Shown here: piece after piece, positions 1 to 44,051 of the stretch
Layout: the number at the start of each line of letters is the position of its first letter
How positions within the stretch are numbered: position 1 is the first letter of the stretch
From: Metallosphaera yellowstonensis MK1
Lineage (GTDB): Archaea; Thermoproteota; Thermoprotei_A; Sulfolobales; Sulfolobaceae
NCBI RefSeq assembly: GCF_000243315.1
Contig: NZ_JH597761.1
Span: 377,878 to 421,928, forward strand
Direction of reading: 5' to 3'
DNA: 44,051 bases
The notes under the pieces: model-generated
The model's database searches: none
The model's input: only the letters and a program-made list of their open reading frames with translations
What the model was told of the DNA's origin: nothing
Made by a program: the position numbers and the translations under genes

Positions 1-142
1 TCAGAGGAACGTAAAGTTGGGCTGGATTTATACCATAGATGGTGGGTAGTACTTGGAAAATGAAGAAGTTGAAGACGAGGATGGCAAAGAGAAGGGCAAG
101 CCTTTCAACGATCCGCCTCATCAGGTAACGGATCAACCCCAT
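1..142 (-). CDS. Peptide/oligopeptide ABC transporter permease, N-terminal 47 residues (runs off the window edge)
   Basis: The ATG at 140-142 on the minus strand opens a frame that stays open to base 1. It reads as a short basic start (MGLIRYLMRRIVERL), a hydrophobic helix (ALLFAILVFNFFIFQVLP) and then an extracytoplasmic segment with PAQLYVP. This is the typical N-terminus of the DppB-type inner permease of archaeal binding-protein-dependent peptide importers, in which a single helix precedes the large loop. The family would put it in the membrane, moving peptides together with a second permease and ATPases; those genes would lie outside the window to the left. An A/T-rich TATA-like run lies 28-38 bases upstream, consistent with a leaderless transcript. 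Confidence 0.72.
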   Translation of the reverse strand, partial: MGLIRYLMRRIVERLALLFAILVFNFFIFQVLPTIYGINPAQLYVPL

Positions 143-167
143 AAATATCAGTATAACATATGTGGTA

Positions 168-181
168 CGTTTTTAAAAAAC
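168..181 (-). promoter_or_regulatory. TATA-like promoter for the ABC permease gene
   Basis: On the minus strand the run TTTTTTAAAAACG lies about 26-38 bases before the ATG at 142. This is the usual archaeal TATA/BRE distance for a leaderless transcript. Confidence 0.45.
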
Positions 182-265
182 TTAAGTGTTACCAACCTGG
201 TTTCTTTTAAAATAATAAAAAAGCCAAGGTTCACTAAGAGAAGAACGACAAGCCTCGCCCCTTCT

Positions 266-1093
266 CGGTAGACCCAAAATCACCTCCTTGAAAATAAATC
301 TATATTATTAATAAGCGGTTCTATTGATTTAAGTAGAAAATCTCTTAGATAGAATAAATCATCAGAAAACAAGAGTATTAGGAGTACCCTGAACTGCTCT
401 CTCCTCACCTCCCCCTTGAACACGGTGTACAGGGAGTAGAGGGCCACGGCCAGCACGAAGATCAACGTGCGGAAGACGAACTTGGTGGAACTGGTGAAGG
501 GGAGGAACGCCTTAACGTTCCGGTGAGAGGTCTCTATGGGACCCCTCACCTTGTTGTACAAGTCCAACACCTCCCCCTTCGGTAGGTCGAGGTTCGTAGC
601 CCTAGCGAAGTAAACGAGAGTCTTCCTCTTCCCCTTCTCCCTACCGTAGACCAAAAGCCTGAACTTGACCTGCTCGTCCCTCCTGTGCCTCTTACTGTTA
701 GTCTCGTACTCGCCGTCGAACTCCTGGTAGACCTTCACGTCCCCAACAGGGACGGCAATTACGTACTTGAACTGCGAAACGAAGTTGAGCACGTCAATCG
801 CGTAGAAACCAGCGTCGAGAGTCATCAACCTTACCTTGAACCCCATGGCGACGACTTGCTCCACGAGGGCCTTCACGACCTCTTCCTTGGTCATCCCCTT
901 GACTTGAGTGACGAAGGCCAGTAGGAGCACTTTCCCATTAAACTTTGTCGTCGCAGTTGCGTAGTTCCAAGAGTTTCCCTCCTCCGAACTCCCGAGCCCT
1001 CCCACCGTTTTCCCGTACCAGGTCTTGGTTGTCCAGTCTATTGAGAGGTCTATCTCCTTGACTCCCTTCAGCGTCTCCAAGGATATTTTCCTC
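266..1093 (-). mobile_element. IS-A copy 1: truncated insertion sequence
   Basis: The outer end keeps the IS-A terminal inverted repeat CGGTAGACCCAAAATCA (266-282), identical to the right end of the intact copy at 41467-42684. Similarity ends at about 1093, exactly where the IS-B terminal repeat ACAGCAGTTATGGG begins. The other end of the element (about 400 bp, including the transposase N-terminus) is missing. The most economical reading is an IS-B insertion into IS-A followed by a deletion. Confidence 0.9.
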
Positions 1094-1095
1094 AC
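280..1095 (-). pseudogene. IS-A transposase, N-terminally truncated
   Basis: About 271 residues align with the C-terminal three quarters of the intact transposase at 41602-42669, with only scattered substitutions. The probable DDE residues remain: D in LSIDWTTKTW, D in TLDAGFY, and E in GPIETSHRNVK. About 85 N-terminal residues, including the helix-turn-helix-like region, are gone because the IS-B end abuts the frame at 1094. The nominal start is simply the first start-like codon after the break, so the gene is very probably dead, though it could still serve as substrate DNA for the intact copy. It resembles IS4/ISH3-like archaeal transposases. Confidence 0.88.
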
Positions 1096-1529
1096 AGCAG
1101 TTATGGGAATCTTAGGGAGGTAATACGGGAAAGTCGGTATTAGCGAGAAGTTTTATTTTCGACGTCTTCCTGCTGAAAAGATGCCGAACGGAAAGGGACA
1201 GATCGAGTTCGCTAGGGGAGAGGCTGGTCAAGGCGGTAAACCAGGTTCTGGGCGTGGTCAGGAGGAACGGGAGGAGCAGGAAGGTCGGGTTGGCGCTAGT
1301 CCTCATGGTCCTGGTGGGTGGGGGGCCAGCGTGAGGAACGCGGCCGAGACGTTCGGGTTGGACTACGCGAACCTGCTGGAGGCGTTGGGGGAACTCGAAG
1401 ACGCGTGGAGGGACTACCTGGAGGTCCTGTCGGGGCTGGTGAAGGGTCAGGTGGCCGTCATCGTGGACGACACCGTGGACCACAAGGAGTACTCCAGGGG
1501 GAAGGACGTGAGCCCCTGAGAACTACTGG
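1094..1529 (+). mobile_element. IS-B copy 1: left-end fragment
   Basis: It begins with the IS-B end ACAGCAGTTATGGGAATC and matches the left 430 or so bases of IS-B copy 2 (1530 onward). It breaks off at 1529, where the second IS-B copy starts with the same terminal repeat. The remainder is not found on the far side of copy 2, so the two copies are a tandem, deleted arrangement and not a simple nested insertion. Confidence 0.82.
1181..1529 (+). pseudogene. IS-B transposase N-terminal fragment, frameshifted
   Basis: It reads as the first third of the IS-B transposase (compare 1625-2682). The N-terminal part is out of frame between about residues 10 and 45, then returns to the conserved stretch from SVRNAAETFGLDYANLLEALG through DDTVDHKEYSRG. 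It terminates prematurely at 1517-1519, and the sequence is cut by the next IS-B end at 1530. It cannot encode an active enzyme. The conserved DDT motif corresponds to the first catalytic Asp region of the full-length copy. Confidence 0.82.
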
Positions 1530-2740
1530 ACAGCAGTTATGGGGATCTTAGGGAGGTAATACCAAGAACTCGGTATTAGCGAGAAGTTTTTAATTTTAGA
1601 CGTCGTCCCGCTGAAAAGATAAAGATGACGAACAGAAAGGGACAGGTCGAACTGGCTAAGGAGGATCTGATCAAGGCGGTCAACCAGGTCCTGGGCATAG
1701 TGAGGAGGAACGGGAGGAGCAGGAAGGTCGGGTTGGCACTCATCTTGATGGTCCTGCTAGGTGGGAGGTCCAGCGTGAGGAATGCTGCTGAGACGTTCGG
1801 GTTGGACTACGCGAACCTGCTGGAGGCGTTGGGGGAACTCGAAGACGTGTGGAGGGACTACCTGGAGGTCCTGTCGGGGCTGGTGAAGGGTGAGGTGGCC
1901 GTAATCATAGACGACACCGTGGACCACAAGGAGTACTCCAGGGGGAGGGACGTGAGCCTCCACGGGAACTACTGGATCTACTGCCACGCCCACGGGAGGT
2001 TCGAGAGGGGCGTGCAGCTCCTCACTGTAGCCGTAGTGGACCTCTCCACGGGCAGGGCGTTCATGGTGGGAGCCTTCCCCTACGCCGTGAGGAAGATGTT
2101 GGATTTGGGGATGGTCAACGAGTTCAAGACCAAGATCGACTTGGCCAGGGAGATGTTGGACGTGCTCAAGGGGTACTTCCGCGTGTCCAGGGTAGTCTTC
2201 GATTCGTGGTACTGGTCCGAGAAGCTCGTGAAGGACAACGTGGTGTCTGAGCTCAAGTCCAACCGGAGGCTCCTCAGGGTCGAGTCGGCCCAGGGGACCC
2301 TCGAGGAGGTGGAGGGACACCTCCGAGTGGGAGACCTACCCCCCGGAGTCTACTACGCCGACCTGACCCTGGGAGACCGAGCGATTACGGTAAAATTGCT
2401 AGTCCGGGAATATAAACGTGACTCCGGGACACACGTGAAGTACCTCTACACGACCGACCTCTCGCTCAGCGAGGAGGAGATCGAGGAGGCCTGTCGGGTG
2501 GGAGATCGAGGACCTCCAAGGGACGTTAAGGCCCTGGGCTGGAGGACTCCTCATCCTGGAGGAGGGAGAGGCTTCAGGGCTACCTCACGATCTTCACCAT
2601 CAACAACGTCGTCAGGGAGCTGGTGGGGGAGCTGAACCTGAGGAGCGTGGAGGCGTTCCTCAGGCTCTCGAGCGCCCTTTAGGCGGACCGCCGGGGCTGA
2701 TGAAAATCTTTAAGTTACGTTAAAGTCCCATAACTGCTGC
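1530..2740 (+). mobile_element. IS-B copy 2: nearly full-length insertion sequence, about 1.2 kb
   Basis: Terminal inverted repeats: the left end is ACAGCAGTTATGGGGATC at 1530 and the right end is AAAGTCCCATAACTGCTGC finishing at 2740, giving an 11-13 base TIR. The element carries one transposase gene with lesions. No matching target duplication is visible (left flank ACTGG, right flank TAGTT), as expected if the left neighbour was deleted. The right-end 18 bases are the same as one end of the 66-bp miniature elements in this window, which makes IS-B their likely autonomous parent. Confidence 0.8.
1625..2682 (+). pseudogene. IS-B transposase (DDE type) with C-terminal frameshifts
   Basis: The ATG at 1625 starts a good frame for about 290 residues, with SVRNAAETFGLDYANLLEALG, the DDTVDHKEYSRG motif (first Asp) and VVFDSWYWSEKLVK (second Asp region). 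Near 2490-2580 the frame breaks. WEIEDLQGTLRPW continues in another frame, and the C-terminal stretch TIFTINNVVRELVGEL to LRLSSAL with a stop at 2680-2682 lies in a third. At least two indels therefore separate the parts. The original protein was probably about 350 residues. The IS family is uncertain (IS4/IS701-like DDE fold by motif). The gene is probably inactive unless supplied in trans. Confidence 0.78.
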
Positions 2741-2778
2741 TAGTTAGTCATCTTGGCTAGAAAAATTGAAGCAGGACT

Positions 2779-3243
2779 CTAAGCATACGACTCCTCTTTG
2801 TAATACTTAGGCTTCCATCCCTCCGGTAACTTGACCTCCAATATCCTCATCATCACTTCTCTCCTATTGTTCTCGTCTATGTACGTGTCCAAAAGGTTGT
2901 AGATGCTGTGTTCCTCCAGGGATTCGTGAGCCTCGAGCATCCTTGCTAGGTAAGAGATCGAGTCCCTCGGACTCTCCCTAGCTTCAGTTAGGGAAAGGAG
3001 TTCACGCCATATCCTAGAGTGTTGCTCCTGGAGTTCCTTGAGCCAGTACGCTAGGCCGTAAAACCTCCTAAAAAGAGGGAACACCAATTCCTCCTCCACA
3101 TACATGTGGAATTTGATCTTGGTTTTTATGTTCCTAATCTCCTCTTCAGTTACAATATTACCTCTCAGGGAAGACTCAATCAATTCCTCGATCTCCCTGT
3201 GACTCCCAGATAGGACAGACCTCAAGGAATTATTACCACTCAC
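2779..3243 (-). CDS. Hemerythrin-like (HHE) cation-binding protein
   Basis: 154 residues, GTG start. The spacing of likely di-iron ligands fits a four-helix HHE bundle: H15, H46 and E50 (in HMYVEEELVFPLF), H75 (in QEQHSRIW), then H106/E110/H112 in LEAHESLEEHSIYNLL. Family members bind a di-iron centre and are linked to oxygen, nitric oxide or iron sensing and storage, mostly in the cytoplasm. There is no signal peptide or membrane helix. It is a single-gene unit just downstream of IS-B, and a TATA-like GTTTAAATTATG lies about 20-30 bases upstream. The physiological role cannot be read from context. Confidence 0.8.
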   Translation of the reverse strand: MSGNNSLRSVLSGSHREIEELIESSLRGNIVTEEEIRNIKTKIKFHMYVEEELVFPLFRRFYGLAYWLKELQEQHSRIWRELLSLTEARESPRDSISYLARMLEAHESLEEHSIYNLLDTYIDENNRREVMMRILEVKLPEGWKPKYYKEESYA

Positions 3244-3342
3244 CTTTTACTCCTCAGCATAATTTAAACGTCAGACCCTTTATGTCTTCTTGATTTTCCT
3301 GTTAAACGCGATACACAGAAAGTTTCAATATCTAAAATTATC

Positions 3343-3699
3343 TTACCTTGGCCTTCTATTAGCGTTCGACTTCCTCGTTCTACCTCTCGAATCCGTTGTC
3401 TCTCTCCTTCCTAGATTAGGCGGTACGTCCTTCGATTTAGCCTTCTCCCCCGTCATCACGAAGTAGTCCCTCATCCTCGCTAACGCTTCCCTGTAATCTG
3501 AGACTCCCTTCAGCATCTCAGCTAAGGTCCTGTTCCCTACGTAGTTCAGCCAAGATACTATGTGTCCCTCCCTCAGGTGATAATTCACGCACGCTGGATC
3601 CTGGCTCCCTATCCTCATGATCTCGGTCTCCAACTCCCTCTCGTCTCTAGCTACGCCAACTACCCTATCATAGGACTTGAAGTAAAACGGTTCTACCAT
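3343..3699 (-). CDS. Uncharacterised archaeal protein (possibly DUF5752-like)
   Basis: 118 residues, ATG start. The first 80 residues are compact and look conserved: FYFKSYDRVVG, a Tyr-His pair in CVNYHLREGHIVSWLNYVGNRTLAEML, then DYREALARMRDYF. The YH...W...LGN-like pattern resembles the DUF5752 family as I remember it, but this is unverified. The last 35 residues are Lys/Arg/Ser-rich and probably disordered (KSKDVPPNLGRRE, TRKSNANRRPR), which suggests nucleic acid contact. It faces the same way as the hemerythrin gene, about 100 bases away, so co-transcription is possible. Confidence 0.5.
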   Translation of the reverse strand: MVEPFYFKSYDRVVGVARDERELETEIMRIGSQDPACVNYHLREGHIVSWLNYVGNRTLAEMLKGVSDYREALARMRDYFVMTGEKAKSKDVPPNLGRRETTDSRGRTRKSNANRRPR

Positions 3700-3818
3700 G
3701 CTTACAAGATGCTCACGAAATTACTTATAAGGAAGAGGGCTCTTGAAGCGTTTATGTAGATGTTCGTGTAGATGGGATTAGTCATTAAGCCATAGATCTG
3801 GCATCAAACTTCTCTGTT

Positions 3819-3884
3819 ACAGCAGTTATTAGATTTCGCCTTGACTTCAAGGCTACACCTAACGAGAAATCCCATAACTGCTGT
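3819..3884 (+). mobile_element. 66-bp miniature inverted-repeat element (copy a)
   Basis: It starts ACAGCAGTTATTAGAT and ends CCCATAACTGCTGT, with an 11-base inverted repeat. It is flanked by a perfect 5-base direct repeat, CTGTT (3814-3818 and 3885-3889), which fits a target-site duplication. Its right end matches the IS-B right end. It lies in the 454-base gap between two minus-strand genes. The rest of that gap (3700-3818 and 3885-4153) shows no gene. Confidence 0.82.
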
Positions 3885-4153
3885 CTGTTATAAGATAACG
3901 TCATTTAGTACTTGGTAATTTTTAATCGTTTTAGCAACTTTCGTCTCCCCCAAACTTAACTATCCTGTCCCTCAGTGAAGAGAGTCAGTTCGTGGAACTG
4001 TCCAGAACCCAAGTTGGCTTATCAGTCTCATATTCGTTGAGCCAGAGTATATGTTCAGGTTCTCCAATAAAAACAGATAGGGGAATTTCTCTTCAAGTAC
4101 AAGATAACTCCATGGGAACATTTTCTCCTAGAATATATCTGGTTTATTTTTAA

Positions 4154-4546
4154 TTAATGATTTATTAATTTATTTTTAGCATTAATTATTTCTTTATCTA
4201 AGCTCATTATCTCGCTCCCTAGGAGCTTGGCTGCCGATAAGTGGAGCAAATCTAAGGTCTTAAGCTTCACCTTGTTTGATAACTTTACAGCGAGATCTAC
4301 TGCTTTGTCAAATTCAACATCTTCAACTTTACACCCGCACTTGTGGATGATGTAGTTAACGATCGCCTCCAATTCCTCATCCGAAACGTTCAACCTCCTG
4401 GAGTAGACTGAATATAACTCTATTAACACTAATTTACTGACCAACTTCTCTCCCTCCTTTGGGAAGATAGACAAAGCCAGTTCGTGGTTGGGGTCCCCAT
4501 CGTTCACCAAAGCAACTGCGAGGCTCGTATCGATATAATATTTCAT
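4154..4546 (-). CDS. vapC: VapC-type PIN-domain ribonuclease toxin
   Basis: 130 residues. The PIN acidic residues are in the expected places: D6 (YYIDTSLA), E43 (VLIELYS), D99 (KTLDLLHLSAA) and D117 (MSLDKEI). Family members are Mg2+-dependent RNases that cut tRNA or mRNA and are neutralised by the cognate VapB. The ATG overlaps the stop of the upstream antitoxin gene by ATGA, the usual coupled arrangement. The locus is richer in A/T than neighbouring metabolic genes, in keeping with the mobility of such modules. Confidence 0.9.
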   Translation of the reverse strand: MKYYIDTSLAVALVNDGDPNHELALSIFPKEGEKLVSKLVLIELYSVYSRRLNVSDEELEAIVNYIIHKCGCKVEDVEFDKAVDLAVKLSNKVKLKTLDLLHLSAAKLLGSEIMSLDKEIINAKNKLINH

Positions 4547-4785
4547 TCCCTCTCACTGATCACGTCCAGCGAAGTGGGTAACTTGAAGGGCAGACCTTCC
4601 TTAAGCCATCTCTGTGTTAACTCCTCAACTCTCTTTTTCCTCTGGATGTCCTCCCTGACCTTACCTATACCGTAAGATAGGATCATGTTGAAAGCCTCAT
4701 TCTTGGACTTGGCTAAGCCTAACCTGACCATCTCCTCCGCGATGTTGTAGTACTCATCTTTTACCTTAAGTGTTACTATCTTCAT
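4543..4785 (-). CDS. vapB: VapB-type antitoxin, probable ribbon-helix-helix
   Basis: 80 residues. The N-terminal strand MKIVTLKVKDEYYNIAEEMVRLGLAKSKNEAFNMIL has the RHH pattern: a beta strand, then a helix, then the SKNEAF turn. The C-terminal part, rich in charged residues (RKKRVEELTQRWLKEG), is the likely toxin-binding tail. It probably represses its own promoter, as RHH antitoxins do. It is the first gene of the pair and overlaps vapC by four bases. Confidence 0.85.
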   Translation of the reverse strand: MKIVTLKVKDEYYNIAEEMVRLGLAKSKNEAFNMILSYGIGKVREDIQRKKRVEELTQRWLKEGLPFKLPTSLDVISERE

Positions 4786-5092
4786 ACTATCATATTACTA
4801 AAGTAAGGATTTAAAGGTTACTCATTGTTAGAGAGCCAAAGAATTGAGAGGTCCTCTCTCACGTTCTCTAGTATGCGGTAGCAGAGGTTAACTTCAGGAG
4901 AGGATACTTCATTTAGAGATGTGAAGGAGACGCACGAAAATATGAATGGGGAAGTGTTCTCACGACTTCGCCTCATCCTAGAACCAGACTCAATGTTTAC
5001 AAAAGGGGTCTATACACGAGACTGAGTCCCGTTCCTTCGTCTCTCCTTCCTCACCTCAAAATTCACACTCGACCGGTTATTGCAACATATAA

Positions 5093-5157
5093 TAGTAGTT
5101 ATTAGATTTCGCCTCGATTACAGGTCGATATTTTAGGGAAAGTCCCGCAACCGCTGA
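5093..5157 (+). mobile_element. Miniature inverted-repeat element (copy b), degenerate ends
   Basis: It reads TAGTAGTTATTAGATTTCGCC at the left and GGGAAAGTCCCGCAACCGCTGA at the right, each a few substitutions from copy a. The 5-base flanks TATAA (5088-5092 and 5158-5162) match as a possible target duplication. It lies in the 690-base gap between vapB and the TnpB remnant. The remainder of that gap (4786-5092, 5163-5465) has no gene I can support. Confidence 0.65.
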
Positions 5158-5467
5158 TATAATAAGTTGGGAGTGATGAGGACGTTACAGTGTCTACCGT
5201 GGGTAACTTTCGCCTTCGTTTCTAGATACGCCACGGGCAACCCCTCTTGAGGGAAGACAGGTCACCCTCAGATCGTTAAAGCCAGTCGAGGAAAACACTG
5301 TCACCCTCCCGTCCACCTTCATCACTCCCAAGACCTCTGGGGCAGGGCCGATCATGAGCGAGGAGATCGTTGAAAGGAAATTTTAAAAGTAATACCACGT
5401 GGACGCGACGCTCACGTTGATGGTATTTTAAAGTGATTAATGGTGCTTGGAGGTTGCTCAGGAACTA

Positions 5468-5745
5468 TACAGTCTAGTGGACCATCATCTCACAAAGGTA
5501 AGTCGCAGGAAGAAGGACAGCAGGAACGCTACCGCCTCCAGTCCTCCTAACGAAGATTAAGGCCAGCGACTCTCCAGTGGAGAACACTGAACCTAGGTAC
5601 TCTTCCGTTTCGTGTCCTAAGTGGGGGAGAAGATGGGGGAAGTATCCCATCGTTGGTTCAAATGCCCCTGCGGTTATGAGAACGATCGTGACGTGGTCGC
5701 GATCATGAACTTGAACGGCAGGGGTCTCTGACCCTCTCGTCTGCC
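5468..5745 (+). pseudogene. TnpB (OrfB) C-terminal remnant with frameshift
   Basis: The plus strand near 5595-5720 carries the zinc-ribbon end of an IS200/IS605-type TnpB in two frames. [15 protein letters not shown] is in one frame. [24 protein letters not shown], with the RuvC-III Asp in NDRDVVA, is in the next. One ribbon Cys has become Trp (CPKWG). Stops and the shift show it is dead. Upstream sequence to about 5468 (DHHLTKVSRRKKDSR) may belong to the same gene but is too worn to prove. Confidence 0.68.
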
Positions 5746-5963
5746 CCTCAGATGAGAGATGTAAGCCCGAATCGATGAGGGAAACCATCGCCCTTAGGGC
5801 AGGGAGGAAGTCAGCTTGTTACTTAAAATTAGTCATGCTCGAAATTCTATTAAATATTTGCTCCATGCCTACTCGTTAAAGGTCAATGGATGCCTTTAAC
5901 TTTCCATTCACTCAGATGTCTGTTCCATTAAATACTGTTAAAAGAACGATATAATTACCTGTG

Positions 5964-5980
5964 TATGCAAAACTTGCATA
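5964..5980. promoter_or_regulatory. Palindromic operator candidate upstream of methanethiol oxidase
   Basis: TATGCAAAACTTGCATA is a perfect 7-base inverted repeat with a 3-base spacer. It ends about 10 bases before the TATA-like CTTTATTATC (5990-5999), which is itself about 20-30 bases before the ATG at 6020. The core TGCAA-N3-TTGCA recurs twice between cysH and the sulfite reductase gene (36422-36449). The position just upstream of BRE/TATA would suit an activator. Confidence 0.6.
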
Positions 5981-6019
5981 AATAACCAGCTTTATTATCA
6001 TTTCGGCATATTCTCTATA

Positions 6020-7393
6020 ATGTTCAGGACAGACCCAACCTTTTACCCCTCGTCTAGGGCTGCCATGAGAGCCCCAAGAGAGGACTTGGCGTATGTTGCC
6101 TGTCTCTACGAAGGAACCGGCCTCAATAGACCGGACTTCATGGCGGTAGTGGACGTAGACCCCTCCTCCCCTACGTACTCTCGGATAGTGGGAAAGGTAG
6201 AGCTCAACAACGTGGGAGACGAACTTCATCACTTCGGATGGAACGCCTGTTCCTCCTCCCTGTGCCCCAACGGTAAGCCAAACCTGGAGAGGAGGTTCCT
6301 CATAGTCCCTGGACTCCGTTCATCTAGGATATACGTGATAGACACCAAACCGGATCCCAGGAACCCCAAGCTGACCAAGATCATCGAGCCCGGAGAGGTG
6401 GTAGAGAAGACTGGGTATACCAGGTTACACACTGTACACTGTGGTCCTGACGGGATCTACATAAGTGCATTAGGGAACGAGAAAGGGGAGGGACCAGGCG
6501 GGATATTGATGTTGGATCACTTCTCGTTCGATGTATTGGGGAGATGGGAGTTGAACAGGGGAGACCAATATCTGGCTTACGACTTCTGGTGGAACCTACC
6601 CAACGAGGTGATGGTGACCAGCGAGTGGGCTGTCCCAAACGTCATGGAAGGTGGCCTCAGGTTAGAACACCTTAAGGACAGATACGGTAACAGGGTGCAC
6701 TTCTGGGACCTGAGGAAGAGGAAGAGAGTCTCCTCTATCACCCTCGGGGAGGACAACAGGATGGCCTTGGAGTTGAGGCCACTTCACGATCCTACTAAAC
6801 TCATGGGATTCATTAACGTAGTGGTGAGTCTGAAGGACCTAAGTAGTTCCATTTGGCTGTGGTTCCACGAGGACGGGAGGTGGCAGGCTAGGGAGGTCAT
6901 CAATATCCCAGCGGAGCCTTCTGAGGGAGGATTGCCTGAGATCTTGAAACCATTTAAGGCCGTGCCCCCACTGGTCACTGACATAGACCTCTCCCTGGAC
7001 GACAAGTTCCTTTACGTTAGCCTGTGGGGAACGGGAGAAGTCAGGCAGTATGACGTCACCGATCCCTTCAGACCTAGACTTACCGGAAAAGTGAAAGCTG
7101 GAGGTATACTGCACAGGGAGGACCATCCCATGGGGAGGCTCACCGGAGCCCCACAGATGCTGGAGGTGAGCAGGGACGGGAGGAGAATATATGTGACCAA
7201 CTCGCTCTACAGTTCCTGGGATAATCAGTTCTACCCGGAGGGAATAAGGGGATGGATGCTGAAGTTGAACGCCGACCCTGAAGGGGGACTCATCCTAGAC
7301 AGGGACTTCCTGGTGGACTTCGGTGAGGCTAGGTCACATCAGGTGAGACTGAGGGGTGGAGATGCTAGTTCTGACTCTTATTGCTACCCTTAG
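6020..7393 (+). CDS. Methanethiol oxidase / selenium-binding protein 56 family
   Basis: 457 residues, beta-propeller SBP56 family. Members oxidise methanethiol to formaldehyde, H2S and H2O2 and bind copper. Key conserved stretches are ELHHFGWNACSSSLC (H70, H71, C77), TRLHTVHCGPDGIYISALG (H137, H140, C141), WWNLPNEVMVTSEW, and a C-terminal SHQVRLRGGD. The Cys usual in the last motif (GGDC) is Ala here, and the tail ends with an atypical SSDSYCYP. The length is close to the family norm. The ATG at 6020 fits a leaderless promoter. The gene overlaps the downstream membrane protein gene by about 38 bases, so the two are probably co-expressed. The upstream palindrome suggests sulfur-dependent control. 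Confidence 0.88.
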   Translation: MFRTDPTFYPSSRAAMRAPREDLAYVACLYEGTGLNRPDFMAVVDVDPSSPTYSRIVGKVELNNVGDELHHFGWNACSSSLCPNGKPNLERRFLIVPGLRSSRIYVIDTKPDPRNPKLTKIIEPGEVVEKTGYTRLHTVHCGPDGIYISALGNEKGEGPGGILMLDHFSFDVLGRWELNRGDQYLAYDFWWNLPNEVMVTSEWAVPNVMEGGLRLEHLKDRYGNRVHFWDLRKRKRVSSITLGEDNRMALELRPLHDPTKLMGFINVVVSLKDLSSSIWLWFHEDGRWQAREVINIPAEPSEGGLPEILKPFKAVPPLVTDIDLSLDDKFLYVSLWGTGEVRQYDVTDPFRPRLTGKVKAGGILHREDHPMGRLTGAPQMLEVSRDGRRIYVTNSLYSSWDNQFYPEGIRGWMLKLNADPEGGLILDRDFLVDFGEARSHQVRLRGGDASSDSYCYP

Positions 7394-7919
7394 TCTCTCA
7401 ATCGTCTACGCCCTAGATCAGGGAAAGGGATCCCTTTTTCCGGTTTACTTCTACGCCCACAGGGGATTGAGGGCTAGTGCGTTAGCCATGGGTATAGCCA
7501 ACTTGGGGGTCGTCCTACCTTTTCTACTCCTTTTCGTGCAGGTTCACTTGTATCGGGCCTTGTCCCTGGCGTTGATAGTAGTAGTACTTAATCATGCCGT
7601 GGTGAAGGCCCTAGTGGGTAACCTGTTTCACTATACTGGAAGCTTCAGACCATCCGTAACTAGTTTGGGTAAGTGGTATGCCGTGAACTACGTGCTCTCT
7701 GCCGAACCGCTCTACATTTTACTCATTGCCTCCCTAGGTAGTTTACCTCTCCTCATCTTCGTGAGCTCCTCTCTATCAGTGAGGCTTCTAGCGTGGACTA
7801 CGCTAATATCACGGCGAAACGAGGGAATAAGAAGGCTCACCATGATAAACTACGACCGCGTCAACTTCGTGACGTCAATCCTCCTAATCCTGAGCGTGCT
7901 CCTCAAGGGAGTCAACTGA
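7356..7919 (+). CDS. Hydrophobic membrane protein coupled to methanethiol oxidase
   Basis: 187 residues from GTG (7356), or 185 from ATG (7362). It has about five to six predicted transmembrane helices (LVLTLIATLSLSIVYAL, ALAMGIANLGVVLPFLLLFV, YRALSLALIVVVLNHAVV, LYILLIASLGSLPLLIFV, FVTSILLILSVLL). I recognise no family. A conserved-looking loop, GNLFHYTGSFRPSVTSLGKWYAVNYVLSAEP, sits in the middle. Its start lies inside the 3' end of the SBP56 gene, so it is translated from the same message. It may anchor the oxidase to the membrane or carry electrons or a substrate, but this is inference from position only. Confidence 0.7.
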   Translation: MEMLVLTLIATLSLSIVYALDQGKGSLFPVYFYAHRGLRASALAMGIANLGVVLPFLLLFVQVHLYRALSLALIVVVLNHAVVKALVGNLFHYTGSFRPSVTSLGKWYAVNYVLSAEPLYILLIASLGSLPLLIFVSSSLSVRLLAWTTLISRRNEGIRRLTMINYDRVNFVTSILLILSVLLKGVN

Positions 7920-7967
7920 AGGGGACCAGCGAAACCAACGACAACGGCTAGATCTCACAAATACTCC

Positions 7968-8033
7968 CCAGCAGTTATGGGACTTTCCCTTAAATATCGC
8001 CCTGTAATCAAGGCAAAATCTAATAACTGCTGT
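7968..8033 (-). mobile_element. 66-bp miniature inverted-repeat element (copy c), overlapping the end of a gene
   Basis: It reads CCAGCAGTTATGGGACTTTCCC at the plus-left end and CTAATAACTGCTGT at the right. The 5-base flanks ACTCC (7963-7967) and TCTCC (8034-8038) match at four positions. It lies between convergent genes. On the minus strand its end AACAGCAGTTATTAG supplies the last four codons and stop (NSSY*) of the M23-fold gene. Confidence 0.82.
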
Positions 8034-8847
8034 TCTCCCTTAAAATTTCGCTCAGACTGACTGAGTCCCCCTCCTTCAACCCCAGTCTCCTATACAACCT
8101 CACCACTGGGTTCCTCCCGTATCCCAGCACGAACTCCATAAGTGCTCTCCTCCCACACACGGGTTTGTTGGAGAGAACCTTGAATGAGGCGTCCTTCTCC
8201 CAATTTCTCAAGACCCCACGTCTCATCTCAAAGAGGGAATACCTAGGCTTTGCCACCTTAACCTCACCTAACCTGACCCCCAGGCAGTTCACCTCCCCCT
8301 TCCTCAACTTTACTCCAACCACCCCTCCGTAACAGGCCCAAGGTATGCTCCCGTTGAGCAAACCTCCCGAACACGGAACTCCCGTCAGCTTTCCAGCCCA
8401 AGCTGGTTGAGTTACCTCCAGGTCCAGGTAATACGTGGACCTCCTGATGACAACAGCATCGTCTCCTCCCTCAGGTTTCGTGACCTTAGGAATCACTACC
8501 CTCAGTCCCTCTAAGTGAGCGTGAGGAATGTCTCCTCCACTGTACGGCGTGGAGATGAAGTACCCCAGTCTCTCTCCTCTCCTCACGGTGTCGCCTCTCA
8601 CCTTGATTGGCTCAACGTGGAGTACCTTCACCAGGGATTCCCTAGTCCTGATTAAGGTCACCACGTCGTAACTCCTCTCAGCCCTCCTGTTGGGCCTCCC
8701 TATCTCCACAACCTCCACACTCTCAACTACACCGTCCACCGGGGAGTAGAACACGTCTATGTCTACGCTACCAATGTCAATGGCCTTTCCTCTGACGTGG
8801 GAGGCGAAACCGCTGGAGAAAAAGCTCAGTAGGTAACCTTCCTTCAA
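8020..8847 (-). CDS. M23/LytM-fold protein in the lipoate-assembly operon
   Basis: 275 residues, TTG start, 12 bases after the stop of the upstream radical SAM gene. The first 115 residues carry the metal-ligand pattern of M23 peptidases: H17 and D24 (SHVRGKAIDIG), H77 (VKVLHVEP) and H109-A-H111 (DIPHAHLEG), in a small beta-rich fold (YSPVDGVVESVEVV, GDTVRRGERLGYF) that also resembles lipoyl/biotinyl domains. There is no signal peptide, so a cell-wall role is unlikely; archaea of this type lack peptidoglycan. The C-terminal half has several Cys (VPCSGGLL, IPWACYGG, VNCLG, KPVCGRRA) and no known motif. Operon position suggests a role in lipoylation or in handling the lipoyl protein. The last residues (NSSY) and stop come from a transposed miniature element, so the native C-terminus may be lost. 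Confidence 0.68.
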   Translation of the reverse strand: MKEGYLLSFFSSGFASHVRGKAIDIGSVDIDVFYSPVDGVVESVEVVEIGRPNRRAERSYDVVTLIRTRESLVKVLHVEPIKVRGDTVRRGERLGYFISTPYSGGDIPHAHLEGLRVVIPKVTKPEGGDDAVVIRRSTYYLDLEVTQPAWAGKLTGVPCSGGLLNGSIPWACYGGVVGVKLRKGEVNCLGVRLGEVKVAKPRYSLFEMRRGVLRNWEKDASFKVLSNKPVCGRRALMEFVLGYGRNPVVRLYRRLGLKEGDSVSLSEILRENSSY

Positions 8848-8859
8848 GAAAATTCTCGA

Positions 8860-9930
8860 TCACTGAGAGAATTTGTTAATCAGTGAGGGTAACCTGGTTT
8901 GTCTTATGGACTTCAAGGCCTGCTCCCTGTTGGGATACCACGGGTAGTTCCTCATTTCCATCCCGGGTCTCTCGTTGGAGTACGGTCTGTTACATCCAGG
9001 ACAACCGGAGGTCATGAATGCGGGCGCCAGCTCCTCCAAGGTGAGATCCTCGGGAACCTTCATGTCCACTATCCTGCCCTCCTGGTCGTACAGGATATCT
9101 TCAGGGGTTATCAGGTCGTTCTCGATCAGCCACCTGGCCAACTGAACTCTCCTATACACGTTAACCGGTGCAGGCCTCCTCCTCTCCATGACCGTGTTCT
9201 GCTCAGGGTAGAAGGCGAACAGGGTTATCTTGGCACCCCTTTCATGGGCGTACCACATCAGGTCCACGGCCTCTCTCTCGGTCTCTCCAAGCCCTACGAT
9301 CAGATGTACCCCGGCGTTGCCTCTTCCGAAGACCTCCACAGCCTCATCTATGCCCTCCAGGTATCTCTCCCACCTGTGCATACTCCTGACCATCTTCCCT
9401 CTGGTCTCCTCAAAGACCCTCTTACTGGCTCCATCTATGGCCACATCTATCATGTCCGCCCCGTACTTCCTCATGTCCACCAGGTGTTTCTTGAAGGTGT
9501 AGGTAGGGGTGACCAGCTCTGAAATCCTGAGCTCTATCCCCTCCTCCCTTATCCTCCTAGTTATCTCAACTGCATCCTGAGCCGCCCTAGGGTGGGCCAA
9601 CTCTCCCACACAGATCCCTTGTAACCCTAATCTCGGGTCTCCTTGTCTCTCCTTGATCCTCCTGAGGACGTCATCGAGTCTCCTTAGTGGCCACTCCACC
9701 CTTATGAGGGTCTTACAGTCTGGCCCCTGGGATACCTCCCTGGCCTGACCGCAATATGAGCAGTTGGCCTTACATCCGTCTGGATAGTACTGCAGGAGGT
9801 TTATGGTCGTGTTCAGTGCTCCCCTCAGGAATACTCCTGGGGAGAAACCGAGAACCATGTCGGCCCCGAAGCTGAGTCTAACCCAGTCGGGACTGCTTAT
9901 CCTTTGAGTTCCTTCTAGTCTCAGGGTCAT
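8860..9930 (-). CDS. Radical SAM lipoyl synthase-type protein (LipS1/LipS2 pair, member with C-terminal GCPGCNRPY)
   Basis: 356 residues from the ATG at 9930, whose first bases overlap the upstream stop (ATGA); a longer frame to 9978 exists but is less likely. The radical SAM cluster is C53-x3-C57-x2-C60 (CKANCSYC). C310 and C313 in SGCPGCNRPYSNERPG near the end probably hold an auxiliary cluster. Related proteins, often annotated as biotin synthase, act as a pair (LipS1 and LipS2) that together insert two sulfurs into octanoyl groups on lipoyl domains, replacing classical LipA. The ligase-rSAM-rSAM operon is the signature of that pathway in sulfur oxidisers and archaea. I cannot say by eye which of the two this is. 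A BioB-like role is the alternative. Confidence 0.78.
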   Translation of the reverse strand: MTLRLEGTQRISSPDWVRLSFGADMVLGFSPGVFLRGALNTTINLLQYYPDGCKANCSYCGQAREVSQGPDCKTLIRVEWPLRRLDDVLRRIKERQGDPRLGLQGICVGELAHPRAAQDAVEITRRIREEGIELRISELVTPTYTFKKHLVDMRKYGADMIDVAIDGASKRVFEETRGKMVRSMHRWERYLEGIDEAVEVFGRGNAGVHLIVGLGETEREAVDLMWYAHERGAKITLFAFYPEQNTVMERRRPAPVNVYRRVQLARWLIENDLITPEDILYDQEGRIVDMKVPEDLTLEELAPAFMTSGCPGCNRPYSNERPGMEMRNYPWYPNREQALKSIRQTRLPSLINKFSQ

Positions 9931-10829
9931 GACACGGACACCTGTGAAGATATGAAGTCGTGAACAACGTTGGCGCAACAGGCCGAACTAAACCTGAGCT
10001 CCCTCCTCCCCTTGGCATAATCGACTGTCTCCTCCTCAGGGAAGGCTATTCCGTCAACTCCGTAATCCACGGCGAACTTCTCCACCGGAAGATAGAGGTT
10101 CCCCCTGGGCCTGGCACAGCCCAACATGATGGGTATGCCAGGATATTCGTCCCTGGCCAGTTTTAACACCTGGATTATCTCCTGAGGGGAGGGTTCCCTA
10201 ACTAACTTGTACTCTCCAGTCAATGGCATCATGGCGACAACTATCAGGGCGTCAGGGCTGACCTCCTTGAGCATGAGCACTGCCTCGGCCTCACTGCCCC
10301 TCTTACTTAATCCCACCACAACGTGGGGAACAACCTTCAAGCCTGCCTGCTTCAGGAACTTAAAGGAGTTGAGGTAGTCCTCCACGGTGAAGGGTTGTCC
10401 TAGAACCTCCCTGATGATCTCGTCATCTCCCACCATGTCCAACAGGCCTACCTTGACACCTGACTCGGCGAACTTCTTGGCAACCTCCAGAGACCTGACC
10501 ACTCCAGTGTGTGCTATTACCGTGAGTCTGTCACTGTACTTCCTCACCACCTGGGAGAACCTCCAAACTGGCACTTCCCCCCTCGATGTCGAGCCCCCGG
10601 AGAGTATCACGCCCCTGTCACCATCCCTCACCGCGTCTCTTAGGATTTCCTCTAATCTCTGGGGAGTCGAGCCGTCACTCATGCCCTCCAATATCCTCCT
10701 TCCGCAGTGCTTACAGTTGAAGGCGCAAGAGGTTCCAGTCACGGAGACTGCCTTCCAACCCTTCCTCGAGTCCATGTAGTCCGTCTCGTACCTCTTGAGG
10801 TTCGGTGCGTACAGGAATAAGGGTTTCAC
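9927..10829 (-). CDS. Radical SAM lipoyl synthase-type protein (second member of the LipS1/LipS2 pair)
   Basis: 300 residues, GTG start overlapping the ligase stop (GTGA). The cluster motif is C35-x3-C39-x2-C42 (CAFNCKHC) after the N-terminal APNLKRYETDYM. A TIM-barrel-like body follows, with GVILSGGSTSRGEVPVW, VIAHTGVV, VGLLDMVGDDEII, VVPHVVVGLSKRG and MLGCARPRG. Paired Cys near the end (FSSACCANVVHDF) may be auxiliary ligands. Translational coupling on both sides to the ligase and to the other radical SAM gene argues for one pathway: sulfur insertion at C6 and C8 of protein-bound octanoate. The assignment rests on operon type and motif layout. Confidence 0.76.
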   Translation of the reverse strand: MKPLFLYAPNLKRYETDYMDSRKGWKAVSVTGTSCAFNCKHCGRRILEGMSDGSTPQRLEEILRDAVRDGDRGVILSGGSTSRGEVPVWRFSQVVRKYSDRLTVIAHTGVVRSLEVAKKFAESGVKVGLLDMVGDDEIIREVLGQPFTVEDYLNSFKFLKQAGLKVVPHVVVGLSKRGSEAEAVLMLKEVSPDALIVVAMMPLTGEYKLVREPSPQEIIQVLKLARDEYPGIPIMLGCARPRGNLYLPVEKFAVDYGVDGIAFPEEETVDYAKGRRELRFSSACCANVVHDFISSQVSVS

Positions 10830-11854
10830 TTGGAGGCCACCTCCCTTATGAGTGCTGATAGGTCAGCGGGGGAAATTCCCAAGATCTTCACTTCCTTTCC
10901 CCAATCCTTCACTTCTCTTTCTACGTCCTCTAACCTACTCCACTTGAGCCTAGCCTCCAGGTCGTATATGGCCCTCCTGGGCTCCACGAAGAAGTCTCCC
11001 GTGATCAGGACCGACTCTATGAGTCCTGGTCCAGCCCTCTTCACTTGAACCCTCACCAGACCTCCCTGGAACTTCCTCTCCCCTTCCACAACTCCCTGAC
11101 CCTCCAAGGACCTCCTCGTACCAAAGATCCACTCCCTAGATGAGTACTTAATCCTCAACTCCCTCAAGAGCTCCAATTCTTCCCCTGTGTAATTCCCATC
11201 CTTAAGCGCTTGGTTGAGGACCGAGCTGAAGGCCTCCTTAGCCGGCTTGATGATCTCCTCCATTCCCACGTTCCTCCCCAACTCCCTGCCTACCCACGTG
11301 AGTCTCTCCTTGAAGTCCTTGGCGATCTTGTCCTTCATCTTCTCAGTTGACAACTTCAAGACCTTAACCATCTCCTCAGGATCGAAGTTCACGAGGATGG
11401 TTCCAGTCACAGCGGTGAACCTTCCGAAGGAGAACGCACCTATTCCAGAGATTTTCCTTCCCTTGACCTCAACGTCGTTCTTCGGCCTGAAGTTAGCCTC
11501 TATTCCCATTTCCCTCAGCGTTCTGATCACCCCATCGGCACCCAACCTCATGGCGGTCTCTGGAGTTCCTCCAAGAGCGTCAGAGGGAGCGTAGATCTCC
11601 CAACCCAGTTGCATATCTCCCATTATTATGGTTCCTCCACCGGTCGGTCTCCTCCCTATACTCCACCCCCTCCTCTCAACCTCCTCAACCCTGACCTCCT
11701 GTTCCACCGCCTGATGATATCCCACTAGAACAGCAGTGGGCTTGAACACGACAAACCTCAGGACGGGTTCAGCCCCCCTAGCCACTGACTCCAACAAGGC
11801 CTCCTCTCCGGCAAGGATCAAGTCCTGAGGACCTTCCTCCACCATGAATCTCAT
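10826..11854 (-). CDS. Lipoate-protein ligase, sLpl(AB)-like
   Basis: 342 residues. The LplA catalytic core is clear: RRPTGGGTIIMGD (68-80), then NFRPKNDVEVKGRKISGIGAF with the catalytic-type Lys near 134, followed by TAVTGTILVNFDPEEM. A C-terminal accessory domain (KFQGGLVRVQVKRAGPGLIESVLITGDFF) corresponds to the LplB part, so both functions are in one chain. It would attach lipoate or octanoate, after adenylation, to a lipoyl protein such as the one at 14899-15321. It heads a four-gene operon (ligase, two radical SAM proteins, M23-fold protein). A TATA-like TTTTATAATACTT lies 25-40 bases upstream of the ATG. Confidence 0.85.
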   Translation of the reverse strand: MRFMVEEGPQDLILAGEEALLESVARGAEPVLRFVVFKPTAVLVGYHQAVEQEVRVEEVERRGWSIGRRPTGGGTIIMGDMQLGWEIYAPSDALGGTPETAMRLGADGVIRTLREMGIEANFRPKNDVEVKGRKISGIGAFSFGRFTAVTGTILVNFDPEEMVKVLKLSTEKMKDKIAKDFKERLTWVGRELGRNVGMEEIIKPAKEAFSSVLNQALKDGNYTGEELELLRELRIKYSSREWIFGTRRSLEGQGVVEGERKFQGGLVRVQVKRAGPGLIESVLITGDFFVEPRRAIYDLEARLKWSRLEDVEREVKDWGKEVKILGISPADLSALIREVASK

Positions 11855-11879
11855 GGAAATTCAGGAAGATAAATAGCAT

Positions 11880-11896
11880 AAGTATTATAAAAAGAT
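11880..11896 (-). promoter_or_regulatory. Promoter of the lipoate-assembly operon
   Basis: On the minus strand CTTTTTATAATACTTAT lies about 26-42 bases before the ligase ATG at 11854, a well-placed TATA box for a leaderless transcript. The next 240 bases (11900-12140) contain no gene I can support. Confidence 0.5.
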
Positions 11897-12232
11897 TATG
11901 ATCTATTTTTTACGAAACAAGGAACTTAAACCGGACGTCGAGTCCAGTCATGATAAAGGGGATTAAGGTGATTGAAAGCCCCCCTTCCGATAGAGCTAAA
12001 AACGAGTTTTCAAAATATTTCATAGTAACGTCAGAAATTAGATAAATTAACAGATTTGTTTGTCAGTATCACCTCTGTCAGCATCGATTCCCCAACAACA
12101 TCAATTCACGTCATATACATCAGGGGTTTGGGCTTCATAGGATTTCATAATATTTAATATCAATCCTCAGCCCTTGGGCTTCACAGGAGTCGCGGGGAAA
12201 CCCTTACTCCTCCGCCCCCTTAGCGGGGTAAC

Positions 12233-13413
12233 CTAAACCCACCTACTCCCAGTGGGAGTGAGAAAGAGTTGGGGAAACCCACACATCTTGAGGAAGATGT
12301 TGAGGGATGCGTTCAGTTGCCTGTCCAAGGTGAAACCACACCTCTCACAACGAAAAGTCCGACCTTTCGGGAAACCCGTCCACATCTGGGGCAGGACTTG
12401 GAGGTGAGGTGAGGGTTCACCTCCTTAACTAAGGAGCCGTATAGTGGGGCCTTGTACTTCAACGCACGGTGGATCGACCTCCATACAGTCCTTGAAATCT
12501 TCTTAGACAACCTGTCGTCAGTGTCTTGGAACATCGACTGCTTGTTCAACTTCTCTATGGCGAACGTAGTCACGGGATACATCTCAAGGAGCTCGTTGAC
12601 GAACTTGTGAACGTAATCTAGGACGCGGTCCCTTTCGCGGTGGGAGTACTTCCTCATCAACACTTTCCCTTTCCTACCGTGCTTTGAAGCGAAGGACTTG
12701 ATTCTACCCCTCTTCAACTCCATCCCAAACTTGAGACTGTACAACTCCCTCAAGGAGAAAGTGACGAACTTCTCGCCGTCGTAAGCGTCCAGCGTGTAGA
12801 GGTTACTGTCGACTGCCAGGAAGTCCAGGGGAGTAAACCGGGGTAATTTGTGACGGAAAGGTAGGTGAACCTTGTCCTCCTTTATCACGGGCTCACCCAG
12901 TTCTAACCCTTTGACCCGTGGAGAGAACCAGGTGTGGGACCAGGAGAAGGTCAAGTACTGGTGAGGTTTTACTGTAATCCTAACAGTTTCGCCCTCAACC
13001 TTCCTCAGAGTAGACTTAACCCTTAGGTAAACCCTCTTCAATCTAGGTTTCCTCAACGACGCTCGTCCTTTTTCGGCCCTCCTCCTCCAACCTTTCAACA
13101 CGGAGTAAGCGTCTCTTATGGCCTTATCAGCGTAGTGGGAAGCTAGATTGTTGATCTTCTCAAGCTCGTCTCTCAACGTCCTGTACACTCCCTTCTTCTC
13201 GGGGAGGGTTATCTTGACCTTCGTGAAGGTTTTCTTACCCTTTTTAACCTCCTTCCTCTCAACCTTGATCCTCTCCCACAACCAGTCTAAAGCCCTCTGC
13301 AGTAGGACACTGTAGTTCTCCAGCAGTACCCTGCTCTCCTCCCCCTCGTCGTTCTTCATGGAGTAAGTTAGGTAGACGTACTCCTCCTCTGGCTGAAACG
13401 ATTTAAGCCTCAA
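12233..13413 (-). pseudogene. tnpB: TnpB RNA-guided nuclease of IS607, frameshifted in the zinc ribbon
   Basis: The frame is open from a TTG at 13413 (about 366 residues). RuvC-I Asp is D202 (LAVDSNLYTLD), RuvC-II Glu is E287 (FAIEKLNKQSM), and the first ribbon pair is C341/C344 (SKSCPRCG). At about 12365 one base is missing. The second Cys pair and the last catalytic Asp (CERCGFTLDRQLNASLNIF) are in another frame that stops at 12233-12235. The uncorrected frame ends early at 12313 with an aberrant tail. TnpB enzymes cut DNA with an RNA from the element's 3' end. A single indel makes this copy probably inactive, unless it is a sequencing error. Confidence 0.8.
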
Positions 13414-13977
13414 TTTCCTCGACGCACTTCCTCACCTTTTCGTACTCGTGACTCCCCACTCCGTACAGTTTTCCACATAAATGATACCGGTATAGAGATC
13501 AAGTCTTAGACCAGTTGCCGCTCAGGTGTTTTGTCCTCCCTATTTAGAACGACTATCTCACAATGTGCTTTGCACACTTCCTCTACTATCTCGAAGCCGA
13601 ACCTAACTAGTCTGTCTGGGTAGGCTATGGCTTTTGACACCTCGTTGTTTAGTATCATTCTCAGTGATTTGAGGAATCCTCTCCTCTCCGTGTTTAATGA
13701 AGATCCCACGTCAGTTATCACCTGGTCGTCCTTTAACGGTCTCCTCTAGGTATTTCACTTGGTTTATCAAGTCGTCTTTTTGTGTGTTCGATACCCTAGC
13801 GTATAATATTACTTTCCTCTTTCTAACAATTCCCATTAACTTTTCTACATCCTCTTCTCTAAACCTCCACTTTCCAGTCTGTAGTACTACTGGTTTTATG
13901 TATCCCTTCTTTACGTATTCTCTGAGTGTTGCATAGGATATTCCTAAGCGTTGGCATACTCCTTTAGGTCTTAGCAT
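13403..13977 (-). pseudogene. tnpA: IS607 TnpA serine recombinase, frameshifted and interrupted by stops
   Basis: An N-terminal MerR-like helix-turn-helix (PKGVCQRLGISYATLREYVKKGYI) is followed by the serine recombinase start KVILYARVSN, with the catalytic Ser in ARVS. The frame ends GDN-stop at 13711. The continuation VITDVGSSLNTERRGFLKSLRMILNNEVSKAIAYPDRLVRFGFEIVEEVCKAH is in the +1 frame. Another stop follows after ERQLV, and a further shift precedes CGKLYGVGSHEYEKVRKCVEEIEA. The gene normally makes the transposase that moves single-end circular intermediates; here it is dead or needs recoding. The first break coincides with that of the copy at 20377. Confidence 0.85.
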
Positions 13978-14141
13978 TATATGAGAGTTTATGATGAAAT
14001 AATATAAACTTTACGGTTTATCGGAAACTGTTGTTAACGGCTCTGAAGGGAAAGATAATCTATTTGATAAATAACGAAATTATGAAATATTTCCTCAATG
14101 CTTTCTCTAACACTTCGTTAATATGGCCGACCAGATGGGAA

Positions 14142-14337
14142 TCCCGGTTAGGTAGAAAAATGAGTGGCATCGATTGAGAGAATTAATCTTCAGCGGACAA
14201 GATCCCTGGACTTACTTCCTGGAAATTCAAATAGGAAACAGCCTTAAAGACCCTTACTTCCTGGCTAGGAACCCTTACGTGGGTTTTCTAAAGTTCTCCC
14301 CTCAACGCTTCGGTTCAACCTTGAGGTTGGATCGCTA
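14142..14337 (+). other. Gap between IS607 and the HAD gene; short open stretch of unknown nature
   Basis: Of the 320 bases between the IS607 end and the next gene, about 14156-14337 form an open frame (from a TTG near 14173) reading LRELIFSGQDPWTYFLEIQIGNSLKDPYFLARNPYVGFLKF. There is no ATG, RBS or TATA box in a good place. It may be the tail of a gene cut by IS607. I do not recognise it. Confidence 0.25.
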
Positions 14338-14364
14338 GGGAACCTCAGAGCCACGTAACCTCCC

Positions 14365-14859
14365 TTAGCCTAGTCTCAGTCTCAAGAGGGACTTGACGAG
14401 AGACTCCACGGTGCTGGCCTGGATGAAGGGGCTATACACGGAACAATCCGCGAATCTCCTGAGGCAGGCCACCTTAATCCTGGAGTCCGAGTACCTGACC
14501 GAGAGGAGGTCCAGTGGGGAGGAACCTATCACGACTGTTTTCATGGGGTCCCAGTCTGTTCTTGCTAGGAGTGCCTTCACTGGTTCCCCACTGGGCTTCG
14601 TCTTGATTGTATCTTCCCTGACCACCACCAGTTGAGGTTCCAGACTGAGGGATTTCATCACCTTCATAGTTTCGTCTCTTGTGAAAGGAGAGAGGATCGC
14701 GTATCTCCTCGTCCTCAAAAACTGGAGGAGTGGTCCTATGTCCTCGAACGTCTCACCTCTGAGGGAGAGGTCTACAGGATCACCCGAGTACGCCCTGTAG
14801 AGCTCCTCCGTAAGGTCTTGATTCACCAGGACACCGTCGATCCATAAGGCCAGTGGCAT
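14365..14859 (-). CDS. Degenerate HAD-superfamily protein, divergent from the lipoyl carrier gene
   Basis: 164 residues. It has the HAD core layout: an N-terminal strand ALWIDGVLV, then ILSPFTRDE (motif II position), a Lys in TIKTKPSGEP (motif III) and VVIGSSPLDLLSVRYS (motif IV). The catalytic pattern is eroded: FDxDGT is reduced to WIDG, without the nucleophilic first Asp, and GDxxxD has become GSSPLD. A phosphatase activity is therefore doubtful, and a binding or scaffold role is possible. It shares a 39-base divergent promoter with the lipoyl protein gene, which links the two. ATG start. Confidence 0.62.
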   Translation of the reverse strand: MPLALWIDGVLVNQDLTEELYRAYSGDPVDLSLRGETFEDIGPLLQFLRTRRYAILSPFTRDETMKVMKSLSLEPQLVVVREDTIKTKPSGEPVKALLARTDWDPMKTVVIGSSPLDLLSVRYSDSRIKVACLRRFADCSVYSPFIQASTVESLVKSLLRLRLG

Positions 14860-14865
14860 ATTAAT

Positions 14866-14882
14866 TAAGTTTTTAAATTAGT
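14866..14882. promoter_or_regulatory. Bidirectional promoter between HAD-like and lipoyl-protein genes
   Basis: The 39-base spacer is nearly all A/T. AAGTTTTTAAATTAG is about 20-33 bases before the plus-strand ATG at 14899, and ATTAATTAAG sits next to the minus-strand ATG at 14859. Shared control is likely. Confidence 0.4.
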
Positions 14883-14898
14883 TAATAATATTTCCCCC

Positions 14899-15321
14899 AT
14901 GCAGATAGGACAGTTCGATTTCCCTGATGAGCTGCTTTACGACCCTGAGAAACACCTATGGTTCAGGTTCCAAGGGGACGTGGTGGAGGTGGGTATGACC
15001 AGCTTGGGACAATACATGGCGGGAAAGATCTTTCAGGTCACAGTCAAGGGAAGAGGGGAGGAAGTTAGTCCCAGATCTGTGGTGTTCTCCTTGGAGTCGG
15101 CCAAATGGATAGGGAAGTTTAGACTTCCCCTTGAGGGAGAAGTGGTAGAGTATAACGAGGAGGTCGTCAGAAACCCGAGTCTCCTCAACTCAAGTCCTTA
15201 CTCAGCGTGGATAGTGAGAATTAAGGTTAGGGATGCGGAGAAGAGTAAGTCCAAACTGAAGAGCGTAGAGGAGGCGAAGGGATCGTTCGAGAATGAGGTC
15301 AAGAGGCTAGTTAGGAGGTAG
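14899..15321 (+). CDS. GcvH/LbpA-type lipoyl-carrier protein
   Basis: 140 residues. The hybrid-motif lipoyl domain is clear: YDPEKHLWFRFQGDVVEVGMTSLGQYMAGKIFQV, then SLESAKWIGKFRLPLEGEVVEYNEEV, with K69 the lipoylated Lys, and NSSPYSAWIVRIKV. Proteins of this fold act as H-protein of the glycine cleavage system or as LbpA, the lipoate-binding partner of the sHdr sulfur-oxidising complex. Lys followed by Trp instead of Ala (ESAKW), the nearby lipoate-assembly operon and the sulfur-oriented surroundings favour an LbpA-like role. No glycine cleavage or hdr genes are in the window to settle it. The tail is Lys/Glu-rich and helical. Confidence 0.82.
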   Translation: MQIGQFDFPDELLYDPEKHLWFRFQGDVVEVGMTSLGQYMAGKIFQVTVKGRGEEVSPRSVVFSLESAKWIGKFRLPLEGEVVEYNEEVVRNPSLLNSSPYSAWIVRIKVRDAEKSKSKLKSVEEAKGSFENEVKRLVRR

Positions 15322-15439
15322 CACTCAGGCCAAAGGTTACACCGTCCCCTTTGGTTAACTGTTCCATCGATGTCACTACGGAACCGTTTAAAGCGGCGTG
15401 GTCGTCTATGTATAGGAACGAGTTGGTTGCCCTCCAGAG

Positions 15440-15560
15440 GGATATTCCATGAGCCGTCAAGGGTGGAGCGGTGGTGCCTATACCCGTGGCTAAAGGCTAC
15501 GGGTAAGGTGGGGCTATGGAGCAGGAAGCCCCAACATGAGGGCAGGATGAGTTCACAGCG
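15440..15560 (+). pseudogene. TnpB C-terminal and element 3'-end remnant
   Basis: The stretch CCTATACCCGTGGCTAAAGG, GCTACGGGTAAGG and GGAGCAGGAAGCCCC aligns with the 3' end of the tnpB element at 30735-30800 (CTCTATCCGTGGCTTTACG, GCTACGGCAAGG, GAAGCAGGAAGCTCC). In frame it reads VPIPVAKGYG-stop-GGAMEQEAP, like the tail of Sulfolobales TnpB proteins, but with a stop. Only this end of the element is left. The rest of 15322-15615 shows nothing else I can name. Confidence 0.55.
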
Positions 15561-15615
15561 GTAAAAGGAGGGTATGGAGAGACTACGAGCTCAACAAAGA
15601 TAAGGGGTGGAGGGT

Positions 15616-16473
15616 TTAACTAATCATTACGTTCAGTCCTTTGGCGTAGTTCCTTACTATTCTATTAATCTTGGAGCCAGTTAGGACTGGGATTACTCCC
15701 TTATCCTGTCTCTCTTGGAGGATCGCCTTGGTCTTCAGTAAAAGGACGTCCACGTCTTTTGGCTCCGCTCTCATCTTCACCTCTAGGACGTAAATTTTCT
15801 CATTGGTCTCCACAATTGCGTCGACCTCCCCATGTTCCGTCTCATACTTCCTGTAAATATTGAGGATCGCCTGGTTTTCCCTGACTAGACGGTTGATGAA
15901 ATTCGAGATGTAGACCTCTTCCGCCACAAGTCCCAGGTCGCTCCTGGTCGCCTCGACCTTGGAGTCCACCTCCTGGATCTTCCTCTCCAGGTCGGCCTTG
16001 GTGTTGTGGAGATCGTTCCTGGTCGCCTCGACCTTGGAGTCCACCTCCTGGATCTTCCTCTCCAGGTCGGCCTTGGTGTTGTGGAGATCGTTCCTGGTCG
16101 CCTCGACCTTGGAGTCCACCTCCTGGATCTTCATGTCAGAGGCCGAGATCCTCACCTCCAAACCCTCAATTCTCTTGAGTAACTCCTGCCTTATCTTCTC
16201 GTCGTTGGCAAGTAACTCCTCTCTGGTCTTCCTTATTTCATCCCTGAGGTTCCTCTCGACTTCCACTAACCTATCCATTAACCGTCTCTCCAGGTTAGCG
16301 TTCAACTCCGTCAACTTGTTAACCAAGTAAACTACATGATCTCTCAACTGTGTGTTAGCCATGTAGTTAGCTACGATTTGTGTCTCGCTATTAGTCAACT
16401 CCTGTCCCTTCCTTATCTTCTCAATAACTCTCTCCAAGAAGTCCTTGTACCACTTCTCTAGCTCCTCTCCCAT
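15616..16473 (-). CDS. Coiled-coil protein with C-terminal PD-(D/E)XK nuclease-like domain
   Basis: 285 residues. Residues about 50-175 form a long coiled coil containing near-identical copies of a 25-residue unit (QEVDSKVEATRNDLHNTKAD). The C-terminal domain has the restriction-like core EHGEVDAIVETNEKIYVLEVKM (Glu, Asp, then ExK), followed by an alpha/beta segment. This resembles the DUF3782-type proteins common in Sulfolobales, whose function is unknown; nuclease activity is an inference from the core motif. A second, differently built member is at 26240-27121. It is a single gene with an A/T-rich upstream region. Confidence 0.72.
   Translation of the reverse strand: MGEELEKWYKDFLERVIEKIRKGQELTNSETQIVANYMANTQLRDHVVYLVNKLTELNANLERRLMDRLVEVERNLRDEIRKTREELLANDEKIRQELLKRIEGLEVRISASDMKIQEVDSKVEATRNDLHNTKADLERKIQEVDSKVEATRNDLHNTKADLERKIQEVDSKVEATRSDLGLVAEEVYISNFINRLVRENQAILNIYRKYETEHGEVDAIVETNEKIYVLEVKMRAEPKDVDVLLLKTKAILQERQDKGVIPVLTGSKINRIVRNYAKGLNVMIS
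15943..16131 (-). repeat. 75-bp intragenic tandem repeat, about 2.5 copies
   Basis: The segment starting CCTGGTCGCCTCGACCTTGG occurs at 15943, 16018 and 16093. The 75-base copies are almost identical and the third is partial. In protein this adds 25 residues per copy to the coiled coil (two heptads plus one hendecad). The near-identity at DNA level shows recent duplication or gene conversion. Confidence 0.9.
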
Positions 16474-16535
16474 GAGCTAAAATCACCTTCTCTATTTAAA
16501 AATCTTTTAGGACTGGGAGGTTCACGATAGTGAAC

Positions 16536-17255
16536 TCAGGATTCCAAGTTGGCTTTAATGTAATAGTCGAACTCCTCTGGCCTGACCATCTTTACGTTCT
16601 GTAACCTAACGAACTCCTCCTTGTCTTCTATCCTAAAGGCCTTGTTGAACTTCTTCTCGAACCCAACTGTCGATGCGGGTTTACCACTTATTCCGAACCC
16701 GCACACAGAACCTGACGTGTGGGCGGGGTAGACCTCAACGTAGTCCGGTAATTCCTTAAGCTTCTTCAGACTATAGAAAAGTAGCTCCGCCGAGTCCTCT
16801 CCTCCTATGTCGACTCTTCCCACACCTCCAACGAAGAGCGTGTCACCGGTCATCACCATCCACGGCTCTTCTCCCCTCCTGAAGTCCGTCACCAGGAGCG
16901 AGAGACTGTCTGGAGTGTGTCCAGGTGTATGTAAGAACTTTATCTTTACATTACCGGACTTTATCTCCTCCCCTTCTCTAACTCTCTCCACAGGGAATTT
17001 CACCTTAGAGGACTCATGGAGGTATACCCTGGCTCCAGTGAGCTCTGCTAACCTTCTCTTACCTGAGAGGTGATCTGCATGCGTATGAGTATCAATCACA
17101 TACGCTATTTTCATGTTTAATGAGCTTGCAAGTCTCAAGATCTCCTCCACGTCTGAGGCCTTCGGATCAACGACGAAGAGCTCTCCAGCCTGGGTACAGC
17201 CGAACACATAGGTGACGCATCCTCCCTGTTTGGAGATCAACTGCCTGAATATCAA
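16536..17255 (-). CDS. Metallo-beta-lactamase-fold persulfide dioxygenase-like protein (ETHE1 family)
   Basis: 239 residues, TTG start. The metal site motif THTHADHLSG gives H57, H59, D61 and H62; FLHTPGHTPDSLSLL, MTGDTLFVGGVGRVD and EVYPAHTSGSVCG follow. The THTHADHxSG plus GDTLFxGxxGRxD combination is typical of ETHE1-like mononuclear iron persulfide dioxygenases, which oxidise glutathione persulfide or other persulfides to sulfite. Hydroxyacylglutathione hydrolase is the main alternative. The start lies 6 bases after the stop of the TrmB-family gene, so the pair is probably one operon. It fits the sulfur theme of the window: sulfite is also the intermediate between cysH and sulfite reductase. 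Confidence 0.8.
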   Translation of the reverse strand: MIFRQLISKQGGCVTYVFGCTQAGELFVVDPKASDVEEILRLASSLNMKIAYVIDTHTHADHLSGKRRLAELTGARVYLHESSKVKFPVERVREGEEIKSGNVKIKFLHTPGHTPDSLSLLVTDFRRGEEPWMVMTGDTLFVGGVGRVDIGGEDSAELLFYSLKKLKELPDYVEVYPAHTSGSVCGFGISGKPASTVGFEKKFNKAFRIEDKEEFVRLQNVKMVRPEEFDYYIKANLES

Positions 17256-17261
17256 CCCCTA

Positions 17262-17981
17262 TCAGCTTTTACTCTGCCCCAATAGTAATAAGGATTCTTC
17301 ACTTCCAGTGGTTAATTTGTCCCAGACCAGCTGAAAGTGTTCTGTGGAGTGGATCATGCAACCCTCACAACTCTCCACCGTTATATAATCCTCTCCCGTG
17401 AAGATGATGGAGAAGGTCTTATCGACAATGATATATTTGGATCTCACGCCGTTCCAGGCCCTTATCTCCCCAATGATGCCTGAGAGTCTCTCCTTGTCCC
17501 TTTCCTCCACAATCAGGAGGAGTTTGCCCCTGAAACTCTTTAACAGTCTAATTAGCCACTGCGGTATTCCTGGGTAGACCACTCTCAACTCCTTGGCCTG
17601 CTCCACCAACTTCTTGACGAATGCCATCACCTGCCTTCTTCCCTCCACGTGCGTTGACCTCTCGGTCTTGGAGAGCCTCGATCTCTCCTTGATCTCCCCC
17701 TTGACCTCCTCAATTATTCCGGAGAGGTTCTGCTTGAGTTTCTCAAAACTTACCTCAGGATCAATCAGTTTAACCCTCTTGGGTCGACCCTCCACTATCT
17801 CCAGGAAACCCCTGTTGGCCAACCTGACCACGACGTCATAGACCTTCTGGTACGGTACCCCCGATCTCTCGGAGAGTTGTTTCATGGTAGCCACGCAGAG
17901 CTCAACCGACGCCGTGTACACTAACGCCTCATACCGGGAGAACCCTAAGGCCTCCAGTTTGTCTAGAAATTCACCACTCAC
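17262..17981 (-). CDS. TrmB-family transcriptional regulator
   Basis: 239 residues from the GTG at 17981. The longer frame to an ATG at 18023 would start inside the promoter region and abut the divergent gene's ATG, so the GTG is preferred. The N-terminal winged helix (LEALGFSRYEALVYTASV, ATMKQLSERSGVPYQKVYDVVVRLANRGFLE) is typical TrmB. A helical linker follows (EEVKGEIKERSRLSKTERS), then an effector or PLD-like domain with WNGVRSKYIIVDKTFSIIF. A CEGC motif and His in ESCEGCMIHSTEHF could sense a metal or sulfur species. It is divergent from an MFS transporter and upstream of the persulfide dioxygenase-like gene, so those are likely targets. Confidence 0.78.
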   Translation of the reverse strand: MSGEFLDKLEALGFSRYEALVYTASVELCVATMKQLSERSGVPYQKVYDVVVRLANRGFLEIVEGRPKRVKLIDPEVSFEKLKQNLSGIIEEVKGEIKERSRLSKTERSTHVEGRRQVMAFVKKLVEQAKELRVVYPGIPQWLIRLLKSFRGKLLLIVEERDKERLSGIIGEIRAWNGVRSKYIIVDKTFSIIFTGEDYITVESCEGCMIHSTEHFQLVWDKLTTGSEESLLLLGQSKS

Positions 17982-18000
17982 AGTGAATAAGCAGTATAAA

Positions 18001-18017
18001 CGTTTAAAAATATTTGG
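18001..18017. promoter_or_regulatory. Bidirectional TATA region between the TrmB regulator and an MFS transporter
   Basis: CGTTTAAAAATATTTGG is nearly self-complementary and can act as a TATA box in both directions: about 20-30 bases from the regulator's GTG at 17981, but only 6-20 bases from the transporter's ATG at 18022. The transporter may instead use a box nearer 17990 (GCAGTATAAACG). Confidence 0.4.
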
Positions 18018-18021
18018 TTCC

Positions 18022-19152
18022 ATGAGAATTCAGTTCCTCCTCTTCACTGTCCTTGTGTTCTTCACCGGAGTGTATCTAGGGGAGTTCAGAGTAGCGTATC
18101 CCTTAGAGGCCGCTCACGTCTTTAACTTGGCTGAGCTCTCCCTGGTGATCTTCGGTTTTGGGAAGGGCATAATGAACTTCGCCTCTGGATTCCTCAGCGA
18201 CGTTTATGGTAGGAAGGTGGTTCTGACGTTGGGGTGGCTCATGGCAATTCCTTTGCCTATAGTAGCGTTAATCTTTCACTCCCTACTCCTGGTTGCCCTA
18301 TTGACGATGTTCTTGGCGATCAATCAGGCAATGACGTGGACCACCACAATAACTTCACAGATAGATATCTCGAGGGGAAGAACAGGGTTGGCCGCGGGAG
18401 TAAATGAGGCCTCCGGATACGCAGGAGTGACGATGGGTAGCTTGATCGCTGGCTACCTCCTCTCCGTGAACGTATCTCCGTATATTCTGATGGGAGGAGT
18501 TGCGACAACGTCGTTCCTTCTATCCTTCGTGGGCGCTAGAGAGACTAGACCGGTGATGCGGAGTGGGAAAACACGATCTTTAGCAAGAGGCGAAAAAGTC
18601 CTTGAACCCAGCGTCGTCCTGGGACTTGGGGGACTCCTTGAGAAGTTTGTGGACGCCTTCTTTTGGCTCATAGTGCCCGCTTTCCTTACCTTGAGGGGAG
18701 TCAATCCATTATTAGTGGCTTACGTGGTGGGAACATATGTGGGTGTATGGACGATATTTCAACCGCTCACTGGATACATAAGTGATAGGATGGGGAGAAA
18801 AGTTCTGATATTGGCAGGTTTCTTACTGATGACCTTGGGAATGACACTGTTTATGCTCAATTACTTTGCGTCGGCACTAATATGTGGTGCGGGGATGGCA
18901 ATGGTGTACCCCACCTTAATAGCAGCAGTCAGCGACTATTCTCCCCCTGAGGGGAGGGGGACATCCCTGGGCGTGTATAGACTACTCAGGGACTCAGGAT
19001 ACGGTGTGGCTGGTCTCCTGGGGCTACTCGTTATGAGGGGGGACATCTTCACCTATTCAGAGACTGCCAGTTTAACCCAGCTCGTGGGATTCCTCTCTCT
19101 CATGCTGTGGTTCGCATTGAGGAGTAACGCCGTCAAGAGGACGACGCAGTGA
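18022..19152 (+). CDS. MFS transporter, divergent from the TrmB regulator
   Basis: 376 residues from the ATG at 18022, where the hydrophobic N-terminus RIQFLLFTVLVFFTGVYLGE begins. About twelve transmembrane helices are predictable. The two MFS loop 2-3/8-9 motifs are clear: GFLSDVYGRKVV in the first half and GYISDRMGRKVLI in the second. The substrate is unknown. Context (TrmB regulator, persulfide dioxygenase-like gene) suggests a sulfur compound or organic acid, but that is a guess. There is no operon partner downstream; the gene ends before a miniature element. Confidence 0.82.
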   Translation: MRIQFLLFTVLVFFTGVYLGEFRVAYPLEAAHVFNLAELSLVIFGFGKGIMNFASGFLSDVYGRKVVLTLGWLMAIPLPIVALIFHSLLLVALLTMFLAINQAMTWTTTITSQIDISRGRTGLAAGVNEASGYAGVTMGSLIAGYLLSVNVSPYILMGGVATTSFLLSFVGARETRPVMRSGKTRSLARGEKVLEPSVVLGLGGLLEKFVDAFFWLIVPAFLTLRGVNPLLVAYVVGTYVGVWTIFQPLTGYISDRMGRKVLILAGFLLMTLGMTLFMLNYFASALICGAGMAMVYPTLIAAVSDYSPPEGRGTSLGVYRLLRDSGYGVAGLLGLLVMRGDIFTYSETASLTQLVGFLSLMLWFALRSNAVKRTTQ

Positions 19153-19294
19153 CGCGTGCGATTAATGACGTAATGAAATCGCTTATCCTCGTAACCTGAA
19201 GGACTAGATGAACCTTTCGAATTCCTTGAGGTCCTCAGTCTGACTTCCTGCCACAAACGGGCCGCATTGAAGCGTGACGGGTATGAGGTAAAAG

Positions 19295-19360
19295 GCGGCA
19301 GTAATTAGATCTCGCCTTGATCTTGAGGTAATGTTTGAGGGAGAGTCCCATCACTACTAG
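19295..19360 (+). mobile_element. Miniature inverted-repeat element (copy d), degenerate
   Basis: GCGGCAGTAATTAGATCTCGCC at the left and GGGAGAGTCCCATCACTACTAG at the right match the 66-base family in length and most positions, with worn termini and no matching 5-base flanks. It lies in the 325-base gap before the RNase HI gene; the rest of the gap holds only that gene's promoter. Confidence 0.6.
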
Positions 19361-19477
19361 GGGACGTTTCTCGTCTTACGTGCCCCCCAAGGGGGGATGT
19401 TCTGGAGATATGGGAACCACATTTCAACCGCTCTGAGTTCTAAAAAATTTTTAGTGAACTAATTGGTATTCTGGATC

Positions 19478-19993
19478 ATGAGCGTCATAGCTTACTTCGA
19501 TGGTCTATGCGAGCCTAAGAATCCACGGGGAATTGCGACCTTCGGCTACGTAATCTATTTGAAAGAAAAGAAATTACGGGGGTACGGTCTGGCGGCTAAG
19601 CCCTTCTCCAAGGACTCCACAAATAACGTGGCAGAGTACATGGGGGTAATATGTCTCATGGAGGAACTCTCCAGACTGAACGTAAGAGGTTCAGTGGTGA
19701 GAGGAGATTCTCAATTAGTCATAAGACAACTCAGGGGAGAGTATAAGGTTAAGGCTCCCAGGATAAGACCCCTCTACGAGAGAGCCTCGGAACTGGCAAG
19801 GAGATTGGAAGTTACCTTTCAGTGGGTTCCCAGGGAAGAAAACGAGGAGGCGGATAAACTGAGCCGAGTGGCTTACGAACTTGTTAGGAAGGGGATAATA
19901 AGATCCGTGGGATGCGGAGAAGTCCACGGCGAGGACGAGAGGGTTCAGGAGGAAATTACCCATGCAGTTGCCGACAGTTTCCATGAGCTGTGA
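19478..19993 (+). CDS. rnhA: Ribonuclease HI
   Basis: 171 residues from the ATG at 19478; an upstream TTG at 19463 is less likely because the TATA-like TAAAAAATTTTTA (19441-19453) is 25-37 bases before the ATG. The four acidic active-site residues are in [27 protein letters not shown] and EEADKLSR, as in the archaeal and Sulfolobus type of RNase HI, which degrades RNA in RNA/DNA hybrids. The C-terminal 30 residues ([21 protein letters not shown]) extend past the usual fold. An IS607 fragment follows almost immediately. Confidence 0.88.
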
Positions 19994-20027
19994 ATTTTAT
20001 GTGCCTTGAGTTAAACGAGGTGGCCCA

Positions 20028-20377
20028 TGATTACTTTTGATACTTCGTTATTCAGAATCATTCTTAATAATTTGACGAATCCTTTCCTCTTCATGTTTAA
20101 TGAAGATCCCACGTCAGTTATCACCTTCGTATTCCTTAACGTTCTCCTCTAGGTATTTAACCTGGTCTACCAAGTCGTCCTTTCGCTCGTTTGATACCCT
20201 AGCGTATAATGCCACTTTCCTCTTTCTAACAATACCCATCAATCTCTCGACATCCTCTTCCCTGAACCTCCACTTCCCGCTCTGTACCACTGGTTTTATG
20301 TAACCCTTCTTAACGTAGCTCTGCAACGTGCGGTAGGACATTCCCAATTCTTGGCACACTTCCTTAGGTTTCAGCAT
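20028..20377 (-). pseudogene. tnpA: IS607 TnpA serine recombinase, truncated and frameshifted
   Basis: It starts MLKPKEVCQELGMSYRTLQSYV (ATG at 20377), equivalent to the start of the other copy, with the HTH and KVALYARVSN catalytic start intact. It stops after GDN at 20114. The +1 frame continues VITDVGSSLNMKRKGFVKLLRMILNNEVSKVI and is then cut off. The frame break is at the same base as in the 13.7-kb copy, although the sequences just before it differ. Confidence 0.83.
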
Positions 20378-20442
20378 CATAATTAAACTCACAGACAAAA
20401 TGTATAAACTTCACGGTTTGTCGGAAACTGTTGTCAACGGCC
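20028..20442 (-). mobile_element. IS607 remnant (left end plus part of tnpA)
   Basis: Sequence from CGGTTTGTCGGAAACTGTTG (20413-20432) through the tnpA N-terminus matches the element at 12130-14045 at most positions, then stops at about 20028, shortly after the RNase HI gene. No tnpB or right end is present. The left end reaches the stop codon of the B12-type radical SAM gene. Confidence 0.82.
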
Positions 20443-22041
20443 TCAAGAGTTCTTGAAACTCAACTTGGTCAGCCAATAGACCGACTTGAGCACTCCCAAG
20501 GTGTTATTGAGGCTAACTGCGGAGAAATCCAAGGACTTTTTGCCCTTACTCTCCTTAAGCTCGAGGAATATCTGGTCTATGGAGTCGAAGACCTTCTCTA
20601 TCATGGTCCTAACTATCTTCCTCACTATGCTGTTGGGTATTCCGTTGGTGAGGATGGGAGACAACTTTTTCGTCACCTTAATGTTGTGATGCCAGCTAAC
20701 GTAGAGGAGATCCCAATACCTAGACGGGAGCCTCTCGGCGTACGGGAAGGGATTCTCCCTTATCCTAGTGGTAGAGATTGGGATTACGGGGAGCGGGAAC
20801 ACCCACGCGGTGAAATCGTGGTCCACTATCTTTTGCACAAGTTCTATGGAGTCCTCTACGTCTTCGTTGGTCTCCTCAGGGTACCCTATGGTCATGGTAT
20901 AACACGGGTAGATGTAGTTGTCGTTCATGATCGCGGTGGCGTCGATTATCACATCATCCCACTCCATAGGTGACCAAGGAAACGCCTTGGCTCTCATATA
21001 TTTCTCAAATATCTTCACGCTACCAGTCTCAAGTCCCACAACCGGAGCCACAGCCCTGTCGAAGTTGTAACCCACTATCTCTGCCATGGCCCTCACGGTA
21101 CCTGGACTCTCCCTGACTGCAGGTGCAGATATGTGGGGCCACCATATACCGTCAACACCCATGGCCATGACTTCGCTGAAAAGTCTGACTACAGCTTCCT
21201 TGTTGGTTCTAAGTTTCCTGGAACCGTAGAGGAGGACGTCATCCGTTATGAACTCCACCCTCCTCATCCCTCCAACCTTCAAGTTCACCTCAACTTCACT
21301 CTTTATCACGTCCAAGGGGATGGATCGGAAAGTCTCAGGCGTGATCGAGCAGAACTGACACCCCCTAGGACAACCCCTCGTTATCTGTACCTCCCCGAGC
21401 CTTGCAGGATTAATGATGGGAGGTATCTCCTCAACCTTGGGATCCCTTCCCCTTATCACTGTCGGCAAGTCCCCTCCCTCAATTATCTGCCTTGCTACCT
21501 CTGGAAAGGTGACCTCTCCCTCCCCCAAAAATATGTGGTCCACCCAAACTGGTCTGTCTCTCACTAGCTCCCACGCCCCTGGACCTCCCACTATCACCTT
21601 AAGGTTAGGTCTCCTCCTCTTAATCGTCGAGACCTTCTCCCCCAGTTCTCTAAAGAACCTGGCAGTCCAGGTCTCTCCTCCCCCAAACAAAAAGGTCAAC
21701 TTAAATGATACTGGGTCTAGGCCGTAGGGATCATGTGCAGTGATCCCCAGTATCTTGGTCTCGTCCTTTACATGAGCCTCAAGGACCTCTGGAGGGATAA
21801 CCGAGACCTGAAAACCCTTGTTGACAAGTGCCGCCTCTAGCTTCCTCAGGGCATAAGGTGCAATGATCGCTCCTCCGTCAGGATCAACCTTAACTGGAGG
21901 CGTGAAGAACTTATCCATGAAGAGTCTCGGTACTAGCCTGGAGGGCATGCAGGCAACGTATCCTAAGACGCTGGATCCCCCATAGTCGGTGAAGGAACCC
22001 CTATCCGCGGTCAGAACTATCTGAGGTTCCCTTTCAGTCAT
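20443..22041 (-). CDS. B12-binding-type radical SAM enzyme
   Basis: 532 residues. The N-terminal half has a Rossmann-like cobalamin-binding layout (ILGITAHDPYG, VIVGGPGAWEL, WVDHIFLGEGEVTFPEVARQI). The radical SAM motif is C224-x3-C228-x2-C231 (TRGCPRGCQFCS), followed by RRVEFITDDVLLYG, VGLETGS and TMTIGYPEETNEDV. In Sulfolobales this architecture includes enzymes modifying tetraether lipids, such as the GDGT ring synthases GrsA/GrsB and the calditol synthase, as well as methylthiotransferase-like proteins. I cannot pick among them by eye. It follows the PurM/HypE-like gene by 60 bases on the same strand and may be co-transcribed. The 3' end abuts the IS607 left end, so its last residues may be altered. 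Confidence 0.78.
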   Translation of the reverse strand: MTEREPQIVLTADRGSFTDYGGSSVLGYVACMPSRLVPRLFMDKFFTPPVKVDPDGGAIIAPYALRKLEAALVNKGFQVSVIPPEVLEAHVKDETKILGITAHDPYGLDPVSFKLTFLFGGGETWTARFFRELGEKVSTIKRRRPNLKVIVGGPGAWELVRDRPVWVDHIFLGEGEVTFPEVARQIIEGGDLPTVIRGRDPKVEEIPPIINPARLGEVQITRGCPRGCQFCSITPETFRSIPLDVIKSEVEVNLKVGGMRRVEFITDDVLLYGSRKLRTNKEAVVRLFSEVMAMGVDGIWWPHISAPAVRESPGTVRAMAEIVGYNFDRAVAPVVGLETGSVKIFEKYMRAKAFPWSPMEWDDVIIDATAIMNDNYIYPCYTMTIGYPEETNEDVEDSIELVQKIVDHDFTAWVFPLPVIPISTTRIRENPFPYAERLPSRYWDLLYVSWHHNIKVTKKLSPILTNGIPNSIVRKIVRTMIEKVFDSIDQIFLELKESKGKKSLDFSAVSLNNTLGVLKSVYWLTKLSFKNS

Positions 22042-22101
22042 AACTTAGATTCTTGAGTATCAAGGATAAAAGCGTTTCTTTAAAGTGGCATAAATCGGCA
22101 T

Positions 22102-23103
22102 TCAAATCCTCTTGGCCAGATCAAAGAACGCCCTCCAGAAGGGGTCTTCCTGCGGTCTCTCTATCCTCTTTCCGTCGACGTATACCCCATCCCCTTCCTC
22201 TACCTTCCCTACGATCTCAGCTTCTATTCCCTGCGATACCAATTCGTCCCTTACCTGAACCTTGTCGGTTAGGATTACCATAGTACCCTCGCTTATGGAG
22301 GAGAACGGATCGATACCGACTAGGTTCGTGACTTCCCTGACAGCTTGGTTTATGAATAGCCTGTCACCCTTAATGGTAAGCCTTTTTCCCGTGACCTCAG
22401 ACAATTCCACCAGCGCGTTCCATAGACCACCCTCCGTGGCGTCATGCATCATGTGTACCCCTACCTTGCTGGCTATGAGCCCGTCCTTCCAACAAGACAT
22501 CTTCCAGTACATGTCCATCGCCTCTTTGAACAGGTGTGGAGGAAGTCTCTCCTTGAAGAAGGATGGGTAGAGGTTCACCAAAAGTCCAGTAGCCTCAACG
22601 GCAGGCCCCTTGGTGACTATTACCAAGTCCCCATTCCTCACCTTCCTTGGATGACCCATCTTCTCCATCTCCCCTATTCCCAACATAGTGAAACCTCCAA
22701 CCATGGGGTAGTTCACTCCATCATACCTGCCTGTATGACCTCCAACTACCATGACTCCTATTTCCTTCATGGCCTCGTGAAGACCAATCCACATCTCCTT
22801 GAACTGTTCGTCAGACATGTCTGGAGGTAAGTTGAGGTCAAGTAGTGCATACCTGGGAGGTATTCCTGAGGTCATTACGTCTGAGGCAAGGATGTGGACC
22901 GCAAACCATGCCGCCTTTCTAAAACCGAACTGTGGGACTATGAAGACCGGATCTGTCTTAACCACCATCACCTTCCCTCCCCCCAGATCGATCGCTCCAG
23001 TATCCACTCCGTGGCTCGGGGGAACCACGACCTCAGGTAATCTCTCTCCTAGATTCGGAAATATTACCTCGTCGAACGTCTTCCTGCCGATTTTTCCGAG
23101 CAC
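22102..23103 (-). CDS. AIR synthase (PurM/HypE/SelD-fold) related protein
   Basis: 333 residues, GTG start. The two-domain PurM-like fold is recognisable from [96 protein letters not shown] and [23 protein letters not shown]. Members use ATP to activate a substrate: HypE dehydrates thiocarbamate for hydrogenases, SelD makes selenophosphate. The catalytic Cys/Sec of SelD is absent. No hydrogenase genes are seen, so it belongs to the HypE-like group of unknown function. It lies 37 bases after the HTH-10 regulator gene, in the same direction. Confidence 0.78.
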
Positions 23104-23140
23104 GGGAGAAGTTATACCGATTAGGATAAAACGCTATCCC

Positions 23141-23752
23141 TCAATCCAAAACGTAATCTGAGACATACTTCAATATCTTCTTCTGAGCATTCCTCCAGTG
23201 ATAGAGGAAAGTGACCTTGCTCAGGTTCAGCATTCTGGCCAGTTCCTCAGCATTAACCTCCCTGGGGTAGTCTATGTAACCGCGTGATATTGCCACCTTA
23301 AGTACCCTCCTCTCCATCTCGGTTAGGTTAGGGAAAGAGGGAAGGTAATCCTCAACTCTCATGTCCACAACCCTTCCCAGGGATGAAATCTCCCTCCTCA
23401 GCTCTGAGAGGGCATTCTTACCGGCCACAAACGACCAGACTTCCCTTCCCCCGACGTTGTAATTCCCCAAGATCAAGACCTCCCTGCTGTAAAGCAGGCC
23501 AGCCACAGACCCCTCATATACGTTAAGGAAGTCCACTATGACTTCACCCCTTGAGGAATAGACCTTATTGACCCTCTTCACTGTTGGTTCCCTGGCCATC
23601 CGTTCAGCCAGGTTGGGCTCTGAAGATAGGATCCAGCTTCTCAGATAACCCTTGTCCGGATAAACCTCAAGGTTAATTGTCCTGACCGTCTCATTGGAGG
23701 ATTCAGTCCAACAGCCCTCATGTTCCAATGTCAAGTTCACTTTCTTCAACAT
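23141..23752 (-). CDS. HTH-10 (Bat-like) transcriptional regulator
   Basis: 203 residues. The C-terminal helix-turn-helix (LTEMERRVLKVAISRGYIDYPREVNAEELARMLNLSKVTFLYHWRNAQKKIL) is typical of PF04967-type archaeal regulators. The N-terminal 140 residues form the usual sensor region with beta strands and a Cys at position 14. It diverges from the aromatic-type MFS transporter gene across a 121-base A/T-rich spacer containing a perfect 14-base palindrome. It is therefore a good candidate to control the 24-30 kb catabolic genes. It may also lead a unit with the PurM-like and radical SAM genes. Confidence 0.82.
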   Translation of the reverse strand: MLKKVNLTLEHEGCWTESSNETVRTINLEVYPDKGYLRSWILSSEPNLAERMAREPTVKRVNKVYSSRGEVIVDFLNVYEGSVAGLLYSREVLILGNYNVGGREVWSFVAGKNALSELRREISSLGRVVDMRVEDYLPSFPNLTEMERRVLKVAISRGYIDYPREVNAEELARMLNLSKVTFLYHWRNAQKKILKYVSDYVLD

Positions 23753-23822
23753 CCTTTAACATCACTATATAGTACTGCTTATACTCTAATATGTTTAACA
23801 CCTTATGAAATATGTAACACCA

Positions 23823-23836
23823 TTAAACTAGTTTAA
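23823..23836. promoter_or_regulatory. Palindromic operator candidate TTAAACTAGTTTAA
   Basis: This perfect 14-base palindrome lies between the divergent HTH-10 regulator and MFS transporter genes. It abuts the TATA-like TTTAATATAATATAG (23832-23846) of the transporter promoter. That position would suit a repressor blocking TBP/TFB. Palindromic A/T-rich sites also arise by chance. Confidence 0.45.
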
Positions 23837-23873
23837 TATAATATAGATTAATTACTGTTTTAAATGTTTAGAT

Positions 23874-25349
23874 ATGGCGGAAAAATCCGTTAAGGCGGGA
23901 GAGATTCTAGCTAGGTTGGATAGGATCCCGATTTGGGCCCTCTCCTACCTCTTCATAGGTATATTGGGGATGGGATTTCTCTTCACCTTTTTCGATATTT
24001 TCGATATCAATGTCTCTTTTATTCAGACATCTCTCACAATCTTTCACGTCTCTAGTCCAGCGTCTCCACGGATAGCCGCGCTCTTGGGACCGGCAGTGCT
24101 CCTCAACCTAATAGGGTACATAATCGGAGCCATACTACTCTCGCCACTTTCAGACAAGATAGGAAGGAGAAACATGCTCATGATAACCATGGCCATCACA
24201 GGTCTAGGTAGTCTGTATAACGCTCTAGTTAATGATTACCTCAACTTCTTGATCGCTAGAACCATAACTGGTATTGGCGTAGGTGCTGACCTGGCCATAG
24301 TGAACACGTATATAGGGGAGGTTGCCCCTTCCAACGGGAGGGCCAAGTACACCAGTTTCGTCTTCCTGTTCTCAACCATAGGTGCCGGTCTGGGCCTATG
24401 GTTGGGTCTCCTCCTAACAACTCCTCCAGCACCGTTTCCCCTGGGATTGCCAGTGGCCCTTGGAGGCTCAGGGTTCCTGGCAACTAACGGTTGGAGGGTC
24501 ATGTACGGTATTGGAGCCCTGTTGGCCCTCATAGGACTTATACTCAGGTTTAATCTACCTGAGTCTCCCAGGTGGCTCATAAGCAAGGGAAGGTTGGAAG
24601 ACGCTGAGAGGGTAGTGATGGGGATGGAGGAGAGAGCGAGCAGGAAGTTGGGACAGCTTCCCCCATTACCTAGCGTGATACAGCCCTACATCGTTGAGAA
24701 ACAGTCGTACGCGGATTCCCTGAGAACCATCTTAGGACAGGGGAAGTACCTGAGGAGGCTCGCAGTCTTGATAGCCATGTGGTTCTTCGGTTACATGACT
24801 GTCTACGTCCTGGCAGCTGGCCTGACCACAATACTATCGTCACTGGGTTATCCACCACCTGAGGCAGGTATTATAGCCTCGTTCGGAGACATAGGATTCA
24901 TACTGTGTGCCTTAACCATAATGGCCGTAGGGGACAGATTGGAGAGGAACAGATGGACTGCAATATCGGTGCTCTTTACAGTGCTTGGAGGGCTTACAAT
25001 AGCCTTAGCCAGGACTGATCTTCCTCTTTCCTTCCTGGGCTCCATAATACTCTTCTACGGATTTAACCTCTGGGTACCTGTATCCTATGCCTGGAGCGCA
25101 GAGAGTTTCCCCACCAGGGCCAGGGCGACCGGGTTCGCGCTCACGGACGGTATAGGTCACATAGGAGGGGGAATAGGCGTGGTGGTCGTAGCGTCGTTCA
25201 TTACCGCCCTAGTGTCCAGCGGGGTAAGCACGTCGTTGGCCGTTGAGGTCTTCCTGCTGATAGCTCTCTTTCAGGTGATATCTACCGTCATAGCCGTCGC
25301 CCTTGGTCATAGGACCGCGAACAGGAGGCTAGATGAGATCTCTCCATAA
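23874..25349 (+). CDS. MFS transporter, sugar/aromatic-acid porter type
   Basis: 491 residues with twelve predicted helices. Hallmarks are LSPLSDKIGRRNMLMI after helix 2, ITGIGVGADLAIVNTYIGE in helix 4, LPESPRWLISKGRLEDAE after helix 6 (the PESPRWL signature of the sugar and aromatic-acid symporters), and AWSAESFPTRARATGFA late in the protein. The ATG at 23874 is preceded by a TATA-like element. Adjacent flavin reductase, extradiol dioxygenase and HpaB genes suggest it imports a hydroxylated phenylacetate or similar compound, probably driven by the proton gradient. Confidence 0.85.
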   Translation: MAEKSVKAGEILARLDRIPIWALSYLFIGILGMGFLFTFFDIFDINVSFIQTSLTIFHVSSPASPRIAALLGPAVLLNLIGYIIGAILLSPLSDKIGRRNMLMITMAITGLGSLYNALVNDYLNFLIARTITGIGVGADLAIVNTYIGEVAPSNGRAKYTSFVFLFSTIGAGLGLWLGLLLTTPPAPFPLGLPVALGGSGFLATNGWRVMYGIGALLALIGLILRFNLPESPRWLISKGRLEDAERVVMGMEERASRKLGQLPPLPSVIQPYIVEKQSYADSLRTILGQGKYLRRLAVLIAMWFFGYMTVYVLAAGLTTILSSLGYPPPEAGIIASFGDIGFILCALTIMAVGDRLERNRWTAISVLFTVLGGLTIALARTDLPLSFLGSIILFYGFNLWVPVSYAWSAESFPTRARATGFALTDGIGHIGGGIGVVVVASFITALVSSGVSTSLAVEVFLLIALFQVISTVIAVALGHRTANRRLDEISP

Positions 25350-25385
25350 ATTTAATGATCTGAACGAGGAACGGGTTGAAATCCC

Positions 25386-25844
25386 TTGTCTGACGTCATC
25401 AGGGAGGTGATGAGGAGTTTCCCTCTAGGGGTAGCAGTAGTTACCACCACCTGGAACGGTAAGAGTGTCGGGATGACGGTGAATACGTTCAACTCCCTCT
25501 CCCTCAATCCTCCCCTAGTTATGTTCGCTGCTGACGTTACCAAGGGAAACGACATACCCTTCAGGGAAAGCAAGGGATTCATCGTGAACCTAACGGATGA
25601 CGAGGAGACATTGAAAACCTTTGCTTTTTCCCCAGTGGAGGAACGCTTCAAGTTGGTAGAGTATAGGGAGGTTGAAGGGATGCCGCTCCTGAGTAAGGCT
25701 TACGCCTACGTTGTTGCGGCTAGGAGGGAAGTGTTGGAGATAGGGGATCACGCCATAATTGTAGGAGAGGTAAAGTTCGGAGAGAGGATGAGAGACCCCA
25801 CACCCCTGGTCTACTACATGAGGGATTTCAGGCGGTTATGTTAA
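25386..25844 (+). CDS. hpaC: Flavin reductase (HpaC-like) for the two-component monooxygenase
   Basis: 152 residues from TTG 25386; the internal ATG at 25410 would remove the first helix (SDVIREVMRSFP) that precedes the core in this family. The FMN-binding split barrel is shown by MRSFPLGVAVVTTTWNGKSVGMTVNTFNSLSLNPPLVMF and FIVNLTDDEETL, then HAIIVGEVKFGE. Enzymes of this group use NAD(P)H to supply reduced FAD/FMN to HpaB-type oxygenases such as the one at 28332-29804. It is 36 bases downstream of the transporter on the same strand. Confidence 0.86.
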   Translation: MSDVIREVMRSFPLGVAVVTTTWNGKSVGMTVNTFNSLSLNPPLVMFAADVTKGNDIPFRESKGFIVNLTDDEETLKTFAFSPVEERFKLVEYREVEGMPLLSKAYAYVVAARREVLEIGDHAIIVGEVKFGERMRDPTPLVYYMRDFRRLC

Positions 25845-26066
25845 CTTTTTAATAGGCGTTCGGTGTAGAATCTTTAAGTATGGCTGGGAAACCACGTGAA
25901 GGTAGTTTTAAGTGTGTGACCCCCACCACTCCAAGGAGAAGGGTTCCGGGAGGCCTCAGGAGTTACGCCCTTTTGGGGGCACTGGGATCGTTTCATTCCT
26001 TTTCGCAGGTATTGAGGGAGTAATCAGCTAACGCTCCTCACCTCTGGGAAGGTGAGTAGACCATTT

Positions 26067-26120
26067 ATAGCAGTTATGGGATTTTCCCTTGATTGCCCTG
26101 TAAGAAAGGCGAGATCTAAT
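26067..26120 (-). mobile_element. Miniature inverted-repeat element (copy e), one end replaced by IS-B
   Basis: ATAGCAGTTATGGGATTTTCCC and GGCGAGATCTAAT match the family. Where the second terminus should read AACTGCTGT, an IS-B left end (ACAGCAGTTATGGG) begins instead. The 223 bases between this element and the flavin reductase gene hold only a 47-codon chance-like frame. Confidence 0.68.
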
Positions 26121-26195
26121 ACAGCAGTTATGGGCATCTTAGGGAGGTAAAACAGGAAAGTCAGTTCCGCATATTAGAGATATTTACATTTCCCC
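26120..26195 (+). mobile_element. IS-B left-end fragment
   Basis: TACAGCAGTTATGGGCATC followed by TTAGGGAGGTAA matches the left end of the IS-B copies at 1094 and 1530. Similarity fades after about 70 bases and no transposase follows. It is fused to miniature element copy e. Confidence 0.7.
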
Positions 26196-26239
26196 TATTT
26201 CGACCAGCACTGGTACGGGCTAGGCATGCCTCGGCATTC

Positions 26240-27121
26240 TCATTCCTTTCTCTTTACCACTCTCCCTATTACGAGTTCCACTCCCATCTCCTTGGCCTTC
26301 CTCTTAATTTGAGGATAGACCTCACGGGCTACGGTCAGTGCTATGAGATACTTTCGTGGTTCTGCACCGAACCTCTCTCTAACCAATTTCGCCTTTCTCA
26401 TCAACTTGTCCAACTCTGTTAGCGAATCAGCGTGACCCGTTACCTCCCCCACTATTAGGGGATTTTCGCTGAAAATATCTATTTCCTCAGAGTCTAATAC
26501 CTTTCTTCGCAATGAGGCATTTTTAGGAAGTACACCTAGACCCTGTAGATAATTCTGCAGGAAATTCCTGGACAGTTCCTCCAAAGACATCCCAGCGAAC
26601 TTGGACATTTCTGCGAAACCGTTGAGCATGGCTTTGAACAATGAGTCTATCTTCTCGTCCCTTTTCTTGCCCTCCTCTTTCATCTCCCTAATCTCCATTA
26701 ACATCTTGTTGAAGTCCTCCCTCAACTTCTTGGTCTCCTCCCACAGGCGAGCGGTCTCCGTACGCATCTCCTCCCTCAGGCTCGTTATCTCCCTGTTGAA
26801 GTCCTCCCTCAACTTCTTGGTCTCCTCCCACAGGCGAGCGGTCTCCGTACGCATCTCCTCCCTCAGGCTCGTTATCTCCCTGTTGAAGTCCTCCCTCAAC
26901 TCCTTAAGATCTTTACGTAATTCTGTAGTTTCCTTTCGCAGGTCCCTTATCTCCTCCCAAATTTTTCCCTGGCTCTCAAGTATTGCCTGGACATTCCTGT
27001 TCAGCTCCTGCTGTTCTTTAACTAAAGATTCCAGGACTACGTTCTCCAGTAGCCTCCTAAGCTTCTCTCCCAATGCTGGGTTACTACTTATCTCCTCGAT
27101 TAATTTCTCCGTGAGCGACAT
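26240..27121 (-). CDS. Second coiled-coil protein with C-terminal nuclease-like domain
   Basis: 293 residues. After a short helical N-terminus, residues about 35-155 are a long charged coiled coil with two near-identical 29-residue units (LREDFNREITSLREEMRTET plus ARLWEETKK) and a partial third. The C-terminal 110 residues show SEEIDIFSENPLIVGEVTGHADSLTELDKLMRKAKL, a plausible PD-(D/E)XK-like core in which the ExK is GEVTG, so the Lys is missing or displaced. It may be an inactive relative of the protein at 15616-16473. It lies opposite in strand to, and inside, the aromatic gene cluster, between mobile-element debris and the dioxygenase gene, suggesting it arrived by transfer. Confidence 0.68.
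   Translation of the reverse strand: MSLTEKLIEEISSNPALGEKLRRLLENVVLESLVKEQQELNRNVQAILESQGKIWEEIRDLRKETTELRKDLKELREDFNREITSLREEMRTETARLWEETKKLREDFNREITSLREEMRTETARLWEETKKLREDFNKMLMEIREMKEEGKKRDEKIDSLFKAMLNGFAEMSKFAGMSLEELSRNFLQNYLQGLGVLPKNASLRRKVLDSEEIDIFSENPLIVGEVTGHADSLTELDKLMRKAKLVRERFGAEPRKYLIALTVAREVYPQIKRKAKEMGVELVIGRVVKRKE
26708..26895 (-). repeat. 87-bp intragenic tandem repeat, about 2.2 copies
   Basis: GTTGAAGTCCTCCCTCAACT starts at 26708, 26795 and 26882. The full 87-base copies are essentially identical and encode 29-residue coiled-coil units (one heptad plus two hendecads). Confidence 0.9.
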
Positions 27122-27388
27122 GTACTCGTTTTAACTCTACACTCTAAATTAATATGCTTTCTACACAGGCTAGAAGGGGGCGAATTTAAGGGACGAGACT
27201 GACGTCCTGACCTGAGAGGGCCTTGAGCCATTTAGGAGAGGTTGTTCACACAAAGTTCCTGCACGCTGGGACGCCATAAGGAATCGGGACGTGCCAGTCA
27301 CGGAACCAACGACGAATCCCATTATGGTCCCCACACTCTAACCTGTTTAATAAAAACTATTATATTTCCTTTATTTTACAATTACCTC

Positions 27389-28330
27389 ATGAAAAACATC
27401 CAAGTACACAGGCTATCCCACGTATGCGTGAGAGTGACGGATCTTGAGAAGGCTAGAGAGCTCTACGTCAACCTCCTGGGCTTCGTGGAGACAGAGAGGG
27501 ACGGAGACGCCTTGTTTCTGAGAGGAATTGAGGAGGGCCAACATCACAGCTTGATCCTCAAGAGGGCAACCTCTCCAGGATTGTCGTACATAGGTTTCAG
27601 GGTGATGGAGGACATGAACAGCGTTGAGAAGAAGGTGGCTGAGCTCGGGCTTAGATACAAGAGCTTCAAGGAGAAGGGCGTGGAGTCGGCTATTCTCCTG
27701 GAGTCGCCAGGAGGTCTTCCAATCCTCCTTTACAGGGACATGGAGTATGTGGGAGACATAAGGCTGAAGTTCCACCTTCACAGGGGCGTCTCGCCAGTGA
27801 AGCTTGCCCACGTCAATGTTATGGTCAAGGATCTGGAGCGTGAGACGAATTTCTTCAAGGAGACCTTCGGATTCTATGAGACCGAGTACTTCCTAGATAA
27901 GGAAGGAGCCAGAGGCGTCGTTTGGATGACGAGGAGGGGGAACTCACATGAGATTGCCATGGCCAGGAGCAATAACAGGGTTCCTGGCTTCCATCATGAG
28001 ACCTATTACGTCCACGACTTGAGGGACGTGATAAGGACGGCCGACATACTGGCCTCAACGGGAATGTGGGATAACCTGGAGAGGGGTCCAGGGAGGCACG
28101 GTGCCACGGAGGGATATTACGTTTACCTGAGGGACTTCGACGGAAACAGGCTTGAGTTCTTCACTCAGGATTACGAGGTATTGGACCCAGACAAGTGGAG
28201 ACCTGTCACATGGACTTACGAGCAGTTTAAGTATAGGAGCGACTTCTGGGCCAGGCCTATACCCCAATCTTGGTTGAACGAATGGATGCCGGTGGAGGAT
28301 ATAATCACTGGAGAGATTAAGGGGTGGTAG
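27389..28330 (+). CDS. Extradiol ring-cleavage dioxygenase (3,4-dihydroxyphenylacetate 2,3-dioxygenase-like)
   Basis: 313 residues from the ATG at 27389; the longer open frame upstream lacks promoter support and has non-family sequence. Two vicinal-oxygen-chelate modules are present: [26 protein letters not shown] and [25 protein letters not shown]. The iron ligands in the second are the His of LAHVNV, the His of [10 protein letters not shown] and the Glu of GNRLEFFT. The C-terminal lid ([25 protein letters not shown]) is like homoprotocatechuate 2,3-dioxygenases. It would open the catechol ring made by HpaB. It is one base from the hpaB start, so the two are one transcript. Confidence 0.84.
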
Positions 28331-28331
28331 A

Positions 28332-29804
28332 ATGATAAGGACCGGGAAGGACTACCTCAAGAGCATAAGGGAGAGACAGCCAGTGACGTATTACGAAGGT
28401 GAGATAGTGAATGACGTTACATCTCATCACGCCTTCCGTATTCCGGTTAAGACAGTCGCCGAGTATTACGATCTCCACTGGAGGGAGGATCACAAGGCCC
28501 TGAGGGTCTACAATAGGGACGTGGGTGAGGAAAGCAGTATATCGTTCATGAGGCCGAGAACCAAGGAGGATCTGGCAGTGATGAGGGACGGGCTACTCAA
28601 GATCTACGAGTTCTACAGGGGTTTCTTCGGTAGGAGCCCAGATTACATGAACATGTGGACCATGGTGTTCTTCGCTCACGCCGAGGATTACTTCGGTAAA
28701 CACTTCGGCTCCAAGTTCATGGAGAACTCCGTTGGGATATATAGAGAGGCTGTGAAGAACGACCTCTTTTACACTCACGCGATAGTAGCCCCCATGTACG
28801 ATAGATCGAAACCGCCTTCCCAATGGGATGACCCGTACATTCAGATAGGCGTAGTGGAGGAGAGACCCGAGGGTGTTGTGGTGAGGGGCTCCGCAATGAT
28901 AAGTACTGCCGCACCATACTCGGAGATGTTATGGTATCTCCCCAACGTGAGGAGAGATACCGACCCTAGGTACGCCATTTACTTCTCAATTCCCACCAAT
29001 ACCAAAGGCGTGAGGTTCCTGGCTAGGAGAGGATTTCAGCCCAGGGAGGGAGGAGAGTTCGAGTACCCCATTTCCTCAAGGTTTGAGGAAGCTGACGCGG
29101 TCCTGGTCCTGGATAACGTTCTGGTTCCTTGGGACAGGATAATATTTTACAAGAAACCGGAACTAATAGAGGACCTCATGTGGCACACGGTATCTCTGAG
29201 AGGCTGGTTCAATTGGCACTTCGTAATTCAGCACTACTCTAGGCTGAAGTTTCTGGCTGGATTGGCCATGGCAGTGGCTGAGGCAGCTGGAACCTCATCC
29301 TTTATCAACGTCCAGGAGAAGATAGGGGAGATCCTCATATACGTGGCATTAAACGAGGCTGTGCTCCACGCCAGCGTGGAGAGAGCACAGGAATTGCCCA
29401 ACATAGTTAGGCCAGACCCTTACCTGTCCATCTCTGGGAGTCACTTTAACATGAGGGCTGTTCCTAGAGCCAACGAGATACTACGTTCGATTACCGGAGG
29501 AGCCTCCATACCCATACCTGCAGGAGCCAAGGACTTCACCAATCCTGAGGAGAGAGTCTACATAGAGAGGTACATGGCCATGAAGGGGTTGGACGCCCTA
29601 GAGAGAGTGAAGTTGTTTAACCTCCTGTGGGATGTCGTGGGCTCGGAGGTAGGGATGAGGTATGAACAGTACGACAGGTTCAGTAGGGGCGATCCTACCA
29701 TCAGGTGGGCACAGACATACACCGAGGTGTTCAGGGACAGGAAACAGGAGTTCGTGAGGTTGGTCAGGGAGATCCTGGACCAGATGCCCAACCCCAAGGC
29801 CTAA
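28332..29804 (+). CDS. hpaB: 4-hydroxyphenylacetate 3-monooxygenase oxygenase subunit (HpaB type)
   Basis: 490 residues, close to family length. Characteristic stretches are [24 protein letters not shown] at the start, [29 protein letters not shown], the flavin region [20 protein letters not shown], and [27 protein letters not shown] near the end. The enzyme uses reduced FAD from HpaC to hydroxylate a phenol to a catechol. The substrate may be 4-hydroxyphenylacetate or a related phenol. The rest of the meta-cleavage pathway (HpaE to HpaI) is not in the window. Confidence 0.88.
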
Positions 29805-29952
29805 CAACGTGGGGGGCTCACCTCTACTGAGGTTGAGACCCGTTTCATCGTCGACAGAAACGTTTTCATTTATGTTTATCTTAACGGGGGTTAAAGGGCG
29901 GAAGACCCACCGTGGGGATGGATAGCCCCCCAATAAGGGCTAACGAGGAACT

Positions 29953-30805
29953 ATGTTGAAGCCCACCGTAGGGTTCCGTTTCGGGGCACACATAGATCAA
30001 CAAACGTTTAGGGCGTTAGAGGCCCGGTTGGAGTTAGCCTCAAGTTCACAACACCCTGCGTTGGGCAGACGTGTACTTCCGTGAACTAGACGGGAAGTGG
30101 TCAACACGGACGGAGTTGAGACAACCGGCACTGGACCTGAGGAAGCAGGACGTCCAATGTCAGTCAATGTACTCCCAGGACGAACGGGGTGGTTGCCCCG
30201 GACGTCGGGATGGGAAGTCGCTCGTGGCCTCGGGTGGTGCCCAACCTGAGACCATACGAGAAGGCACTCGGGAGCTGAGGAAGCTGCACGGGGACCTCTC
30301 CAGGAAGGAGTTCCTGTCCAAGAACTGGTCCAAGAGAGGTCAAGCTCGCCGAGGCTCAAGGGCGCTCGAAGGAGCTGAGGGACGTGAGGTTGGGCAAACA
30401 CTTCCCCGAGAAGTACGACGTGGTCGTCATGGGGGACGTTCAAGTTAAGGAACTGGTGGGTAGGTCCTCAAGGAGGATGAGGCTCCGCGACGTCGCGTTC
30501 CACGAGCTCGAGACCGTCCTGAAGTACCAGGTGGAGAAGTACGGCAAGGAACTGGTCCTCGTCGAACCATCATGTACCTCCAAGGCCTGTGCCAGGTGCG
30601 TACACGTGAAGGACTCGACCTCAGCAGATCGCGTGTTCTCTGCAGTTGGGTAACAGACCGTGACTACAACGCTTCCCTGAACGTGCTCAAGAGATCAGGA
30701 CTGGTGGCCTGTAGTGCCTGTGGTCCTCCGCCCTCTATCCGTGGCTTTACGCTACGGCAAGGCTGGGCAAGGAAGCAGGAAGCTCCGTCCGCTAGGGCGG
30801 GGTAG
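29953..30805 (+). pseudogene. tnpB: TnpB pseudogene of an IS200/IS605-type element, multiply frameshifted
   Basis: The start is clear: ATG at 29953, [30 protein letters not shown], then [16 protein letters not shown] in the next frame, as in Sulfolobales OrfB. A large internal part, including RuvC-I, is missing or scrambled. Near the end [16 protein letters not shown] (RuvC-II region), VEPSCTSKACARC (first ribbon pair) and CSWVTDRDYNASLNVLKRSG (last Asp) are in different frames. The 3' tail (30735-30805) contains the conserved GTGGCTTTACGCTACGG and CCGTCCGCTAGGGCGGGG hairpin that would form the guide RNA and right end. The 148 bases before it (29805-29952) are probably the left end. Confidence 0.8.
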
Positions 30806-30980
30806 TTTACATTCGTTTTCTTCTGATTAGGCACGATCCCCATACACGAGACCTCCCGAAGGGGCGACAGTAACGTGGGTGATGTTAAATCCTGTGTCGT
30901 TGAGCAAAGGAGTACAATCACGTTCTAACCGGAACGAAATCATTGTCTTAGGGCTAGAAATGTTTTCTCCTTTCTGAACT

Positions 30981-31047
30981 CCAGCAGTTACGGAACTTTC
31001 CCTCAAATGTTGCCCTATAATAAAGTGGAAATCCAATAAACCGCTGT
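30981..31047 (-). mobile_element. Miniature inverted-repeat element (copy f), 67 bp
   Basis: CCAGCAGTTACGGAACTTTCCC and AATCCAATAAACCGCTGT match the family with a one-base longer interior and a few substitutions. The flanks (GAACT, AAACC) no longer match. It lies 6 bases from the stop codon of the SPL-type radical SAM gene, between it and the TnpB pseudogene. The rest of 30806-30980 has no gene. Confidence 0.75.
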
Positions 31048-31053
31048 AAACCC

Positions 31054-31848
31054 CTAGAACAAGGGAAGAAACCTCCTCCTCTCCTCGTGTATCCAGTCCT
31101 CAACCTCAGAGTGACACTCTATACCAACCTCTTCACACGAGCGAAGGATCTCCCTCTCCTTGGCCTCCCACCAACCCTTGTCCCCCCTTAAACCCAAGGA
31201 AATCCCGTACTCATTGAATTTGTCGTAAACGATCCTGGTCCCGATCTCTCCCGCGAGGACTATGATATCCCTTACTTCACCGTCGTTCATTCCACGGATG
31301 ACTGGGCCCATGAAGAGCCAAGTATCGATCCCCTCACCCCTCAACCTCTTGAGGGCTTCTATCCTAGCCTTAGGGCCAGGGGCTCCGGGCTCGAGACGTC
31401 TCCACACCTCCTCCCTCAAGGTTGTCACCGTGAACCCTACATCCACCCTCTCCCTGTGACGCACTAGAACGTCTAGGTCCCTCAGCACCAAGGGAGACTT
31501 CGTCTGAATAGAGACTCTGAAGTCCTTGGAGAGGAGGATCTCCAACGACCTCCTGGTGAGCAACCTACTCCCCTCCACCGGCTGGTACGGATCGGTGATC
31601 GTGGATAGACCCACGGTTCCCCTCCTCACCCTCTGGACTTCCTTGAGTAATACCTCCACGAGGTTCCTCTTGACGACTATCACCTCTCCCCACCTATTGG
31701 ACGCCTCCTCGTGGGGAGTGAATTTCCTAGCGTAACAGTAAAGACAGGAGAATTGACAGCCGTAATACGGATTTAGGGAGTAATCCAACTCCCTCAGTTT
31801 TGACTTGCTTAGGGCCGTCTTAACGTCAATCTCCTTCAGGACGATCAA
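31054..31848 (-). CDS. SPL-type radical SAM protein coupled to Nre
   Basis: 264 residues from a TTG at 31848 whose bases overlap the stop of the nre-like gene (TTGA). A longer frame reading into the upstream gene up to 32121 is an overlap artefact. The cluster motif is C31-x3-C35-x2-C38 (NPYYGCQFSCLYCYARKF). GTVGLSTITDPYQPVEGSRLLTRRSLEILL, VSIQTKSPLVLRDLDVL and VDVGFTVTTL are hallmarks of the spore photoproduct lyase-like radical SAM group. Members act on nucleic acids or are uncharacterised. Tight coupling to a DNA repair gene makes a role in DNA lesion repair plausible. Confidence 0.8.
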   Translation of the reverse strand: MIVLKEIDVKTALSKSKLRELDYSLNPYYGCQFSCLYCYARKFTPHEEASNRWGEVIVVKRNLVEVLLKEVQRVRRGTVGLSTITDPYQPVEGSRLLTRRSLEILLSKDFRVSIQTKSPLVLRDLDVLVRHRERVDVGFTVTTLREEVWRRLEPGAPGPKARIEALKRLRGEGIDTWLFMGPVIRGMNDGEVRDIIVLAGEIGTRIVYDKFNEYGISLGLRGDKGWWEAKEREILRSCEEVGIECHSEVEDWIHEERRRFLPLF

Positions 31849-33047
31849 AAGAGTCTCGACCTCATCAGGTTGAGTATCCAGGACTTCCTGGTCCAATCCC
31901 TGGAAACCTTGAGCCTGCTTGAGAGGTATTCTACAGCCTCCCAGACTGTGTCGAAGGTCTCTGGCCTTCCCTCCAAAAGCTTCCTCACGTTTTCCCTGAC
32001 GAACCACACTCCCACTGGGAAGAAGAAACCCGGATACGTCTCCCTCCAAAGGACAACCGTAGCCTGTCTCCTTCTCTTCACCAGGTGTTCCGCAACGGCT
32101 AGCCTGGAGGCATAATAACAACCCCCTATCTCAGGATAGGTCTTTCTGCCGCTATAACCCTCGTGGTCTATTTCCACCGCAACCTCTCCTCCCCAATAGT
32201 TCCAGGCAGTCCTGGGGAACCACGCTTCACCCCACTCGAAAGACCAGTTACCCGGGATCAGCATAGCCACGAAGAGGTTTCTGAGGTGTTCCCTCACGTA
32301 GACCTCCACATTGTCGAGGATGTCGAACTCCTTGAGTTCCTTAACCAACTGGTCAGATAGAGTCTTGTCCACCGCAGTTATGCTCCACCTAGTGGGTACC
32401 AACTTCCTATCCACTCCCATCCCACCGACGCTGAGTATCCTGGATATCCTCTCCACGCCCACGCCTGAAGTGTAAAGGAGTCTCATTCCTTCAATGGCCT
32501 TCATGTCCTGACTGGAAAAGACCTTTTCCACGACCTTCTCCGGAGGAGGGATGGTTCCCAATCTGAGCTTGTCCAAGGGAGCTGAAGGACCTAGTGGAGG
32601 TAGGGTATCATCAATGACGTTCATAGTTTTAGGTGGTTCTTTGAACTTCATTTCCACTTCAACGGGCCTAGGTGATAGAGCCAGTGTCTGAACGTCCCAC
32701 AGATCCCTAGAGGGATCAGAGGCCTGTTCCACCCTGAAGCTCTGTCCCCCTCTGAACACACTCAGCCTCATGGCCAAGAACTCGTCTAAGCTCATGGAGA
32801 TCCACAGTTTAGGATCCTCATATCTGGAGGTGTCCCCTCCGAGCGGGGGTGCTGAGGGGTAGACTGCCACCTTGGGGTAATTGAACCTACCAACGAAGAC
32901 GGAAGGGGGAGACGATCCTGAGAGTTCCTCGTATATCCCAGCCCTCATGTTCAGGATGGACATCTTGACCGTAACTGGACAATAGGTAAGACCGCACAGG
33001 TACTTGGTAGCCCTGCACCTCAGACACGTCCCTGGATCAACTTTCAC
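31845..33047 (-). CDS. Nre-family archaeal DNA repair protein
   Basis: 400 residues. The N-terminal zinc site is C8-x2-C11-x6-C18-x4-C23 (CLRCRATKYLCGLTYC). The conserved Nre N-domain follows, with SPPSVFVGRFNYPKVAVYPSAPP and DDTLPPLGPSAPL. The C-domain has GVDRKLVPTRWSITAVDKTLSDQL, IPGNWSFEWGEAWFPRTAWN and EIGGCYYASRLAVAEHLVKRRRQA. NreA proteins work with PCNA in repairing DNA crosslinks and alkylation damage in archaea. No clear PIP box was spotted at the C-terminus. Start is GTG or ATG at 33047. It is the promoter-proximal gene of a two-gene operon with the SPL-type radical SAM gene. Confidence 0.83.
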   Translation of the reverse strand: MKVDPGTCLRCRATKYLCGLTYCPVTVKMSILNMRAGIYEELSGSSPPSVFVGRFNYPKVAVYPSAPPLGGDTSRYEDPKLWISMSLDEFLAMRLSVFRGGQSFRVEQASDPSRDLWDVQTLALSPRPVEVEMKFKEPPKTMNVIDDTLPPLGPSAPLDKLRLGTIPPPEKVVEKVFSSQDMKAIEGMRLLYTSGVGVERISRILSVGGMGVDRKLVPTRWSITAVDKTLSDQLVKELKEFDILDNVEVYVREHLRNLFVAMLIPGNWSFEWGEAWFPRTAWNYWGGEVAVEIDHEGYSGRKTYPEIGGCYYASRLAVAEHLVKRRRQATVVLWRETYPGFFFPVGVWFVRENVRKLLEGRPETFDTVWEAVEYLSSRLKVSRDWTRKSWILNLMRSRLF

Positions 33048-33256
33048 GTGATAAATGTTGACTATGAGAGTATTAAACTATCCGTCCCACCGAAGGTATT
33101 ACAGAAACTGAAATACGAAGCGTTCAGATCAGACTGATGGGGAGTGGGGCTCAGGCATCGCAAAACTCTCCAGGTTAAAAGAGCGTTTGTGATGGGAGAC
33201 CTAACTCTCAGATCTCAAAGAGTTTTTAAAGGTGAACGCAAGCAGGAGATCGTTAG

Positions 33257-34427
33257 ATGAGCAATACTATCTATCTCATACTTTTAACTAAGAGTATGAG
33301 GACGTTCATATTTGGTCTCATTAGTATATTGATTCCAGTTTACCTAATACATTTAAAATACTCTACATTTTACGTAACTTTAGGTATATTTTTCGTCGTA
33401 GCAGGTAATGCCACGTTTAACCTCCTGTTAGCCTTATACGAAGATTCGGTTGGAAGAAAGAAATTTTTAATCATAAATAGCTTACTCATGATAATATCCG
33501 CGATAATCTTATTTATATCGTATAATTTTGTATTAATATCTATAGCTCTCTTCATAGGAAATGTTAGTGTAACTGGAACAGAGACTGGCCCGTTCCAATC
33601 AATGGAGGTCGGGGTGATCCCCAAGCTCGTCAAAAATCCAGGTAGAATATTAGGGAATATATAATCTACTCGGCTATTCCTCGTCTTCACTGGGCGCCTT
33701 CTCTCTACCATTGCTCTCTGACTTCGTTACAAATAATGTTATTATTATAGCTAAATTCGCATATATATTCTATATAATTATGTCAATATTTCTCGTCATA
33801 GTCTATAAAAATATAACAAACATTGAGACAGACCACGGTAAAATGAGCACGAAATTGTTAGGCCTCTTGTTATATCCAGATCTAAGAAACCTTTCGGTCC
33901 TGTTTGCTCTCGATGCCCTTGGAGGAAGTTTAATTACCCAGTCACTATTGACGCTCTGGTTCTACCTCAAATACCATGTGCCAGTGACGAGTCTGGGTAT
34001 CTTGTTCGGTATATCCAGCATCGTTACTGCGATCTCGCTAATTATAGCCCCGTTAATAGCAGAAAGAATCGGCAATTTACGTACCATGGTTTTCACTCAT
34101 ATAATATCTAACATATTTTTGATTCTTATACCATTTATGAATTCATTTAACTGGGCAGTTATATTCCTATTTTTGAGGCAAAGTTTCTCCCAAATGGACG
34201 TACCCAGTAGACAGGCATTCGTCTCTCAAATTTTTAATGATGAAGAGAGAGTTAAGGTGTTTGCGATAACGAATATTTTCAGAAATGTAAGTAGTTTACC
34301 AGGACCTGTATTGGTTGGTTTCATGCTTTCACTTAGGCTACTCTACTTACCATTCCTAGTCAGCGGTATAATCAAATTAGGGTATGATAGCACACTTTAT
34401 AAGTTATACAAAAATAAAGTTAGGTGA
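33257..34427 (+). pseudogene. MFS transporter split by a one-base frameshift, AT-rich
   Basis: The first frame (33257-33664, 135 residues) has MFS motif A (ALYEDSVGRKKFLIINS) and ends NPGRILGNI-stop. From about 33650 the next frame gives GIYNLLGYSSSSLGAFSLPLLSDFVTNN and continues to 34427 with no further break (LIAERIGNLRTMVFTH is the second-half motif). Removing one A near 33655 restores a protein of about 390 residues and twelve helices. Its A/T content is visibly higher than that of neighbouring genes, hinting at transfer. A single indel means that either recent inactivation or a sequence error is possible. Confidence 0.78.
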
Positions 34428-34556
34428 ACTACCGGCTAAGGAGCGAAAGGGATGAGTGAACCTCGAGGACTTTAGAGAGGCCCAAGGACTATGAGTTGGA
34501 TTGATATCAAATTGGCGAGATCTTATGAGGTCCGAGCCCTCAACTGCGTCCCAATT

Positions 34557-35699
34557 TTATTTGGAGCTTTTAAGTGAGGAATCTGACCTCTCAAACGATC
34601 TCTTGAGAATCGTCAGTACCTCTGGCCTTATCATCTCTCTAGGAGGTTCCACTCCCTGAGAGAGCATCCTCCTCACTTGGGTCATGGATATCTTGACCCT
34701 TAAATCACCATCGTGATCACAGTTCCTCTCGCTGACCACCCCGTCACATCTCCTACAGTAGAAGGCCTCACCTAGGGCAATAACCTCTATGCCTAAATCG
34801 AGTTCCTTTAACGCCTTTTGGGCGCCGTACGGATCATAGTACGAACCGACTCCTGCCATATCCCTTCCTACAACGAAGTGGGTACAACCGAAGTTCTTCC
34901 TTATTATCGCCAGGAAAACTGCAGCCTTCGGTCCGGCGTACCTCATGGCAATGTTCAATGTGTCAAACAGAACCTTACGTTTAGGTAAAAACTCGTCTAT
35001 GAACACCTTATAGGACTCTACTATGACCTCTGGAGGAAAGTCGTCTGTCTTCAGTTCACCCACCACGGGATGAATCAGGACGCCGTCTACGAGTTCCATG
35101 GCCGTCCTTATGACATACTCGTGGGCCCTATGCGGAGGGTTCCTAGTTTGGTAACCAGCGACGGTCTTCCATCCAAACTTGGAAATTTCCTCCCTGACCT
35201 CCCTAGGTGTCCTATCTCCGGTTATCCTTTTCACCAGTTCGATACTCCCTGAGACTGCGAACTCACTCATCTCCATGGTTTGTCTAACCCCTGGATGTGC
35301 AGGATCCAACGTACCGTAAACTCTCTCCGCGAACCTCCTCCTATCTAACCGGAAAGTCTCCTCCACAGTCATCACAGCGAATCCCTCACTTCCATGGGTT
35401 AACAGAATCTCCTCGCCCACCTCTACCTCAAGGCCTCTCCAGAGGGGGAGTATGATAGGGATCGTCCATGGGAGACCACTCTCAAGTGTACCTCGCTCCA
35501 GTACACTCTCCACCTCCCCGCTGCCCATGAAGCCCTCAAGGGGGGAGAACGCTCCCACCGCGATTTTCTCCGCATCCAAAGCGTATCTCTTAGGGATCTC
35601 CACCTTCCTTAATTCCTCTGGCACGTGTTTCCTCACCCTCTCCACTAATCTCCCTCCGTATGGCGAATTCACTTCACTCACCACCGGTGTGAATTCCAC
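34557..35699 (-). CDS. sat: Sulfate adenylyltransferase (ATP sulfurylase)
   Basis: 380 residues. Catalytic motifs are QTRNPPHRAHE (184-194) and GRDMAGVGSYYDPYGAQ (278-294). A zinc site typical of archaeal Sat is C315-x2-C318, C327 and H329 (CRRCDGVVSERNCDHD). The enzyme makes adenosine 5'-phosphosulfate from sulfate and ATP; in the dissimilatory direction it can yield ATP from APS. With this start it overlaps cysH by 26 bases; a GTG at 35684 or 35681 would reduce the overlap. It is second in the cysH-sat operon. The gap of about 130 bases downstream to the broken MFS gene holds nothing clear. Confidence 0.92.
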   Translation of the reverse strand: MEFTPVVSEVNSPYGGRLVERVRKHVPEELRKVEIPKRYALDAEKIAVGAFSPLEGFMGSGEVESVLERGTLESGLPWTIPIILPLWRGLEVEVGEEILLTHGSEGFAVMTVEETFRLDRRRFAERVYGTLDPAHPGVRQTMEMSEFAVSGSIELVKRITGDRTPREVREEISKFGWKTVAGYQTRNPPHRAHEYVIRTAMELVDGVLIHPVVGELKTDDFPPEVIVESYKVFIDEFLPKRKVLFDTLNIAMRYAGPKAAVFLAIIRKNFGCTHFVVGRDMAGVGSYYDPYGAQKALKELDLGIEVIALGEAFYCRRCDGVVSERNCDHDGDLRVKISMTQVRRMLSQGVEPPREMIRPEVLTILKRSFERSDSSLKSSK

Positions 35700-36378
35700 A
35701 TTCCTTGCTCCCCATTTCCCACCACCATCTTCCTGCCCTGGGATGCTCTCCGGGCCTTATCGGCCTGGTGCAAGGTGCACATCCGATACTGGTATATCCC
35801 ATAGAGTAGAGCTTGTTTACCGGCACATCGTTCTTCCTTATGTAATCCCAGACCATCTCCCACGTCCAATCAGCCAGAGGGTTGACCTTTAAGATGTTTC
35901 CGTGTATCCTGTCCACCTCAACCTTACTCACAGTCCTTCTGGTCTCCCATTGATCCCTCCTCAACCCCGTGATCCAAGCCCTAAGATCTTTGAGCGCCCT
36001 CCTCAAGGGTTCAACCTTCCTGATGTCACAGCACAGCCTCCTCAAGGAAGGGTCACGGTAGAAAAGATTGACCCCATACTTCTTTACCATCTCCTCCAAC
36101 CTCGCCGTGTCTGGGAAGTAGACTTCCACCTCCACGCCGTAGAGCTCCCTTACCTTGTCCATGAGTTCGTAGGTCTCCTGAGGTAATCTCCCCGTATCTA
36201 AGGTGAACACCCTTATCCTTCCTATCCTGCTGGCCATGTGAAGGATAACCATGTCCTCCGCTTGAAAACTGGAAGCTAGGGCAACCTTCTCCCCAAAGGT
36301 CTTCATGGCCCACTCAATAACCCTTTCTGCCGGTTCTCCTTGCAGGGCGTGAACTTCCCAATTGGTCTCCATTTTCAT
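35674..36378 (-). CDS. cysH: Adenylyl-sulfate (APS/PAPS) reductase, Fe-S type
   Basis: 234 residues. The PP-loop-like nucleotide site is SSFQAEDMVILHM (36-48) and FTLDTGRLPQETYEL. C116-C117 (RRLCCDIRKVEPL) and C200-x2-C203 (SIGCAPCTRPI) form the [4Fe-4S] signature of APS-reducing enzymes. The catalytic Cys is C227 in SKECGIHTG. It reduces APS (or PAPS) to sulfite with thioredoxin-like donors. The ATG at 36378 lies about 25-35 bases from TTTTATTTAATAGG on the minus strand, so it is leaderless. The tandem TGCAA-N3-TTGCA sites are just upstream of that TATA box. Confidence 0.92.
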   Translation of the reverse strand: MKMETNWEVHALQGEPAERVIEWAMKTFGEKVALASSFQAEDMVILHMASRIGRIRVFTLDTGRLPQETYELMDKVRELYGVEVEVYFPDTARLEEMVKKYGVNLFYRDPSLRRLCCDIRKVEPLRRALKDLRAWITGLRRDQWETRRTVSKVEVDRIHGNILKVNPLADWTWEMVWDYIRKNDVPVNKLYSMGYTSIGCAPCTRPIRPGEHPRAGRWWWEMGSKECGIHTGGE

Positions 36379-36397
36379 CTCTGCAAAGGAACGTGGC

Positions 36398-36413
36398 CTA
36401 TTAAATAAAACTA
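36398..36413 (-). promoter_or_regulatory. TATA box of the cysH-sat operon
   Basis: On the minus strand AGTTTTATTTAATAGG is centred about 27 bases before the cysH ATG at 36378. The first operator arm begins 9 bases further upstream. Confidence 0.5.
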
Positions 36414-36421
36414 ATTACTTG

Positions 36422-36449
36422 TGCAAGATTTGCAGTGCAAAAGTTGCAC
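36422..36449. promoter_or_regulatory. Tandem palindromic operators in the divergent sulfate-assimilation promoter
   Basis: TGCAAGATTTGCA (36422-36434) and GTGCAAAAGTTGCAC (36435-36449) are perfect inverted repeats with 3-base spacers. Their centres are 14 bases apart, between the TATA boxes of cysH and of the sulfite reductase gene (AATTTTTTAAATCG, 36457-36470). The core and the distance to the rightward TATA box match the site before the methanethiol oxidase gene (5964-5980). Confidence 0.65.
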
Positions 36450-36490
36450 CTATAGGAATTTTTTAAATCGAGGGAGCCCCAAACTTCTCC

Positions 36491-38302
36491 ATGATTTTGA
36501 AGGGGAAGCCCGTAACTCCGTCCTTCAGGACCTCACCGGAGGAATGGAGTAGGGAGGAATGGGCGAAGCTGAGAACCAAGGGATTCACTTCTGTGCCTGA
36601 GGAAATTAAGGAGGAGTTTAGGAACGACAAGGAAGATCTCTCCTTCGAGGCGGAGACAATAGCCAAATCCTGTGGGATCTATCTGGAGTTCAACAGGGAC
36701 AGGTTCAGGAGAGATGGGGTGAAGGAGTTCATCTATATGATAAGGATAGTTGTTCCAGGCGGGGGTCCTATAACCGCAAGGCAATGGAAGATCCTTGACG
36801 AGATAAGCGATCAATACACGATATCTGATGCCTACACAGGCGAACCAAAGCCATCCCTTAGGCTGACCACGAGACAGGACGTCCAACTACATCACGTGAG
36901 GAAGAGAGATCTATTGGATGCCATAAGGGAGATAGCGAAGTCTGGATTCTTCACCCTGAATGGTTGTGGAGATAACGTTAGGAACGTCGTGGCCTGTCCC
37001 CTCTCCTCTTTCTCAAAGATATTTAACGCCAACTCGTTGGCTAAGAGCATAGCCTCCTACTTTAGGCTCCCAACAGGGCCCTACCTGGAGATCTTCGAGA
37101 TAGATCCAGCAGGCATTACGGAGAGAGGGACGGAGAGGTTCAATTACTCTGAGAACCTCCTGAACAGGAAATTCAAGATAGCCGTCTCAGGTTTACACGA
37201 ATTGAACGGCAAGATCTTGAGGGATAACTGTGTCGAAGTGAGGACGAACGACATAGGGATAGTTCCGGTTGATGGGAGGAAGTTTCAGATCTACGTGGGG
37301 GGAGGACAGGGTGAGAAGCAGGGAATTTCCACCTTCTCCTGTCTCGGAAGACCCTTAGGTATCTTCAGCGAGGAGGAGTTGATGAGGGCACTCCACGCCC
37401 TGGTGGAGGTTCAACAGGAGTGGGGAGACAGGAAGAACAGACAATGGGCCAGGATGAAGTACCTGGTTCATAGCCTAGGGATAGGCTGGTTTCAGGAACA
37501 ACTGAAGGTTAGGGGAATCAGTTTTGAACCTCCAGACGAGGAACTAGACGTAGGTCCGAGGATGCTTCACCTGGGCAGGATAGAGATGGGGATCGAGGGC
37601 TACGGTCTGTTTATCGAGAACGGTAGGGTCATAGACAGGGAGGGAATGATGTATAAGACCATGTTGAGGGATCTGGCTGACTCTTATCCCGGCGTGAAGT
37701 TCTTCATAACCCCAAATCAACACCTGTTGATCACTGACGTGGACGACGTCAAAGAATTGGAGAGGTTTATGAGAAATTACCTTAAGAGAACTCCGTCGAA
37801 ACTCAGGACTATGTCCATCGCCTGTGTAGGCTTCCCGACTTGTAAGCTCTCGTTCACCGAATCGGAGAGATTCCTTCCGAACCTAATGAGCAAGCTAGAG
37901 CAAGAGTGGGGGGATATGGAGGAGACTATCGGTGTCTCGGGATGCCTGGCCCAATGTTCTAGACCCGGAACCAAGACCATAGGCTGGATAGGTACTGGAT
38001 ATAACCTTTACATGTTGAAGATAGGAGGTGACGCTGAGGGTAGAAATCAAGGGGGACCGCTCGTTGACCCAGAAACAGGAGAGACTTATCTGACGCACGT
38101 ACCCGGTGAGAGAGTGGCAGATGTAACTCAGGCCCTCTTCCAGCTATATAGGGATCTCGCTCCCCCAGAACTGAGGAGGCCTGGAGGAATGGGACCCTTC
38201 TTAAGGTCTTTGGGAAACAAAAGGATCATAGAGTACCTCAAGGCGGATCCTAGGACCAGGGACCTCATGAGGTCAACAATCAAGGCTGAGGTGAAGACAT
38301 GA
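36491..38302 (+). CDS. Assimilatory sulfite reductase (siroheme, Fe-S; NirA/CysI family)
   Basis: 603 residues. The siroheme/[4Fe-4S] ligands are C445-x5-C451 (CVGFPTCKLSFTESERF) and C485-x3-C489 (SGCLAQCSRPG). Earlier landmarks are RLTTRQDVQLHHV (substrate/siroheme Arg residues) and NGCGDNVRNVVACP (158-170). The two-fold repeat architecture and length match single-chain ferredoxin-type sulfite/nitrite reductases. In this setting sulfite from CysH is the likely substrate, reduced by six electrons to sulfide. The ATG at 36491 is about 21-34 bases after the TATA box, so the transcript is leaderless. It overlaps the SUMT gene by ATGA, a logical pairing since SUMT makes the siroheme precursor. 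Confidence 0.9.
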   Translation: MILKGKPVTPSFRTSPEEWSREEWAKLRTKGFTSVPEEIKEEFRNDKEDLSFEAETIAKSCGIYLEFNRDRFRRDGVKEFIYMIRIVVPGGGPITARQWKILDEISDQYTISDAYTGEPKPSLRLTTRQDVQLHHVRKRDLLDAIREIAKSGFFTLNGCGDNVRNVVACPLSSFSKIFNANSLAKSIASYFRLPTGPYLEIFEIDPAGITERGTERFNYSENLLNRKFKIAVSGLHELNGKILRDNCVEVRTNDIGIVPVDGRKFQIYVGGGQGEKQGISTFSCLGRPLGIFSEEELMRALHALVEVQQEWGDRKNRQWARMKYLVHSLGIGWFQEQLKVRGISFEPPDEELDVGPRMLHLGRIEMGIEGYGLFIENGRVIDREGMMYKTMLRDLADSYPGVKFFITPNQHLLITDVDDVKELERFMRNYLKRTPSKLRTMSIACVGFPTCKLSFTESERFLPNLMSKLEQEWGDMEETIGVSGCLAQCSRPGTKTIGWIGTGYNLYMLKIGGDAEGRNQGGPLVDPETGETYLTHVPGERVADVTQALFQLYRDLAPPELRRPGGMGPFLRSLGNKRIIEYLKADPRTRDLMRSTIKAEVKT

Positions 38303-39021
38303 AGGTACACGTAGTGGGAGCGGGTCCTGGAGATCCGGAACTCATCACAGTCAAGGGATTGAGGTTGATCGCCGAGGCAGACATAGTGGTGTTGGACAGG
38401 CTAGTTCCCAAGGAGCTGGGCGGAGAGAAATCCGTGCCTATATCTTCTCTTCAGGATCCAGTGCGGTTCATGGCGGTGAACGCAAGGGAGGGTAGAAAGG
38501 TGGTCTGGCTCAAGAACGGTGACCCCTCTGTTTTTGGTAGGCTCCTGGAGGTATGTGCTGAACTCTCCCAGTGGGGCGTACAGTGTGAGGTAGTACCCGG
38601 GGTTTCCAGCGCAATAGCTGTTCCGGAACTCTTTGGAATTCCTTTGACCCTCCCAGGAGTGCATAGCTTCACTGTCCTTACGGCAGTTAAAAGAGGTAGG
38701 GAGGCATTATCCTCAAAGGAAATTCCAAGATGTGGCACACTGGTAATATTGATGGGGCTAGGAGTGATAGGACATCTCAAGAGGGAGTTACTGAAGGTGA
38801 GAGATCCAGATGAGGGAGTGGCAGTGCTATCCTGGTCCGGGGAGTCCAGAATGGAGGCCGTGGGAAACCTTAGGGATTTAGACAGACTATCCTCCGGCTT
38901 CAAGCCTCCAGCGGTGATAGTTGTAGGCGAGGGGGTAAAAAAGAGAGTTCCCTTTGCAGTAGAGGAACCCTCCTTGAACGAGAGATCATGTTTGAGGGCA
39001 AATAGCGTGATGGGAGATTAA
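38299..39021 (+). CDS. cobA: Uroporphyrinogen-III C-methyltransferase (SUMT)
   Basis: 240 residues. SAM-binding and active-site stretches are HVVGAGPGDPELITVKGLRLIAEADIVVLDRLV at the start, VVWLKNGDPSVFGRLLEVC, CEVVPGVSSAIAVPELFGIPLT and GTLVILMGLG. It methylates uroporphyrinogen III to precorrin-2, the precursor of siroheme needed by the sulfite reductase encoded just upstream; it also feeds cobalamin synthesis. The start overlaps the upstream stop by four bases. The tail (LNERSCLRANSVMGD) has a Cys of unknown relevance. Confidence 0.9.
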   Translation: MKVHVVGAGPGDPELITVKGLRLIAEADIVVLDRLVPKELGGEKSVPISSLQDPVRFMAVNAREGRKVVWLKNGDPSVFGRLLEVCAELSQWGVQCEVVPGVSSAIAVPELFGIPLTLPGVHSFTVLTAVKRGREALSSKEIPRCGTLVILMGLGVIGHLKRELLKVRDPDEGVAVLSWSGESRMEAVGNLRDLDRLSSGFKPPAVIVVGEGVKKRVPFAVEEPSLNERSCLRANSVMGD

Positions 39022-39058
39022 GATTAAAATTTAAAACGTTGTGAAAGTTGTGATATTT

Positions 39059-39331
39059 ATGGTCTCAAAAAAGAAGATAGAAGATCTTCCTTGTTCAGCC
39101 AAATTGGTATTCAAGGTATTGAAGATGAAGGGGAGGGCAACGTTTCAGGAGCTCAAGGAGGAAACATATATGCCAGATAGGACGTTGAGGGAGGCCCTCA
39201 AGATACTCAGGGATGAATCCCTTTTGGTAGTACAGCCTTGCCTCGGAGACACAAGGTCAAGAGTTTACGCCCTCAACGAAGAGGTATGTCTAAGTCTGAT
39301 CGACGACTTAAAATCCAACAGGAGGAGGTGA
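39059..39331 (+). CDS. Small winged-helix regulator with three cysteines
   Basis: 90 residues from the ATG at 39059. A GTG at 39041 is possible, but TTAAAATTTAAAACG (39025-39039) is then too close. The core is a MarR/ArsR-like winged helix: SAKLVFKVLKMKGRATFQELKEETYMPDRTLREALKILRDESLLVV, with a wing DTRSRVYAL. Cysteines at 12, 61 and 77 could sense redox state or a sulfur species. It follows SUMT by 37 bases and has its own promoter. It is the nearest candidate to regulate the sulfate genes, but its own promoter shows no TGCAA-N3-TTGCA site. Confidence 0.7.
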   Translation: MVSKKKIEDLPCSAKLVFKVLKMKGRATFQELKEETYMPDRTLREALKILRDESLLVVQPCLGDTRSRVYALNEEVCLSLIDDLKSNRRR

Positions 39332-39651
39332 TCTCCCAGGGAGATAAGGGATCATCCCTTCTCCACCGTAAATGGCGATGTTTTCCGTAATCTCTCCAAT
39401 GGCAAATTCGGTGTAATTATGGGACGTGTAATTGGTTCTTTAACCCTTCGCCACCCTTGCGATCCCTTAGCGCTTTTTAAAATGTATTACTTACGCGCAA
39501 CAAAGATAACATGAGTTCATCGGATTCCAAAGCCCATAACAACCTAACCTTTTCACGGAGGGTAAGATAAGGCCAATGAGGACTAGGGACTGTCTGCAGT
39601 CACAGTTCTCACTCGAGGAGGGTTTATATTCAGCCACGCGAATTCTATATT
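39332..39651 (+). other. Intergenic region before the CDF transporter
   Basis: 320 bases. A TATA-like CTTTTTAAAATG (39474-39485) is followed by a 19-codon frame from an ATG at about 39511 (MSSSDSKAHNN). The frame is too short to call. GGTTTATATTC (39620-39630) about 20-30 bases before the GTG at 39652 is a good promoter for the CDF gene. No RNA gene is recognised. Confidence 0.4.
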
Positions 39652-40458
39652 GTGAAAAGGTATTTCCTGCCTTTCTGGCTCATTTTTGGTTTGAATTCGC
39701 TACTCTCCATTTATTCGGGGAGCGCCACAATGATCTCTGAAACCGTTCACTCCCTCTTGGACGCACTCGTGATCACGTTTTCGATGTACGCCATGAAACT
39801 GGTAAACGTTAAGGACTCCAGGTTCACTTATGGCCTTCATAGGTTAGAAATCGTCAGCTCTCTAGCTAACGTAGCTACCGTTGTCGTGGGAAGCATCATT
39901 GTCTCGTTGATATCGCTGTTATATTTGATCGAGGGGATGAGAGATCAGCCGGTGATATTGACTTTTGCCTCAGTCATTGCCTTCTCCCTATCCTTATTGC
40001 CTTTGAGTAAGAGAGATGAAACAACTAGATCGGGGGTTTGGCTACACGCCGTTCAGGACAGTCTTGCCTACCTTATTGGTATCCTGACGGGCGTCATCAT
40101 AATTGCAACCGGTTGGTACTTTATAGATCCCGTGAGTTCCCTAGTTATAGTGTCTATAATGGTCCTAACATCAATCAAGAGCATGAAGGGCTCACTTTAT
40201 GTCATAATGGAGGGCTCCCCACTTGACATCGAGGAAATGGAGAGTGAACTCAGGAAGGAGATTCCTGGAATTCATCACATACATGTGTGGGACATCTGTA
40301 ATCATCTCAGGGTAGCTACTCTTCACGTGGAGGAACAATCTAATGTGACGTTGAAAGAACTAGACGAAAAGAGGGTTAAGATCGAGAAATTACTGGGAGA
40401 AAGGTTCAACATAAACCATGTCACTATACAATTTGAAAGTGAGGCCGAAAGAAGTTGA
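39652..40458 (+). CDS. CDF-family cation efflux protein
   Basis: 268 residues, GTG start in leaderless position. Six membrane helices are predictable. The metal site is carried by helices 2 and 5: SETVHSLLDAL and WLHAVQDSLAYLIG, with His/Asp pairs as in Zn2+/Fe2+/Mn2+ CDF exporters. FIDPVSSLVIVSIMVLTS is the sixth helix. The cytoplasmic C-terminal domain has the usual metal-dimer fold, with GIHHIHVWDICNHLRVATLHVEE. It exports divalent metals in exchange for protons. There is no linked regulator. Confidence 0.86.
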   Translation: MKRYFLPFWLIFGLNSLLSIYSGSATMISETVHSLLDALVITFSMYAMKLVNVKDSRFTYGLHRLEIVSSLANVATVVVGSIIVSLISLLYLIEGMRDQPVILTFASVIAFSLSLLPLSKRDETTRSGVWLHAVQDSLAYLIGILTGVIIIATGWYFIDPVSSLVIVSIMVLTSIKSMKGSLYVIMEGSPLDIEEMESELRKEIPGIHHIHVWDICNHLRVATLHVEEQSNVTLKELDEKRVKIEKLLGERFNINHVTIQFESEAERS

Positions 40459-40669
40459 TGTGGATCCCTAGACTCAATAGTTCTCACTACCAGATCGGTG
40501 AGAATAGCACTGTGGAGTCGATGAGTAAGTGAGGTGGAGGGAGGGACTAACGAAACTCCACATTTCGTGACAGGGAGTCCATACTCCCTAACCTAGGCGT
40601 GGGGAGCCGGACAAGGGGGAATGAGGACGAAAGGTTGACCACAAATTATGAAACCTCAATGAAAGTCCG

Positions 40670-40706
40670 ACCCCTTAAAGTCGAGCAGAAATCTAATATC
40701 TGCTCC
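40670..40706. other. Possible terminator hairpin or worn miniature-element end after bluB
   Basis: AGCAGAAATCTAATATCTGCT has self-complementary arms (AGCAGA/TCTGCT) and resembles the AAATCTAATAACTGCTG end of the 66-base elements. The matching opposite end is not found, so it could be a solo element end or a terminator. Confidence 0.3.
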
Positions 40707-40707
40707 A

Positions 40708-41373
40708 CTATATCTTAACGGACTCCAGGACCTTCTTAAATTCCTCGCTGACCTTATTTCCCCACCTGTCTACGAAGATTAGCTCGTCCACTGGCAACCT
40801 CCTATTCCACCCCTTTTCCTCTAGCTCAGGCATGTCGGGAAAACGGGTCACATAGCCTAGACAGAGGTATGCTACCAACTTCACTTCAGGAGGTATTTCC
40901 AAAATTGCCTTCACTCTATCCTTATCCATGAAACTCACCCAGCCCACCCCTACGCCTTCAGCTCTAGCAGCTAACCATATGTTACCCACCGCTAAGACCG
41001 CACTATATTCACACGTTTCAGGCATGGTATGTCTGCCCAGAACGTTGGGACCAAACCTCGATGGATCACAGGTGACCGCAAGATTCAGTGGTGTGTCCAA
41101 GATTCCCTCAATCTTTATCTTGTCAAAGAGCTCCCTTCTCCCTTCTTCTAGTCTCCTCGCAAACTCTTCCCTCTGTCGCGTCACCTCCTCTAGCACTCTC
41201 CTCCTTTTTTCAACGTCCTTTATTATAATGAAGTTCCAGGGTTGCGAAAACCCAACTGAGGGAGCCAAGTGACCCGCCTTCAGGATCTTGGCTAACACTT
41301 CATCTGGGATGGGGTCACTCCTGAAGGTACTCCTTACGTCTCTTCTTCTCTTTATCGCTTCGTATACATCCAT
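40708..41373 (-). CDS. bluB: BluB, 5,6-dimethylbenzimidazole synthase (nitroreductase fold)
   Basis: 221 residues. The FMN-binding nitroreductase fold begins with [18 protein letters not shown] and [75 protein letters not shown] and the substrate-binding region between them are characteristic of BluB and not of ordinary nitroreductases. BluB fragments reduced FMN with oxygen to make the lower ligand of vitamin B12. A B12-type radical SAM enzyme and SUMT elsewhere in the window fit with cobalamin use. It is a single gene; the 250 bases downstream (40459-40707) end in an 8-base hairpin-like AGCAGAAATCTAATATCTGCT. Confidence 0.83.
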
Positions 41374-41466
41374 GTGGATAGGTTATCCAAAGGGTTATAT
41401 TTTAACATTGCGACGAGAAACCTTTCTAGAGTGCCCAATCACAGCTTGGTTTCCTCCCCCACCCTT

Positions 41467-42684
41467 ACGGTAGACCCAAAATCATATTATGAAAAATAAT
41501 TCTGGCAGTATAATATCGACTCATAGCGAATAACAGGATTTATAAGAGTATTAAGAATTCAGTTGTAGAAAGGTTTAAGGTGAGGGAGATGTGGTATTAC
41601 CGTGTGGGAGATCAAGGTGATAATACACCATCTCCCTCACCAAAATAACGTACAACAAATAGGATATAAATTACTTTCCATGTTCTCCTTCAAGGGAAAG
41701 AGAGGGGAAGAGGTGGCGAGAACCCTCATCTCAGCCTGTCTGTGGAACGATTCGGTGGAAAGTAAGTCGAGGGCGTATGGCGTGTCCCCACAGACCGTAA
41801 GGAATTACGTGGAGGAGCAGGGGGTGGAAGTGGTTGAGAAACTCTTGGAACAAGTGAGGAAGATATCCTTGGAGGTACTGAAGGGAGTAAGGGAGATAGA
41901 CCTCTCAATAGACTGGACAACCAAGACCTGGTACGGGAAAACGGTGGGAGGGCTCGGGAGTTCGGAGGAGGGGAGCTCTTGGAACTACGCAACTGCGACG
42001 ACTAAGTTTGACGGGAAAGTGCTCCTACTGGCCTTCGTCACACTAGTCAAGGGGATGACCAAGGATGAGGTCGTGAAGGCCCTCGTGGAGCAAGTCGTCG
42101 CCATGGGGTTCAAGATAAGGTTGATGACTCTCGACGCTGGTTTCTACGCGATTGACGTGCTCAACTTCGTTTCGCAGTTCAAGTACGTAATCGGAGTTCC
42201 TGTTGGGGACGTGAAGGTCTACGAGGAGTTCGACGGCGAGTACGAGACTAACAGTAAGAGGCACAGGAGGGACGAGCAGGTCGAGTTCAGGCTTTTGGTC
42301 TACGGTAGGGAGAAGGGGAAGAGGAAGAAGGTTGTTTACTTCGCTAGGGCTACGAACCTCGACCTACCGAAGGGGGAGGTGTTGAAGTTGTACAACAAGG
42401 TGAGGGGTCCCATAGAGACCTCTTACCGGAACATCAAGGCTTTTCTCCCATTCACCAGTTCCACCAAGTTCGTCTTCCGCACGTTGATCTTCGTGCTGGC
42501 AATCGTACTCTACTCCCTGTACACCGTGTTCAAGGGGGAGGTGAGGAGGGAGCAGTTCAGGTTACTCCTAATACTCTTGTTTTCCGATGATTTATTCTAT
42601 CTAAAAGATTTTCTACTTAAATCAATAGAACCGCTTATTAATAATATATATTTATTTTCAAGGAGGTGATTTTGGGTCTACCGT
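41467..42684 (+). mobile_element. IS-A copy 2: apparently intact insertion sequence, about 1.2 kb
   Basis: Inverted repeats are ACGGTAGACCCAAAATCA (41467-41484) and its perfect complement TGATTTTGGGTCTACCGT (42667-42684). The bases TTA flank both sides if the repeat is taken from CGG, giving a possible 3-base target duplication. One uninterrupted transposase gene fills the element. The length (about 1217 bp) and transposase recall the ISC1217-like group of Sulfolobales, which is from memory and unverified. Confidence 0.92.
41602..42669 (+). CDS. IS-A transposase (DDE type), intact
   Basis: 355 residues from GTG 41602; an ATG at 41680 (MFSFKGKRGEEVA) is an alternative start. The N-terminal region has a helix-turn-helix-like VESKSRAYGVSPQTVRNYVEE. 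The catalytic triad is probably D in REIDLSIDWTTKTWYG, D in IRLMTLDAGFYAIDVL and E in RGPIETSYRNIKAFLP, the last resembling the Y-R-E-K signature of IS4-like transposases. The C-terminus is hydrophobic (FRTLIFVLAIVLYSLYTVF). The stop codon lies within 20 bases of the right inverted repeat. It is the only full transposase in the window and could act on copy 1. Confidence 0.9.
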   Translation: MWEIKVIIHHLPHQNNVQQIGYKLLSMFSFKGKRGEEVARTLISACLWNDSVESKSRAYGVSPQTVRNYVEEQGVEVVEKLLEQVRKISLEVLKGVREIDLSIDWTTKTWYGKTVGGLGSSEEGSSWNYATATTKFDGKVLLLAFVTLVKGMTKDEVVKALVEQVVAMGFKIRLMTLDAGFYAIDVLNFVSQFKYVIGVPVGDVKVYEEFDGEYETNSKRHRRDEQVEFRLLVYGREKGKRKKVVYFARATNLDLPKGEVLKLYNKVRGPIETSYRNIKAFLPFTSSTKFVFRTLIFVLAIVLYSLYTVFKGEVRREQFRLLLILLFSDDLFYLKDFLLKSIEPLINNIYLFSRR

Positions 42685-43021
42685 TAGGAGGAGATTCCCG
42701 TAGAGTGAGCCATCATGTGGTTTACTACCTTATCATCTCATCACTTGTCAGTTAGTGGGTGATTTCACGCCCACTTCATTCATCCACCTTTAGATCACTG
42801 GTCATCGTCAGTTCGCAACCCAAGGACCATCCCATTCTTTAAATGTCGCCTTCTCACCTCGGTTGACGTTAGCTTATCTAGTTCTCCCCTCGTTCCCTTA
42901 CAACCCTTCTCCTTTTGATATGCCTTTACATGGGTCCAGAACTTCCTGTTAGAGTTCCGGTGGGATTGAGACGAAGTCTGACCTCCTCCACCCCCATGAG
43001 GGCGAGGATTCCCCGTTAAGG

Positions 43022-43460
43022 GTTACACCCCTTTACGGATGCTACTCGGTTGTGGTCAACCATGAAGGAGACGAGCTTCTTTGTTATTGAAACCGCCACA
43101 TTGATGGATTTCCTGAGGACATTCAGGGCACCGTTCAGGTCGCTGTGCAGTCAGTGTCCCGGGGCAGTGGACTGCTCCTCTTGGTTTCCTTTGAACTTCT
43201 ACGCCATGACTAGCACGGTGCTTGGAGGTGTTGTACTCGACGACCTCGAACATCTTCATGCGTACTCCTGGGCGTCTCATAGTTCAGCTCTTTGAACAGC
43301 TTGGCCGAGAGGTCCGCGAGCCTCCTGACTCTCCTTTCCTGAAGACCTTGCTAAGAGACGTACAACGTTAGTCCTCCTGTTCTAGTACTCGACCTCGTAG
43401 ACGTCCTTCACAGACGTTGCGGGAGAGGTCGGCTCCACCTCCTCATCTCACGAAGTTGAG
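43022..43460 (-). pseudogene. TnpB remnant, reading toward the window start
   Basis: On the minus strand SDLNGALNVLRKSINVAVSITKKLVSFMVDHNRV (about 43030-43145) is the C-terminal helix after the RuvC-III Asp of a TnpB, ending in a stop near 43025. It is preceded by a stop where the zinc ribbon should be. Upstream, RRLADLSAKLFKELNYE and MKMFEVVEYNTSKHRASHGVEVQRKPRG look like the N-terminal part in other frames. Most of the middle is gone. GC-rich CCCCATGAGGGCGAGGATTCCC downstream (42993-43014) is the probable 3' element end. The stretches 42685-42990 and 43460-43740 show no gene. Confidence 0.6.
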
Positions 43461-43743
43461 CTGAGGAAGGCATCTCGAGAGGAAGAGAGCCCTTCGAAGC
43501 TTAAAACCTTACAAAGGGGAGCAATCCGTCCCCACCTCAGGGAGGCGAGGCTTTCCTTCCTTTGAACCTCCTCTTCTATAATGTCTACACAATCGCCAAT
43601 AGGAATTAATCATAATCTATGTTAGTTTAAACATTTTTTATTACATTAAGTTTATAGGGGCGATTCAGGGCTCCTTTGCGATTTCTATTTGTTTCTATAG
43701 AATGAAAGTGACTTAATTGATCCTACATCAGTAACACTAAAAA

Positions 43744-43808
43744 GGGGACGAGCGCTAGGTCATACCATGAGACACTCATTCAATCACGTGGTTACCTCGC
43801 TCGTCCCC
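43744..43808 (+). repeat. 11-base inverted repeat flanking a transposase start codon
   Basis: GGGGACGAGCG (43744-43754) is the perfect complement of CGCTCGTCCCC (43798-43808). The loop of 43 bases contains the start codon at 43767. A transcript starting upstream could fold the start into a hairpin. Confidence 0.55.
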
Positions 43809-44051
43809 GAGTTACTTGGGAAGGACGCGCCATTAAATGAAACGGTGGCTGAGATCGAGAGGAGGGTCCTGGAGGAGAGGAGGACCTCCCCCAGGTACGT
43901 CAGGGGGAAGGAGGTGAGGAGGAGGGGTTACGCCAGGTACAGGTTCTTGAAGGGGTTCAAGGTCTCCCTCCGGGGGTCGTGTACGGGCTGGAGTGGGTCA
44001 CGGTGAGCTTACCCGTGCTGTACAGGGGAGGGGAGAGGGTGAGGACGAGGG
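43767..44051 (+). pseudogene. 5' part of a transposase of unrecognised family, frameshifted, runs off the window
   Basis: The ATG at 43767 opens MRHSFNHVVTSLVPELLGKDAPLNETVAEIERRVLEERRTSPRYVRGKEVRRRGYARYRFLKGFKVSL. The frame then gives RGSCTGWSGSR and a stop at 44004-44006. The +1 frame continues plausibly (VVYGLEWVTVSLPVLYRGGERVRTR) to the window end, so one base is probably missing near 43975. The sequence looks like an IS N-terminal domain from archaeal insertion sequences, but I cannot name the family. An inverted repeat encloses its start. Confidence 0.5.

Follow-up and report, generated by a model that had tools for sequence, protein, structure and literature searches.

Enzymes of the M23 family known so far, to our knowledge, cut peptide bonds, mostly Gly-X bonds or peptidoglycan cross-links, and not acyl-lysine. 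In LytM-type enzymes, the first His and the Asp are spaced as H-x3-D. LECT2, a secreted animal protein, has a solved M23 fold, and we know of no peptidase activity for it. M23 and lipoyl domains have a common barrel-sandwich fold (SCOP).

The closest described pathway for the locus studied here is the sLpl(AB)-LipS1/LipS2 route of lipoate assembly, whose reported accessory partner is LipT, an FAD oxidoreductase (PMC10332631, PMC9585515). According to PMC10332631, the sLpl(AB) characterized from a sulfur oxidizer accepts octanoate and lipoate solely in their free form; the same is assumed for the archaeal ligase, since archaea lack ACP, and the octanoate donor of the archaeal LipM enzymes is left open. 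Removal of lipoyl groups is known from the Ser-Ser-Lys amidohydrolase Lpa of E. faecalis and from the sirtuins CobB, SrtN and SIRT4 (PMC5596343). Term searches of the main text of the lipoate papers PMC10332631, PMC9585515 and PMC6067878 and of the Sulfolobales sulfur papers PMC11323534 and PMC8551704 returned no M23-type or deacetylase partner, and neither did wider searches of the openly available literature. Both the fold family and the pathway are known, and in the literature searched their combination was not found described.

The operon and its carrier

The window, by which we mean the whole stretch of 44,051 nucleotides analyzed, carries a tight operon of four co-directional genes at 8020-11854 on the minus strand, in the order lipoate:protein ligase, LipS1, LipS2 and a 275-aa M23-fold protein. 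These genes, and the carrier gene with its neighbor, are as follows.

10826..11854, minus strand: sLpl(AB)-like lipoate:protein ligase (Lpl) that combines an LplA-type catalytic part and an LplB-type C-terminal one (PF21948, E 1.5e-38)
9927..10829, minus strand: LipS1-family lipoyl synthase, radical SAM (NF053742, E 1e-55); its GTG start overlaps the Lpl stop
8860..9930, minus strand: LipS2-family lipoyl synthase, radical SAM (NF053743, E 8e-68)
8020..8847, minus strand: M23-fold protein, 275 aa, TTG start
14365..14859, minus strand: HAD-family protein whose gene forms a pair with that of the carrier, a pairing kept in loci L130 and L131
14899..15321, plus strand: GcvH-family lipoyl carrier of a divergent (~100-bit) subtype, by family-model match

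The coordinates given in the preliminary description were confirmed on the open reading frames, together with the GTGA overlap at the Lpl/LipS1 junction, the ATGA overlap between LipS1 and LipS2 and the 12-base gap between LipS2 and the M23-fold ORF. The longest reading of LipS2, which ends at 8860, begins from a TTG at 9978, and the most likely start is the ATG at 9930 within the ATGA overlap. A TATA-like CTTTTTATAATAC lies within an A/T-rich stretch about 30 bases 5' of the ligase ATG, and would be consistent with a single promoter for the four-gene operon.

The same description had assigned the first three genes to the alternative lipoate pathway, and family-model matches agree with this. 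The ligase matched LplA-B_cat (PF21948) with the E value listed above and TIGR00545 with an E value of 2.8e-39; its residues 258-336 matched the LplB model (E 4e-13, 49 bits, cut-off 65), and a match to Lip_prot_lig_C (E 0.004) was also under that model's cut-off. An LplA catalytic domain and an LplB part are therefore found on a single chain, as in sLpl(AB). LipS2 matched the equivalog model NF053743 over its full length at 229 bits (cut-off 270), and LipS1 matched NF053742 over nearly its full length at 189 bits (cut-off 230). Given that both scores are under the equivalog cut-offs, and that LipS2 proteins from the lip operons of other Sulfolobaceae also scored only about 228-243 bits against NF053743, we regard the window LipS1 and LipS2 as divergent relatives of the model families. 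As in the sLpl(AB)-LipS1/LipS2 pathway (PMC10332631, PMC9585515), lpl, lipS1 and lipS2 are joined in one operon, and a GcvH-like carrier is encoded about 3 kb away.

This carrier, noted previously at 14899-15321, proved to be a GcvH-family protein and is likely to be the modification target of the lipoate operon. In the interval between the operon and the carrier gene, we also observed a transposase-like ORF (12313-13413; OrfB/TnpB type, by eye) and its MerR/serine-recombinase-like partner (13506-13977). An unassigned, membrane-like ORF of 187 aa, convergent with the lip operon, adjoins a gene at 6020-7393 encoding an SBP56 selenium-binding or methanethiol-oxidase-like protein (E 2.5e-201).

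The M23-fold protein

The window protein matched Pfam M23 (PF01551) with an E value of 0.022 and 15.4 bits, against a Pfam cut-off of 28.7. Despite this score, the M23 assignment is sound, because 16 of the 21 members of the protein's family matched the same model (best E 4.3e-6), a PDB profile search with the family returned LECT2 as the best match along with ShyA, TagE and lysostaphin, and the fold predicted by AlphaFold2 from the protein alone, a check proposed in the preliminary description, placed LytM and other M23 enzymes on top of its PDB matches (best E 6.7e-3). The best 30 of these matches were all M23-family or M23-bearing structures, presumably including the two from phages (ranks 10 and 21). 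The model had a modest mean pLDDT of 70.9, with the core mostly at 80-93 and the H17 loop below 50, and another query sequence gave a poorer model (63.2). The model and its PDB matches place the protein in the M23 barrel-sandwich fold. The residues that had been proposed as its metal site are encoded by the following codons of the M23-fold ORF.

8799-8797, minus strand: H17
8778-8776, minus strand: D24
8619-8617, minus strand: H77
8523-8521, minus strand: H109
8517-8515, minus strand: H111

These supply the metal ligands (H, D, H) and the catalytic residues (H, and H of HxH) of M23 enzymes, and the proposed site was borne out by conservation. All five residues are invariant in the 21 Sulfolobaceae orthologues, which show 41-49% identity to the window protein. 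In alignment A2, which adds relatives at 21-26% identity, 12 invariant columns are left and include all five, for which the probability by chance is 6e-8. The five residues are conserved in 38/38 homologues, down to about 21% identity, and S8, S12, P80 and E113 are likewise invariant in this wider set. This conservation rules out a chance ORF or a degenerate enzyme. An iron-sulfur or persulfide scaffold built on cysteines was also considered and rejected; C159 is kept neither across all Sulfolobaceae nor in distant relatives.

The protein resembles the M23 endopeptidases (LytM, lysostaphin, ShyA, Csd/TagE) in its core barrel-sandwich domain, its H..D ligands, its central His and its HxHxE motif. 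Unlike them, it has H-x6-D spacing between the first His and the Asp, the invariant S8 and S12, and a second, C-terminal beta domain for which no family-model match was found and which carries a G-x-x-P-x-Y-like motif in many relatives. It also differs from them in that inspection by eye revealed no signal peptide or membrane segment, and in that it occurs in a peptidoglycan-free archaeal host, within a lipoate operon. It has the M23 fold in common with LECT2 but keeps the full catalytic set. PHROGs and NCBIfam searches with the protein gave no useful match. The M23-fold protein is a member of a two-domain archaeal M23 subfamily that no Pfam or NCBIfam model fits.

Linkage to lipoate genes

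The preliminary description had set linkage to lipS genes elsewhere, together with ligand conservation, as the tests of its proposal, and the linkage was found both within and outside Sulfolobaceae. Among the 22 Sulfolobaceae genomes in the order sample, 21 carry the M23-fold gene, and in all 21 it lies directly 3' of lipS2, with lipS1 before lipS2. A scan of the collection with alignment A1 gave 4 loci. The sole genome without the gene, G119, has no lipS2, no true lipS1, no divergent GcvH-like carrier and no lip-linked deacetylase; unlike G119, the other Sulfolobaceae tested do have the divergent carrier. G119 nevertheless retains a pair of GcvH proteins and three genes resembling ligases. 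In Sulfodiicoccus acidophilus, two of the sHdr system's lipoate-binding proteins are reported to have been lost (PMC11323534).

For relatives outside Sulfolobaceae, 67 genomes were examined (27 from sample scans and 40 further loci). Direct lip linkage was found in five Thermoproteota families besides Sulfolobaceae, with varied gene orders: lipS2-lplA-M23-lipS1 in L082 (genome G318) and L163 (G629); lipS2-lplA-M23, at the end of a contig, in L181 (G628); M23-lipS2-lplA-lplB, with lipS1 on the opposite strand, in L169 (G655); and M23-lipS2-lplA-lipS1, with overlapping gene ends, in L187 (G615). In L165 (G581), L166 and L167 (G505, G506), the M23 gene adjoins lplA convergently; it is 1-4 kb from lplA in L114, L118 and L159, and about 7-10 kb from lip genes in L134, L135 and G283. 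Unbiased clustering of the neighbors ranked LplA first at the loci of the 67 genomes. Eight of the 67 show direct adjacency to lip genes. With an approximate chance of 0.7% per genome, this has a rough probability of about 2e-8 (4e-8 when counted by family), assuming six lip genes in 1800 and independent genomes. Supported branches (97/96) set the distant relatives apart from the clade of the Sulfolobaceae, and in a 38-row tree the lip-linked label, with the 7-10 kb cases included, needs at least five changes under supported branches. The possibility that the gene is a neighbor in one lineage only is ruled out by the lip linkage in other families.

We also compared the occurrence of the gene with that of lipS2. 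In two samples, lipS2 was enriched among carriers of the M23 gene (16/18 vs 131/379, p 1.7e-6; and 8/9 vs 51/125, p 0.003), shared ancestry being ignored in both. The three carriers without lipS2 in these samples are G121 (56% complete) and G448, both of which have LipS1, and G283, which has ligases only, one of them separated from the M23 gene by about 9 kb. However, in the class of G318, lipS2 was found in 32/53 carriers vs 175/257 overall (p 0.19), which is no enrichment, so strict co-occurrence with lipS2 was dropped as a rule. In addition, many genomes with lipS2 are without the M23-fold gene, and most relatives outside Sulfolobaceae, including those in the class of G318, have neighbors other than lip genes. 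The window genome also has a second, divergent lipS2-lipS1-lplA-lplB set (L146:5390-7995; G000:C19, ~163-166 kb) with no M23 neighbor, and comparable second sets in three other Sulfolobaceae (L077, L078, L079, compared without regard to a separate lplB) likewise have none. Given these exceptions, the M23-fold protein is an accessory component rather than an obligate one, tied to the ligase at least as strongly as to sulfur insertion.

A histone-deacetylase-family gene lies 3' of the M23 gene, often overlapping it, in 16/21 Sulfolobaceae; the g3 genomes G032 and G042 are without it. Two examples matched Pfam with E values of 4e-57 and 1e-59, and inspection by eye suggests that the zinc-site motifs usual in HDACs are in place. 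Deacetylase genes are located as follows.

L130:7776-8804
L132:7764-8801
G000:C19:214993-215997 (window genome)

Given this arrangement, a single operon of this kind may encode two amide hydrolases that depend on metal. As judged from sequence, the deacetylase is another candidate for an acyl-lysine hydrolase at the lipoate/sHdr locus. In longer Sulfolobaceae loci, DsrE, TusA, dihydrolipoamide-dehydrogenase-like and sHdr-like genes are close to the lip operon. In the window genome, the deacetylase orthologue (59% identity) is on contig C19 within an sHdr-like cluster, and the lip operon is on C10. The window LipS2 stands apart from its congeners, with which it grouped in 0% of bootstrap trees (AU p 0.024). 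For the M23 protein, the same test did not reject grouping with congeners (p 0.11). The whole lip operon, with the M23 gene included, may have been exchanged or relocated as a unit.

Proposed role and alternatives

Based on the strict linkage in Sulfolobaceae, the repeated lip linkage elsewhere, the joint absence in G119 and the invariant active site, we consider it very probable that the M23-fold protein belongs to the LplA/LipS1-LipS2 lipoate assembly machinery. The earlier suggestion of a new lipoate component stands to this extent, with two qualifications: the tie to the ligase is at least as strong as that to lipS, and in the class of G318 the gene showed no enrichment with lipS2.

As to its activity, we tentatively propose that the protein may be an amidase that acts on acylated lysine and returns the free acid to the ligase. 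It would be a cytosolic, metal-dependent and probably zinc-containing enzyme that hydrolyzes lipoyl- or octanoyl-lysine amide, in mis-modified or retired carrier or in lipoyl-lysine and peptides from turnover. The free lipoate or octanoate would then be handed to the ligase for re-ligation, or wrong modifications would be removed. An enzyme is favored because the catalytic histidines and metal ligands are invariant, and acyl-lysine amide hydrolysis because the linkage is centered on the ligase, whose substrates in archaea are assumed to be free acids (PMC10332631). The putative reaction resembles that of the lipoamidases in removing lipoyl from lysine, although these use a serine triad or NAD and are unrelated to the window protein in fold and chemistry. 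Counted against an amidase are the known M23 chemistry, the H-x6-D in place of H-x3-D, the G318-class result, the second lipS set without M23 and the many lipS2-positive genomes in which the gene is missing. More doubtful is the wider proposal that it would represent a new class of metal-dependent acyl-lysine amidase on the M23 fold, for lipoate or octanoate recycling or editing in ACP-less archaea. If this is true, M23, known mainly from peptidoglycan hydrolysis, gains a cytosolic role in cofactor metabolism. The octanoate source for lipoate in ACP-less archaea and the recycling of lipoate would also have a testable candidate for the missing step, in the form of a conserved metalloenzyme, encoded in an operon and linked chiefly to the ligase.

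Chief among the rivals is a genuine M23 endopeptidase whose substrate is one of the pathway's proteins, with a role in maturation of the ligase, a synthase or the carrier, or in breakdown of damaged lipoylated carrier. The full M23 catalytic set, with its two catalytic histidines and the Glu after them, would suit such an enzyme, the close structural matches are all peptidases or M23-fold proteins, and known chemistry would be retained. However, neither a candidate cleavage site nor a processed substrate came to light, and across the gene orders the linkage is centered on the ligase and not on a carrier gene, so we regard this explanation as rather unlikely. The preliminary description had offered a hydrolase or a scaffold as alternatives. 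A non-catalytic, metal-binding scaffold or chaperone, docking on the ligase or synthases through a barrel-sandwich fold related to lipoyl domains, ranks second among the rivals. The kinship of the two folds speaks for it, one distant member of the family matched Biotin_lipoyl_2 (E 7.6e-4), three matched PTS EIIA weakly, and the best PDB profile match was LECT2. Nevertheless, pseudo-enzymes normally lose some active-site residues, and here both catalytic histidines and all metal ligands are kept in every homologue, which makes a scaffold improbable and favors, as far as sequence can tell, the hydrolase half of the earlier suggestion.

A role in sulfur oxidation through the sHdr system, with the lip neighborhood explained by the use of LbpA in sHdr, fits the several Sulfolobaceae lip operons that lie near DsrE, TusA, dihydrolipoamide dehydrogenase-like and sHdr-like genes. 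In the window genome, however, the lpl-lipS1-lipS2-M23 block and the sHdr-like cluster are on different contigs, with the M23 gene staying with the lip genes and the deacetylase gene with sHdr, and the recurrence of the operon linkage in distant families may also speak against it; we therefore hold this role to be quite improbable. Least probable is a passenger gene, co-transcribed in Sulfolobaceae and without a role in lipoate metabolism. Most relatives outside Sulfolobaceae are indeed not beside lip genes, but the linkage repeated in six families and in different orders, the 21/21 retention and the joint absence largely contradict it.

Elsewhere in the window, the two proteins encoded at 15616-16473 and 26240-27121 each show, by eye, a coiled coil made up in part of nearly exact tandem repeats internal to the protein, with a nuclease-like C-terminus after it. 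A sulfate assimilation cluster was recognized by eye at 34557-39021, with ATP sulfurylase, PAPS reductase-like, sulfite reductase and uroporphyrinogen methyltransferase-like genes.
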